Shown piece by piece: positions 1-64,000 of a DNA stretch of 64,000 bases. A model generated the notes under the pieces. The model had not been told where the DNA came from. It was given only the letters and a program-made list of their open reading frames with translations, and did no database searches. This DNA is from Cokeromyces recurvatus (lineage: Eukaryota; Mucoromycota; Mucoromycetes; Mucorales; Mucoraceae): assembly GCF_025118155.1 (NCBI RefSeq), contig NW_026251399.1, positions 372,001 through 436,000 on the forward strand. The letters are read 5' to 3'. The number at the start of each line of letters is the position of its first letter. Within the stretch, counting starts at the first letter, position 1. Position numbers and translations under genes: made by a program.

Positions 1-550
1 TTCTGAAATTTTACTAATTTTGCTTCAAGTTGATTTATATATGACTGGAAAAAAAAAAAGAGAGAGAAAGAGAAAGAAAAATAATTAGTGTGCATAATGT
101 AATACATGTATATAAAGGTGCTATATACATGTATATTTTAGTTTTGTATTACTATAGTTACAGTTTTGTTATACAAAGTCTTATTTTTTGCAGCAACGTC
201 TGCTTTTAATTGTTCAATAAGGGCTTTATCTGATGGTAAAGTTTCACTTGTTTCTGCTTTTTGTTTCCAATAGTCAATTTCTTTCAGAGAGTTGTTATAT
301 TTAATTTCGTTAGCCTGTGATTGTTGTGTAATCTGTTGCAAATTGGTGTTTAGTGTGTTAATCGTTGTTTTATGTTTTTCCAATTCTAATCGATTTAGCT
401 TAGATCAAAAGATCCACTTTTAAAAATATATATGTTTGTATACATATATTTTACTTTACCTTCATTAGCTACTTTTAAGCTTTGAAGTATTGTATTAGTT
501 GCAATTATTCGCTTCTTTAAAGCTTCAATAGTATCTTTATTGAGTTCCAT
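1..550 (-). CDS. Coiled-coil protein, N-terminal part (runs off left edge)
   Basis: I do not recognise the family. Three exons can be read on the minus strand: 550-460, 385-162 and 44 to the window edge, with GT-AG introns at 386-459 and 45-161 that keep the frame. The start ATG is at 550-548. The visible 120 or so residues are almost entirely heptad-like and rich in Lys, Glu, Gln, Asn and Leu (starting MELNKDTIEALKKR), with no transmembrane segment or catalytic motif. This suggests a long coiled-coil protein such as a golgin, tether or kinetochore/cytoskeletal component, but the diagnostic C-terminus lies outside the window. The third exon (SYINQLEAKL) continues the heptad pattern, which supports the splice choice. 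The existence of a gene is well supported; the function is unknown. Confidence 0.65.
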
Positions 551-646
551 TCTTGTGGGTAAAAATATAACAGGGTTATATATGGTATCTTGTGTTTGAT
601 GGAGACTCAGCTAAAAGGTAGTTGAAACAAAATTATTCTTAACAGC

Positions 647-650
<4 letters not shown>

Positions 651-685
<35 letters not shown>
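651..685. repeat. Poly(A) tract, 35 bases
   Basis: Uninterrupted run of A, about 100 bp upstream of the minus-strand coiled-coil gene start. In the sense of that gene it is a poly(T) tract. Confidence 0.95.
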
Positions 686-688
<3 letters not shown>

Positions 689-2862
689 ACATATAATCTT
701 GTCCAATCAAAATGCTTTATGCTAAAAAATATTGTACAGATCAAAGCAACAACAACACTAGTGGATGTAATATATTCCTATCTAATTAATAAAGTTTAAA
801 GGATTTTCACCCAATATAATCTAGTGTATAAAAAAAAAAGGAAACTCTTTGAAGATCATTACGTGTAATTAACCCTAATAGGATACAAAGAAGAGAGTGA
901 GCCAGTAAATAAATTAAATATTTACTTTGTGAAAAGAACAAGTTTTACATATAAGCGCTCTATTAAGAAGAGATGCATAAAGATATATGACATTTTTAGA
1001 CCTTTGTAACTGATCATATGGCTTTTATATGTATTCTATTTTATTATGTTGAGTAGAGTGTTACAGTTAATGATATATATATATTTATATATATATATAT
1101 AGAGAGAGAGAGAGAAAAAGAAAGCAACCAACAAGTGAGCATTTGTATTGGCAAGCAAATAGATCTAATACATTCTAGAAATAGTATACAATTCACGTAT
1201 TTATTATATAATGATTAACCTCTTTTGAATGATAGCATACATGCATCTTTAATAATTATGAATTCACAAGTTATTACTTTGCAAGCATATTTTCATACTT
1301 TCAGTAGTATATACAATAAGGCCCTTATACCTTGTATATCACGATTTCAATCTTGCTTTTTTAGCCAAATTTTCTATCGATCTCATAACGAATAATGTAT
1401 ATATTTATCTGACTTAATATGACGACTGCATTGCTTTTATTTTAATTAACTATCTTTTAATTTTACTTTTTTTTATATACTGATAAAGTTAACTTGTATA
1501 TATCACTTTGCTTATTATATTATCTTTTACTGCCCTTGTATTTAGAACACAAATAGATATATCAATCATGCTTACAATGTATATAAAATTGAAGTATACA
1601 TGTGCTCATATATGAAGAGTATAAAAGAATGGAAAGAGGTCAATCATTTAAATGATTCTTAAATAACAAGGAAAGTTTATCCAACACTACCTTCACATAT
1701 TTAATGCATGGCTGATATATGCATTTCTTTTAGAATACCACCTTATTTATTCTTAATTTATCAGGTACCATCTGTACAAAATAAAATTAAAATTTAGACT
1801 GAATCAGGTAATCATTTAATTGGATGAACCAAGAAAAGCTCTCTTTGTGACATTTATGGAAATAAGGGATTCCAGAAAAAAAGGATGTAGCCATCTTTGT
1901 CATACCTTTCCAGAACCTTAAAAAATAAAATAATTATCAATCTACTTGGACCAATTTGGAATGTGAATATAAATAGATATTAAGAGAGAAAAGACTAAAG
2001 GGAAGAAAATTGCATGTAAAGTAATTATAGCCGACAACGAAGAAAAAGTAAGAAATACACAGGTAATAACAATAAGATAAATTGGGTGGGGGGAAAGGGA
2101 GAAACTTACTGTTTATATCAATTTATTGTTGTATATTATTAGAGATGCTTGTCTTTAAAGAGATGATATTTAGTGTAGGATTAGCCAATAATCAAAGATA
2201 TATACATATTCATATATGCATACATGTATATTCTAAACAGCCTCAAATAAACTTTTTTTTAAAAAAATAGATCTACTCCTTATTAATGTCTAGATCTTTG
2301 ATGTAGTAGGGCTGAACTGTTTATTTTATTATAAATTGAACTTTTGTGTATTTCTTCTAATCATAATAAATATGTCAAATATTAGGAACAAGATAAATCA
2401 TATAGCAACCATTATTGTATTAACAAAAACTGACTTTAATATGCTTTTATATGTCCACTCCTCTTGTACTCAAACGGTCCCTCCCCGTATAGCTTGTCAT
2501 TAAATCCGCAATTATTTAGTCAAATTACTTGTAAAATACGTAAACTTATTTCAATATTTCAAGCCCCATTATCCTACATCTACTCGTCGATAATATTGTT
2601 TAAATTAAGACCTTCTTCTATTAGTCATTCTTAATGAAATGATATTTTACTTGCTACTAAAACTCCCATTTGTTCGTTGAATCAAGGTGGAGATCATTTA
2701 GAAAACTATTTTTAGTCTGAACTATCTACTGCCTTTTTTTTTTGTTTCCGATGAAAAGACTTATAGATTTAGCTAATGTTTACATTGTAAACTTGGTTGG
2801 TTACATTTTGATTAGCTTCGACTCTACCCCATGTTATTTGAAGTACTCTCTCTCTCTTTCTT

Positions 2863-2864
<2 letters not shown>

Positions 2865-2900
<36 letters not shown>
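2865..2900. repeat. Poly(T) tract, 36 bases
   Basis: Uninterrupted T run preceded by a CT-rich stretch, inside a gene-free region. Confidence 0.95.
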
Positions 2901-2904
<4 letters not shown>

Positions 2905-3734
2905 GAAGAAGGTACGTAATATCCTTTCTAAATATACTTATTCGATATTTGATTTTATGTCCCAAAACTGCCAGAGATTCTTACTTGTTTTTTTTTCTTC
3001 TAAACAAACTATTCTAATATAATTTCACTATAGCTATTATTATTGGTGGATCGTTTGTAGTACCTGATTGCATAATCTACTTTAGAAAATAAATTTTTGC
3101 CACTTAATGCTGAATATCTATAACTAATCTACAATTTGATTAATTAGCTTCATGCTTTTATTTTATTTTATTTTACTTTTTTAAGAATAGTCTCGGCATA
3201 ATATTCTATTTAAAATTTCATGTACTCACAAAGGTCATTTGGATTCTATTCAATGAAAAAAAAAAAAAAAAAAAAAAAAAAAAGATTGTTTAACCATAAA
3301 ACGGAATTTCCCTTTTTTGTATTTTTTTTATAAACATGGAAAAATTCGGTTAACAGATCAATAGTATTCTTATTCTGAAGGTTTTAATACTCGCTTATCT
3401 TGTTTTCCTTTTTTATGCCCCTTTCTTGATAAAAACAGTAACGTGATTAAACAATAATAATAATATATATTTTTTTGCATGTTTTTTTTTAAAAAAAAAA
3501 AAGAATATTACATAAAAAAAAAAATATTAACATATACAATAAAATAATGGATGTAAAAAAAAAAAAAAAAAAAAAAAATCTTCTTTATATTAAATAAACA
3601 GAAGAAACTAATAATGACAGTAAATGGGAATATAGATAAACAGACATATACATGTATATTATATATATATATATATATATAAAAGTAGGCGAGCATCATT
3701 GCAAATATTTTTTTTTCTTTCTTTCTTTTTTTTT

Positions 3735-5005
3735 TTATAACATACTTAATTGTTTAGCAATTGCATCTTTATCAAAGCCAGCTTCCATTAGGTTTTTTAC
3801 AAGTTCAGCTTTTGCTTTGACTCTTTTGGTAATTTCTTTTTCAATCAATAACTGATCTCGTTCTATTCGTTTCTCTCGTAAAAATTGTAACATGTCTTGA
3901 GATCGTTTCATTCGACCAGCCTCCTTTTCGCGAGCCATTTGAAGTAAAGAATCGGCAAGGACTTGTTCACGTCTATCTAATGTTGTGTTTAATAAATTAG
4001 GTGTTTGATTTGAAATAGAAGAGGATGTAGTAGTATGATGTTGTTGTAGTGGTATAGTAGAGTTTAAAATAGGAGAAGGTAAAACTCGGGGTAAAGATCG
4101 AAAGAGAGATGGTGTAGAAGATGACTCAGTCGTTGTTGTAACAGTAATAGGTGGTGGTGGTGGTGGTGGTAGTGGTGGTGGTGGTGGTGGTGGCTGTATT
4201 GTAGGTAATGATTGAGTAGAATAAGTGGTACTTGCTGAATCAGATGAATTATCAATAGAACAGCGCGTATTAAGCTGTACTGAACTATCACTTAAGCGAC
4301 GTCGTTTACATTTTGTTGAAGATTCAAATGTAGTTTCTGTATCATTAAAATCATAACTTTCTCTTTTAATACGAAAAGAATCATGTATAGTTTCTTCTTT
4401 AGAATGCATTATATTACTGATTGACATAGGCCAAGCAGCTGTATTTTTATTACTACCGAATACCTCATGTAACGCATCCCAATAGGGAAAGCGTTTTAAG
4501 AGTTCGTCTAAAGAAACGATATTAGTATAATATATAATATATATATATATATATATACATGTATATAAAGATATTTCTAATATATATTAGAAGATAGGTT
4601 ACCATGAATACTTTCTTCACTAATACCGGTTTCTAATAACTTTTTGCCATCTACTTCTTTCCATTCACGAGCTAAACGATAATTGCTTTGTAGTGTAGAT
4701 ATTTTTGAGGCAACATCTTTTGCTAATCGATGATAAATACCGGCTACTCTCATTTCATCAATAATACTCTCAAGTAATGATTTCTTTGGAATTCGTTCAC
4801 AATCGTCACCTTTCCATTTAGCATAATTTGTTTTCTTTGATAACCAATTAATTAAGATATCCATAGAACAAGGTCCACCATTGACGCCGTCTTTCAACCA
4901 GCTCTTATATGGTTTCTTTCCTTTTGAAGCCGTCGTTGTGGAACTATTCATTGTGGTGGATGTAGTATTGTTATTGGTGGATGTAAAAGGCGCCATCATA
5001 ATCAT
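3735..5005 (-). CDS. Trihelix/SANT-like DNA-binding-type protein
   Basis: Two exons, 5005-4603 and 4507-3735; the intron (4508-4602) has a TACTAAT branch-point-like motif and joins in phase, giving 391 aa. Several in-frame Met codons lie at the start (5005, 4999, 4996), so the exact start is uncertain. Residues about 30-155 form a helical domain with regularly spaced Trp residues (KSWLKDGVNGG, NWLSKKTNYAKWKGD, YRLAREWK), which resembles trihelix/MADF/Myb-SANT-like domains found in fungal and oomycete regulators and transposon-derived proteins. The middle is Ser/Thr-rich with a basic KCKRRR cluster (possible nuclear signal) and two polyproline runs. The C-terminal 75 or so residues are a charged coiled coil (QVLADSLLQMAREKEAGRMK). 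A DNA-binding nuclear factor is inferred from fold resemblance only. Confidence 0.75.
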
Positions 5006-5086
5006 TTACAGAAAAAAAAAAACTTTTTTTTTTATGATTTTATTAATATTATTATTATTATGTTTTATTTTGAAGTTCTAAAAATT

Positions 5087-5200
5087 AAGAGAAAAAGAGA
5101 GAGCGAGAGAGAGAAAGAGAGAAAGACAGAAAGAGAGAGAAAGATAGAAAGAGAAAGAGAGAAAAAGTTAAAGAGAAAGAGAAGAGCTAAAGAAAAGTAA
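5087..5200. repeat. GA-rich purine tract upstream of the trihelix gene
   Basis: About 110 bp of nearly pure A and G on the + strand, 80-190 bp upstream of the minus-strand gene start at 5005. In the gene's sense it is a CT-rich stretch, of a kind common in fungal core promoters. A promoter role is inferred from position. Confidence 0.7.
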
Positions 5201-5446
5201 AAAATATATTTTTAAAATGGACACACGACAAGACTCAAAAAAAAAAAAAAAAAAAAAAATTGCTCACACCAATCAAGCGTCGATCTATCTTTTCTGTTTG
5301 AAAAAGGCTATTTTCTACCCTTTATTGAATAATTGATCGGCCCTTTCTACTAGTTATTTTATTGGTTCCTTTGCCCAATCTTTTTTTACTGATTTGGGGT
5401 TCTTGTCGTTGTTATGTTTCAAGACCTACTCCTCGTTTTTAACTAC

Positions 5447-5491
<45 letters not shown>

Positions 5492-6724
5492 AAAGGAAGA
5501 AACATAAAATAATAAGCTTCCAAGTATGGGTACTATTTTTATTGCTTACTGAAATATTATCAATCTTTATTATTTTCCTAAATAAACGAAATGCTATAGA
5601 AAAGATTTTTTTTTTTGTACATGTCGATCTTTCTTCAAAAATTCCTTTTAGTCTAGACCCAATTTTTTTTTTTTTATTTTAATTTGCACTTTTGAAGCCC
5701 TTCTTTTAATTCGATTTATTTTTGACAGACAAAAAAAAAAAATTTATCATATAATTTAAACGTGAAAAATGATGGTCTCCTTAAATCTATTATCACCATT
5801 TATAATAAACCAGACATTTACAGTTATTTTTGTATCCTCACTTTCTCCTTCTACTTGTGATTCCCCTATTATTGATTACACATGCAAATGTATTATTAAT
5901 GCGTATCACTTTCTCGATTGGCGTAAAAGAAAAAAAAAGAGAGAGAGAGAAACACATAGCAACCAGCTCCGATGATGAGCTATATTTACTTTTTTGGATA
6001 TTTCCTATCTTGACAATTATTACTTTTTCATTAACACTGCGTTTGTTATAATTGATTTAAAATAATAGGAGCCATATATTCCTACTGTATATTATTATTA
6101 TTATTAATATCGTTTATTTACTTTCATTATTATGATTTTTTTTTTATTGATCACCTTTCTTTTTGACAAAAAACCAAAAAAAAAATGTTACATACTTTAA
6201 TTGCACAACGTTTCTCGCTTTTTGAAATAAAATCATGTAGATTTCCTTTCTTCCAATCATTTTAGAATGTGTCTATTTCTATAGTTACCCTAAGCTTGAT
6301 ATGTGGTCGCATAAATATATTTTGTACTTGCTTACTTTCTAAAAATGTCAAATAAGAATGAAACCAAATTTAGAAATCAAGAAAAAGCGTATAATAAGAG
6401 GATAATTATGTTTACCGATCTCTACACTATAATAGACATATACATCTATCTATTCACAGGTGTTAAAATTAAATTATATTACGTAATTTTCTTTCCTTCC
6501 CTTACTTCTATATTATTACATAATCATATCATATTGAATAATCATGGATTAAAAAAAATATGATTTATTATCATAATATAATATTGATAAAACAGCAAAA
6601 AATATTAAAACGATATATACCTGTGTGAATTAAACCAAATCAATAAAAAAAAAAAAACGAATAAAATAAGAAGGGTATTATATGTCTTTTTTTTTCCTTT
6701 TTTTTTATATATATACATTTATAT
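5201..6724. other. Divergent intergenic region, no gene seen
   Basis: About 1.5 kb between divergently transcribed genes (trihelix gene on -, RBR ligase on +). It contains A and T runs, the longest T36 at 5449-5484. Short open frames near 5770-6050 and 6345-6560 have random-looking composition and are not called. Confidence 0.6.
5449..5484. repeat. Poly(T) tract, 36 bases, followed by A10
   Basis: Uninterrupted T run running into an A run, in the divergent promoter region. Confidence 0.95.
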
Positions 6725-7917
6725 ATGTCACTTGCAAAACTGTTTAAAAGAATGAGTATTCAAACTAATGAACAAAATTTGACCATAAATTCTATAGAAT
6801 CATTAAGTGGCCAACATTCAATGAATTATAGAACGAAAACTTACTCTGATTGTATCATTTGCATGGTTCGCTTCAAGACAAGCAACCTTTACAGCACCCA
6901 ACATTGTGATCATATCACTTGTCGTGATTGTATTCGAAACTATCTATTTAGTATACTTAAGAAGAATCGATGTACATCTTATGAAACCATTGAATGTCCT
7001 AGTCCACATTGTAAATACTATTTTAATACAGAAGAGATACTCGATAGTTGCTTTACTAATGATGAAATTAAGAATTGGTGGCAAGAGGCTATACTAAAGT
7101 GTTATATATTAAATAAGGTATCAATCAATCAATCAATCAATCTATATTCATATATGTGTATGTGTGTGTGTGTGTGTGTAACGTATAATGGGCTACTACT
7201 ATAATTATGACTGACTTAGCTGTATAAACATATATGAATGTGTATATTTATATGTGTATACACATATACAGATTTATTGTCCTTTTAAAGAGTGTGGTGC
7301 TGTATTTGATGCAGATATTCAATATACAAAAACATGCACTTTCACAGAATGCTATGAATGTCATCGGGGATTCTGCATTGCCTGTCAAACTGCCTGGCAT
7401 CCTGGTATATTCTTTTTTTCCCCCCTTCTTTATTACATAATACATGTCTCTTCTCTTTTTTTTTATTCGTTCTATTTGCATATAGGTGTTATGAAGAAAA
7501 TAGATGATGAAAAAGATTTACAGAAAACTTTAAAAAAAGCCGAAAAAAGTTACTGGACTCGATGTCCAAAATGTGGACAATTAATTGAAAAAATGGTAAA
7601 ATTGATAATGATTAAACATTTTTTTTTTTACTATATAATTCTTATTTATATGTTTATAAAATAATAGAATGGATGTACTTCTATGATATGTACATGTGGA
7701 ATCTCTTTGTAAGTTGAGTGAACAAACTTATCTTTAATATATATATGCCTAAAAAAAAAACAAAAACAAAACAAAAAGTTGCTATCGCTGTGGTAGTGAA
7801 ACTAATAGTCAATATTCTTGCAAAAATCGATGTGAAAGGCTTTCCTCTGAAGATTTGAAACTATTTCGTAGTCCAATGTTTGATTTAAAAAAGCAAGAAA
7901 AGAAGCTTAAAGAATAA
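6725..7917 (+). CDS. RBR-type (RING-IBR-RING2) E3 ubiquitin ligase, small
   Basis: Five exons (6725-7117, 7272-7404, 7486-7595, 7668-7708, 7779-7917) give 271 aa. RING1 begins at about residue 40 (CIICMVRF, then CDHITCRDC and CPSPHC). An IBR-like module follows (CPFKECGAVFD, CYECHRGFCIACQTAWH), then RING2 (RCPKCGQLIEKMNGC, CTCGISFCYRCG). RBR ligases take ubiquitin from an E2 onto a RING2 cysteine before passing it to substrate. That Cys is present (NGC), but the His usually two residues later (GC-x-H) is Ser here, and the usual last IBR zinc Cys after the WH motif is absent. The protein is short, with no recognisable UBA, Ariadne or UBL domain. Exon junctions restore the RING2 consensus, which supports the model. 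The intron at 7118-7271 contains a GT microsatellite. Confidence 0.88.
7155..7180. repeat. GT dinucleotide microsatellite in an intron
   Basis: Run of about 12 GT units, interrupted once by an A, inside the first intron of the RBR gene. Confidence 0.85.
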
Positions 7918-7986
7918 GCAATTGTAATTTTAAAACACCGTCGTCGTCATAAAATTAAAGTTTTTCTTTAAATAACAGAATAAAAA

Positions 7987-7988
<2 letters not shown>

Positions 7989-8023
<35 letters not shown>
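7989..8023. repeat. Poly(T) tract, 35 bases, upstream of a start codon
   Basis: Uninterrupted T run ending about 73 bp upstream of the ATG at 8097; also directly downstream of the RBR gene, so it may serve as promoter element or terminator-like sequence. Confidence 0.95.
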
Positions 8024-8024
<1 letters not shown>

Positions 8025-8096
8025 AATTGTTATTATTTATTTATTTATTTGTTCTTTCTTCTTATATTATTCATTCGGGAGCTATATTCAATTAAC

Positions 8097-8852
8097 ATGT
8101 CCAGTACAATAACATCAAATACAACCTCTTCTTCTTCAACAGATACTTCTTCTTCAGATCAATCAATAAGCAAATTACCACCGCCTTCAGCCTTGTTAAA
8201 TTTTGATAACGTAATGAATAAACCTAATTCACCTAGACAGGTCTATATCCTTCCCCCACCTTCTTCCTTACCAGGCTATCATCTCCCTCCACCACCACCA
8301 CCACCACAACAACAACAACAACAACAGCAGCAGCAGCAGCAACATTATTACTTACAAACAGAGCATTCTCCTTCTCCTCCTCCTCCTTCTTATTATTCTG
8401 GTATTAAAAGAAAAAATAATACTAACTCGGTTATTACGTCAAATTATTCTACAATAACAACAGCAGCAACAGCAGCAACAAAAACAACGACAACTAAAAA
8501 AAGAGCTAAAAAGACTAACACCGCAACAACAAACACCACTAGTATGACAGATGACATTTCTGCCGCTGCTGCCACCCTAGCTTCATTTGCTTCTAATAGC
8601 TATGAATTGGATTCAAACAAAACAACAACTATTCCAAAAAAGAGACATTATAAAAAATATAATAAAGAAACAGACATGTTATCAAAACAACAAGAGAATC
8701 AAGTTTTAGAGGTAACCTAAGGGAATTTTTTTTTTTTTTTTTTTTTTTTCGTTTTCTTTTTTCCTTCTTTAAACTAAAACCTAATTTAGGCGGCTAGAAT
8801 TTTAGTGGACATTTCGAGATGCGTTGTTCGTCAAGTCAGTGTTGCTCATTAA
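8097..8852 (+). CDS. Low-complexity, Pro/Gln-rich putative nuclear regulator
   Basis: Two exons, 8097-8711 and 8790-8852, give 225 aa; the intron holds a long T run and ends in a TTTAG acceptor. An upstream in-frame ATG at 8022 would add 25 mostly hydrophobic residues starting at the edge of the T35 tract; I prefer 8097 because the rest of the protein is nuclear-like. Seen in order: a Ser/Thr-rich start, LPPPSALLNFDNV, an LPPPSSLPGY segment followed by polyproline and polyglutamine (about residues 63-85), basic clusters KRKNN, KKRAKK and PKKRHYKKYNK, and a C-terminal exon reading AARILVDISRCVVRQVSVAH. The basic clusters look like nuclear signals. No known DNA-binding fold is visible; a transcriptional role is a guess. 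Confidence 0.65.
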
Positions 8853-8883
8853 AACCTTCTTTTTTTTTTCTCTCTCTTTTTGT

Positions 8884-8910
8884 AAATAAATAAATAAATA
8901 AATAAATAAA
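8884..8910. repeat. AAAT tetranucleotide microsatellite
   Basis: About six to seven AAAT units between two convergent genes. Confidence 0.8.
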
Positions 8911-9116
8911 AAATATTTGTATACATTTGACATAAATTTAGTCATGATAACAAACATTATATGTGTATATTTGTGTATACATATAAAAAAAAAAGTACAA
9001 CTCACTTCTTGTACAACTAAATTATTGTCATTATCATTATCATTATCATTATTTTTTTTTTTAAAAATTTCTTATGCAGATTAAATCTAATATTTTTGTA
9101 CACAGTTTTATTATCA

Positions 9117-11476
9117 TTAACGTCTCTTTCCTTTCTTCTTTCTATGGTTTTTTGTAACAATAATATGATCGGCCCAATCTGTTAGTATTTCGTCTTTTTG
9201 AGGTGTAATCTGTCGGGTTCCCCACACAGTAGTACGAGGACTATGATTCTCTTCTGTGGATATAGCTGCAACGGATTCCGCTAATGCTTGTGATAAATGT
9301 TCTTCGTTTTCTTCTGCTGTCAAAGGAGGTCGATACATATTGAAGAATGGATCATTTTCTAACATTTGTCGTTCAGCTTCTTGCTCTTTTTCAACTTGAA
9401 GCTTTTGTTTGGATTCTGCTTGTCGTCTTTTTTGTTCTTCTCTTCTTTCTTTATCCTTTCTCTTTTTAACTCTTGCTACAAGTTCTTCTATTCTCCCAAA
9501 AAAAAAAAAAAAAAATTGTGTGTGTATGTTATTATCTTGTTATATATATATATATATATTTATCTACATATTTACGGTTATAAACTTCAATTGTCTTTGA
9601 TGAAACTATATCCTTCACATCAATTTCTAAGAATGTGACATCACAAGCAAGAGGTAAATGACTGAGATATTTGCATTTCTTACGAAGTTCCTCAGTTAAA
9701 GTTGATTCTTGAACATTAGTGACTAGCGCTTGTAGCCTGTGAGGGAATTGATGATAATCACCAAATTCGTGTTTTAGAATACGAATATCAAGTGGATGAA
9801 GATAGACATGTTGTCCATCAACTGCTTGATAAAAATAATAATCTTGAGTGGGCATAGAATCATGCATAGTATTGACTGAATGCTGTCGATAAAGTGGTTG
9901 CCTTTGACGCGTTGTAGTAGGTGTTTTCGTTTCTTCAATAAAATCTACTCCACCTTGGTGTGATTGATGGTGTCGATAGGCTTCTGGTACCTTCTCTTCT
10001 TCTCCTTCTTCTTCTTTCTTATCTTTGAATGGTTGATCATGCAAGGGAGCTTTCCCATGTTTCCTTGAATATTTTGCAACAGCTTCAAAGATCATTTCGG
10101 AAGTTTGTATAGCTAATTCTAATTCCTTTGTCCTTTGTTGGCGTAACTGTTTTATCTTATTTGAAACAAGTGTTAGACTTTTTTCAATAAAAGGAATTTC
10201 CTCAGTTGACCCCCATCCATTGGCATCTGATAAAGCTTCATTTAATTCAATCCTATCTCTCCTATATTCTCCTTCAAAATAATCAGGACTTCCTAACATG
10301 AAACGGGCAAATGTCATAGCACCAGGTGTAAAATGCCATGGAATAAGTGGTGTATCTGGCTTAATATAATTTGAAACTACATTCTCTGGTAATGGCCAGG
10401 TATCTGAGATAGGGAAAGCCAAGGTAGAATGACTAGAACGTTGTATCAATGCCATCTCAATGCGATCTCCCTCTCTAACACCACAAGAGAGTGAAGCAGT
10501 TTGACCTGATGTAGGAACATGTTCAGATATTGCGAAAGGTTTTGTAATACGTACTGGCTTAAGATCGGCTTCATAGATAGATTCCCAACAAATAGGACAT
10601 TTACGCCATGACGATTTACGATTCTCGCGTAATTCCAGATAATGCAAAATACAAGGCAAACAATAAATATGTCCACATTTTGTAACTCTAGGTGCAGTTG
10701 GAGGTGATAAACATATAGGACAAGATTGAGCTTCTGAAGAAGAAATAAGCTAATAATAATAATATTAATATTAAATATGAATCCTGTTTATATGTATACA
10801 CATAATATATTCTTTAAGAGAGACGTACAACTTGTTCAATTGTATCCCAATCAAAATTAGCATCTGGATCTGCCAATTGATAAATATAATCTCCAATAGG
10901 ATTTAATATGAACCGAAAACTAATAGAAAAGATTAATTACAGCCTTTTTTTTTTCGTTGTACTTTATGATTTTAATATTTTACTTTACTTTGCATTAATG
11001 AATCTTTCTTTATTGAAAGGCTGATAAGAGGTTACTTTTGTTTTACGATAGTTAGGTATAGGCGCATGTCGTTGTCTTTCAGGGAATGAGAAACTTAAAA
11101 GATGATTTAGAGATACACGACCCTTTTTATCTGTTGAGCCTCCTGTTTTTTGTGCTACTTTAACAATATCCATGTCATTTGTTATTTGATTTGAATCGTG
11201 ATGATGATTAGACTGGGTTCGTCTTTTATCTATTTATATAAATCGTTAATATCAGGACGACAGTTTATGCATATAATTACTTTGACGTTTCTTCTGATTC
11301 GTATTATTATTTCTATAGTTTATTTTTCGATTATTATCAGTATGTTTATTATTATTTGTATTTGAATTTATATTTGTAGATGTTGTTGTTGTTGTTGGTG
11401 TTGTTGTTGATGACGATGATGATGATGAAGATGTTTTGACCGATGCTGGTACAAAACTAGGTGCTGAAACGTTCAT
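9117..11476 (-). CDS. MAG2: RING-finger E3 ligase of the RNF10/Mag2 family
   Basis: Five exons (11476-11281, 11229-10989, 10919-10829, 10749-9576, 9487-9117) give 690 aa. The N-terminus is Ser/Thr/Asn-rich, followed by a conserved RNF10-like stretch (FSFPERQR, then FRFILNPIGDY and DPDANFDWD). A C3HC4 RING sits just after (CPICLSPP, CGHIYCLPC, WRKCPIC), then a long family-typical region (DYYFYQAVDGQHVYLHPLDI, FGDYHQFPHRLQ, LSHLPLACDVTFLEIDVKD) and a basic C-terminal tail ending NHRKKKGKRR. RNF10 and yeast Mag2 ubiquitinate small-subunit ribosomal proteins in ribosome quality control. The RING position after the conserved N-terminal block and the Tyr-rich central segment match this family rather than a generic RING protein. 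Convergent with the upstream + gene. Confidence 0.9.
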
Positions 11477-12147
11477 TATGACTTGTGAAGATACAAAAGC
11501 TTTTCTTTAAATATTTGTGTATATGTATATGTATATGTATATATATGAGTTCTAAGAGTTTGGTATATAAGTCATATATTATATATTCTTTAGAGTTTTT
11601 ACTTTTTACTTTTAAAAATTTAATGTACAATTGTATAAAATAAAAAATAAATGATTTAAAAGTATATAAAGGTATGCGTATATAAAAATAGTATAAAATC
11701 AAACGAGAATATAAGCAACTATTATATTCTGTAAAAGTATAATTAAGGGAAAAAAAAAAATTTTACTACCAAACAAAAATGCTAAATAAAACTACAGTTT
11801 GGATAAGCCCGCAGTAAGTATGTAAAATGAATTACCAAATTATTTTTGAAAAATATCTAAGGACAACCCATAAAATTACCTTTTATAAATAAAGTAAACC
11901 AATTTGTGAAAATATTTCGTCATAGTTTAATACTTCCCCAACTAAATAGCATGTAGTACACAAATGGATTTTAGGCTGTTAGTAGAAAAAAGAAAACTAA
12001 AGTCTATCAAGCACCTTGCAATTTTATTTCAAAAAGAAAATGTAGACACACTTGATCTTTTACTTGGAATAGTTGATTGATATTATTAGTAAGAATTTGG
12101 CTGCAGATATTAATTGCTCCAATACTTAGTAGTGTTACTTTCTTTAA

Positions 12148-12182
<35 letters not shown>

Positions 12183-13293
12183 TTATTTTCATTACTTTAG
12201 AATTATTCAATCAAGGTCAATTCTACAATAAAGTGTATCTCAGCTAATGATTTTTTTATATGGAATTTAACTTATGGTTTAGGGAATTCTCCACTACAAT
12301 AAGCTAATAGCTTTTCATATTTTCATCTTCAACTGTTGTATCAAAAAAAGTTTATTTTTGAACATGACTATTGCACTCTTTGATAGATGCTATCCTAATA
12401 TTACTTCATAACTGCCTACAACAAGAGTGGTTACTATAATCATATGTGGCACTAAGTTTGCTTAAAGAGCTTCTTCTTGAGCTATTACCTAACGATTTAA
12501 ACTAGCTTTTCAGATACAAAAAAAAAAAAAACAATTCCTTAAGCAATCAAGGACATGTTCTTTAAATTTAAACATGTTTTTTTTTTCAAAATTCTTATTC
12601 ATCATAGTTCAGTAGTTATCAGTAGCTTTATATCTAATGTGTCCCGATACTTTTTCCTTTATTCAACTTGCTTTTTTTTTTGGAATTAAAATAATGATTC
12701 CATCATTTGCAGGTAATTCTCAATTGGATCCCAAATTTATAGACAAATTGATCATATTATTAGTAAAGGTTATTATCTAACTTATTGTTATACAAGTCAT
12801 AAATAAATATAACAGTTTGATCTTCTTTAGTTGACTTTAGTGCATTTTTCAGTATCTTCTTTTTGGAATTATTTTAACTGTTAAATATTGTTTTTTTGTT
12901 GGCAATTGTTTCAAAATCTTTTTTTGATTAGATATTTTATCGTGGCCAAATAAATCCCATAATATTAAATGCTTTTTATTTTATTTTATTTTTTTTTACT
13001 ATTCATAAACACTATGTCGATTATCTCTAGGAAAAAAAAAAAGACAAACTGAGTTGAGAAAAAGCGCTACAGTTAATCGGCATTTGTTGTTTTAACTTTA
13101 CTTATCCCCATAATTGATGGGTATCCAATCACTTCGAAATATTTATCCGTGTACGTCATCAGATGTTTGGCTGACCCTGAGGAATACTGTGGGGGAGGGG
13201 TTGATAAAAAAAAAAGTGGACCTAAAAAAAAAAAAAAAAAGGTTATTTCAAACATCCATTTTTTTTTTATACATAATATAAATCGGCAAAAAG
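11477..13293. other. Divergent intergenic region, no gene seen
   Basis: About 1.8 kb between RNF10 (-) and OSCP (+). It contains T30 at 12151-12180 and other short A/T runs. Open frames are short and interrupted. An A-rich stretch at 13208-13240 lies directly upstream of the OSCP start. Confidence 0.6.
12151..12180. repeat. Poly(T) tract, 30 bases
   Basis: Uninterrupted T run in the gene-free stretch. Confidence 0.95.
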
Positions 13294-14374
13294 ATGGCTT
13301 CTCGATTCACCCGTTTAACTACTTCTGTTCCCAAGGTAAATAGTTGGAATCTTTGTTTTTCGTTATTAAAAATGCCAGCTTCCGTACTTTCTTTTTGAAC
13401 AATTCGAATTCAATATACAAGCTGCATTATTCCTTTTCACATGTCAATTTTTTCGATGAACTAATTCATATATACGCATTTTATTTTGATTTAAATAAAT
13501 TTATATAGCTTACTCGTGGTTATGCTGCCGCTCCTACCATAATCAAGGTAAATGAGTCCAGAGAAGGAGGGAAAAAAAAGAGAAAAGGATTCGTTGAAGA
13601 TTATAAATATTTAACTATTAGTGTTAATTTAGGCTCCCATCACACTTTATGGTCTTGATGGTCGTTACGCTACTGCCCTTTACACTGCTGCTGCTCGTCA
13701 AAATGTTCTCGAAGCTGTTGAAAAGGATCTCAAGTCACTTACTCAAGCCATTCAAAAAGATCAAGCTCTTCGAGGATTTTTAGAAAACCCTACAGTTACT
13801 CGTTCCACCAAGATGCAAGGTATTACTTCCGCCATGAAGAAGACTGGTAAACCTAATAAAATTACTGAAAATTTCTTTGATACTTTGGCTGAAAATGGCC
13901 GTTTGGATCAAACTTCCAAGGTTATTGAAGCTTTCTCTCAATTGATGAGCGCTCATCGTAACGAATTGCCTCTTATCATTACTTCCGCTAAGGTATTAAA
14001 TGATTATATATGTGGTGAGAGTGGTAAAAAAAAATGAGATAGGAGATTTAGCTAATAATTGAATGTTATTTATAGGCTTTGGATAAGAATGCTTTGAATA
14101 AGATTGTTGATTCCCTTCAAAAGTCTAATCTTGCTGAAGGTAAGAAGCTTCTTGTCTCTAACAAAGTTAAGCCTGATATCCTTGGCGGTATTTTGGTTGA
14201 AATTGGTGATAAGAGTATCGATTTGACTGTTTCATCTAAGCTTGCCAAATTAAACAAGTTGATTACTGGTAAGTTTTTTTTTTTTTTTTTTTTTTTTCTA
14301 AAGTATATAAATATTAACAAACTCACTTTTCAATTTTCTTATTCTTTGTATAATTTATAATAGATTCCATTTAA
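13294..14374 (+). CDS. ATP5: Mitochondrial ATP synthase subunit OSCP (subunit 5)
   Basis: Five exons (13294-13335, 13509-13547, 13633-13992, 14076-14268, 14364-14374) give 214 aa. The first two exons are only 14 and 13 codons and encode a basic, Ser/Thr-rich mitochondrial presequence (MASRFTRLTTSVPK, LTRGYAAA). The mature part matches OSCP throughout: APITLYGLDGRYATALYTAA, the helical N-domain with FFDTLAENGRL, and the C-terminal KPDILGGILVEIGDKSIDLT ending LNKLITDSI. The last exon encodes only the final residues and stop. OSCP links the F1 head to the peripheral stalk of complex V at the matrix face of the inner membrane. Length is normal for the family. The gene starts right after an A-rich stretch. 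Confidence 0.96.
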
Positions 14375-15366
14375 ACGAACAATAAATATTTATATGTATA
14401 GATATACATTTATATAAATAAGTGTATATAGATATATGAAAGAAAGGAATATACATTTGTAAAGCTTTATTCTATATATAAAATACTTGAAAATAATTAT
14501 GCATCATGCTTATCTTGGAATAAGTTGCAATAAATCAAATGTCAAGAAAAGATGGAAAATAATAGTTTTCTTCTCTCTTTGCCAGAAGCCAACTTGGACT
14601 TCTATGTCTAACATACATACCTGGCGATAGAGTAAAGATTATTTGTAAATCTAATGTAAGAAATTATCAACTCTGAGTTAAAATCCTGACGCACTGTATA
14701 CATAAAAAAAAAAAAAAATTAATATCATTCTCTGCGAGATCTAAATATGATAATAGATTTATAACTGATAATATCATGATAGAAAAAAGAAAAAGAATAC
14801 AAGCAAGAAAACTACTTTTGGTGTTTCTGGACACGCTTATAGACACTTGAAGAAGACTACTTTATAGGCTTTGAGATGGTGGTGGTAGTGGTTTTTTTTT
14901 TTTTTTTTTTTAGATTCTCTATGAATTTTGGACCTTGAGCATAAATAGACTGTTATATAAATTCAAGTATTTAATAATAGTGTAGAGGCTTATTACCGCT
15001 TTCAATAATGGGAATTAATAAAGCTTATAACGTGAAGATAGCCCTATATAAATATTAATATACAATCATTGTAGTATATCATCTTCTTTTCTTCATTACT
15101 AGCTGGAATGGACTTGAAACTTAATTATTTATTTAAGTAACAGATGATTAAAAATCTGTAAGTCGCTGCTGAAACTCAAACTGATAAGATATGTTGCATT
15201 TTTTTTTGAGACTTATTAGTAACTGTTTTATCATCATGTTAAAATAATCTATGTACAACCTTTTATAATAACCATATATGGCTTTTTTCTTTCCTTTCTC
15301 TTTCTCTTTTTCTTTTTCTATTTTTCATTTTCTTTTAATAAAGTCTCCTCATTTATACCATCAATA
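14375..15366. other. Intergenic, no gene seen
   Basis: About 1 kb between two + strand genes. It contains the OSCP 3' region, a T run near 14892-14910 and, at 15283-15345, a CT-rich stretch just ahead of the next start codon that probably belongs to its promoter. No coding frame is supported. Confidence 0.6.
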
Positions 15367-16557
15367 ATGGAAAGTAGTACCATCAGTCAATCAACTTCCA
15401 TTCTAAACACAAACCGTTACTCTTCAGCATCGACAAAGTTACCTTCAATAACTAATAATACTAGCTCTTTAATGCCAGCATTGGAATTCACAATTCAAGA
15501 AAATATACCAGTTGACATTTCTAAACATAATTCACAAGCTTTCTATACAACTCTTTCATATAAAAATGACATATTTTATTACTATCAACAAGACCCACCA
15601 CCCTCTATAGCAACTAATCGACAAGAACAAGAGGCTGCAAGTGATCAACAACCATCTATCAATATATATCTACTCTATAATGAGCATAAACATCCCTTAT
15701 GGCAACTAACACATAGAGACCGATATAGAATAACTCTAAAATACCAACAACATTATTGCTCATTAACAATGATGGCATCTCCACAATTTAGATTCACTTT
15801 CTCAAATCAAACCTATTATTGGCAAATGCAACCTACACCATCAAGCTATGCTTTAAAATGTTATCAAATAGAGTCGGAAGAAACTGTAATAGCTGACTTA
15901 CAAAATAATCGATTTTCTCTATTTTATCCTTCTTCTACCATTACCAACAATCCCTTCAGACAACAACAACAGCAGCAGCAAACCTTCAATAGTGATTTTT
16001 TACGAATTGATCCTTTTACAACACTTTTAGTATTAACTGGATTATTAGTGAATCAATATGTTAAGAATAGGTTGCCATCTTCAGATGGTGGGAATGCTTT
16101 ACCAATGATTGTTGTGAAACCTAATGATACCACCAAGTTATTATCAGATCAAATCAATGTAAGCCGAAAATCAAATGATAGAATGGACTATGAAGTAGAG
16201 CAGGAAGAAGATACTACAAGTATTTCATCGTCGTCTAATGACAACCATAACAGAAATTATCCAGGTCATCAAAACTTAGTGGATGATTCTGAGCAACAAG
16301 GAAATCGATGGTCGACTTCTGTAGCTTCCTTTAAGAGTATTGAATTAGATTCTGGCTTATGTCATTGTTGGTGGGGCTACACCTGCTGGTGGTCTTGGTT
16401 CCCCTTCTGTATGCCAGGTGGCTGGTGTGATAGGATATATAATCGAATAACGAAAAAGACAGAAACAAATAATAGTAGTAATAACAATAGACCAAATAAA
16501 ATAACTCGATCAACTAGAACGTTGTCAAAGCAAGGTTGGCAACAACAACATTATTAA
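15367..16557 (+). CDS. Tubby C-terminal/LURP-one-like domain protein with Cys/Trp-rich tail
   Basis: Single exon, 396 aa, start at the first ATG after a CT-rich leader. Residues about 35-230 look like the fungal tubby-C-terminal/LURP-like fold: ALEFTIQENIPVD, FYTTLSYKNDIFYYY, LWQLTHRDRYRITL, FRFTFSNQTYYWQM, SYALKCYQIESEETVIADL and a closing hydrophobic helix LLVLTGLLVNQYVKNRL. Such domains are membrane- or lipid-associated beta barrels around a central helix. A disordered acidic/Ser-rich region follows (about 245-320), then an unusual cluster with six Trp and five Cys (CHCWWGYTCWWSWFPFCMPG) and a basic Asn-rich C-terminus. A short polyGln run lies near residue 199. The domain call rests on pattern resemblance; the molecular function is unknown. 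Confidence 0.7.
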   Translation: MESSTISQSTSILNTNRYSSASTKLPSITNNTSSLMPALEFTIQENIPVDISKHNSQAFYTTLSYKNDIFYYYQQDPPPSIATNRQEQEAASDQQPSINIYLLYNEHKHPLWQLTHRDRYRITLKYQQHYCSLTMMASPQFRFTFSNQTYYWQMQPTPSSYALKCYQIESEETVIADLQNNRFSLFYPSSTITNNPFRQQQQQQQTFNSDFLRIDPFTTLLVLTGLLVNQYVKNRLPSSDGGNALPMIVVKPNDTTKLLSDQINVSRKSNDRMDYEVEQEEDTTSISSSSNDNHNRNYPGHQNLVDDSEQQGNRWSTSVASFKSIELDSGLCHCWWGYTCWWSWFPFCMPGGWCDRIYNRITKKTETNNSSNNNRPNKITRSTRTLSKQGWQQQHY

Positions 16558-16945
16558 TAAACATCATGACTAGTTGTATTTCTATCATAGCGTATCGTTA
16601 GTGTGTCGCTTTTAAAAAATTTGACTGAATAAATATGAAGTATGTAAAGAATATCATGATTTCCTAAAATTTATAACTCAAATGAATGCATCATTTTCAA
16701 TGTCCTTGATAAAGAAAGACCATTATGGTTTTCCCTTGTTCCTTGACTCTTTTTTTTTTTTTTTTTTCTTTTTTTTTTCTTTTTTTTTTTAACTGATTAG
16801 GGCGACACAGCATAAAAAAATTGCTTTATGCTCATTGGTCATTTTTATTTATTTTATTTTTTATTTTATTTTATTTTTTAATAAATAAAATTTATTGAAA
16901 AAAAAAATATTAGTTAAAGCATTTCAAGTTAATTAAACGTATATA
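16558..16945. promoter_or_regulatory. T-rich promoter region of ADA2
   Basis: A 388-bp spacer between two + genes. It carries interrupted T runs (about 16750-16790) and TTTTA repeats (about 16845-16880) upstream of the ADA2 ATG. A promoter role is inferred from position. Confidence 0.4.
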
Positions 16946-18604
16946 ATGACTATAACGCATCGACAAAAGCCATCCAGTAGTTCAGTAAACACAACAGCAA
17001 ATGCAGATGGTAGTTCAGGCATAGATGATAAAGAGCCACCTAAATATCATTGTGATGCATGTTCTAATGATGTGACCAATACAGTACGTATTCGATGTGC
17101 TGATAAAGATTGTCCAGACTTTGATCTTTGCGTTACTTGTTTTTGTGGAGGTGCAGAACCGGTCAAACATAAAACATGGCATGATTATCGCATTGTCAAA
17201 CCTCACAATTTTCCCATCTTTAGTGAAGATTGGGATGCAGATGAGGAACTATTGTTAATTGAAGCAGCGGAAAAAATGGGTATTGGTAATTGGCAAGCTA
17301 TTGCTGATTATGTGGGCACGAAAAGTAAAAACGAATGCGAACAACACTATTTGAATGTCTATGTCTCTAGCCCTAATTGGCCATTACCACGCATGAATCT
17401 CAAATTTGAAACAAGTGAAGACGAATGCCGTGAACGTAAACGACAACGTTTACAACAATCTCGAGGATTGATACCACGTAAACCATCTACATCGCAACCT
17501 CATAATTCTAAGCCTATTACAAGTGGACCTGCCTTTCATGAGATTCAAGGCTACATGCCTCGTCGTTTTGAATTTGAAACGGAATATGAGAATGATGCAG
17601 AACAGTTTGTGAAAGACATGGTTTTTAATGATGACGATACACCTGAAGAAATTGACTTGAAAGTGATGGTTTTAGACATTTATAATTCAAGACTGGATCG
17701 TCGAATGGAGCGTAAGAAGCTCATATTTGAAAGGAAATGGCTAGATTTTAAACGTATGCAAGCTGTTGAACGAAAGCGACAAAAGGAAGAACGCGAGATA
17801 TACAATAAGACTCGCGTATTTTGTAGATTACAGACAGAAACAGATTATGAGGTATTTGTTAAGGGACTTATAAAAGAACAGCAATTACGGGATAGAATAG
17901 CAACATTACAAGAGTGGAGACAAGCAGGTCTTACGACAATAAGACAAGGAGAACAATATGAACGTGAAAAGCAAAATCGATTAGCCCAATTAAAGACATT
18001 TGTTTCATTATCGAGTGAAAGAATGGGTACAGTTGGAACGGCTCAGCGTAATACATACCGTTCACAAATGGCAGCACTCGCTACATCAAATGGTGCAAAT
18101 TATTATCGTGATAGAGGAGGACAAACAAGTTCAACGAGCACTCTTAGTTCAACAATCACAGCAGCTGCTCCTTCTGGAGGAAGGAAACCTGCTAATCCAT
18201 TAAATATCAAAGATGCAGATGGAGTTCATTTATTGACAGAAGAAGAACAAGTTTTATGCTCAACGTTGCGTATTATGCCTAGACCATACCTTGTCATTAA
18301 GGACACAATATTAAAGGAATACGCAAAGCAGGGTTACCTGAAACGAAGACAAGCCCGTGCATTGATTAAAATTGATGTAAATAAAACAAGCCGTATATAT
18401 GATTTCTTTGTAGAAAGTGGATGGATCAAAGCATTCAAAGATCCGTCGACAATAGCATCAACATCAACTCCAGTATCTGAACCCGCTCATACATCATCAT
18501 CATCATCAACTACTGCTAATCCTCCACCTTCTTCTGAACCGTCTCCAACACAAAATAATACTGATACTGTAACACATTCACCAATGCCAACTGAAGTGAA
18601 CTAA
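16946..18604 (+). CDS. ADA2: Transcriptional adaptor ADA2 (SAGA coactivator subunit)
   Basis: Single exon, 552 aa. Domain order is diagnostic. A ZZ zinc finger lies at about residues 34-80 (HCDACSNDV, CADKDCPDFDLCVTCF). A SANT domain follows at about 88-140 (FSEDWDADEELLLIEAAEKM, GIGNWQAIADYVG). Then come a basic linker and the ADA2 central region (YMPRRFEFETEYENDAEQFV, LDRRMERKKL). A C-terminal SWIRM domain lies at about 425-500 (LLTEEEQVLCSTLRIMPRPY, LIKIDVNKTSRIYDFF). A Ser/Pro-rich tail of about 50 residues follows. ADA2 binds and stimulates the Gcn5 acetyltransferase in SAGA/ADA. Length is close to other fungal ADA2 proteins apart from the tail. The gene is convergent with FRG1. Confidence 0.97.
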   Translation: MTITHRQKPSSSSVNTTANADGSSGIDDKEPPKYHCDACSNDVTNTVRIRCADKDCPDFDLCVTCFCGGAEPVKHKTWHDYRIVKPHNFPIFSEDWDADEELLLIEAAEKMGIGNWQAIADYVGTKSKNECEQHYLNVYVSSPNWPLPRMNLKFETSEDECRERKRQRLQQSRGLIPRKPSTSQPHNSKPITSGPAFHEIQGYMPRRFEFETEYENDAEQFVKDMVFNDDDTPEEIDLKVMVLDIYNSRLDRRMERKKLIFERKWLDFKRMQAVERKRQKEEREIYNKTRVFCRLQTETDYEVFVKGLIKEQQLRDRIATLQEWRQAGLTTIRQGEQYEREKQNRLAQLKTFVSLSSERMGTVGTAQRNTYRSQMAALATSNGANYYRDRGGQTSSTSTLSSTITAAAPSGGRKPANPLNIKDADGVHLLTEEEQVLCSTLRIMPRPYLVIKDTILKEYAKQGYLKRRQARALIKIDVNKTSRIYDFFVESGWIKAFKDPSTIASTSTPVSEPAHTSSSSSTTANPPPSSEPSPTQNNTDTVTHSPMPTEVN

Positions 18605-19312
18605 AATAGCATTTAGGATTTGTTTGTTTGTTTTAAATCATTATATATTTGTAAAGAAGGAAAAAAAATAATAGCCACTTTTTTTTTCCTTTTCTTTTTC
18701 TTTTTTCTTTTTTTTTTTTTTCCTTTTTTTATTATTATTTATGTATACATATTTATATATTCTAGATCATAAAGTTAGTTACAAGTGTCATATTGTACAC
18801 AATTTACATAATACTTATCTTGATGTACAAAATTATAAACAATATATACACTTATGATAACTCTACTTTACTTCCTTTAGAAGGTATTTACAAAAGAATA
18901 TTGCTTTTCTTGGGAGTAGTTACATATTGAGATCATTCCCAATGTTACTGCATCTTTAAAGAGTGGCATTTCATTATATATAACCTTCTATAGGTTAAAG
19001 TATGTTTATTTATATATAAAAGAGTTATATCAATCAAATATTATTATTTGCTTTGTTAATCTAAAACAAGTTTATTATCTGCATCTTGTAGTTAGTATAA
19101 CCATAAATTAGCGTTAATGTTTAGTAGGCATAAAAAATTTTGTGAGTTGAAGCTATCTTTTAATTGTATTAACTGAAATCTAAGAAAAACAATTACAACA
19201 ACAATAGAGTATTAATAGTAAGGAATACTGAATTAGCTACATTTTATATTAAACGATAACTTTTTTTTTTAACAAAAACGTACTCAAATTTCATTTTAAA
19301 TCAAGTGGTTTA
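18605..19312. other. Convergent 3' region between ADA2 and FRG1
   Basis: About 700 bp, AT-rich, with interrupted T runs near 18676-18728. Presumably the two 3' UTRs and terminators; no coding frame is supported. Confidence 0.5.
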
Positions 19313-20221
19313 TTATTTACAATAACGGTCAGCTTTCAATTTTTCTCTTCTATCCAATAAAGCTTCTGCTAAACGGCCTTCTGTTTTTGCTCTCTTTAAT
19401 TCTCGTTTATCTTCTTCTGTATAAGCCTTACTTCCTCCGTATGATTGATATTTTTTACTATAAATTAAAAATTTAAATAAGTGTATTGCATTCTATATTA
19501 AAAAATAAAAAAGTATTCTTACATATTTGATTCAGAAATAGCGCCTTGTCCTCCCTTTTTTTTTGTCTTTTGTTTATATTTAAATCGTGCTTGACAATAG
19601 ACTCTAAATGTCTCACAAAAACCAACATCATCTGCATCAGCACGAATACGAACACCTCCTCCAGCGATTTCATCCACCATCAAAAATTTTCCATGAACAT
19701 TCTCGAATGCAATACCTGCATCTGTTAAGACAGGCTTCCATTCTTCTTGACCACCAATAGCTTCACTATCGCAACTTACAACGCCAAATTTATCACATTT
19801 GAGGTATTTACCATTAGCTGATTTTAATGTGAATGCATCAGTCGATCCTATAACACGAGCACCAACAAAAACTTGTTGCATAATTATAGGCTCTGGCGTT
19901 GCAGTATCGGGTAAAGGATAAGCTAGAAATCGATCGTCTTCATCAACACATACACAAATAGGTGGTTCACTTGGGTGTGTAATGAACAATGGTCCAACAA
20001 GATCCTCAATAGCATCTGCACGTACCCATACCTGATCTGTTGATCCTTCAATTTCGCGATCTTCATGTTCAGATGAGCGATGTTTTCTTTTTTTCTTTCT
20101 AAAATGACACTAAAACATTAAATTAAAGTTATAAATGTATATAGATATCATTGCGTCCTTACTTGTGCTCTTTATCGCCTTTAAAAACTAATTTATTTCT
20201 CTTTGGTGCTTTATCAGACAT
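19313..20221 (-). CDS. FRG1: FRG1 homolog (nuclear actin-bundling/RNA-associated protein)
   Basis: Three exons (20221-20163, 20098-19523, 19457-19313) give 259 aa. The N-terminus has the family's Lys-rich signal (KNELVFKG-type start here MSDKAPKRNKLVFKG, then KKKKRKHRSS). The core is the fascin-like trefoil: STDQVWVRADAIEDLVGPLF, FTLKSANGKYLKCDKFGVVS, GQEEWKPV and FENVHGKFLMVDEI. The C-terminus is basic, with KKYQSYGG and a last-exon helix ending LKADRYCK. FRG1 proteins are nuclear or nucleolar, bind F-actin and copurify with spliceosomes. Length is near the human protein (258 aa). Divergent from the MADS gene, convergent with ADA2. Confidence 0.95.
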
Positions 20222-20942
20222 TTTTTTTTAACAAAGAGCTGAAAGAAAATATAACGTGAAATCCATAGGAAGTCAAAAAAAAAAAAAAAAAAAAATGTAT
20301 ATACATATATGCACCACAATTATATAGCAGTAACAACGTAATTTATAGGTGGTACATTATTTAAGAGTAATTTTAACTTCAAAAAAAAAATAAGCTTAAC
20401 TTATAAAAATCTGATATGTATTAAATGTTAAGAACTATTTGACAGTTTTATTTGTGTACATAATCAATAAAATTGGGGGTTGGTTTGCAAAGAAAGGAAA
20501 ATAGACTACATAAAATTGAAATTACTTTATTCTTTAATTTTACTGCCCATAAAGTGCTATGATCCATATTACTTAATTGATTATGTTCTGCAAATATGAC
20601 AGACTGTATTTGATATTATATTATATGTATTCATTTATTGAAGTAATTATGATGATACATACCTGCATGTGAAAGAAACTTTACTTTGGTATGACAATAT
20701 ATAATATGTAATTTTAAGCCTTAAGTACAAAAAAATACATGTAGGACAAAAGATTACATGCATATTATAAGCATAAAACATCTGTTTTTTTTTTAAAAAA
20801 AAAAAAAGTTTCCATTACAACGATGTTATTTCAAGTGTATATTTATATACAAACAATTGTTGTATATTCCTTGCTGTTAGAAATACAACATAACTAACAT
20901 TATTTATTCTTATCATAAAAGTTGGGTACACAGAAGCGTCAT

Positions 20943-20992
<50 letters not shown>

Positions 20993-21144
20993 TGGACTAG
21001 CCTCACACATGCACATACTCCAAAATTATTATTTATTTATTTATTTATTTTTTTTTTCAAACCATTTATTTTATTGCTTCCTCTTTTCATTCTCTTTTTT
21101 TCTTCTTCGAGTTATTGATAGTCAAATCAATACAAGTCGTTATC
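20222..21144. promoter_or_regulatory. Divergent promoter region, FRG1 / MADS gene
   Basis: About 0.9 kb between divergent genes. It contains an A22 run near 20275-20295 just upstream of FRG1, an A46 tract at 20945-20990 and a CT-rich stretch at 21060-21115 upstream of the MADS start. No coding frame is supported. Confidence 0.5.
20945..20990. repeat. Poly(A) tract, 46 bases
   Basis: Uninterrupted A run about 155 bp upstream of the MADS-box start codon; second-longest homopolymer of the window. Confidence 0.95.
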
Positions 21145-22252
21145 ATGCAGTCATCAAATTATTATTACCAGCCTCAATGTATGATTCCATCTTCTACTAT
21201 TATTGACTCAAATATCATTATTGAAGAAGAATCAGATGGAAATGATACAATACCAGATAAAAGATCAGGTAGAAGAAAGATCAAGATTGAATACATTAGT
21301 GACAAATCAAGAAGACATATCACTTTTTCTAAACGAAAGGCTGGAATAATGAAAAAAGTATATTTAATATACACCTAAAAAAACAAAAAAAAATAAAATA
21401 ATACGTATAGTAATCATTATATATTACATAGGCTTATGAGTTGAGTACACTGACAGGTACTCAAGTTTTACTTTTAGTAGTTTCTGAAACTGGTCTCGTT
21501 TACACTTTTACTACATCTAAACTACAGCCACTTGTTACAAAACCTGAAGGAAAAAGTTTAATTCAATCTTGTTTAAATGCTCCTGATTCAATTGAGTCAA
21601 CTTCTTCTGTAATAGATCAACAAACTCAGCTTAATGAATCCATAACACCTTCTAGTATCAATCATTTGTCTAAATCTTTTTCATCTATGGTTAGTATCAT
21701 AAATAACATATATGCATAAGTTAGAGGCCTTTTTTTTTCTATATATAACAGAATGAGAATGTTACCTTTTTTCTACATTCTATTCAATTGCACCCTATAC
21801 AAACGTCATGCTTTACTGAAAAAAAAAATATCCATGAGCTCATAGATTAATTTTATTCTTGCTTTACTTAGACAAATAATCCTAATTATTATAGATCAGT
21901 AGATCATTCTGCGAATAATGAGTATATTGAAGATAGAGAGGTAATAGTATGGAAGTGAATATACGAATATGTAAATGTATAAGGAAAAAAAAAACTAATA
22001 CTCTCATTAATATAGGATTTTAGTAATATGACATCTAATTCACCTATGCTTATGAATAATTCACCAAACTTAAATTATAACGCAACAATGACATATTATG
22101 GTAATCCTTCTATAAATGCAACATCTACTACTACCAATAATACAGCAGTAGAACCTTCATTATATTCATACAATCTATCTATTTCACAACAAAATACTGA
22201 TAATAGGTACTGGGCTAATAACAGTAAGTTCCAGAATGATACCAAAAGATAA
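21145..22252 (+). CDS. MCM1: MADS-box transcription factor, MCM1/SRF type
   Basis: Four exons (21145-21357, 21432-21689, 21872-21940, 22016-22252), all phase 0, give 258 aa. The MADS box is split by intron 1 at the usual KK/A position. It reads GRRKIKIEYISDKSRRHITF and SKRKAGIMKK, then AYELSTLTGTQVLLLVVSET and GLVYTFTTSKLQPLVT. The SAM extension follows (EGKSLIQSCLNAPD). This is the type I (SRF/MCM1) sequence, not the MEF2 type. The N-terminus (about 40 residues) is acidic; the C-terminal half is Asn/Ser/Thr-rich, typical of activation regions. Family members bind CArG-like sites as dimers and recruit partner factors. The splicing of exon 3 is my choice; a frame also opens after an AG at 21751 but soon hits a stop. 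Confidence 0.94.
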
Positions 22253-22784
22253 AAAAAAACATCCATTATACATCATTACTTTACATACAAATATACATTC
22301 AAAAGATTAAGACGAAAAAAAACCCCTATATCAAAACCTTTCATATCACATTCTATGTATTTATTGATACACACATATATAAATATACTCCTTTCTATAT
22401 TATGTATCTCTAACTATTAATTTATTTATTATTATTAAAATTACTGTATAACAGAGAGTACTATATTACATAATACATAAAGACTTGTCTAAATGTTATA
22501 TATCCATTTTTTTTAAGAAAAAAATATTAGCTTAATATTATACGTAAAAAGATCCTTCTTATTAATATTTGTATTCATGAAATAGATTAATATTATAGTT
22601 ATTATACTTGAACCAAATGGATTTGATTATAATGTACACACGCACACACATATATATATATATGTATATAAATATTATATACGTATATTTCAAGTATTTA
22701 TAAATATAAAAATATATTTTATAAGCTATTTATGTATATCTAAATATATCTATTTATAGCTGATGTATACATTAACAAAATATT
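22253..22784. other. Convergent 3' region between MADS gene and chitin synthase
   Basis: About 530 bp of AT-rich sequence with CA/TA dinucleotide stretches near 22635-22665. Presumed 3' UTRs; no gene. Confidence 0.5.
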
Positions 22785-25700
22785 CTAATAGTTAAGTGTC
22801 TCTTCAATACAAACGTTTATGAAATCTTTTTTATACATCATGTTAACCCCAAAATGTCTACTAAGTTGTTCTCTGACTTGCTTTTTAGTCACTGTTGTTA
22901 AATCTGCTGTAGCAGTTATATACTGTACTGCTCGACGTATTTCTTCGTCTGTTGGATGAAAGCTACTATTATTATCCATCATCATAGTGTTTGAAATTAT
23001 AGGACTATATCCCTGCTGATGAAGGGCTATATCATCACCATGCACGCTACCTTCACCACTATAGACTGAAGTTGAGGAAAGCATATGCATATGCTGTGGT
23101 GGTCCCAAGTTTAACATTGGATTTGAATTTAACATAACGGATGATGCTGGTCCTGATAAATTTTGATGAGAATATCTAAAGCTTAAATTATCACCGTTAT
23201 ATAATTGATTATTACCACCAATAAAGCTTGCAGACGATGTCATTGGAAGATGACTCATACTTGCAGGATAACTGAGAGCAGGAGGAGGAGGAGGAGGAGT
23301 GAGAAAATTACTATTTACGGAAGTATAGGAGCCTAAAGTTGGAACACCAGCAGCTGTGCGATGCGTTGTTGAAGCTGTAATTGCTGTACCTTTGGTCTCG
23401 ACTGATCCTGTCTCCCAAATTTCATTCTCGTGCTCATTCCATTTTTTCAAGGGAATTGACTTTGGATCAAATTTACCTTCCTCCACTGTTAACACTTTCT
23501 TTTGTCCATCATCTCCTAATACAACTCGTGTATTTCCCCAAGAGAAATCATCAAAGTGCCAAAATGCGTAAATGGGTATAAAAAATGAAAATATTGGAAT
23601 AGCCAAGATATAAACAATCATCCAGCCTATATGCTCCCACTAGTATGTATAATAGTAAGTAATTGTACAACGTAACTTTCTTTCTTTCTTTTTTTTTTTT
23701 TCCTTCTTACCTTTCTACGAACAATAAAAATAATGGCTTGTAAACCGTAAACACCACATAAAGTAATGATAGAAATAAATGGAACTTGATCTGCATTTGT
23801 AATTAATCTATATATAAGGAATCCTAAATAGCAAACCACAGCAGGCATAACAAGTGTACTAAGAAGGTCAAGTATGACGACGAATCGCATAGAGAAACAG
23901 CAGAAACCACAAAGTTGAGGTAAAAAAACTAATTCACCTAAATTATGAATAGTTGAATTGATCCAACGACGTCTTTGAGAGAGTAATACACTCCATCGAT
24001 CGGGTGCATTCGTTAAACACCCAGCATCTGCTGTAAATTTTGTTTTATAAGTAGGAAAATGCTTCAGAATTAAAGTAGTTAAATATCGGTCTTCACCAAG
24101 ATGAAGCAAGTTTTTTTGATGTAAGGTATTAACCCTATTCTCTGCATAATCATCAATAACCTGATTACTAACTAGAAGTGGTTGGTTCTTCACTCCAGGT
24201 GAACGAATACGGTACATGCAAAAGCAGCCAGGTAAACAAGTGACAGATCCAAACAAGGATTCAAACGCTTTTGATAAGAAATGCGAAATATAATATTCAT
24301 AGACCTGAATCATAGTGACCCAACTATCCTTTTCATTTGCAAGTCGTGTTTCGCCACATAGACCTACTACCTTCGAATCATGTACAAAACAGGATACCAT
24401 ACGGTTAAGAGAATCGGGTAACACTTCAGTATCAGCATCTACCATAAGTATAAACTCATAGAAACCAGGATTGACGCCAATCACATTTTTAATCTGATGA
24501 TATATTTCTAGTTCCATAGGCGTCATGGGAGCTTCAAAATGAACTTTATTTAAAAATCTCATCAATACCATTTGTGAGTCGCGCTTCCCTCTGTTTCCAG
24601 GTTTTACTCGCTCGTTTGGAGCGCCTACTTTGACCACGACAACATATGGAACAACATGTCCAGAACATTCATATAAACCCGAGTATATCTTGGCTTGATT
24701 ATGTTGCTTGATGCTTTCACCAAGTGATAAAAATGATAAAGGCTCAGGATCTACGTTGGGATCAACTCCAAGGATATCAAGTACAATACGAGGCGTAGGC
24801 CTATCATTACCGCTACCAATAATCATGCCATCACATACAAGGAAAAGTAGCTTGCGTTTATCATCATAGCGTAAAACAGCAATAGAATCAATTGTTTTAC
24901 GAAGGGATTCTTCACTTTCAGTATAGCATGGAACTTGGCATACAATAAATTTATCATAATCTTCTGGTTCGCGAAATGATCCCAACTGTAACGCAGCTAA
25001 GAATTTAAAAAGAATAACGGCACATAAAAACCCTATACATTTATATATATATATATATATATATAGTTAAAAAAAATAAATAAGTATCCATTGTAATTCA
25101 AAATATTACCTGTTACAATTAATAAAAAGTATTCAGAGAATAAACATTGAAGTGATCTTCTTGTATCTACTTTTCCAACAAAGAATAGGTTACGTAAACA
25201 AACCAATTGCCTCATTCTTAATTCTGGAGATATAGGTAGCGCATCAAAATGCTTTGAAATATCAGTTCCAGCTAATTGACGAAATAATTGAACAATACTG
25301 TTTTCCATAAAGTTCAAGTCCAAATTTTCAGGTGGTGCTATACCTACTGGTGCACGTGGAGTACGACCTCCTAATAGATAATAAGTCATATCATATACGT
25401 CACCATGAAGTACAGCCCAACTACGATGTGTACTGATATCTCCCACATTTACGACATTTGTAGCTTGACGAATAATATCGGAGGGCTCATAGCCCATAAA
25501 ACCTATTCTGTAATTCCTACGCAGAAAGACCATTTGCTCAAAGTACCAATCAGGTCGGTAATCATCAGTAAAAAATCTAAAATCGTGATATGCAGCATTC
25601 TTGTCTGTCAGGTTATATTGAAAATCAAGCACGAGTTCTTCAGGGATCCTACCCGTTACGCCATCACAAAGAGAAGAGACCTGAACAGGGAAAAGGTTTG

Positions 25701-28700
25701 TCGCATCCTTACCAGCATAATCATAAATAGCATTGTCAGGTATTACTTCAGAGGCCCAGTGGTGAGGTGCAAACTTGGTTAAATCAAAGACCTCGCCACG
25801 AATAGTGACAAGAGCACTCTTTTTGGTTGACCGAGATTGAAGTTCAGATAGAGAATAAACATCTTGATGAGGACAGATTAAGGGACCGAAAAAGATAATG
25901 AAAACGACCATAACAGAGGATAAGAAGAAAATAAGCATACAAAGAACTACTTTTTCTCTCCATGCCAAGCGAACATCACGTCGTTTCATACCACCACAAT
26001 AATTTAAGAAAGGTGAGGGAGCCCACCAGGTTAAAAGCCATACAAATATAATCCATTTACATCTAATATTCGACATAGGTTCATTGGCCTCATCTCCTAT
26101 ATCTTTCGATTTCTCACCTTTAAAGTTGGGTCCATTCAAACCTGCAGTTTGATAATAATCAGACGAAAATTTGTCTGGCGACATTAACATAGTTTGTCTA
26201 TTTTCATTCCCGGCGCCCGAAAATACATTTGAGCCATTCAGATCGTATATAGCAGATTCATTCGTATAGTCGTCCTCAGATATTGCAGAGGAAATAAGAT
26301 CATCATTATAAGAACAAAGGTCAAAAGACTTTTGTCCATGTATGCCAGAATCCATTAAAGAATTTTTTACTTTTTTTGTTTCTGATTTTTCTAAGCTTCT
26401 CAAATCATCTTCTAGAATTCGAAATGCATGATTCGATAAAAATACCTGGATACATAAGTTTTGAATTGTTAAAGTGATATTCTTCATGCAGAAACCCTCC
26501 TCCCCCCTTTTTTTTTACCTTTGTTTTTCCAATAGTCATAATATCGTCACCCCAGTTCATAGATTGAGCTACATATATACATTTATCTCGTAACCCTAAA
26601 CTAGAATCTACTATGGTATTCACTGTATTAGGAATGGAAGCATAATATCTGTTCCAAAACTCTTCAAATGTAAAGACAGCAATGTAATAGCCTTTTTTTA
26701 TATGTCTGATTAATTCAGAAAACTTAAAATGTCTTTGCTGAACAGCTATTTTTTTAATATCACACGACCTAGGGAGGGATAAATCATTAGGACGAATGCA
26801 TAACACAGACCACAAGAGTGAAGAAGAAAGTGCTTTTGATAAGTCATTAATACCAGTTACTAAAAGATCAGCAACACTTGAAACATCTGATTGCAATGAC
26901 GTTGATAGTATTTGACTTACATCGATTGACTTTCGATAACGAGCTATAGACAAATTTGAAGAAGGCCCTACGGTGGGTGAACGCAGAGGACGAATACCTT
27001 GCTGCTGAGAAAAGACCCTATTTTGAGTGCTATCATCCTGACCTAAAATTTTTGAATTAAATAAACAGGATATAAGGCTATTTGTAGTAGGTGGATTATA
27101 TGCATTCCCCGCGAACAAAGTAATGAAGTCGTTACTAAGATAGTCTTGATTACGCTCAGTAAAATATTGAGGATCATAAGTTGCTGAACCCCAAAAGTGT
27201 TGAATTGTAAATAACTTGGAATTATTATCAGCTTTTTTAAAACTCAGGATTTGATCTTTTATAGCACTCTTATTAGCTCTTGCATAATTATCCATTAAGG
27301 TTTCATCATCAGTATAGCGTTGCTGCTGCTGCTGCCCGGAGGCTTGTGTATTCATAATGGACCACAGACCTTTAGATGGATGCATAAAAAGATCAACGAT
27401 GGCTGTGCTTGCAGGTGTGTTTTCAATGAGGTTTGAAGTCATTCCTTGCTCTGCATATTCTTGTCGATCATGTTCAAAAATATGCGCATACATCAATTGG
27501 TGGACTGTCTCTTGAATAAAATGAAAAGCAAGCTGATCAAATTCACTCCCATTTTGTTTCGAGTAAACCCAACCAGGTATATCAAGCAAACCAATTAATC
27601 TATGGCTGTTTTTAGGTGCTAGTCGATTGTTGATCTGCTCTACTAGCCATGTGAACAACAAAGAATATAAAGATTGTGCAAGATCATCCCTGTGTTTACT
27701 GGATTGTTTTGCATCTAAAAATAGAGTTGTGATATCTCTCTTTATTAGCTTACTTTTAAATGTCAACGTGCTTAACAGTGAATTAGGGTCAACACCAAGT
27801 AGATCAGCAGTTATTGTTAAAGAGTCAATATTTTTAACTGTAGCAGCATCTTGAGCATTTTGAGAATCTTGTATAAAATGAATATTGCCTAAATGTAAAA
27901 TAGCTGCTAGGACTTGGAATATTTGACTTACTCTATATTTTTGAGGTAAGATTGATTTTAATGCATTTCGTAGCTCAATATCACTTGAAAGATCATCCAG
28001 TGATGATGCTTTTGAAGTATTTGTTCTAGAAAGATACTGAAAGGTTGACCAGTCAGATAAACGTAGTACACTTTTCTCTTCAGAAGTTGCTGCTGATAAT
28101 AAATTGTAAAACACATGAAAGCTACGTTCGTTTTGCCCAGCCTCTGTAACTCTTGATTTCTCTAAAGCATAAGGTAAAAATCTAGCACCTATCAGTCTGC
28201 CTCTTTCGGAAAAATGAATTTCTGAAAAAAGCGCACATCGTGAAGCATTGTCATGTTGATTTGTTTTAGCATGGCTAAATGCATGAATAATTGTTTGAGC
28301 ATGTACTATATTTGACTGTGTACGGGTCGTTTTTCGATGTGTACTAAGTGAAATTAAATAATCTATTGACTGCTTGAATTGTTCAGATTTTCCACTTCCA
28401 CTTTCACCACTATTATACAATGAGGAGGTTATAAAAAAATGATTTAATAGAAAAAAAAATGATATTACCTAAATAATATATACTGATTCATATTAGTTCT
28501 TCTCATGATTAAATAAGCGTGGTTTATGAGTTGATATAAATGAGGTTCTCTCCATTGGTTTGTTTTTGCACTTGATGTATCCTTATATTCTGTAATATAA
28601 TTTGCTTTATCATTGGCTTGTTTATCTTTATTGTTTGTATCGAACGAGTTTAATACAATTAAAACTGATGGACCTATATTTGTATAGATAAAACCATTAA

Positions 28701-28791
28701 GATATCTTTGTCGCAATATTTCAGCAATTTCATCTGAAGAAGGTTCTCGAGATAATTGTGTTAAGTCGGCAATTGTTGTTGACTGTGACAT
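22785..28791 (-). CDS. Class V chitin synthase with N-terminal myosin-like motor
   Basis: Five exons (28791-28469, 28409-26519, 26445-25110, 25032-23711, 23639-22785) give 1908 aa. Residues about 1-765 are a myosin-like motor: P-loop [10 protein letters not shown], a switch-I-like NASRCALF, a switch-II-like LLDIPGW, and a converter end [20 protein letters not shown]. Two membrane helices follow near 868-925 ([28 protein letters not shown]), then a cytochrome-b5-like domain ([18 protein letters not shown]). The GT2 catalytic part is at about 1185-1600: [20 protein letters not shown] near 1496 and QRRRW near 1537. Further helices follow, and a DEK-C domain closes the protein ([14 protein letters not shown] to [11 protein letters not shown]). 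The enzyme polymerises UDP-GlcNAc into chitin at the plasma membrane, usually at hyphal tips and septa. Both switch motifs are altered, see findings. Confidence 0.97.
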
Positions 28792-30513
28792 TTATATTAG
28801 ATTGGTGAACTGTGATATAAATTGATAGTTTATTGTACTTCTTCCTTCATTAATTATAAATATAAATATATGTTTATATATATATTATTTAAAGCAAATA
28901 TATATATATATATACTAATAGCTTCTTTGGTAATAATTATTCGTATAACAAAAAGGATAATCGAAAAAAAAATCAAAGAAAATAATAATATTTTATATTT
29001 CAGATCTCTCCTTTTATATAACTCCTTCGTAAATAAAGAACAGGACATCACTCATTTTGTTAAAATGTTATCTCCTTGAATCTAAGGGCTATTCAGTTAA
29101 TCAAATACCTTATGAATGTAGTTAGAAATAATCAATACAAGCGCTATATTTCTTTTGGATAGCATGATATGTATATATATATTTGTTTAATTGTATGCAT
29201 ATATTTGAATACCATGTGAATGATATAAAATGGCTGACCATTTATATATATATTTATATATATAAATATGGTATTATTATTCCAACTGTAAGGTTAATGA
29301 TACATACAATGAATTTATCAATAAGGAGACAACATGTTATACATGTAGTAATATAAGATCTATTAAATGCTATATATCAACTTGCGATTAATATTCTTTT
29401 TCTTTTTTTTTCTTTTTTTTTTTCTTTTTTTTTTTTGGAAAGGTAATCTGATACATCTACTTTAACATAGTGTATTTATTACAACGTATTTATTGTATTC
29501 TATCATATTTAATATACCCCTTAAAATCTTTAAATAGTATACAATGGTAGTTATAAATGCTTATTACATGTGTATACTATTTACATATGCTTACATCTTC
29601 GATATATATGTATATATATAAATAAACATGTATATGTATGTGGCATTGTCTTCTTGTCTAAAATATACATACATATAATCTTTAAATATATAAAAGCTAT
29701 AACGCCATATATATGTGAACTATTTAAAATTTGAATCATAACTCTTCAAAATAGTAACAATAATGGCTTTTGTCAAACGAACATTTCTTTCATTTTTGCT
29801 AATAAGCAGCTATGTGTCAATAATAATAATAATTTTTTGCAATCATTGTACATACCTCTTTAATTCTAAATATTAGTAGGTATATCTACTTTTTGTATTA
29901 TACTAATAAAACCTCAAGGAAAAAAGGACCCTAAAATATATCAAAAGTGGTGTATTTTTGATAGTTTATACACTTTATTATTTTTTAAATATTTAATGAT
30001 ACCTACAACGATATGTATTTGGTCTTATGGTTCAGAAATATTAGAATAAACTTTTTTTTTCTCAATCAATGCTGGTTAGACCATCTTCATTCAGTCTAGT
30101 TTCTACCTTAATTGCTACTAGTCTCATCATAACTGTTGACTTTTAAGCTAATATATTAAATACTTTTAGACTATACTGAAAATTTCTCTGCACCAATACT
30201 GACTTTAGAGATATGAATAGTCGCTAATAAATGGAAGCGCATATTTTTATACATGTACATAAACGAAATTAATTTTTAACAGAACTGACAAAAAGGAGCA
30301 CACTTTGATAAAGGCTCGTAACAAAAAAATATTCATGATTATCATTAATATTGGTGCACTTGATAAGAATGATATTCATTTCAAATGACGAAGTTGATAA
30401 GAAAGATACATCTTTAATTCTTCAGAAATAAGTATATTTTGTATTAGTTTGTATAAATTAAAAGTAATAATACAAAAACTTTACTGAAAAGAATAACCAC
30501 TAAAAGAAATGGC
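28792..30513. other. Intergenic, no gene seen
   Basis: About 1.7 kb between two minus-strand genes. It holds the chitin synthase promoter and the SART1 3' region, TA-rich microsatellite-like stretches (for example 29170-29280, 29600-29640) and interrupted T runs at 29397-29438. No coding frame is supported. Confidence 0.6.
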
Positions 30514-32805
30514 TTATTTTTTATTATTACTGTTATCTTTAGATTTTGATAAACCTTCTAAAGGTGTAGAAGTTGGAACAACTCCTCTATTACCAATACT
30601 TAATACCACATGAGCATTACCAGTTCGTTTTTGTCTTTCCAGTAATGCATTAGCCAAATTATGAGGTGTGTCAGTACTGCTCATCATATTCAATCTACGT
30701 TCTTCTTCGATCTTCTTCATTCTCTTTTCTGTTTTAGTCTTTCCTGATGTCTTGCCATGGAATTTATGCGACATATATCTGAAGGCTTCATGTGTGTTCA
30801 TTACACGACCACTATCATCAGTATATTCTAAATTAACTTCAGGTTTATAATTTTCCATTGCTAACTCAAATTCACGTAATCTTCTTGCCTCTTCTCTCTC
30901 TCTTTCTCGTTCTCTTTCGCGCTCTAATTCTCTCATACGTTCAGTGTTATAATCTCTTCTATCAACGCCTCTACGTCTTTCTTTTTCTCTTCTATCCTCC
31001 AATTCTCTGATTCTTTCTTTCTTTCGTTGTTCATTTTGCCATCTTATTTGCTCTGCTGCAATTTTATCTCGTTTAATTTGCTCCTCAGTAGGCTTGGCAA
31101 GAATACCTTATATAATAAAAGTATATATCTAAGCTAATATATCAAGAGTATGTATATATGTGTGTACATACCTTTTTGGTTTAATAACGATAATGTTGCT
31201 GCAAGGCCACGACTAACTAAAGGTTCTTCAACCAAAGGCTCTTCGACGTTATTATTTGCTTCTGTAATTTCTTGCTTAATTTCAACCATTGTTTCTTCTT
31301 CTTTTATATCTTCCATTGTATGATCTACGTTCTCCTCTTTTTCAGATTCTAATATTTGTTCAGACTCAGAATGTGGTTCATCTTTAATTTCATGAACAAT
31401 ATAACGTTCTGTATCAGGTTCTACCTTGATCTTAGGTTCCTCACTCTTAACAGTATAAGTTGTTTCTCTAGGATTAAAAATAGGAATATTACGACCAAGA
31501 GAATTAACAAATTCTGTTGTTTCGGATAAAACAAGTCCACCTGTATCATTATCTTCTTCTTCTTTTATTTGTTCTTCTTTAAGTTGTCTGGCAATTTCTT
31601 CTGGTGTCATTTTCTTGATAAGTTTACTTTTCTGTTTATTGGCTATTCTTCTTGAACGTGCAAGAGCTTCTTGAAGCTCATCATCATCTACAAAATTAGC
31701 ATCTGGATCTATAGTACGAGATTTAGAAGCTGTAGTAGAAGTTGACTCTGGTGAATCTTCTACTATAGATGCTGTAGTTGAAATATTAAGATCATCATCA
31801 TCTTTATTCTTTCTTCTCGTCTTCTTTTTCTTTTTAGATTTTGGCTTTTTAAATGTAGCTTCTGCTTCTTCTTGGGTATAGTAATCTTTAATTTCTTGCA
31901 TTTTTTCATAAGATAAAGTCTGTTCTTTTAATTTTTGAGAAACTGTTTTTTCATTCTCTTTCTCTTTTTCAACTTGAACTACTCCAGCATTTCCAATTAC
32001 AAAACCATTTTCTTCTTCTTCTTCTTCGTATTGAGGAAGAATACTCTGCTTTTTACCACTAAATTGATCATCATCGTATGGATTATAACCTGGTTTTTGC
32101 TTCTTAGCTTCAAGATTCTTTTTCAATCGCTCTCGATCTTCAAGATTGACATTAGTTAGTTCTTCTACATCTTCTTCATCAAGAATGCCTCGATCCTTTA
32201 ATGTTAAAATGGTTTCTTCTCCTTCTTGAAATTCCGAGAGAGAATGGCTTACTTTAAGACCTGCTAATTGTTCTGCATCGTAAGTTTGATATGCATTATC
32301 CATCTCCTCTAATTCTTTAGCTCGGCGTGCTGCTAATTCCCTTTCTCGCTTTCGACTTTTTTTAATCCATGCTAGTGCGCTTTCATCTTCATCATCACTA
32401 GCTTCGGCAAGGCCTTTACCTTGAAGTTTTTCTAGTTTTCTTTTACGATTTTTAGACCTAATTAAAGAAAAGAATAAAAGTTGAATATCAAATTTGATAA
32501 ATGCATCATCAAATCATACTTTTCAATGCTCTCTCTAATTTTCTCCTCTTTTGCTTCCCGTTCTTTTTCTTGTTTTTGTTTTTGATAGTTTTCATAGGCC
32601 TCTCTTTCAGGATCAACTGTTTCATCATCGCTGCCTTCAACTGCTAATAGTGGAAGACCCAATTTTTTACGAATGGCACTAAATGCAATAACGTTTAATA
32701 TACAAATGAAATAAAATATATAGTTATAATAACAAAAAAATAAAAATAAAATAGCTTATATAAAGTAACTTACTTGGTCTCTTCAATTGAAATTGATTCT
32801 GCCAT
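30514..32805 (-). CDS. SNU66: SART1/Snu66 family U4/U6.U5 tri-snRNP protein
   Basis: Four exons (32805-32774, 32678-32520, 32457-31172, 31106-30514) give 689 aa. The N-terminus reads AIRKKLGLPLLAV, the family's short conserved block (the hub1-interaction type motif of SART1/Snu66 starts). Next come a helical charged region with AEQLAGLKVSHSLSEFQEGE and ETILTLKDRGILDEEDVEEL (SART1 hallmark 'tLkD..il'), and NFVDDDELQEALARSRRIA. A long acidic stretch follows. The C-terminus has VNLEYTDDSGRVMNTHEAFR, YMSHKFHGKTSGKTKTEKRM and ALLERQKRTGNAHVVLS, also SART1-diagnostic. The protein joins the tri-snRNP to the pre-spliceosome in the nucleus. The hub1-motif statement is family knowledge; I did not verify the exact motif. 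Tandem with UTP14 upstream, 265 bp apart. Confidence 0.95.
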
Positions 32806-33070
32806 TTTAAAAATGTAAAAATAAAAGTATAAAAAAAAAGGTCTAGCAAATTACCATGAAGGCAACGTCATATTAAATGTCTCAGCGAAAATAGTGGCTT
32901 AGATTTCTATATGATAAGTTTTCCTTTCCCTTAATGCATAAATAAATGTATCTATAAAATTATGGGGGTGGGTTATATAATAGTAGAGTCTAGTCTATTT
33001 ATTTAATTATACGATAAAAAAAGATACATGTATATATATATATATTTATATGTATACATATATAGCTTAA

Positions 33071-36000
33071 TTATGAAAAGGGTGCCTTGAGAGGATCAAT
33101 AACTTTACCAAGCTTAGTAAGAACTCTAGGTTTGGTTAATCTATGGAATGTTTGACGAGTATTCCATTCACTACCAAGAGGAGTACTGATTGATCTTTCA
33201 TATTGCTCCATAGTCTTATAAGGGAATGGTACAGCTGTAGCTGTGTATTTCTCAACCTAAAATAATAAAAAATCAGTAATACGTACATAAATAAATATAT
33301 AGTAATTCCTTTTTCTCACCTTCTTATTAATTTTCTCGTTGATGATAACATGAGAAAGTTTAGCATCTTTACGCTTATCAGCATCAATACCCTTTGTCAC
33401 TTTAACAATTCTCTTTTTCTTCTTATTTTCCTTAACACCAGCACCAGCCCAAGAGCCCCAACCAGGTAATGTTAAATCCTCTACTTTATCAGCATCTTCT
33501 TCAATCTCTGCCTTCTTTTCGTCTTCAAACTCAGCAACAACATCATCATTAGCAAAGGCTCTAGCTACAAGCTCTCGTTGACTAAATGAAATTTTATCCT
33601 TATGAATTATTTGTGATGTAGCATTATTATCATCTAAATCATCTTCTCCTTCAGATTCATCAGAATCATCCTTCATATGTGTTACTTTAGCAATGTCAGA
33701 TGAAGTTGAATCTTCCTTTGATTTTTTGGATTTGCTAGTTTGTTGAGTGGATTTAATTGTCAATACCTTGGTTAAATCAAGCTCAACATTATCTGTTGTA
33801 TCATTAGCCTTTTCCTTTTCCTTTTTTGTTTTATTCATTTTGGATATACTGTGCTCTGCACGACTTTCTGTTTGACTAGAAATGACATTATTCTTTGAAG
33901 CCTTTTTAGTAAGACGTGATGTATCTGCTTGGAGCCAAGGATTAGATTCAGTCTCGTCTTCCAAATTAGCAAGAGGACTAGTCTTTTTACTATCATTATT
34001 ATTATTAAGACTAATGTGTGTTGATGTACGTGTGTTATGTGCAGCTGAATGCGACACCTTTTTTATCTGCCCTGCTTCACTAATGGTAACCATACCGGTT
34101 TCATTTTCTTCATCAATTATCTCCTTTCCTTCTCTATCGTCATCTTCTGTCTTTTTCACTTGAGCTGGCTTTTTAAGTTGTTTAGCCTTAGCACCAAATG
34201 CCATACGACCTGGATTATTAGCTATAAATGTATGATTATCTTCTTTATTTCCTTCATTTTCTTTATTATTATCATCATCACTATCAGCAGCAAGCCATTC
34301 TTTTTCAAAAGCAGCAAGATCCTCTTTAGTAGCATCTAACTGGCGCTTAGCAGCTTCTTGCATAAACTTCATAGAAAATATGCCCTTCTTAGGCTGGGTA
34401 TCTTGATCAATTTCTTCATGTAATTTGGTTAATGCAGCATTAACATACTCCTCATCATTCTCGGCCTCATCTTCGTCACTATCTTCATCTGATTCTTGGC
34501 CATCAATTTTACGGCGAAGCTCATCACCACGGCGAAGTTGCTCCATAATAGCTTCACGAGTACCTTCATCTTTTGTGCCACGTGCCAAAGCACGTCTGGC
34601 CCATTTACTAGTATTCTTGTGCTTTAAGGTCATACGTTCTTCAGCTCTACTAATAGCGGCTTGCATCTTCTCGTGATCGTCTAATTCATGATCAATTTCA
34701 TCCAAACCACTATTCTTAGCTTGAAGTCCTAATCTTTCTTTTTCTTTACGCTTCAACTTTCTGTAACTCTTGCTCTTAATTTTTTTGAGACGTTTGTTCT
34801 TTATTTCATGACGGAACATCAATTCACGCATCATACGAAGCTCTTTACGTCTTTCTTCAATCTCCGCAACTGATAACTTGTTTAACTTGAGGGCTTCAAA
34901 CTCCTCTAATTCTTCATCCTTCATACCAGCCTCTGCAAGTGCAGCTGAAATTTGCTTTTCAAGATCTGTCTCAGGCTTGAATTTATTAGCCATTGCAGCA
35001 CTTGTACGCGTTGCTCTATGTGATTCTGTTGGATCTTGCATAGGGAAGGAAAGATGCTCAGCAGCACGAAGCTTTTGAACAGTAGGCTCCCATTTTGTAA
35101 TTTCTTCGGTAGCCTTTTCCAAAGCAGCTTGACGTTCCAAACGATCTTGAGCACGTTTAGCTAATGGTGCGCTTAAAGCCCGACGTGTAACATTTTTGCC
35201 TTTACCAGCTAGACTTTCTAAACCTGTCTTTAAGGAACCAAAGGTTCCATCATCTTCAATCGTACTCATCAAGTCAGAAAGACTTAATTTCTTTGAGGCA
35301 TCATCTTCTTCATGTGTAGGTAAATTAAATTCGTTTTCTTTGTATGCCTCGCTCTTTTCTTTCAGTTGACGTTTCTTTATATTGCCTTCTTCATCCCCTG
35401 TACGTCTACGTTTCTTTGTATCCATTTGGCTAATAAAGTCAGCAATTTTCTTGCTATTATCTTCGTCGTCAAGATCCATAATGTCATCTTCATCATCTTC
35501 ATCATCTTCAAGAGCATCGAAACCACGGAATGTTTCTTCATCACTATCCTCTTCGTCTTGTTGAACGGCTTTCTTTGGTTGAATCTCTTCTTCTTCTTCT
35601 TCTTCATTGGTATCAAGCATTTGAGAGAGATCAACATAGCCCTCGCCATCTTCATCTTCAAAGTCTTCAATCTCTGAATCATCTTGATCAGAATTTTCAT
35701 TTAAATCAATTTCAACATTGGCTTTGTTTTTTTTTAAATGTTTTTTCTGAGAAGCCTATTATGTATATATATATATGCAAACTTTTGTTTTAATAATTGT
35801 ATTATAAAATGAATTACATTGCCGAATACCTTTGTAGATCCAGCAAATTTATAATCGGCAAATCGTTCTTCATCAGATTCATCAAATGCTTCATCAGAAT
35901 CAATTTCAGAATCATCTTCTTCGTTGATTTCTCCAACATCATATTCTAGATTATCTACTTCATCCATGTTGTGATTCTTACGATGATCATCTTCTTCATC

Positions 36001-36135
36001 TTCAGCTTCAAACACGTCTTGAGCTAATGTTTTGTTGATCATTTTTTCGGGATAGTTAAATTGCTTTTTTCCCTTATTTTTTTTATTCACTTTAGTGTTT
36101 TTCTTCACACCATTATTTTTTTGTGGACGGGCCAT
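33071..36135 (-). CDS. UTP14: U3 snoRNP/SSU processome protein Utp14
   Basis: Three exons (36135-35830, 35755-33320, 33256-33071), all phase 0, give 975 aa. The N-terminus is basic (MARPQKNNGVKKNTK), followed by very acidic low-complexity blocks. The Utp14 core begins near residue 240 (RRALSAPLAKRAQDRLERQA, EEITKWEPTVQKLRAAEHLS). Further family motifs are ELRMMRELMFRHEIKNKRL, KIKSKSYRKLKRKEKERLGL (Lys-Arg-rich, helicase-activating in yeast) and ERMTLKHKNTSKWARR. The C-terminal region has LPGWGSWAG and, in the last exons, VPFPYKTMEQYERSISTPLG and TRQTFHRLTKPRVL. Utp14 binds the U3 snoRNP and activates the Dhr1 helicase during 18S rRNA maturation. The last exon is needed to complete this conserved tail, which supports the splice at 33257-33319. 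Confidence 0.97.
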
Positions 36136-36598
36136 GGCTCTCTTGCGTACAAAGATTAAAAGAGTCTATTTTTTTTTTTTTTTATGAATAAAAAAATATA
36201 ACTGTGAAGTGTGACTGCAAAGCCATGAAAAGCAGTCGTTAACTGAAATTCAGGCCCTTGATTGGATTGAATCTTTTAAATATGTGAGAATAAAAATAAA
36301 AAAAATAAAAAATGAAGCCTAATTATTACTCATAAATTGGTCCCAGAAGATAAAAATATAACAATTTTAGTTTACTTGATAAGATATAGTAATGATATAA
36401 CATCTATATTATATATGAATATGTATACATATATATATATATTTAGTCGAGTTATAAGTGATCGCTATTATCAGATAATAAATATTAAAGAAAACGAGAA
36501 AAAATAGAAACACATTGTATGAGCTTCTTATATAAAACTTTAATACATATATACAATGATGATAGTACAACAAGACGTATCACATGTTGATTTCGCAA

Positions 36599-36634
<36 letters not shown>

Positions 36635-36678
36635 AAAAAAGAAAAGAACAAATAAATAAATGTATACGATAAAATTCT
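36136..36678. promoter_or_regulatory. UTP14 promoter region and 3' region of the FCP1-like gene
   Basis: About 540 bp with a T17 run just upstream of the UTP14 ATG (36168-36183 area) and an A33 tract at 36600-36632, which in the sense of the FCP1-like gene is a T tract 47 bp past its stop. No gene. Confidence 0.5.
36600..36632. repeat. Poly(A) tract, 33 bases
   Basis: Uninterrupted A run in the 3' region of the minus-strand FCP1-like gene. Confidence 0.95.
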
Positions 36679-38717
36679 TTAATAAGGCCTATGATTAAAT
36701 GCAGCAGAATTAACTGGTGGTGGACGACCCCTTGCAATCATATCTCTTAAAATATGTCGAAGATAAGTTTTATAGATATCAACTGCACTAGGAGGCAATT
36801 TTGTATAAACAGTACCATATTGCTCTGCTTCTTGACACCGAGCATACCAAACGTCAAATTGTCGAAAAAACTCTTGATGAACCCATTCTAATGTATCTTT
36901 CACAACAGGAAATAAAGAAACAGACCAGCAAGGTGCACTTCTATCATAAGTGACTTCAATGATATTATCGTGTTGTTCTTGTGGCCACATTCGAGTTTCG
37001 TCGTCAAGGATTAAAGGTAAAGTAAAAGCAGACCCTATTGAACGATCTTTTAAGGCGCAAAAACTATATAAAGCTAATAAATCTTTCGGTGGTCGACTTG
37101 GATCGGGAGATTTTTTAATGTAATCATGTTCATTACGGGCAGAGTATAGGATTCCTCGAATACGTGTACCTTGAGGATCTAAAACTTTAACAACGTTTTC
37201 AACATAATTTTGATCGCTATAAAATAAAAAGAATAATATATTGGTAAAATGAGAAGAAGAAAAAAAGAAAGAAAGATTTTTTATATGTTACCCTAATGAA
37301 CAGACAGAAATTACATAAAAATTTTGTGCCCAATCAAGAAATTCATGTACTCTTTCAGTTAAAACAACCCTTCGATTATCTTTCAATACAGCCACTCGTT
37401 CTCTACATTTGGGTATATCTGCTTCTTTTACATATCGCTCATTCCCTTCACCAACTAAACGAACTAAGGTGTCATCTAAATCAAGCACAAGAGGTAATTT
37501 ACGATGATATATCAATTCGTTCATTGATTCTTTTACAATACGAATCATATCTACATGTTTAATCATATAACCAAACAAGAACCTAAAAATAATTAGAATG
37601 TTAGTTTAATAATAATAATAATATATATAATTTTTATTTACATTTTATCTCTAGATGGTTTCAAGTGTAATTCATAGAGTTCGCCTTCTTCTGTACGCAT
37701 TCCGATATAAGCACTTTTTCTCAATCCATAGAGATCTTCAAACCAAGGATGATCGGGATAATTAAATACAAAGCTGTGTAATATATTTCTTTTTGCTATC
37801 ATTACAAAGAATCCACGTGGATAAGCACCCTGGATTTCATATATATCTTCTAATAAAACTTTCGGCTCATCACCACGAATAATAACCTCATGGGGTATTA
37901 AGGATACTTCTAAATTACTATTGCCATCTTTTGAATCTTTATCCAATTTAGTTCTTTTAGTAGGACGTAAAGTCATAGGTTGATCTTTCATTACCAAGCG
38001 AAGAGATAGTCTAGGATTCCAAAGTTTAGGGTTATGACTTACAGCAGTTCCTAGTCGAAGACAAGATGAATTATCGGTAATAGACGTGGTAGGAACTAAA
38101 ATAAAAAAAAAATTAGTATGCAAAATTATTTTATCAAAAATACATACAAAAAAAAAAAAACTTACCATTAATTTCCTCAGCTTTATTTCGAAAAGGAGAA
38201 GATAATAAATTAGAATTAGTCTGAGGTGGGATATAATTATTCAAAGGCAATGGAGGATGTGGAGGTGGTACGTTAGGGTTATGATTATTTGGTATAGTTT
38301 GTTGTTGCTTTAAAGAATTGGTAGCAGTACCGTCTTTGGCTATAAGATAATGTAAAGATGTACTTAATTGGTATACCATCTAAAAAAAAAAAAAAAAAAA
38401 AATTAATTTGTGACTTTTTACAGATAACTTTTTAAGTAATACAAACTTACAGTTTTTTCTTTAGCTTGAGGATTTGTAGTAGAAATAGTAGTAGGAGGAG
38501 GAGGAGGGGGAGGGGAAGTAGAGGGGTTATACGCTGATAAAAAAGTACGTTGATCGCTATTATTAGATGATATCTGAGAAATAGATAAACGGCCTTTGTT
38601 ATATGGCATATCATAATTTGTGTTAGAAGTATTACTAATTGAAGTTGCTGTAACAGGGTTAGAAGAATGAACTGTAGCCTTCGGCACAGAATCATTCAGC
38701 ATACTCGATAAATCCAT
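36679..38717 (-). CDS. FCP1-homology (HAD-type CTD phosphatase-like) protein
   Basis: Five exons (38717-38451, 38379-38166, 38095-37642, 37582-37292, 37216-36679) give 587 aa. The N-terminal 155 or so residues are low-complexity (Ser/Asn/Pro-rich, polyproline). A conserved region of unknown role precedes the phosphatase (VSLIPHEVIIRGDEPK, YPRGFFVMIAKRNILHSF). The catalytic FCPH domain starts at about residue 330: LPLVLDLDDTLVRL carries the DxDxT nucleophile motif. VLTERVHEFLDWA, FYVISVCSLGDQNYVENVV and LILDDETRMWP (the second acidic motif) follow. Such phosphatases dephosphorylate the RNA polymerase II C-terminal repeat or related substrates. No BRCT domain follows, unlike yeast Fcp1, and the protein ends about 90 residues after the second motif. 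It may be an Fcp1 variant or a separate FCP1-like lineage. The base position of the 37292 exon end is certain to one base. Confidence 0.88.
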
Positions 38718-39196
38718 TTTTGAAGTTTTAGTATAAGGGGATGTACTTAGGGATGCGTGTAGGGATTACAATAGGCTGAGTTTGCGGGGTTTAATAGAAT
38801 GTAAAAAATAAAAAAAAAAAAAAATTTTGAACTTTGTTTTTTAGTAGAAGTTCCTAATTTTTAATTATAAAGCCGGAAAAAGAATAGTATTAATTCAAAA
38901 CTTGGTATTTAGCTTCTTTTATATTCGCCTTTTTTCTGAGTTCTAATTATATTCATCCAATGAAATTTCGCTTATTTTATTTATATAAAATGAATAAAAG
39001 GAAGGGAGGGGAGGAGAAAATACTAGCGTAATAGAAGCGAACTTCAGACTTGCGGTATTATTATTATGAACAAAAAATAAAATACAAATCCTTCTTAACA
39101 TTTCGAATAAAACGCATTTAAAAAAAAAAAGCTATCGTTTTTATATATACACATCGAAAAGAAAAAAAAAATATAATTTCTTTATTTAATATTCAT
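38718..39196. other. Intergenic between two minus-strand genes
   Basis: About 480 bp: promoter of the FCP1-like gene (A run at 38810-38824, which is poly(T) in the gene's sense) and the 3' end of the lipase gene. No gene. Confidence 0.5.
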
Positions 39197-42100
39197 TTAC
39201 AAAAAATAAGAGGAAGAAGTAGAAGAAGTAGATAAATAGTCTTTAGTAAAGCCTTTGCATAACTTTCTAATTGCTCTTTCATACATTAAAGGAGAATGGT
39301 CCATGAACATAGTTCGAGTAAAGACAATTTCTGAAAATCTGGCTTCTACATCTTCACATCGACAAAGAATAATTTTGTGTTGTTCTTTAACATGAGGAAC
39401 AGTTTCTATCCAATAAACTGTATTTGGTGGATACATTTTTTCTGATGTCATGTCTGCACGCATTGTTTTAATCACGGCCCAAAACCATTGGTCATCTTCG
39501 TTAAACTCATCTTTATTTTTATTTTTTTCTGGTGTTTTTTTTTGGAATCGTCCAATGACACGAGAAATGATTTCTTCAGCTACATCACCTTCTGCATGTA
39601 AACTAGTCGCGATGTTTTTAAAGTCTTTTAAGAGCCCTAAGCTTAAACTACTAACGATATCATATCCATGTACAACACTTGTAACGAGTCCTGCACAATA
39701 ATTACTTAGTTCGAGCGACATTACACCGGGTGGACCATACGCATAACAGTGGATAGGTCGACCTGGAGGTAAACCAGATTGTTTAGATGTTACGAAAGAA
39801 AGAGAATGTTGTGGTAGTAGCTGGTTATTATTAATAAGTGACCATCTTTCTTCATCATCCCTTGGTGTAATTTGTTGGCTCCATAAGACACACAATAGAC
39901 TAGCTACACCACCACCTAAAGAATGACCGCATAAGACTAAACTATAATCTGGATAGCTAAATAATCCCTGACGCACCTTTTGATATACTTTCCCCTTTTC
40001 TTTAGCTAATAATTGTGCAGCATCCAGCATACCACTATGAGCCTTAAAGACCCTTGAGGGATCCGTAGGTAAAGTAAATTCCGTATAATGAAAACTTAAA
40101 TCAGTAAGGATATCACTTAGGCCCAATGTACCACGACACGTGAGTACAATTGCTTTAGCTGTGTGGTCTACGGTTACATAATGAACAAGAGCATGAATAG
40201 ATGGATTATGTAAGTGAAGTGGAGACCTATCTGTATAACTAGATAGTAGAATATCTTCAACTGAATTCCCTGTATGGTGAGCAAATGCATGATGATTTGG
40301 ATGATGGTGACGAGAATGAGGTAAGACAGTTGGAATATCGCCAATTCCTAAGATCCGCATAAAAGATTCACCATAGGCTGCACTTGCATATTTCATAAAA
40401 TGCGCAATATTATTTATAACTTGGCTTTGTAGAGAATGACTTCTAGAATGGTTGATAGTATTGTCTTTATCGTTATCATGAGTGACTGGTATATTGTTGT
40501 TATTGCGGGTCATTGCTAAACTTGCAGTGGTTGAAGTAGTAGTAGAGGTAGTGGTAGTGGTAGAAGTAGTGGTAGTGGTAGAAGTAGCCTTTGATCCGAC
40601 ATTATGGCTACAAAAACTTGAAATTGAGCTTGCCCGTTTTTGTTTATATCTTTTCATACTATTGTCTTTATTTGTAATTAGACATGAGGAAAGAGAAGAG
40701 GCAAGCCGTTGTCTGATAGTTACAGGTGAAACTAATTTTGAAAGATCTGGTGTTGAATAGTTATATTTTTTTGTCCTTTGTAATAGGTATGAACCTGCCT
40801 GTTGATCTTGATTATCTAATAGTAATGTAGATATGCAAAATTTGGTCTTATTACTTAAATTATTGTTATAATCAGGTGAAGAAAATCTACGTCTATGATT
40901 ATACTTTTGCTGTTGAGTATTGTTATTCTTTACCTGACAAAAGAAATCAGCATCTTCTTGCCTTTCTACTTTACGTTTTCGCCTTTTATCAGACAAATTA
41001 GATAGAATAAATTTAGGCTCATTTTTATGATTGTTATCAAGCAGTGCTAAATAAGATTCATTCTCTTCTTCACTCATTCGAAGCACAATTTTTTTTGTAT
41101 TATCCTTGTTATTATTATTATTGTAAATTGAATCAAGGAGAGGTAAGATGGTTGTTGTTTTAGTCGTTAAACAAGCAGTTTTAGTAGTGATTTTATATGT
41201 ATTATTTAATGGTGTCACATAATCATCATTCTTTTGATCAACATGTTTTCTATTGTTTAATAAGTTATTGAGTTCCTGTATAATTAAATCTTGTTGCTGA
41301 GAATCTAATGCTGTATTATAATTTTTCATTTCAGTGCCTTGGAGGTTGTTACTATCATTACTGTTTCTTTTGAATTGAATAAGACCATGTGCCTTAGCTT
41401 CTTCACCTTCTTCTTTTTCATCAGTCACTATCCCTTCCCATAAGACTGTCATGGGAATTTGTTTCATCATACGTTTATGTGTTACATTTTGTAGTACCGC
41501 AAAAGCAGTTAAGGCTTTGGTTAAACCAGCTAAAATGGCAAGGTTGCCTGCTTTTGCCAACCCAAATTCTGGGTCTTGAATAAGCTCACGATGAACTAAG
41601 GTTATAATAGATGCGATCGCACGAGAAGTATCATTTGAACCGAAAATACCATCAATGAGTCTTACTGATTCTTCGGCTGCCTTTAATAACAAAACAAAAA
41701 AAAAAAAAGAAAAAAAAAGGATTATTTAGAACGAAAAAAATAAAATAAAAATGAAAAACAGGCTTCATTTACTTTAAGGCTTGATTGAATAGTTTTTGAA
41801 GTAAACTGTAAACCCGACAATGCAAATAACTCAGTTAAAGAGAAGGTGTAATTGACAATATAGAGCCCAAAGTCTGTATATTTCTGAAGTGCTTTCACAA
41901 ATAAACTTTCGTCATTACTATTAAACCTATTTTAAGTTTACATGTAGATCAATAAAAGTTATAGTGATTTATTCATTTGTAAATATACCTTTGTTCTTGA
42001 TCATCAAGTGAATTTGTGGCAATGATACAAGCATCATGATTGTTATTATTATTATTCAAGCTGGAATGTAAATGCTTTGCTGTAGAAATCGCATTAATTA

Positions 42101-42347
42101 AAGCTGTTCTTGATAACCCAAGTGATAAAGAAGTACCATACTTTGCTGCTTCAAACATAGCATCAAAAAATAAAGAAGAACATCTAAGTGAAATTCGAGT
42201 AGCAAGAGAAACAGTTGTAACCATGTTTGCGATATTTTCAGGTAATAGAGTACCATCTATTGCATGATTTATGTCATGTATACTACTACTTAATGATGTT
42301 GCTGAAAGTTGTTCTACTATTCCAATCCCTCCTTCTGTTACTGTCAT
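39197..42347 (-). CDS. Class 3 lipase, diacylglycerol lipase-like
   Basis: Three exons (42347-41989, 41926-41773, 41680-39197) give 998 aa. The N-terminal 290 or so residues are helical and partly hydrophobic, including a possible membrane segment (NLAILAGLTKALTAFAVLQN); no classic four-helix membrane domain is obvious. The middle is a long low-complexity insert (polyThr/Ser, polyAsn). The catalytic alpha/beta hydrolase begins near residue 660: HYVTVDHTAKAIVLTCRGTL, then DLSFHYTEF, the nucleophile elbow LVLCGHSLGGGVASLL, and YAYGPPGVMSLELS. A likely catalytic His lies in MFMDHSPLMYE near the C-terminus. These features match Sn1-specific DAG lipases and related fungal lipases, which release monoacylglycerol from diacylglycerol at membranes. 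Substrate is inferred. The start lies 22 bp downstream (gene sense) of a T36 tract. Confidence 0.9.
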
Positions 42348-42364
42348 TTTATAATAGATGATTT

Positions 42365-42406
<42 letters not shown>

Positions 42407-43529
42407 ATAAGGATGAAAAAAATAAAAAATAAAAAAGGGCAAAAGAGTTGAGGGGTGAGAAAAAAAGAGAAAATATATATTTAGATAGATGTATAATTTA
42501 TTATTTATTTTGTCACATACATAATGAACCTATAAGTCGATTTTATTTTGTGTGTTTATTTATACACACTTCAGATGATGTAGCAGAAGCAGAAGCAGCA
42601 GGCAACGGCAGCAACAACAGCATAACCCCAAATAAACTACTATGTACTGTAATATATTATTGAATACATAAAATCATATGAATTGGTAACAAGGTCTTAG
42701 TAGTCATTTATTCTTTTTCTATATATACATATTTATATATGATTACATATTTTATATAGAATAAGAACTTTTAATATTATTTAAAGCTATTGTTTAATTT
42801 TTTTTATTTATTTATAGTAGGAAAGTTCTAATTATGTAGGTTAGTTTTTAGTTTTAATTAAAAATTGATGGGGTAAAAAGCAATAACAATTTTTGGGTAA
42901 CCCTTTATAATCATTAAAATACTTCACGCATGCATTCATCACAGTCCTCTTTTTATATAGTTGTACCTAAATCGACATGTACGACAATGTATACAATTAT
43001 GCATCTATCTTGCTAGGTTTATTATTATACAAGGACAATATGTATTTATTAAAAAAAAGAAGAAGAAGAAATAAATGTTTATTTACAAGTGTAAACTTTT
43101 TATTTTTTCTGCATACAAAAGATATTAGAATAATTATACTGTTCTTGGAAGAAGGAAAAAAAAAAGGCCCTCGTGACTTTTCTATTTGGCAGTACAAACC
43201 CTTTTGCATTAGGTGAATATATTTTGTTGTGCATACAAAATATACGTATACATCTATATACAAATATGTATATACGGTGGAACTAAAAACGCCACGTTAA
43301 ATCTGAGTACAATATATATTTATGTGTGTGTATGTATCAGGAAAGTTACTATTTATCATTTATACGGTTATATATAATGAAATCGTTATAATCTCAATAA
43401 TTCTTAACTATGGAAGGGTTTATAGTGAATAACAAATACATACAGTTATACATTTTCTAATGATTTAAAAGTAGTTCAACATATAAAAAATATATTCACA
43501 TATTTTTTAATATATCATATATGGTTGTA
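42348..43529. other. Lipase promoter and gene-free flank of the transposon
   Basis: About 1.2 kb, AT-rich. A36 at 42369-42404 abuts the lipase start. A GCAGCA-type repeat at 42585-42620 is the most GC-rich piece. No coding frame is supported. The right end is the TA dinucleotide at 43528-43529, the left target-site copy of the element. Confidence 0.6.
42369..42404. repeat. Poly(A) tract, 36 bases, at the lipase promoter
   Basis: Uninterrupted A run (T in the gene's sense) ending 22 bp from the start codon of the minus-strand lipase gene. Confidence 0.95.
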
Positions 43530-43592
43530 CAATGAAGCTGGAAAATATTGGTTAATTTAGAAATTTAAATGGTGATTGTAAAAAAATAATTT
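43530..43592 (+). repeat. Left terminal inverted repeat (63 bp)
   Basis: Matches the reverse complement of 47653-47715 at 55 of 63 positions without gaps; the longest shared blocks are AAATATTGGTTAATTTAGAA and the following ATTT, ATGGTGAT and AAAATAATTT. Preceded by TA. Confidence 0.9.
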
Positions 43593-44558
43593 GGCACTTG
43601 TTAAAAAAATTGTTTCCGAAAAGCTGAAAAATGATTGGCCGTTTTAAAAGTTGTTTTGAGCACTTGAAATTTATTGTTCAAGAATCAGCGATTCTTAAGA
43701 ATAAAGAACCTTTAGCCATCAGATTATTCCTCTTTGCGAAAACCCAAAAATTTTTAATTAAATTCAGTTTTGGAAATTATAGAGTTAAATACGTGAGTCT
43801 ATAGCCTCTGACCTTGCGCCCTTGATTAAACTCATCGTTTTAAAAATTATTATTATAGACTGATACGCATAGTTAATTTGGACAAGTATGGAGAGAGGTA
43901 TGTATAAGAAAATATATCAACAGTTTTATTAAAGCCCTGATTAATGGTGTTTAGAGTCTGGTCTGTCTTCACAATCCAATTATATCTTTGAGATGTATAT
44001 ATACGTGTAAACAAAAAATTTCGCACATGTTCTTATAAACTATGTTTATCGATAATGGGCTTATATAACTGGAACATGCAGATCAAGGGTTTTATTATAG
44101 AACCAGCTTTATTCAATTGTTAATAAGATATCCATAAGAGTTTATGTTAAAGTTTATTTACTTGGCTTCGGTTAATTAATAGATAGTTATTGATAAAGAT
44201 AAAGAAAAACATAATAGTAATGATAAATAACTCATAAATTATGTGTTTATGTATGTGTCGGGATATGTCAAAAAAAAAGTAGTTTGTATATGACTTTATA
44301 AATCAGTGTTTACCTCTCTCTCTTCTCTTTCTTATTCCTTTGCATTCGTTCCTCGATTATACAATAAACTAGCAAAGTAATTCTCTTTTTTAATACTTCA
44401 TCCAAAAATCCTGAAAGCGAACGCTTTGCAAATGCGAAAAAAAAAATGATACCGCAATAACACCCTCTCAAAAAGAATCCGCTAAAATAAAGAGTAAAAT
44501 ATATAGAGATTATCTACCTTTCTAATACTGACCACAAGATTGGCATGCAGACGCCACG

Positions 44559-45354
44559 ATGACCGTTCCAAAAACAGCGCCTGGTCCTTCTAACATATAT
44601 TACGAAACTATCCAAGAAAACTCTGATGATGATTTTCAACCCACTGTTGTTATCAGGAAGAGAAAAAGTATGTACTTTTATGATAGCCTTTTAATGCACT
44701 CTAAAACTAACATAAAAACCACATAAGGCAGAGAAAGTACTCAAAATGATGAGTCTCAAAGAAAAAAGGCCAAAGGCAAAGAAAGAGCTAGAGATGCAAT
44801 CCTACCTGACGTCCAATATAATGTAGGAAGTTCAAGCAACATCGATCCTTCTACAACAAATGAAGTATTTGATACAAGCGTAGTGACTTTGGACGATTAC
44901 AATCTTGATTCTGACGATGATTTTTGCGAAACTATCGTAAGACAAACTACATCTGGTGAATCCAGCAAGTTTGCTCCCCGTAAGGAATCCAAAGGTTCTT
45001 CAACTTCTACTCTTGCAATATATACTGCTGTTGTTGCTAAATCCGCTGCTTCTACTGTTACATCTGCTGCTGCTTCTATCAAAGCTACTACTACGGGTAC
45101 TACCAAGACATCCCCCGTTTCTGAAGCAAGTTCGGTTGCTGCTACAGAAATAAATATCGAAGTAGCCGACAAACGCGTCATAGCGGTAAAGACGACTGTA
45201 AAGAACATTTGGAAGCCGGCATATATCGAGCCATTACAAGATCTAGTAAATATTACTAATACAATTGTCACTCACACTTTTGCCTTTATCAAGTATATCT
45301 TTGTAAGTGAGTTGATGAAAAATATCGAGTTTGACTTGAAAAGCTATGTTAACA

Positions 45355-45393
<39 letters not shown>

Positions 45394-47537
45394 TTGAGGT
45401 ATTCTTGAGTCTTACCCTGAGACGAGTGTATGATGGTACCAAATCTCGAAAAACACGCCTCAAAGAAACAACGAAATTATATAGACAATTGATTGCCAAA
45501 CACAAAGGCTTATATTGCGAAAATGCCGGCTATATTCCACCTAAACTAGAATGCCCAGCAAATTGCTTTGTACGAATGTACGAAAATTGAAATCGCTTAT
45601 TACAATAATATCAAAGCCCATTTTGGAGATAGGCTCCGCGAAATGCTAAACAAACTTTGCAAAAAAAAAAAAAAAGAAAGAAAAATCAAATGCTCTTCAA
45701 GAAAGAATGACGACAGAAGAATATAGCACAAAATCCATACAAGCAGCTGTCCGTAAAGAGGTCTTTACTCCCTGCACCCAAGTAAAACTTACTGTAGCGA
45801 AAAAAAAAGAAATGCCCAATTCTGACATCTTGAATGAAAAGTCGATATCAGAAATAGAAACTCTATTCTTCATGTATCCTACAGACTACAGATTCCATAA
45901 AGATTCAATATTCTATGATGTACTGGCTTGACCAGTAAATCACTTCAAGGCTTTTTTATAGACTTGCACAACTTGCTGAATCAGAGAAGTTGAAAGAATT
46001 CATTTGTTTTCCTATACGAACCATGTTTATTCCCCAATATATGACAGTGGATAGTAAGATCGTTAACTTCCATATTCTCAAAAACAAGAAGCCTGCGAAG
46101 GATAAAATTAAAACCTGAGCTCAAGTAACTGATTTGGAAAAAAAAGGCTTTTAAAGAACAAAGATTAAATAAGTCTCTTCATTTTGAGGGAACTTTGGAG
46201 ATTGATGGAATTGGTGTTTCTATTCTGAAGCAAAATACTGCTACAACTAGGAAGAAAAAGCTAACAGAAGATAGCCCTGAAACTTTAAAAAAGGAAGATG
46301 GACGAAGAAGTGACAATGATGCCCAGTATATTAAAACATTAACACAAGCAGAGCTGGCAAGCATGAATGGAAGATGCGTTTTGATTGATCTCGGAAGACG
46401 TGATATTTTATACTGTATGAAAGAAACCAGTGTGGTTAAGCACGAAGAAGTTCTTGTTTTTACAAAAAATGACAGATCAAAAAGATCAAGACACTTTAGA
46501 ACTTTACGAAAGTCAATTAAACCATCCATGGTTGAATCCGCTGAAGCTCTTCTTTCCAAAACCCCGTCATCCACTGTAGATGTAGTCAAATTTGTAGATT
46601 ACATTAAGACAAGATCATCGGTGGAAAACGTACTAAACCGATACTATGGAAATGAAACAAAATCATCCAAAGATCTTTACTTCCCCAGCTCCTTGTTTGG
46701 CTTTCATGTGGGTGAGAAAAGCAACTTGTATTTTGGTCATTTACTCGTCTTAAATATTCGAGGCATCGTTTCTTCTCCTGACACTCGAACGCAATCTCAA
46801 CTGTACCATACGCACTTGCATCTAATGTTGCAGCAACGACATATCTCAGAGAGATTGGACGATGGAGTCAAAAATACGGTGCTTGAACTTGCAGAGAAGA
46901 TGAATCGCGGATGAAGAAGTCAACCTGAAACAACATATCAGTAAATTGTTGGAGAAACTTCAAGTTTTGCCATTCCGAAAGCTGAAGTTTTCATCCAAAA
47001 TTTTCTATGATCAAAATAACCAGATGTTAGTGAAGAGATTGAAAAAGAATTTTGGTCATGATGCGATTCTTGTTATTGGTAATTGGTCCGCTTCAAACAC
47101 AAAATATCATGAGCCAACCAGGAACAAAGGTCTCATTCGAATGCTGAAGAAAAACGGCTTCCAAGTATTCAAGATTGACGAATATAAGACTTCTTCATGC
47201 TGCCCAACCTGTGAAAGTTCATTAAAAAAGTTTAAAACAGTCGCCAACCCTCACCCCCATAAGAGAGAGAGCCAAAATGCCAACTGTAAAATGTCATGGC
47301 TTATTAAGGTAAAGTAACAGTATGAATTGTATCAATACAACAGAGAATGATAATAATTACTGAACTATTAGATGTAAAAATCATAACTGCCTGTTGGCCA
47401 ACCTTGAACAAGTCAAAGAAATTCCACGAAAGCTGTGGAATCGAGATATGGCAGCTGTTTTAAACTTTCGAAAGATCTTGATCAGCTTAAGAGAGACAGG
47501 TAAACGCCCTGATGTTTTTAGCAGAAAACCAGAATGA
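44559..47537 (+). pseudogene. Fanzor (eukaryotic TnpB-like RNA-guided nuclease), inactivated
   Basis: Start ATG at 44559; intron 1 is 44668-44727. A Ser/Thr/Ala-rich N-terminal region follows. Conserved Fanzor segments can then be read across shifting frames: AYYNNIKAHFGDRLREML (45601-45654), FICFPIRTMFIPQYMTVD, FEGTLEIDGIGVSIL, RuvC-I VLIDLGRRD (Asp codon 46387-46389), FRKLKFSSKIF, ILVIGNW, RuvC-II KIDEYKTS (Glu codon 47180-47182), zinc-ribbon CCPTC and CHGLLRC, CKNHNC, and RuvC-III LWNRDMAAVLNFRKI (Asp codon 47445-47447). Intron 2 (47309-47371) splits the zinc ribbon. Breaks: frame change near 45580, A-rich run near 45662-45690, stop at 45929, frame change near 45955, stop at 46116, frame change near 46140, stop at 46912, frame change near 47285. 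A T34 run (45359-45392) sits in the coding region. Fanzors cut DNA guided by an RNA made from the element end. All three catalytic acids remain; the usual Pro in RuvC-I (DPG) is Leu. Confidence 0.9.
45359..45392. repeat. Poly(T) tract, 34 bases, inside the Fanzor pseudogene
   Basis: Uninterrupted T run in the coding frame; would encode about 11 consecutive Phe. It is not expected in a Fanzor and is either expansion after loss of selection or part of an unrecognised intron. Confidence 0.9.
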
Positions 47538-47715
47538 AGGAAAAAATAGCAAATCTCTGCCAAATTTATCGCTTTGGTTATTTAATGCAGGTATGTTGCT
47601 CTGAGCTTACTTAAAAATATTGGTGAGTCAATCATTTTTTGGTTTTTCGCCTAAATTATTTTGTTATTATCACCATACAAATTTCTAAATTAACCAATAT
47701 TTCCCAGCTTCGCTG
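47538..47715 (+). ncRNA. Candidate remnant of the Fanzor guide-RNA (omega RNA) region
   Basis: In TnpB and Fanzor systems the guide scaffold is transcribed from the 3' end of the nuclease gene through the element's right end, with the guide read from flanking DNA. This 178-bp segment runs from the stop codon to the right boundary. It contains a perfect 10-bp inverted repeat, AAATATTGGT at 47615-47624 and ACCAATATTT at 47693-47702, that could form a stem with a 68-nt loop. The second arm lies in the terminal inverted repeat. This is position and structure only. Confidence 0.25.
47653..47715 (-). repeat. Right terminal inverted repeat (63 bp)
   Basis: Inverted copy of the left repeat at 43530-43592 (87% identical), followed by TA at 47716-47717. 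Confidence 0.9.
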
Positions 47716-50403
47716 TAGAACACAAGGACTTCATTTATAACATGTAATTAGTGATGTCACTAAAAAGAAAAATATTTTTATTTATTAAACATGTACTGAT
47801 TCTTCCTTTGTTCCCTTTTTTTCTTTTCAATTTTTTATACAAGATATCGCATTATTGTATTAAGTATAATTAGGTCTATTGAATAGGCTTTTAATCATAA
47901 GCCTTTATTATTATCAATTCTCTCAAGACAATATATTTTCTCAGCATATATTATTATTATAAATTATTGAAAAAAAAAATAGATTCTTGAATAATTTAAC
48001 TGGTTTAGTAAGATATTGGGGGGAAATTTATATTGATAGTTAGTAGTATACTAAATACAATTTGAAATTGATTTGTTTTTTTTTTCGATAAAATTAATTT
48101 CATTATAATATTAACGAGAATTATATGTAAAAAGAACTTTTTTTATCATATTAAGAAGTTAAAAAAAAATACGGTTAAAATGGTGTCCTCTTATCTCTAA
48201 GGTCTACATCATCATTTAGAAAAAGATTTACTTTTGACAAGAAGAGGAGATAAGATGAATGTATAAAAATAGAGTTATTTTTTTATCTCGGAGTATCATT
48301 CGCTCTGTATTTCCAGTATATTCTATCGTTTAGATATTGCCTCTTTCCTTTCAGTGGTGATAGTATACAAGTTCGGAATATTCGATGTTCAATATCATGA
48401 TTCTCAAATCATATCCCTTCCTATACTTGATGAATAATGAAGTTCGACTGGCTATAATTTATCTACAAATAGAACTCATCTAATACGATGTAATACAATT
48501 TATTAGTATCTAGTAGTTGATCTATTTATATATTATTTACATCTTATTTAAAGATACTACTAAACATTTATAACATTATATGATGTACATAGCCAAATAA
48601 AGTGATTCTATAGGCAAAAAAAAAAAAAAGTTATTAGTTAATAGCTGATAAATTTATTAGCAGCATGAAGTGGTAATAATACTATATAGAATACACACAT
48701 TTTATATAATTCTTTTTTTTTTTTTTTTTTTTTTTTTTTCAATTCCCTGATTTTATTGATAGTCGATCAGTAAAACCATGAGTTTGGTTGTGCCGACTTA
48801 ATTTTTTTTTTTTTTTTTTTTTTTTTTACTTACATTTTTATTTGCTTTTGTAAATAATAATTTATACTACTCTCTCTCTCTTTTTTTTTTTCCTCCAACA
48901 ATCTTTTGTTATTGTATAAAATAGATAAACTATATTATGCTTTGAATTAATAATTCAGGTTCAATATATTATTTGAAGTTATTTTAGATAGAAATAATCG
49001 GATCTTTATATACACAAATGTAATATTGCTATTATACAGATCAATGTAACTCAGGTGAACACAATAATAAATGGAGTTGCAATTGCATGTGATCGTTTTT
49101 TTAAAAAAAAACATCTTGAAAGAATAGAGTTGAAAAAAAAATATTAAACAAAATATTTACTATGTGTCAAAATGCTTATTTTATTGAATTCTATTTGTTC
49201 TAAAATGTTATTAACTGATTATTTAAACTTAAAGTTAGCAATAAGAAAATAAAAGATCTGATAATTTATTTTATTTCTATTGGCCATTCAGAAGAAAACA
49301 TTTTACACAAAAAAAAAAAAAAATCGTCAAATATTAGATATAAAATAATCTTTCAAAGCTACTAATAAATCATACTTCTGTAGTTTACTTCATAAAAACC
49401 AGTTATTTAAAGATAAAGTAAGATTTATCTAAAATATAATATATATAATCAAGTCAAACAACCTTATGACAATAAAAGTTTATTTCAAAAAATATAGATA
49501 TATACAAGAATTTTCGTGTTATTCCCGTCCTATTCCAAATGCAGTTTAACTAAAATAAATAAAAAAAAAAACTAGGGTAGGGTATACATGTGGAAGAGAA
49601 GGAGAAGTACGGAAAAAGGATAAACATAATTTTTTTTTGCACATGTCCTCTTCATTTCATTTGTGGCCCCTTACCCATATAGTATAAAGACCTTTATCAG
49701 ATCTTTTTTGAAGATCAATATTAAATTTGATATGTGCTTTCTCTGTCTTTTTTTTTTCTGAATATGAATAAACCTATTTTAAAGTATATTCCGATATTTT
49801 TAAATAGTTGTCTGTGTTATTATACAGTGAGGTAATCTTTTTAATTTGTTTATCGCATTTATTCAGAAACATATTATAACTAGGTTATAATTATTCATTT
49901 TTTATTCAATGAATATATAAATACAGATGAAAAATAAATATCTAAAAAGAGCTTACAACACTAAATAATAAAGACTTCTAATCTGTAATGAGAATTGATG
50001 TTTTTTTTTCTTCGGTATATGATTTTTATCATGTGCATACATCAATAATAAGTTTATTAACTACGGATTATTTTCTTAGATACGATTATACAAAAAAAAA
50101 AAAAAAAAGATCTGATAATGAATTTTTCAGTAACTGTTGTAAATTTTACAAAGGAAAAACAAAAGTAGTATATAATCCTTTCCTGTTATATATAATTACT
50201 TATCTGATCTAAAATATCTAATAATTACGTATTGCTGTCTATAGTAGTTTAGAAGTTAAGTAAAACAAAATCTTTTTTTTCCCTAGCGGAGAAATCAATC
50301 TGATAAGATGAAATTCCAAACCCTTTTTTGTCTAATTGTAACCCTTGATTTGTCCGAAGATAAAAACATATAAATAAGCTGTATGTCTACCCTGTTTAAC
50401 AAT

Positions 50404-50440
<37 letters not shown>

Positions 50441-50496
50441 CAACAAATAATTTTTATTTATCCTTCTTTTTTTTAAAAAAAATAAATAAACTAAAT
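47716..50496. other. Gene-poor AT-rich intergenic region
   Basis: About 2.8 kb to the right of the element. It contains A/T homopolymers (T runs near 48713-48738 and 48803-48827) and ends in T35 (50406-50440) ahead of the PPR gene start. No coding frame, tRNA or further transposon end was recognised. Confidence 0.6.
50406..50440. repeat. Poly(T) tract, 35 bases, upstream of the PPR gene
   Basis: Uninterrupted T run ending 56 bp before the chosen ATG at 50497. Confidence 0.95.
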
Positions 50497-53400
50497 ATGA
50501 CTAATAATCACACATTATTAAATAAACGTATTGTTACTAATACCTCAAAACCTAATAATATGAATATGAAGCAAAATAATAATGAAAACAAATATAAAGA
50601 ACCTTCAAAATTGATAATAAATCAATATCTTCACCGAAATAAAAAGACTCTAATATCTACAACGAACCCTTATCTTTCTAACTGTCAGGATCATGATAAT
50701 GGTCGCAATAATAAGATGAGTTCTATGACTATATCAGATAAAGAGAAAAAAGAAGACAAGCTTTTACTTACTCCACCAAGTTCACCAGATACAGCCTCTT
50801 GTATTCCTGAATCTTACCATTTTCACTATAAAAAAAAAGTGAACAGCACATTCGAATACAACAATCGTATTTTACAAGCTAAAAGGAACGGCCATATTCG
50901 TATTGTTATGAATGAGTTCTCATCGATGAAGAAAAATAAAGTTAAACTTACTCAGCACACATATAATTTAGTTTTAGAGGCTCATGCCATTCTACGTCGA
51001 GAAGGAACGCCTTTAACGACTATGCTAAAAGGTAAATTAAATTACTCTCTATATATAAACCACATGCATTATTACTTTGATTTAACACTCTTAATATATA
51101 TAATAGTTTATAATGAAATGATTCGTGCAAACATTCAACCAAATACTTATACCTATATTATCATGATTCGTACATTATGTAAACGAGATGTGGAAGTTCA
51201 AAAGACTGTGGCCATGCTAAAACGTCAATCAATGCGAATCGGCGAAGAAAATGAAGACATTCGCATATTGGAATCCGAACGTAATCTAGAAAGGGCGCTT
51301 GCTATCTTTCGTTACGCGATTGCGGATGGTATCTCTATCAATACATTTGAAATTGAAACCTTTAACCAATTGCTTCGTGTCTTGTCTCATTATGGTAATA
51401 CTGTAGACGCCACTTTTGTCTACCATCAGTTACAACAGCCTACCGTTAAAGCGAAACCTAATTCAGCAACCTATGCAGCCCTTATCAATCTCTTTGGTCG
51501 TGCAGGCGACATTGATACATCTCTTTATTATTATAACGTTTACACTCAAGTGAAAGACTCATTAGGTTCCCATGATTCTTCTTATATCTATAATGCTCTT
51601 GTTGATTGTCATTTGAAATGTGGACTACTAGAGGGCGCACTTCATATTATTGAGCATGAAATGATTGAAAAGAATATTAAAATAACATGCATCCCTTATA
51701 ACTCAATTATCCGTCATTACTGTACTCATAATCAAATGGAAGAAGCGGAGGCCCTTATTGATCGCTTAATTCAAGAACATCAAAGGGATCCCGCAAAGTA
51801 TCCTTACCCTGATGCTAGTAGCTATGGGCCTTTACTTGCAGTGTATTGCCAAGTCAATCAATGGGAGGAAGCAACACGTGTTTATGATGCCCTTATAAAA
51901 ACGGATATATCCAAGGCATATGGTAACCTGGCTAATTATGCTCTTCTCTGTCTCTCCCATCACGATCGACAAAGGGCACTCTCTATTATCTCTGATATGA
52001 GAGGCGCTCATTTAGAGCCAGATCCTATTCTTGCCTGTCGTATCATTACCGCCTTTTCTCAAGCAGAAGAAATAAATGAAGCAATTGAAGCTCTTTCCAT
52101 TTTACAACAGGCTATGTCTCCTCGTGCACTCACGAAGGGCTTTCATCATCTCATGGAGGCTTCGCTTTCTATTGTACTTCATTGTGCTTGCGTACGTCAA
52201 GTATTACAAGTTCTACATACTATCTTGCCTACTTTAATTAAAAACAATCAAGATATCCTTAACAATCACATCTCTCACTCTTTTCCTACTCCATATGACA
52301 TCATGTGCAAGACTTTACTAGACTCTTACTTTGACATGGACTCCCCTAGGGATATACAGTATACATTCACAACAGCCGATTTTCAGTTAATCTTTGATGC
52401 TGCATTTATAGTTTGTGTCCATAACGAAATGAACCCGTCTACTACTTTAAGTCATGTTCTCTTACAACTTTTACAAGACATGCATACCTTGGGTCTGAAT
52501 GTTTCTAATGAGCTATTTAATCATGTACTTGATCAAATACGAGCTCGTGGTGATTTAGAAGCTGAAGCGAAATGGATCTCTGCCTTTTCTAATATGGAGG
52601 TATCATCTTCAACATCAGCCATGGATAAGAGTGTTGCTGTTGCTGTTGTTGTTGAAAGACGCTATTCGTTATCTACTAAAACAAGTGAGCAAGATGATGA
52701 TGATGATGATGATGATGAGGAGGAGGATGATATTGATGATGACAATGATATTGATATTATTCTCAAAATAGATAATAAAGAAAACGATTATTGTAGTAAC
52801 ATAACAACAACAACAATGGCTTTGTCTTCTACTGATAATACTGCTGAAGTCGTCTCTCAAAGAATTCTTAAGGCCGTTATGAATCGGCATTATGCAGAAG
52901 CTATCCATATCTTTGAAGATTGTATTATCTGCCAAGGTTTAATACCTACACCAGAAATCATGCGTGATGTGATCACACTCGCTGGCAAACAGGGTCACCC
53001 TCAGACCTCTCTCACCCTGTACCACAACTCGATATATGCCTTTAAGGATATCCGAGATACGCAAACGAGGGAGAAGGCGATTTACATGGCAACAAACAGT
53101 CTTTTGATTGTCTATGCACAAATGGGTGATATGGAGAAAGCTAAAGTCTACTATGACCGTATCAAGGTGATGGGGTACCATCCCGATAGTGATGGATATG
53201 CGAGTCTCTTACTAGGCAGTGCGAAAAGTGCTACAGATGAAGCCACAGATGCTCTTGCCATCTATGATGAAGCTAAACGTCATCATGTAAAGCCCACCAC
53301 CTTCTTTTATAATGTCATTATTTCCAAATTGGCCAAGGCTCGAAGGTTAGATACAGCTCTTACCCTCTTTGAGGAAATGCGACACCTTAAGGTCCCTGCT

Positions 53401-54237
53401 AATTCCATCACTTATGGTGCCATCATCTCTGCTAGTGTCCGTTCAGGATCCAGGAAGCAATCCCATCGTCTCTTTGAAGAAATGCTCTCCTCACCTTCCT
53501 ATCAACCTCGTGTGGGACCGTTCAATAATATGATGCAACTTTATGTACGTCAACATCCAAATCGAGAGCGAGTCTTAGAGTACTTTGCAGAGATGCGTCG
53601 CCGTCATATCAAACCTTCCCCTCATAGCTATAAGTTATTGATGGAGGCTTATACCCATATCCCCCCTTATGACATGCTCACGGCCCACAAGTTATTAAGT
53701 GATATGAGACGACGTGACCATCTTCGTCCTCAGGCTACACATTATGCAACCCTCATTTACTCCTATGGTATCCTTCAACGTGATGTACAGAGCGCAGAAC
53801 GTGTCTATGCTGAAATGATAAAAGCAGGTATTCATCCTGATGAGGGTGTCTACCAAGCTATGATCGATACGTTTATTAGTAATAATGATTTAGAAAAGGC
53901 AGAGCACCTCTATTATGAAGAGATGAAAAAGGATACAAGACTTCAAAAGAGGGGTAGTGGTGGTGGTGGATCACCTTATATTGAAAACCTCTTTATTCGT
54001 GGCTATGGTGAAAGAGGCCAGCTCGAGAAGGTAGAGGCTCTCTTTGAGGCAATGTCAGATGATAAAACACAACAGCATTTATTTGTCATTCGAGAACCAA
54101 GCACTTATGAAGCTATGATTCGTGCTTATGTTGAAAATAATAAAGTAGATAAAGCAAAAGAAATTTTTGATCTCATGGTGAAGCGTGATTTCCCTCCTAA
54201 AGTCATTAGTGCCGTTGCAGAATTAGTACCGGAATAA
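50497..54237 (+). CDS. Pentatricopeptide repeat (PPR) protein, probably mitochondrial
   Basis: Two exons, 50497-51031 and 51107-54237, give 1221 aa. The 75-bp intron between them is a multiple of three and has no stop, so it can be mistaken for coding sequence; removing it restores a PPR helix (LKVYNEMIRANIQPNTYTYI). An ATG at 50383 is in frame but would translate the T35 tract, so I chose 50497. The N-terminus is Asn/Lys-rich. At least ten PPR-like units follow, for example TYAALINLFGRAGDIDTSLY, FYNVIISKLAKARRLDTALT, TYGAIISASVRSGSRKQSHR, VYQAMIDTFISNNDLEKAEH and TYEAMIRAYVENNKVDKAKE. An Asp/Glu-rich run (about residues 740-765) interrupts the array. PPR proteins bind single-stranded RNA, mainly in mitochondria; the target is unknown and no clear presequence is visible. 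Confidence 0.92.
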   Translation: MTNNHTLLNKRIVTNTSKPNNMNMKQNNNENKYKEPSKLIINQYLHRNKKTLISTTNPYLSNCQDHDNGRNNKMSSMTISDKEKKEDKLLLTPPSSPDTASCIPESYHFHYKKKVNSTFEYNNRILQAKRNGHIRIVMNEFSSMKKNKVKLTQHTYNLVLEAHAILRREGTPLTTMLKGKLNYSLYINHMHYYFDLTLLIYIIVYNEMIRANIQPNTYTYIIMIRTLCKRDVEVQKTVAMLKRQSMRIGEENEDIRILESERNLERALAIFRYAIADGISINTFEIETFNQLLRVLSHYGNTVDATFVYHQLQQPTVKAKPNSATYAALINLFGRAGDIDTSLYYYNVYTQVKDSLGSHDSSYIYNALVDCHLKCGLLEGALHIIEHEMIEKNIKITCIPYNSIIRHYCTHNQMEEAEALIDRLIQEHQRDPAKYPYPDASSYGPLLAVYCQVNQWEEATRVYDALIKTDISKAYGNLANYALLCLSHHDRQRALSIISDMRGAHLEPDPILACRIITAFSQAEEINEAIEALSILQQAMSPRALTKGFHHLMEASLSIVLHCACVRQVLQVLHTILPTLIKNNQDILNNHISHSFPTPYDIMCKTLLDSYFDMDSPRDIQYTFTTADFQLIFDAAFIVCVHNEMNPSTTLSHVLLQLLQDMHTLGLNVSNELFNHVLDQIRARGDLEAEAKWISAFSNMEVSSSTSAMDKSVAVAVVVERRYSLSTKTSEQDDDDDDDDEEEDDIDDDNDIDIILKIDNKENDYCSNITTTTMALSSTDNTAEVVSQRILKAVMNRHYAEAIHIFEDCIICQGLIPTPEIMRDVITLAGKQGHPQTSLTLYHNSIYAFKDIRDTQTREKAIYMATNSLLIVYAQMGDMEKAKVYYDRIKVMGYHPDSDGYASLLLGSAKSATDEATDALAIYDEAKRHHVKPTTFFYNVIISKLAKARRLDTALTLFEEMRHLKVPANSITYGAIISASVRSGSRKQSHRLFEEMLSSPSYQPRVGPFNNMMQLYVRQHPNRERVLEYFAEMRRRHIKPSPHSYKLLMEAYTHIPPYDMLTAHKLLSDMRRRDHLRPQATHYATLIYSYGILQRDVQSAERVYAEMIKAGIHPDEGVYQAMIDTFISNNDLEKAEHLYYEEMKKDTRLQKRGSGGGGSPYIENLFIRGYGERGQLEKVEALFEAMSDDKTQQHLFVIREPSTYEAMIRAYVENNKVDKAKEIFDLMVKRDFPPKVISAVAELVPE

Positions 54238-54486
54238 ATTATATGCATCTTTATAAATCCTCTTCCTTTCCCTTATTATTCTTTTATGATACATGCTTGT
54301 CTATGTACACATTTTACCAATCCTTACATACTACATAATAAATATTACCCAATAGAATTTATACTTGAAATTTTGTTGTAGTGGAGTCCCTGAATAATAA
54401 AAAAAAAAAAAAAAATTAATTGTGATATAAAAGCACTAGCATAGTAATAATAAACATCTTTATTCTTTAAATTTTAAAAAGAAAGT

Positions 54487-55706
54487 ATGTCAGCATTATC
54501 ACAAGCAAAAGCGCTAGGTAAATGTCTTCCTCCTTTTTTTTTTTTTCTATTCATGTATTCCTGTCACTTTAACATTCATTGTTTATATAAAGTTGACTCA
54601 TTTTTGAGAATCTCCACTGTTCGTATCAATAATCTCGCAAATACAACTGATAAACTACGAAAAATCATTCAAGATGGTCAAAGTAACCTTCATATTATTA
54701 GTGGTAAGAAAAAGAAAATAAAAAGGGTTGTTTTATATTTGATGAGAACAAAGATTAATATAATTTTGATTTGATTAGATTTTGACATGACAATGTCCCG
54801 TCACTGGGTTCGTAATAAAAAGACAGATGCTTTAGAACGTAACTCTTCATCTCATGGCATTCCTGCAAAATCAAACATATTGTCTATTGAGGTAATTATA
54901 TATTTAGCCAAAAATAGAGACATGTATGCATTATTATTATTTTTTTTTATTTATGTTGTATAATAGTATAAAAAAGAAACAGATCGTCTTTATAATACTT
55001 ATTATCCAATTGAGATTGATCAAAACATGAAGTACGAAGAAAAAGTGCCTTACATGATGAAATGGTGGCAAGAAGCTCACGAAAATTTAGTTAAACAAAA
55101 ACTATCTAAACATGGTAAGTGCCATTTCAAACAAAAATAAGAGATAAGCCAGTCAATGACCCATTACTAAATGATTTTTGTTGTTGTTGTTATTCTTCTT
55201 TAGACTTACAAGCTATGGTTCAACAAGTGAATCTTGAATTTAGAGCTGGTCTTGATCAAGTATTGTCTCAGTGTAAAGATAGTGAGGTTCCATTTTTAGT
55301 ATTCTCAGCGGGTATTAGTAACATTATTGAAGAGCTTTTAAAACAAGCAAATTTATTTTATGATAATATGCATATTGTATCCAATATGATGGTCTTTAAC
55401 GAAGATGGCATCTGTATAGACTTTAAAGAACCTCTCATTCACGTCTTTAACAAATCAGAATTTCAATTAGAGACCACACCTTATTTTAAATTGATTGAAC
55501 AAAGAAAAAATGTTATCTTGATGGGAGATAGTCTTGGAGATCTTCAAATGAGTCAAGGCGTTAGTCATGATTTATGTTTAAACATTGGCTTCTTAAACCA
55601 TGACATTAAAGCATTAGAATCAGCTTATGTCAATGCTTTTGACATAATAATTGAAGGTGACGCTAACATGGATCCAGTTATTGAAATATTAAAGAGTATA
55701 GAATAA
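54487..55706 (+). CDS. Cytosolic 5'-nucleotidase III (pyrimidine 5'-nucleotidase)
   Basis: Five exons (54487-54517, 54593-54703, 54779-54891, 54967-55114, 55204-55706) give 301 aa. HAD-fold motifs: ISDFDMTMSRHW (the nucleophile Asp is the first D of DFD), FLVFSAGISNIIEELL (motif II region) and VILMGDSLGDLQMSQG (motif III/IV Mg-binding). Intermediate family segments are YYPIEIDQNMKYEEKVPYMM, KWWQEAHENLV, IVSNMMVFNEDG and PLIHVFNKSE. Members of the NT5C3 (UMPH-1) family dephosphorylate pyrimidine nucleoside monophosphates or 7-methyl-GMP in the cytosol. Length matches the family (about 300 aa). Convergent with RAC1, 213 bp between stop codons. Confidence 0.94.
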
Positions 55707-55919
55707 TATAAAAGAGTCTTTTATTATTATTATTATTATTGCTATTATCGTTTCTCCTTAAATATTACATAATTATATATGTGTGAGTGTGTATGGAGGG
55801 AAGAAGAAAGGAAATATATAAAATATTAAAAAAAAAAAAAAATATGTGTATATCACATATATAAAGAGATATATTCATATAAAATGAAAAAAAAAATAAA
55901 AAATAAAAATAAATTATTA

Positions 55920-56776
<857 letters not shown>

Positions 56777-57019
56777 TATTCTATATTGTTATTTCTATTA
56801 ACTTTTCGTTTTTTTTTTCTTTTCTTTTTTTGGTCTATAATAAATGAAAAGAAACAAGAATTATAATAATAATAAAAAAAAAAAAAATTAAGGTGGAACT
56901 GAAAATAAAATAAAATAAAATAAAAAGTGCTTCATCCAATTCGTGTAACTTTTTATAAAAACTGATTTTCTCATAAACTAAATTTGATTGGCTATTCACA
57001 TATTATTATTATTATTATT

Positions 57020-59008
57020 TTACACAACAAAATTATCTAAGCCTATACCACATAAATCGATGGCCTTGTTTAAATCCTTTTTAAAATAGATTCGAATAGA
57101 TTTAAAAGGTTCTTGAAAAGACAAACAGTCAAAATCAAAACCAATACGATAACTTAATTGAGTCAATGGAGTCAATTTAATGTCACAGTCTATCCAAGGG
57201 CCAAAAGGTACAAATTGAACTGATATTTTAAACAATTCATCCAGTCGTTCATCCTCTTCAAAAGTATTCGTATATAACATCACTCTTTTGGCTATAATAT
57301 TTCCTGTCATATATAAACCAAAATAATCTCCTTTTTTAGGATCTAAATAAAATATAAGAATTTAGTGTATCATAGTCTACTCTATATTTATGTGTTTACA
57401 ATGAACTGAACTCCAGCATGTTTCTGTATCTTGATCTACTGCTTTATGATAAGATGAATGTAAATAGGATGATTTACTTGGAATAGAACGATTAAATTGA
57501 TCTTGATAAAGAGTTTCATATTGACTCAAATTTTTTATAAATTCTGAATTAAATTGAAGATAATTTTCATTCATTCTATTCGGCGGCATAGGGTCAATGT
57601 TTGTAATAAATAAGCATTTATCATTTGCACAGCTTGATCTTATGGTATTTATGTGTGAGTGTGAGTGTGTGTGTGTATGTATATATGTATATATGTATAT
57701 ATATAAATAAGATGTGTACATATATATAAGTAAGATGTATATATATACATAATGACTATTTTATGTCTTATACCTCACATCTCTTTCTTCTACAGATGGT
57801 AATAATTCTTTCTTTTCAAATAATAAACTGTCATTTTTTAAGAATGTTTCTAACATTGAAAGGGCATCATACTATAGTAAAATGATAATAAGTATACAAT
57901 ATAAACAAATGACACATATATATCGATAGACGCACCATGAAATATTCAATAGATGCCCTATTATTAATCGTATCAATGTCCTTGAAACTATCGCGTCCTG
58001 AAGATAATAATGGGTTAAAGATCAGATAAGGATGTTGATTCAACCAAATTGAAAAATAAATTTCAACAAAGTCTGCATTCAAGGATTCAAATCTCTTTTG
58101 ATTACGTAGGAGGTGACTTGAAAACCGTTGTACTTTATGTCGAGGAATAAATCCTCCATAACGTAAATTTGTATAGCCCGTATGTAACGAAATATCTATT
58201 ATACAAGTCATTTATTATTAGCAAATAATCTAAACATATGATATACTTTTATTCTCAAATCTCCACTTTATATAATCAATATAATTAACCGGTCTTGTAT
58301 TCACTATAAGATGTTCAGGATATCTGTATGAATGCGTGTATAAACTATCAAGATAAGGATTTAACCATAGATCATCTTGAAAATAGCATTTATCATAGCT
58401 TCCAATTTCGCATGCTCTAAACTTCCCCATCATACTGCTATTAGATACCTTTGTATTTGTATCTTCAATAATATGAATTGGAATATCTTTATAATCAGAA
58501 TGACTAGATTTTGTAATATTTGAATATAATAGCTACACAGATCATATTAAATAATATACATATATCCTATTATATATCAAATTACTTTTAATGATAGTCG
58601 CCTTGTTTTCACTTGGTTATAAATAAAAATTTCTTTAAAAAATGGATATTTTAATAAATGTTGTATACTCTGAATGATGCCTTCATCACTGTCATCTATT
58701 CGATTAACAATGGCTGTAACAGGTGGATAACTATCGGCGGAAAAGACCATATAAGGAGGGAAAATACTGGGTTGTTTCAAAACTGACTCATTTTCTATTG
58801 TTTGGATAAGCCAAGTAGCTGGGTCAACTTCGCTTGATTGTTGTGAAAACTTGACAAAACTAGTCTCTGCAAATAGTGTGTTATTACTAGAATTGTCTTT
58901 TTTCAGATTAATGATTAAATCGAATTGAGTCCATGTTATAATGACAACCATGACTATTATAAGGTATATAGATAATTTTTTTAACATTATCAAGCTGATC
59001 TTTTTCAT
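57020..59008 (-). CDS. Type II membrane protein, putative GT-A glycosyltransferase-like
   Basis: Six exons (59008-58586, 58532-58247, 58195-57936, 57871-57774, 57638-57400, 57342-57020) give 542 aa. Residues about 10-33 form one hydrophobic helix near the N-terminus (MLKKLSIYLIIVMVVIITW), as in Golgi type II proteins; several Asn-x-Ser/Thr sites follow. From about residue 95, PPVTAIVNRIDDSDEGIIQS and FKEIFIYN resemble the start of a GT-A (exostosin-like) nucleotide-sugar fold, and KCYFQDDLWLNPYLDSLY could carry the acidic metal-binding motif. NISLHTGYTNLRYGGF and YFSIWLNQHPYLIF are further conserved-looking blocks. The C-terminal 150 residues (CWSSVHYPKKGDYFGLYM) look like a discoidin-type beta domain. 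The gene structure is well supported; the enzyme assignment is inference and no substrate is proposed. Confidence 0.75.
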
Positions 59009-59954
59009 TTTAAACTAAGAGAACAAAATAAGAATAAAGGAGGAAAACTTATTAAAAAAGGGAAAGGATCTACGTATTGGTTTTTTTTTTTTTTTTTTTT
59101 TTTTTTGTGAGTAACTATAGATTTTGGTTGTGCAATTGAACCCGAGTATATTAAACACTCAGTTTTGCCCGGATCAATTCAAAATATACTCAAGTAGTCT
59201 AAGAACTCCCTCTTCTGAGCAGTGAAAAAAAAAAGGGCTTGAAAAGAGTACAGGTTGTTATTGGAGTAAATGAACCAATGTTACACTGCGCATCAAAAAA
59301 AAAAATGTAGCCCCGACGAAAGATTTTCAAATATACAAAATTATTAGTAAAATAGTGTAACTTTATTTATTATTATTAATAAACAAGATACACGAGACTT
59401 ATATAATGCAATTCAAGTAATATTTATATATTTAACAGGAAGCTATGTTTTGTTTCTCCATAGACTCACTCGATGTGTTTGTAAGTTTTCCAAGTGGAAT
59501 ATGCTAGTCTTATTCATTGAATTAAACATAGGCTACATGTTACGTTGCGACCCATAGTAAAATCTTATACCAATAAAGCCTCCAGCCTTGTCTTTGTTAA
59601 TCTAGACACTTGGACAATCCAGTTATCTATCAAAGGAGAAGGGTCATAAAACGATTTTTTAATTTGGAATGGTTTTCAGAGAAACCAAGAAGAATCTTTG
59701 TAACTTTGTGGGCACAATGTAAATATAAGAAAGGCGGATATGTCACTGTTAAGTCTAGAAGATGTCATTCTCTTGACAAATATTCAATTTTTTCTTATTA
59801 TTCTTATTATTAACCATCTCAATAAGGTTTTAATACTTTCTTTTTCGTTTATTCTAACTTTAATACGACTTTTTTTTTTATTTTTATTTTTTTTTTAAAA
59901 AAAAGTAAATGCTTGGTATATAATAAAGATGACTAACCTATCATAATAAATAAA
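59009..59954. other. Intergenic, no confident gene
   Basis: About 950 bp between two minus-strand genes, with a T26 run at 59081-59106. A 67-codon frame at 59610-59813 has a basic, less AT-driven composition but no extension, homolog I recognise, or splice support. Confidence 0.5.
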
Positions 59955-61506
59955 TTAATTTTTAGACTCATATTTAATTTTAGTCATTAGATTATGGCAT
60001 TTGAGAACTAGAGCACTTGCAAGACTGTATTTATTCTTCGCATGAGGGCCAGAGCCAACGCTGTATTGTCCACGATCATTTGCCTTTAGTATCACTTGGA
60101 TTTCAGATTCAGCTTTAGTATAATCTTTATCCAACATAAACATACAAGCATGTTCATAACGACTGAAATAATAAATATAATGATCAAGTGTTATTTTATC
60201 TGCATGATCAAATACAGATTGAAGAGAGGATTCATGAAGTGTATGGATTGTATTCATATCACTCTCTTTTAGTTCATAGAGTTGTCGACAAGTTATAGCA
60301 TGTAAATACTGAGCTAAACAAAGATCATCATAATAATTCATGATTTTATCTTGGTTATTTGTTAAATGATCGAGTTCATTCATAATCCTTTTTCTATTCC
60401 TTTGTAGAATATCCATTGGAATAAAATCAAAGGCTGCAAACGCGTTTAATATCTCAAGGTCAGGTAATAAGAGATAATTATTTTGACTTGTAAATTTTCT
60501 TGCTTTCCTAGCAACAAATTTCTACGTAGATATTGATATAAGGAAAAAACATGCAACGACAAAAAAGGTACGTACGTGTATATGATATACTCACCTCTAT
60601 TGGAATGGATTTACCAGCAATCTTTTGTTTCTCACCAGTGACTTGATTCATGTATTTAGTCACTTGTTCCAGACAACTTGTCTTTTTTACTTTATCATTT
60701 ATTTCATTAGCCATCATATACAATGAGATAGCCCTTAGATAACTGTAGACGGCTTTAGACCAATTAGAGTCTCTTTGAAGGATACTATAGAGATCATAAG
60801 CCTTCTGCCATTCATGTTTCATAAGATAAATAAGACCTAATTCCCAAAAGCACATGTGTTGTAACTGTTTCCATTCCTTTTGTGTATCAATCGCTAATTG
60901 ATATTGTTCTTCAGCTTCATCTAACTTTCTTTTGCCGACCATCAGACGACCATTAAAGTATAAGAAGAAGACACCATGGGGATAAAGTTTTAAACTGTTT
61001 TTTAAAATTCTTTCTGCGAATGGAATATCGACATCAGAAAGAGGAATTAATTTGGATAAAAGGATATGATAGGCCATAAGTACCATATCACATAACTGAC
61101 GACGTAAACCTTTATTATCCATAGTAGTATCATCGTCATCAGCAGCCCCCCATCCACCAACAGATTCAAGGATCTGAAGTCCCTCTACCCGGTTAGAAGT
61201 AAACCCGATAAACTCCGCTACTTTGACAACGGAAGTAGGTAGCATTGAAAGGATGATACTGAAGCAACCAATACCTAAGGCAACCCCCGAAGTAAAGTCG
61301 CTATCTAATACGACTGTACTATTATTATTTTTAGTATATTCCACATATCTTTGAAGTGCAATATAGGTGCTATAGCTACTACGAATATTTAAACTTTCTC
61401 GAAGAAACGACATGACACTTTCATCACGAAGAATACTAAGTAAAGCTTTTAAAAGATAAGCTTCTGCATAGACCAATTCCTGACAAATATGATATATAGA
61501 TATATA

Positions 61507-61539
<33 letters not shown>

Positions 61540-62095
61540 TTATTATTAGCTGTCATAGACTTACAGCATGTCTTTCTACAATGTTCATATTTTTGATATC
61601 TTCTAAAGTAGTCCCTTTTACCCAACTTGTAACACTATTTAACCAACCGCCTTCCTTTTTACGTTGATTGTTAGCAAGTTGGATTGTATGTTTTAATACA
61701 TCTAATGCAGTATCAATATCATCTTGTTGGAAAGTCATGACACATTTGAGATATAAAATGAATGAATATCCTAATGAATAATACATGGATTCTTTATAAT
61801 GTGGTTTCAAAATAGTTTCTGCTTCATTGATATTTGAATTTAAGAAATAGTCCAATGCAGTACGAATATGTTTAAGATCATTTAATAATTGTTTCTCCTC
61901 AGAAGAAGCTGTTTTTGTTGATGAATCTGGTGGTAAATAATCATTATGTTCATGTTGTTGAGGTGATTCTTCTACTGGTGTGACAGGTGTTGATCTTGTA
62001 CTAAAAGGACTGCCTAACCTTGTAAAGATATTCTTTGCATTAGACTTGTCTACTTTTTTATTAAACGATAGACTTTTAACTAATTTTGTATCCAT
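59955..62095 (-). CDS. IML2: Iml2/TTC39 family TPR protein
   Basis: Three exons (62095-61565, 61479-60595, 60521-59955), all phase 0, give 660 aa. The N-terminus is Ser/Thr-rich; the conserved part begins near residue 75 (LNDLKHIRTALDYFLNSNIN, EAETILKPHYKESMYYSLGY). Then come AEAYLLKALLSILRDESVMS, FTSGVALGIGCFSIILSMLP, VAEFIGFTSNRVEGLQIL (a hydrophobic segment diagnostic of TTC39/Iml2) and TPR-like helices FLYFNGRLMVGKRKLDEAEE, CFWELGLIYLMKHEWQKAYD. The last exon starts KFVARKARKF and reads LLLPDLEILNAF. Yeast Iml2 is needed for clearance of inclusion bodies together with lipid droplets; animal TTC39B affects lipid metabolism. Intron 1 contains a TTAG microsatellite. Confidence 0.93.
61507..61539. 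repeat. TTAG tetranucleotide microsatellite in an intron
   Basis: About eight TTAG units inside the first intron of the Iml2 gene (61480-61564). Confidence 0.9.
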
Positions 62096-62317
62096 AATTA
62101 CTGTACTTGGAAGAAGAAGAAGAAGAAAATAGATAAAAGTATATATTTATCAGTTTTTTTTTTTTAAAAAGAAAAAAAAAAAGTTAAAAAAAAAAAAAAG
62201 ATGGCTGCTGGGTTCTTATTGTTTTAATCTGTCGGAAGAGAACAATAGAATTGTTCGGCCCAATTATGTTCCGTGGATACGTTATTGGATATTTAATATA
62301 GCCTAGTAAGTAGTATT

Positions 62318-62352
<35 letters not shown>
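62318..62352. repeat. TAC trinucleotide microsatellite
   Basis: About 11-12 TAC units upstream of the Iml2 gene. Confidence 0.9.
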
Positions 62353-63177
62353 ATAAAAATTTGAATTTGCTGTCTTTAAATGAAGGAATTTTTTTTTTCT
62401 TCTTTTGCTTTATAATATAATTAATAGCATCATGATAAACAAAATAAAAAAACAAAAAAGTACACTAATGATTCGTTAATTAAGAACAAAATTCATTATA
62501 TAACAGTGTGTTGTCGACCTACTACAATAGCATTTACTTTTATATAAGTAACTATTCTTTGCAGCAAGCGTTATTCCTTAAACATGTCCATATTGACAGA
62601 ATAGTTGCACAGTGTAAAGATTATTATCCAATGGGTAAAAAGGATTTATTGATCAAGTATCAAATATTTGCAAGTTTGACTGTCAAAAAAAGAAAAAAAA
62701 AAAGCTCTTATATAATCGCTGCTTGTTTCTATATAAAAGACTTTATTTTAAACAAGAAGAAAAGGCGATGAATAAACATTACTCTTTTTATATAATATAA
62801 ATTATTTCCAAAGAAGAGTAAATAGTTTGTTGTTACTTTCCTTATTAACAAAATTAATCTCCAAATAAGGCAAAATGTAAACGTCAAGAAATTGCACTTA
62901 TTTAAGAAAGACTAGAATACGAGATTAGCTTTAGGAATGTCTAAGGCTGAAGTGGGTTCTATTATTGGATTTATGAGAGAGTTAAAAATCATTTTGTACA
63001 AGTATCTTTTTATTATTATAAATGTTGTTCGCAAGACTTAACCAACTTGTCAGCTTATTGACTTGGCCAAAAAAAAAAAAAAAAAGATTTAATATAGAGG
63101 GTTCGGAGATTAAATATTAATCCATCAAATTTTAAAGTTTGTTTGACATGCAGAAGAATAGTAATTATTTATTCTCT

Positions 63178-63180
<3 letters not shown>

Positions 63181-63244
<64 letters not shown>
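63181..63244. repeat. Poly(T) tract, 64 bases
   Basis: Longest homopolymer in the window, ending 89 bp upstream of the ATG at 63334 of the last gene. Confidence 0.95.
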
Positions 63245-63333
63245 CTTTCACCTTTGCTTTCTTATAAACATTTACTACACATATCTATCTATACATCTTT
63301 TTTTTTCTTTTACCCTATAAACATTAATTTTAA

Positions 63334-64000
63334 ATGAATTTTAATGCTAATATAAATCCTGTTACATGTCAAAGATCGTATTCATTTTTAACTCGACAGA
63401 ATACAGAAGAGTGGAAAGTATCACAAAATAACACACCATCATCAACAATAAGTAGAATACAGAAAAGGAAACCATTACCTGCAGTACCTACTGCTGTTTC
63501 TTTATTTCAACCACAGAATATCGATAATAACTACTATACTATGCCGGATCCTATTTTACAAAATTCCCATTATAGCTTTTGTCAGCCCTTAATTGTCAAC
63601 AATAATGCAGTAGTAGAACCTCAACCTCTTGATTATACTACTACTACTACTACACCTACTATGTTTCCGAATGATACAATTGATCTTGATCATAGCGTAA
63701 TAGAAGAACAACCTGTTTCACAAGAAATGGATTCATCAGCAACTATTAAAAAATCAGGTATACATATATATATATAAGAGCTTTATGCTGTTTATTTATG
63801 AATTGGTTTGCTTCAATATATATAAAGATAAAAGTATACGACAGATTAGAGTAAAGTCAATCAATAATGACTACCTTGTTTGGATTTCAGTTGAGCCAAA
63901 GGAAACTGGGGAATCATTAGCTGAAAAGGTTCATACAATTGCGACATTCAGTACAAGAAAGATAATATCTGTTACAACAGCTTCAGGTCGAAATATTCCC
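63334..64000 (+). CDS. Unidentified protein, N-terminal part (runs off right edge)
   Basis: Two exons are visible, 63334-63757 and 63891 to the window edge, joined in phase by a GTATAC...TTTCAG intron. The start is the first ATG after the T64 tract and a CT-rich leader. The 178 visible residues are mostly disordered, Asn/Thr/Pro-rich, with a proline motif KRKPLPAVP that could bind SH3 domains and an acidic stretch (DTIDLDHSVIEEQPVSQEMD). The second exon reads GESLAEKVHTIATFSTRKII then SVTTASGRNIP, which may begin a folded domain. I do not recognise the family from this part. Confidence 0.65.

Follow-up and report, generated by a model that had tools for sequence, protein, structure and literature searches.

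A broken Fanzor1 gene of the Parasitella type in a probable dead mariner-type transposon copy of Cokeromyces recurvatus

In a 64,000-nt stretch of the Cokeromyces recurvatus genome (hereafter the window), positions 43530–47715 very probably hold a dead, non-autonomous Tc1/mariner-type transposon copy that bears a gene for Fanzor1 of the Parasitella parasitica type (PpFz1) and belongs to a nine-copy family in almost neutral decay. Fanzors are eukaryotic relatives of the CRISPR nucleases. Sequence comparison confirmed the gene, at 44559–47537 on the + strand, as a broken Fanzor1 of this type; an ATG at 44559 and a TGA at 47535–47537 agree with the sequence. The initial annotation had drawn a Fanzor relic between these limits, which fit the start and end of the gene, whereas the transposon unit is wider (43530–47715). 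Five pieces of the gene were searched separately against all PDB chains, and PpFz1 (PDB 9cf0) was the top match for all five, in collinear order:

44727–45587, + strand: gene piece matching 9cf0 chain residues 369–626 (E 8.6e-27)
45939–46115, + strand: gene piece matching 9cf0 chain residues 755–805 (E 8e-17)
46129–46911, + strand: gene piece matching 9cf0 chain residues 820–1069 (E 1e-69)
46904–47314, + strand: gene piece matching 9cf0 chain residues 1080–1196 (E 9.6e-48)
47364–47534, + strand: gene piece matching 9cf0 chain residues 1205–1256 (E 3.1e-13)

The Fanzor1 of Spizellomyces punctatus (SpuFz1, 8gkh) came second for three pieces (E 1.1e-11, 7.8e-4, and 0.01), and for the remaining two the later PDB matches were unrelated (E 0.045 or worse). 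Just two PDB sequences, both Fanzor1, matched the RuvC piece (to E 10) and the zinc-ribbon piece (to E 1). Placement in Fanzor1 or Fanzor2, which the initial annotation had left to alignment, is therefore to Fanzor1, and the relic appears nearer to Fanzor1 than to Fanzor2/TnpB, an assignment made by PDB matches rather than from a tree. A Pfam search of seven gene pieces, including 44532–44723 and 45650–45928, found no family for these two and recognised a single family overall, the zinc-ribbon Cas12f1-like_TNB, below threshold (E 3.1e-4; 21.3 bits against a cut-off of 26.3). The label PF26935 is listed for relatives of the gene; a Pfam search of six such proteins returned no family for any of them. 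A run of 34 T at 45359–45392 enlarges the Fanzor coding part, and its length varies among copies.

The RuvC D-E-D triad is in register with the published catalytic residues of SpuFz1, D383, E541, and D606 (PMC11423790, excerpted text), a single offset of 394 converting chain residues 777, 935, and 1000 of the printed alignments to these numbers:

46387–46389, + strand: RuvC-I Asp, facing SpuFz1 D383 (chain residue 777)
47180–47182, + strand: RuvC-II Glu, facing SpuFz1 E541 (chain residue 935)
47445–47447, + strand: RuvC-III Asp, facing SpuFz1 D606 (chain residue 1000)
47201–47212, + strand: CPTC, cysteine pair 1 of the zinc ribbon; intron 2 interrupts pair 2

All three acidic positions thus coincide with the triad, and the claim of a Fanzor relic with its three RuvC acids still readable is borne out by these residues together with the ordered PpFz1 matches. 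CPTC and the second cysteine pair, read across intron 2, form the C4 zinc ribbon that Pfam had recognised below threshold. The motifs quoted in the annotation lie in + strand frames of 44559–47537, except that CHGLLRC is readable only across a 63-nt GT-AG gap. Its view of several degenerate frames as one Fanzor agrees with the collinearity to PpFz1, but two of the frame changes are better read as introns than as decay:

44668–44727, + strand: putative intron 1, GT-AG, 60 nt; the reading across it resembles PpFz1 and an open Helicostylum relative (P0007), whose C-terminal part looks mispredicted
47309–47371, + strand: putative intron 2, GT-AG, 63 nt

Because the reading across both GT-AG gaps follows PpFz1 and its relatives, two of the breaks in the gene are explained by introns, as we infer from the sequence. 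At the site of intron 2, frames stop and restart at the same residues in three other copies (C15:163k, C45:688k, and C26:37k). The other breaks are true damage: stops at 45929–45931 and 46116–46118, and frame changes near 45.55, 45.66, 45.80, 45.95, 46.13, 46.90, and 47.27 kb, a number of which fall within runs of A or GA. With these stops and frame breaks beside the introns interrupting the coding sequence, the gene is a pseudogene of the Fanzor1 family. It is very improbable that the gene works and that errors in sequencing runs of A, T, and GA only make it look broken; several breaks do fall in such runs, but others lie outside them, the eight relatives are interrupted as well, for the most part elsewhere, and the substitutions are near neutral.

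Inverted repeats of 69 nt (87% alike), extended by another 34 nt (74%), stand on either side of the gene, and the element comprises the following parts:

43530–47715, + strand (taken from the Fanzor gene): the complete 4,186-bp transposon; same family present elsewhere in the genome
43528–43529, no strand: left TA, putative target-site duplication
47716–47717, no strand: right TA, putative target-site duplication
43530–43637, + strand: left terminal inverted repeat (TIR), arms 43524–43592 (87%) and 43604–43637 (74%)
47629–47715, − strand: right TIR, arms 47653–47721 and 47629–47662
43681–43827, − strand: remnant of a Tc1/mariner (DDE_3) transposase, C-terminal part, with one stop inside

Among 13 copies with both ends printed, 11 had TA on both sides; of the two exceptions, the printed left end of C45a is not its true end, whereas C45b begins after CA and its right end is unrecognisable. 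Of 11 Fanzor or short elements, 8 have A as the base preceding the TA (the CA of C45b included), which agrees with the PpFz1 TAM, ATN, and is confounded by AT-richness and mariner preference. A 24-base TIR pattern, allowing up to three mismatches, occurred at 38 sites in the 28-Mb genome vs. none for the reversed pattern. The ends of the window element match those of four transposase-bearing elements (L051, L053, L054, and L061) over up to 121 nt at 75–88%. The transposases of L054 and L053 are DDE_3 (Pfam, E 5.3e-23 and 7.8e-20), and those of L051 and L061 were matched to them by search; all four are broken or truncated, and none of the transposases seen with these ends was intact. Ends, TIRs, and TA flanks together point to carriage of the Fanzor1 gene by a eukaryotic transposable element of the Tc1/mariner type.

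In place of a DDE transposase of its own, the window element holds the remnant listed above (43% identity over 53 residues, E 1.4e-7, tblastn of a DDE_3 query against 13 stretches), and we therefore consider it non-autonomous. Six elements, of family B or of the short kind, show the remnant more plainly (E 1e-20 to 1e-12). In a mariner on C12 (975811–977689) the transposase also runs antisense, and its C-terminus lies close to the left end. The Tc1/mariner superfamily is abundant here: one of its transposases gave 192 matches in 28 Mb, among them some that repeat the same score and have long open frames. Another DDE-transposase-like piece (L058 407–538, − strand; C15, near 161.2 kb; 36% identity, E 1.7e-5) lies antisense ahead of a Fanzor that lacks the RuvC insertion described below, an arrangement also found in the mariner-type family.

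Two other origins for the whole element were weighed. A MuDR-type Fanzor element would have precedents in other Mucorales (ROr-4, PBl-3, and MCi-4; PMC3627910, as excerpted), and a Fanzor copy on C26 does have inverted repeats of ∼430 nt that are 97% alike. We nevertheless regard this origin as quite improbable for the window element, which, compared with DDE_3 transposase elements, has TA flanks and shared TIRs where 9-bp duplications and MuDR TIRs would be expected; the C26 locus gave no convincing match to the window ends (best E 0.06, five stretches). Scarcely credible is a domesticated host Fanzor gene, later lost, around which mariner ends lie by chance. In the stretch read around one copy, on C56, no TIR was recognised, and some copies may therefore be immobile, but ends and gene are common to nine copies, and the TA flanks border different sequence in each.

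The Tc1/mariner-type reading suggests a history in which a mariner element came to lack most of its transposase gene and acquired a Fanzor1 gene, its copies being mobilised in trans by the transposases of related elements. Against this reading stand the shortness of the remnant in the window and the broken or truncated state of the transposases seen with these ends. The remainder of the window around the element holds a class 3 lipase frame to its left (39197–41725, − strand) and, to its right, an unbroken pentatricopeptide repeat frame of 1287 codons (50374–54237, + strand). Adjacent frames at 23627–28468 (− strand) encode a myosin motor domain and a chitin synthase domain 2 and are possibly one myosin-headed chitin synthase.

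The family of the window element has nine members: the window copy, those on C32, C62, C36, C1, C64, C28, and C8, and a deletion derivative at C45:725437–726789. They are ∼88–93% alike, and their tree is star-like, with tips of 0.021–0.066 and inner branches of at most 0.012. Differences between the window and C32 copies are spread over the three codon positions (28/625, 35/623, and 25/622), as are the variable columns of six copies (65/471, 57/469, and 71/468), and by these counts codon changes in the family appear nearly neutral. The C62 and C64 copies differ at 10, 14, and 20 sites at the three positions, and several pairs that do not involve the window copy have fewer second-position changes; weak past constraint is therefore possible. 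A 5-nt duplication that breaks the frame, with a substitution next to it, is common to the C28 and C8 copies even though their right flanks are different; this suggests that a dead copy moved. Dead copies thus probably still moved, which fits transposition in trans; segmental duplication is the alternative, and the copies might in part have arisen that way. Short elements of ∼1.4 kb on C12, C62, C2 (two), and C17 retain the right-end region together with part of the gene end; they are reminiscent of the Spizellomyces ghost loci, but have the look of family B copies shortened by deletion.

Searched against the genome, one protein piece found 35 matches and the other 31, corresponding to 27 and 24 loci with 22 in common, and hence at least 29 Fanzor-like loci, all of these counts being lower bounds. 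Only one of the 22 two-piece loci, on C26, has both pieces in one stop-free frame, and it is broken upstream. The ∼430-nt inverted repeats on C26 (L060 238–661 and 3065–3494, near 35.2–38.5 kb) frame a Fanzor of the kind without the RuvC insertion. The C56 copy has 653 open codons, one in-frame stop, and then 113 codons, and keeps a RuvC-III piece; the Cokeromyces recurvatus protein BX663DRAFT_484320 comes from this locus. No intact gene was found among the copies read (C56, C15:162k, C45:688k, C26:36k, and the family copies), the remaining Fanzor-like loci being judged by frames and stops only. The suggestion in the initial annotation that intact paralogues may exist elsewhere was thus covered in part: paralogues are many, and none of those read is intact.

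PpFz1 carries a RuvC insertion (FRI) of ∼100 residues, in which a loop with P614 and P616 contacts cyclophilin (PMC11423790, excerpted text). The window copy aligns with 9cf0 through this insertion, and the PpFz1 loop sequence YPQP is VSSP there. With the prolines of the P-x-P motif taken as P614/P616 by inference from chain numbering, the motif was absent in all seven family copies that are in frame at this point; C28 is out of frame and C45a deleted. In a rough motif scan of 30 relatives, nine had both border motifs, eight of them with a spacing of 104–114 residues and the ninth with 166. A PQP loop occurs in proteins of Gilbertella, Helicostylum, Mucor mucedo, and Rhizopus delemar, and the loop of the Cokeromyces C56 protein is YPQN. 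The C15:162k, C45:688k, and C26 copies do not have the insertion. In the excerpted text of PMC11423790 the FRI is reported only for Parasitella and Rhizopus; we found it also in Cokeromyces, Gilbertella, Helicostylum, and Mucor proteins, and this wider distribution weakens the idea, raised in that source, of a role in mycoparasitism. A link between the FRI and mariner ends was considered and dropped, since the C56 copy has the insertion and no recognised ends in the stretch read.

The right end of the element contains a further conserved feature:

47581–47634, + strand: conserved block outside the coding sequence, a candidate scaffold segment of an omega RNA; its partner arm is damaged in the window copy

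Between families A and B, the left part of this block has diverged less than the end of the gene; it was unmatched in the mariner-type elements searched, in which matches begin inside the TIR. Block and TIR fold as a long hairpin whose right arm lies in the TIR. For hairpin scoring we took 80 nt from TTGCT, a stretch picked after the C1 fold was seen; 17 copies were given and two without the end motif were skipped. Eleven of the 15 copies scored had z values of −3.5 or lower, values that are not independent because the copies are related, and the other four had −1.3 (window, with part of one arm missing), −2.1 (C36), −1.6 (C12g), and −0.3 (C2g660). Among 104 windows along the C32 element the lowest z was −3.1. 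In a 16-sequence alignment of the 3′ region, no pair of the long hairpin was changed on both sides and all 500 shuffles were at least as good by each measure, so we claim no covariation. RNAalifold gave a weak structure for the same alignment (−7.95 kcal/mol, double change in 1 of 16 pairs), which differs from the long hairpin of single copies. Rfam returned no matches to E 1.

We regard the right-end block as a candidate omega RNA that folds with the terminal repeat. That it is instead a transposase-binding or other DNA signal is a serious possibility, a little short of even: the right arm of the hairpin lies within a TIR common to transposase elements, and neither the pair changes, the shuffles, nor Rfam speaks for an RNA. 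On the other side, the left part was not found in the mariner-type elements searched and is better conserved between the two families than the gene end; in Spizellomyces, omega RNA is made at this place, the right end of the element (PMC10432273, excerpted text); and for a Fanzor1 of an ascovirus, the scaffold is predicted to include the TIRs (PMC10711439, excerpted text). By analogy with characterised TnpB/Fanzor systems, the right end of a live ancestor probably gave an omega RNA with flanking DNA as guide, and this RNA would have steered Fanzor1 to cut the empty site, favouring retention or copying of the element. A bolder proposal, which we advance tentatively and think rather unlikely, is that the guide-RNA scaffold is half borrowed, a Fanzor-specific arm pairing with the mariner terminal repeat, and that the cyclophilin contact of the FRI is dispensable and was lost in this branch. 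If the scaffold were half borrowed, short elements with almost no Fanzor gene could still supply Fanzor proteins with guides, and one common repeat would tie the spread of mariners to RNA-guided cutting.

Mariner-borne Fanzor1 genes, as well as MuDR-type and other Fanzor1 elements of Mucorales, are already in print (PMC3627910, excerpted text). For Cokeromyces, we found no report of a Fanzor in the literature searched, most subscription papers lying outside its coverage; in IMG/VR, two stretches matched a pattern and neither was confirmed. One genome here contains mariner-type Fanzor families with the FRI, FRI-less Fanzors, short right-end derivatives, and related transposase elements, a co-occurrence that makes a natural test of the role of a Fanzor for its transposon. 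The window copy and its relatives show how a Fanzor gene was carried and decayed.

Among the closest known systems, PpFz1 (PDB 9cf0–9cf3) resembles the window gene in its collinear protein match, D-E-D triad, and FRI of ∼100 residues; the window gene differs in being broken, in the VSSP loop, and in RuvC-I, which reads DLG vs. DPG in PpFz1. PGv-1, PUl-1, and PUl-4 are likewise Fanzor1-carrying elements that are flanked by TA and end in mariner TIRs, whether or not a transposase is present (PMC3627910, excerpted text), but come from other organisms, whereas the window element is fungal and holds only an antisense transposase remnant. The MuDR-type elements ROr-4, PBl-3, and MCi-4 are, like the window element, Fanzor1 elements of Mucorales without their own transposase, and are distinguished by 9-bp duplications and MuDR TIRs (same source) from the TA and mariner TIRs found here. 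SPu-1 (SpuFz1) of the chytrid Spizellomyces punctatus, with the ghost loci reported there (PMC10432273, excerpted text), shares TA flanks, TIRs, many copies, and short elements that keep the right end. SpuFz1 is nevertheless distant (E 1.1e-11) and reportedly without the FRI, and its omega RNA has been sequenced, whereas the candidate in the window is known from DNA sequence alone. Set beside these systems, the window copy is new and its kind already known: a good fossil, ordinary in kind.
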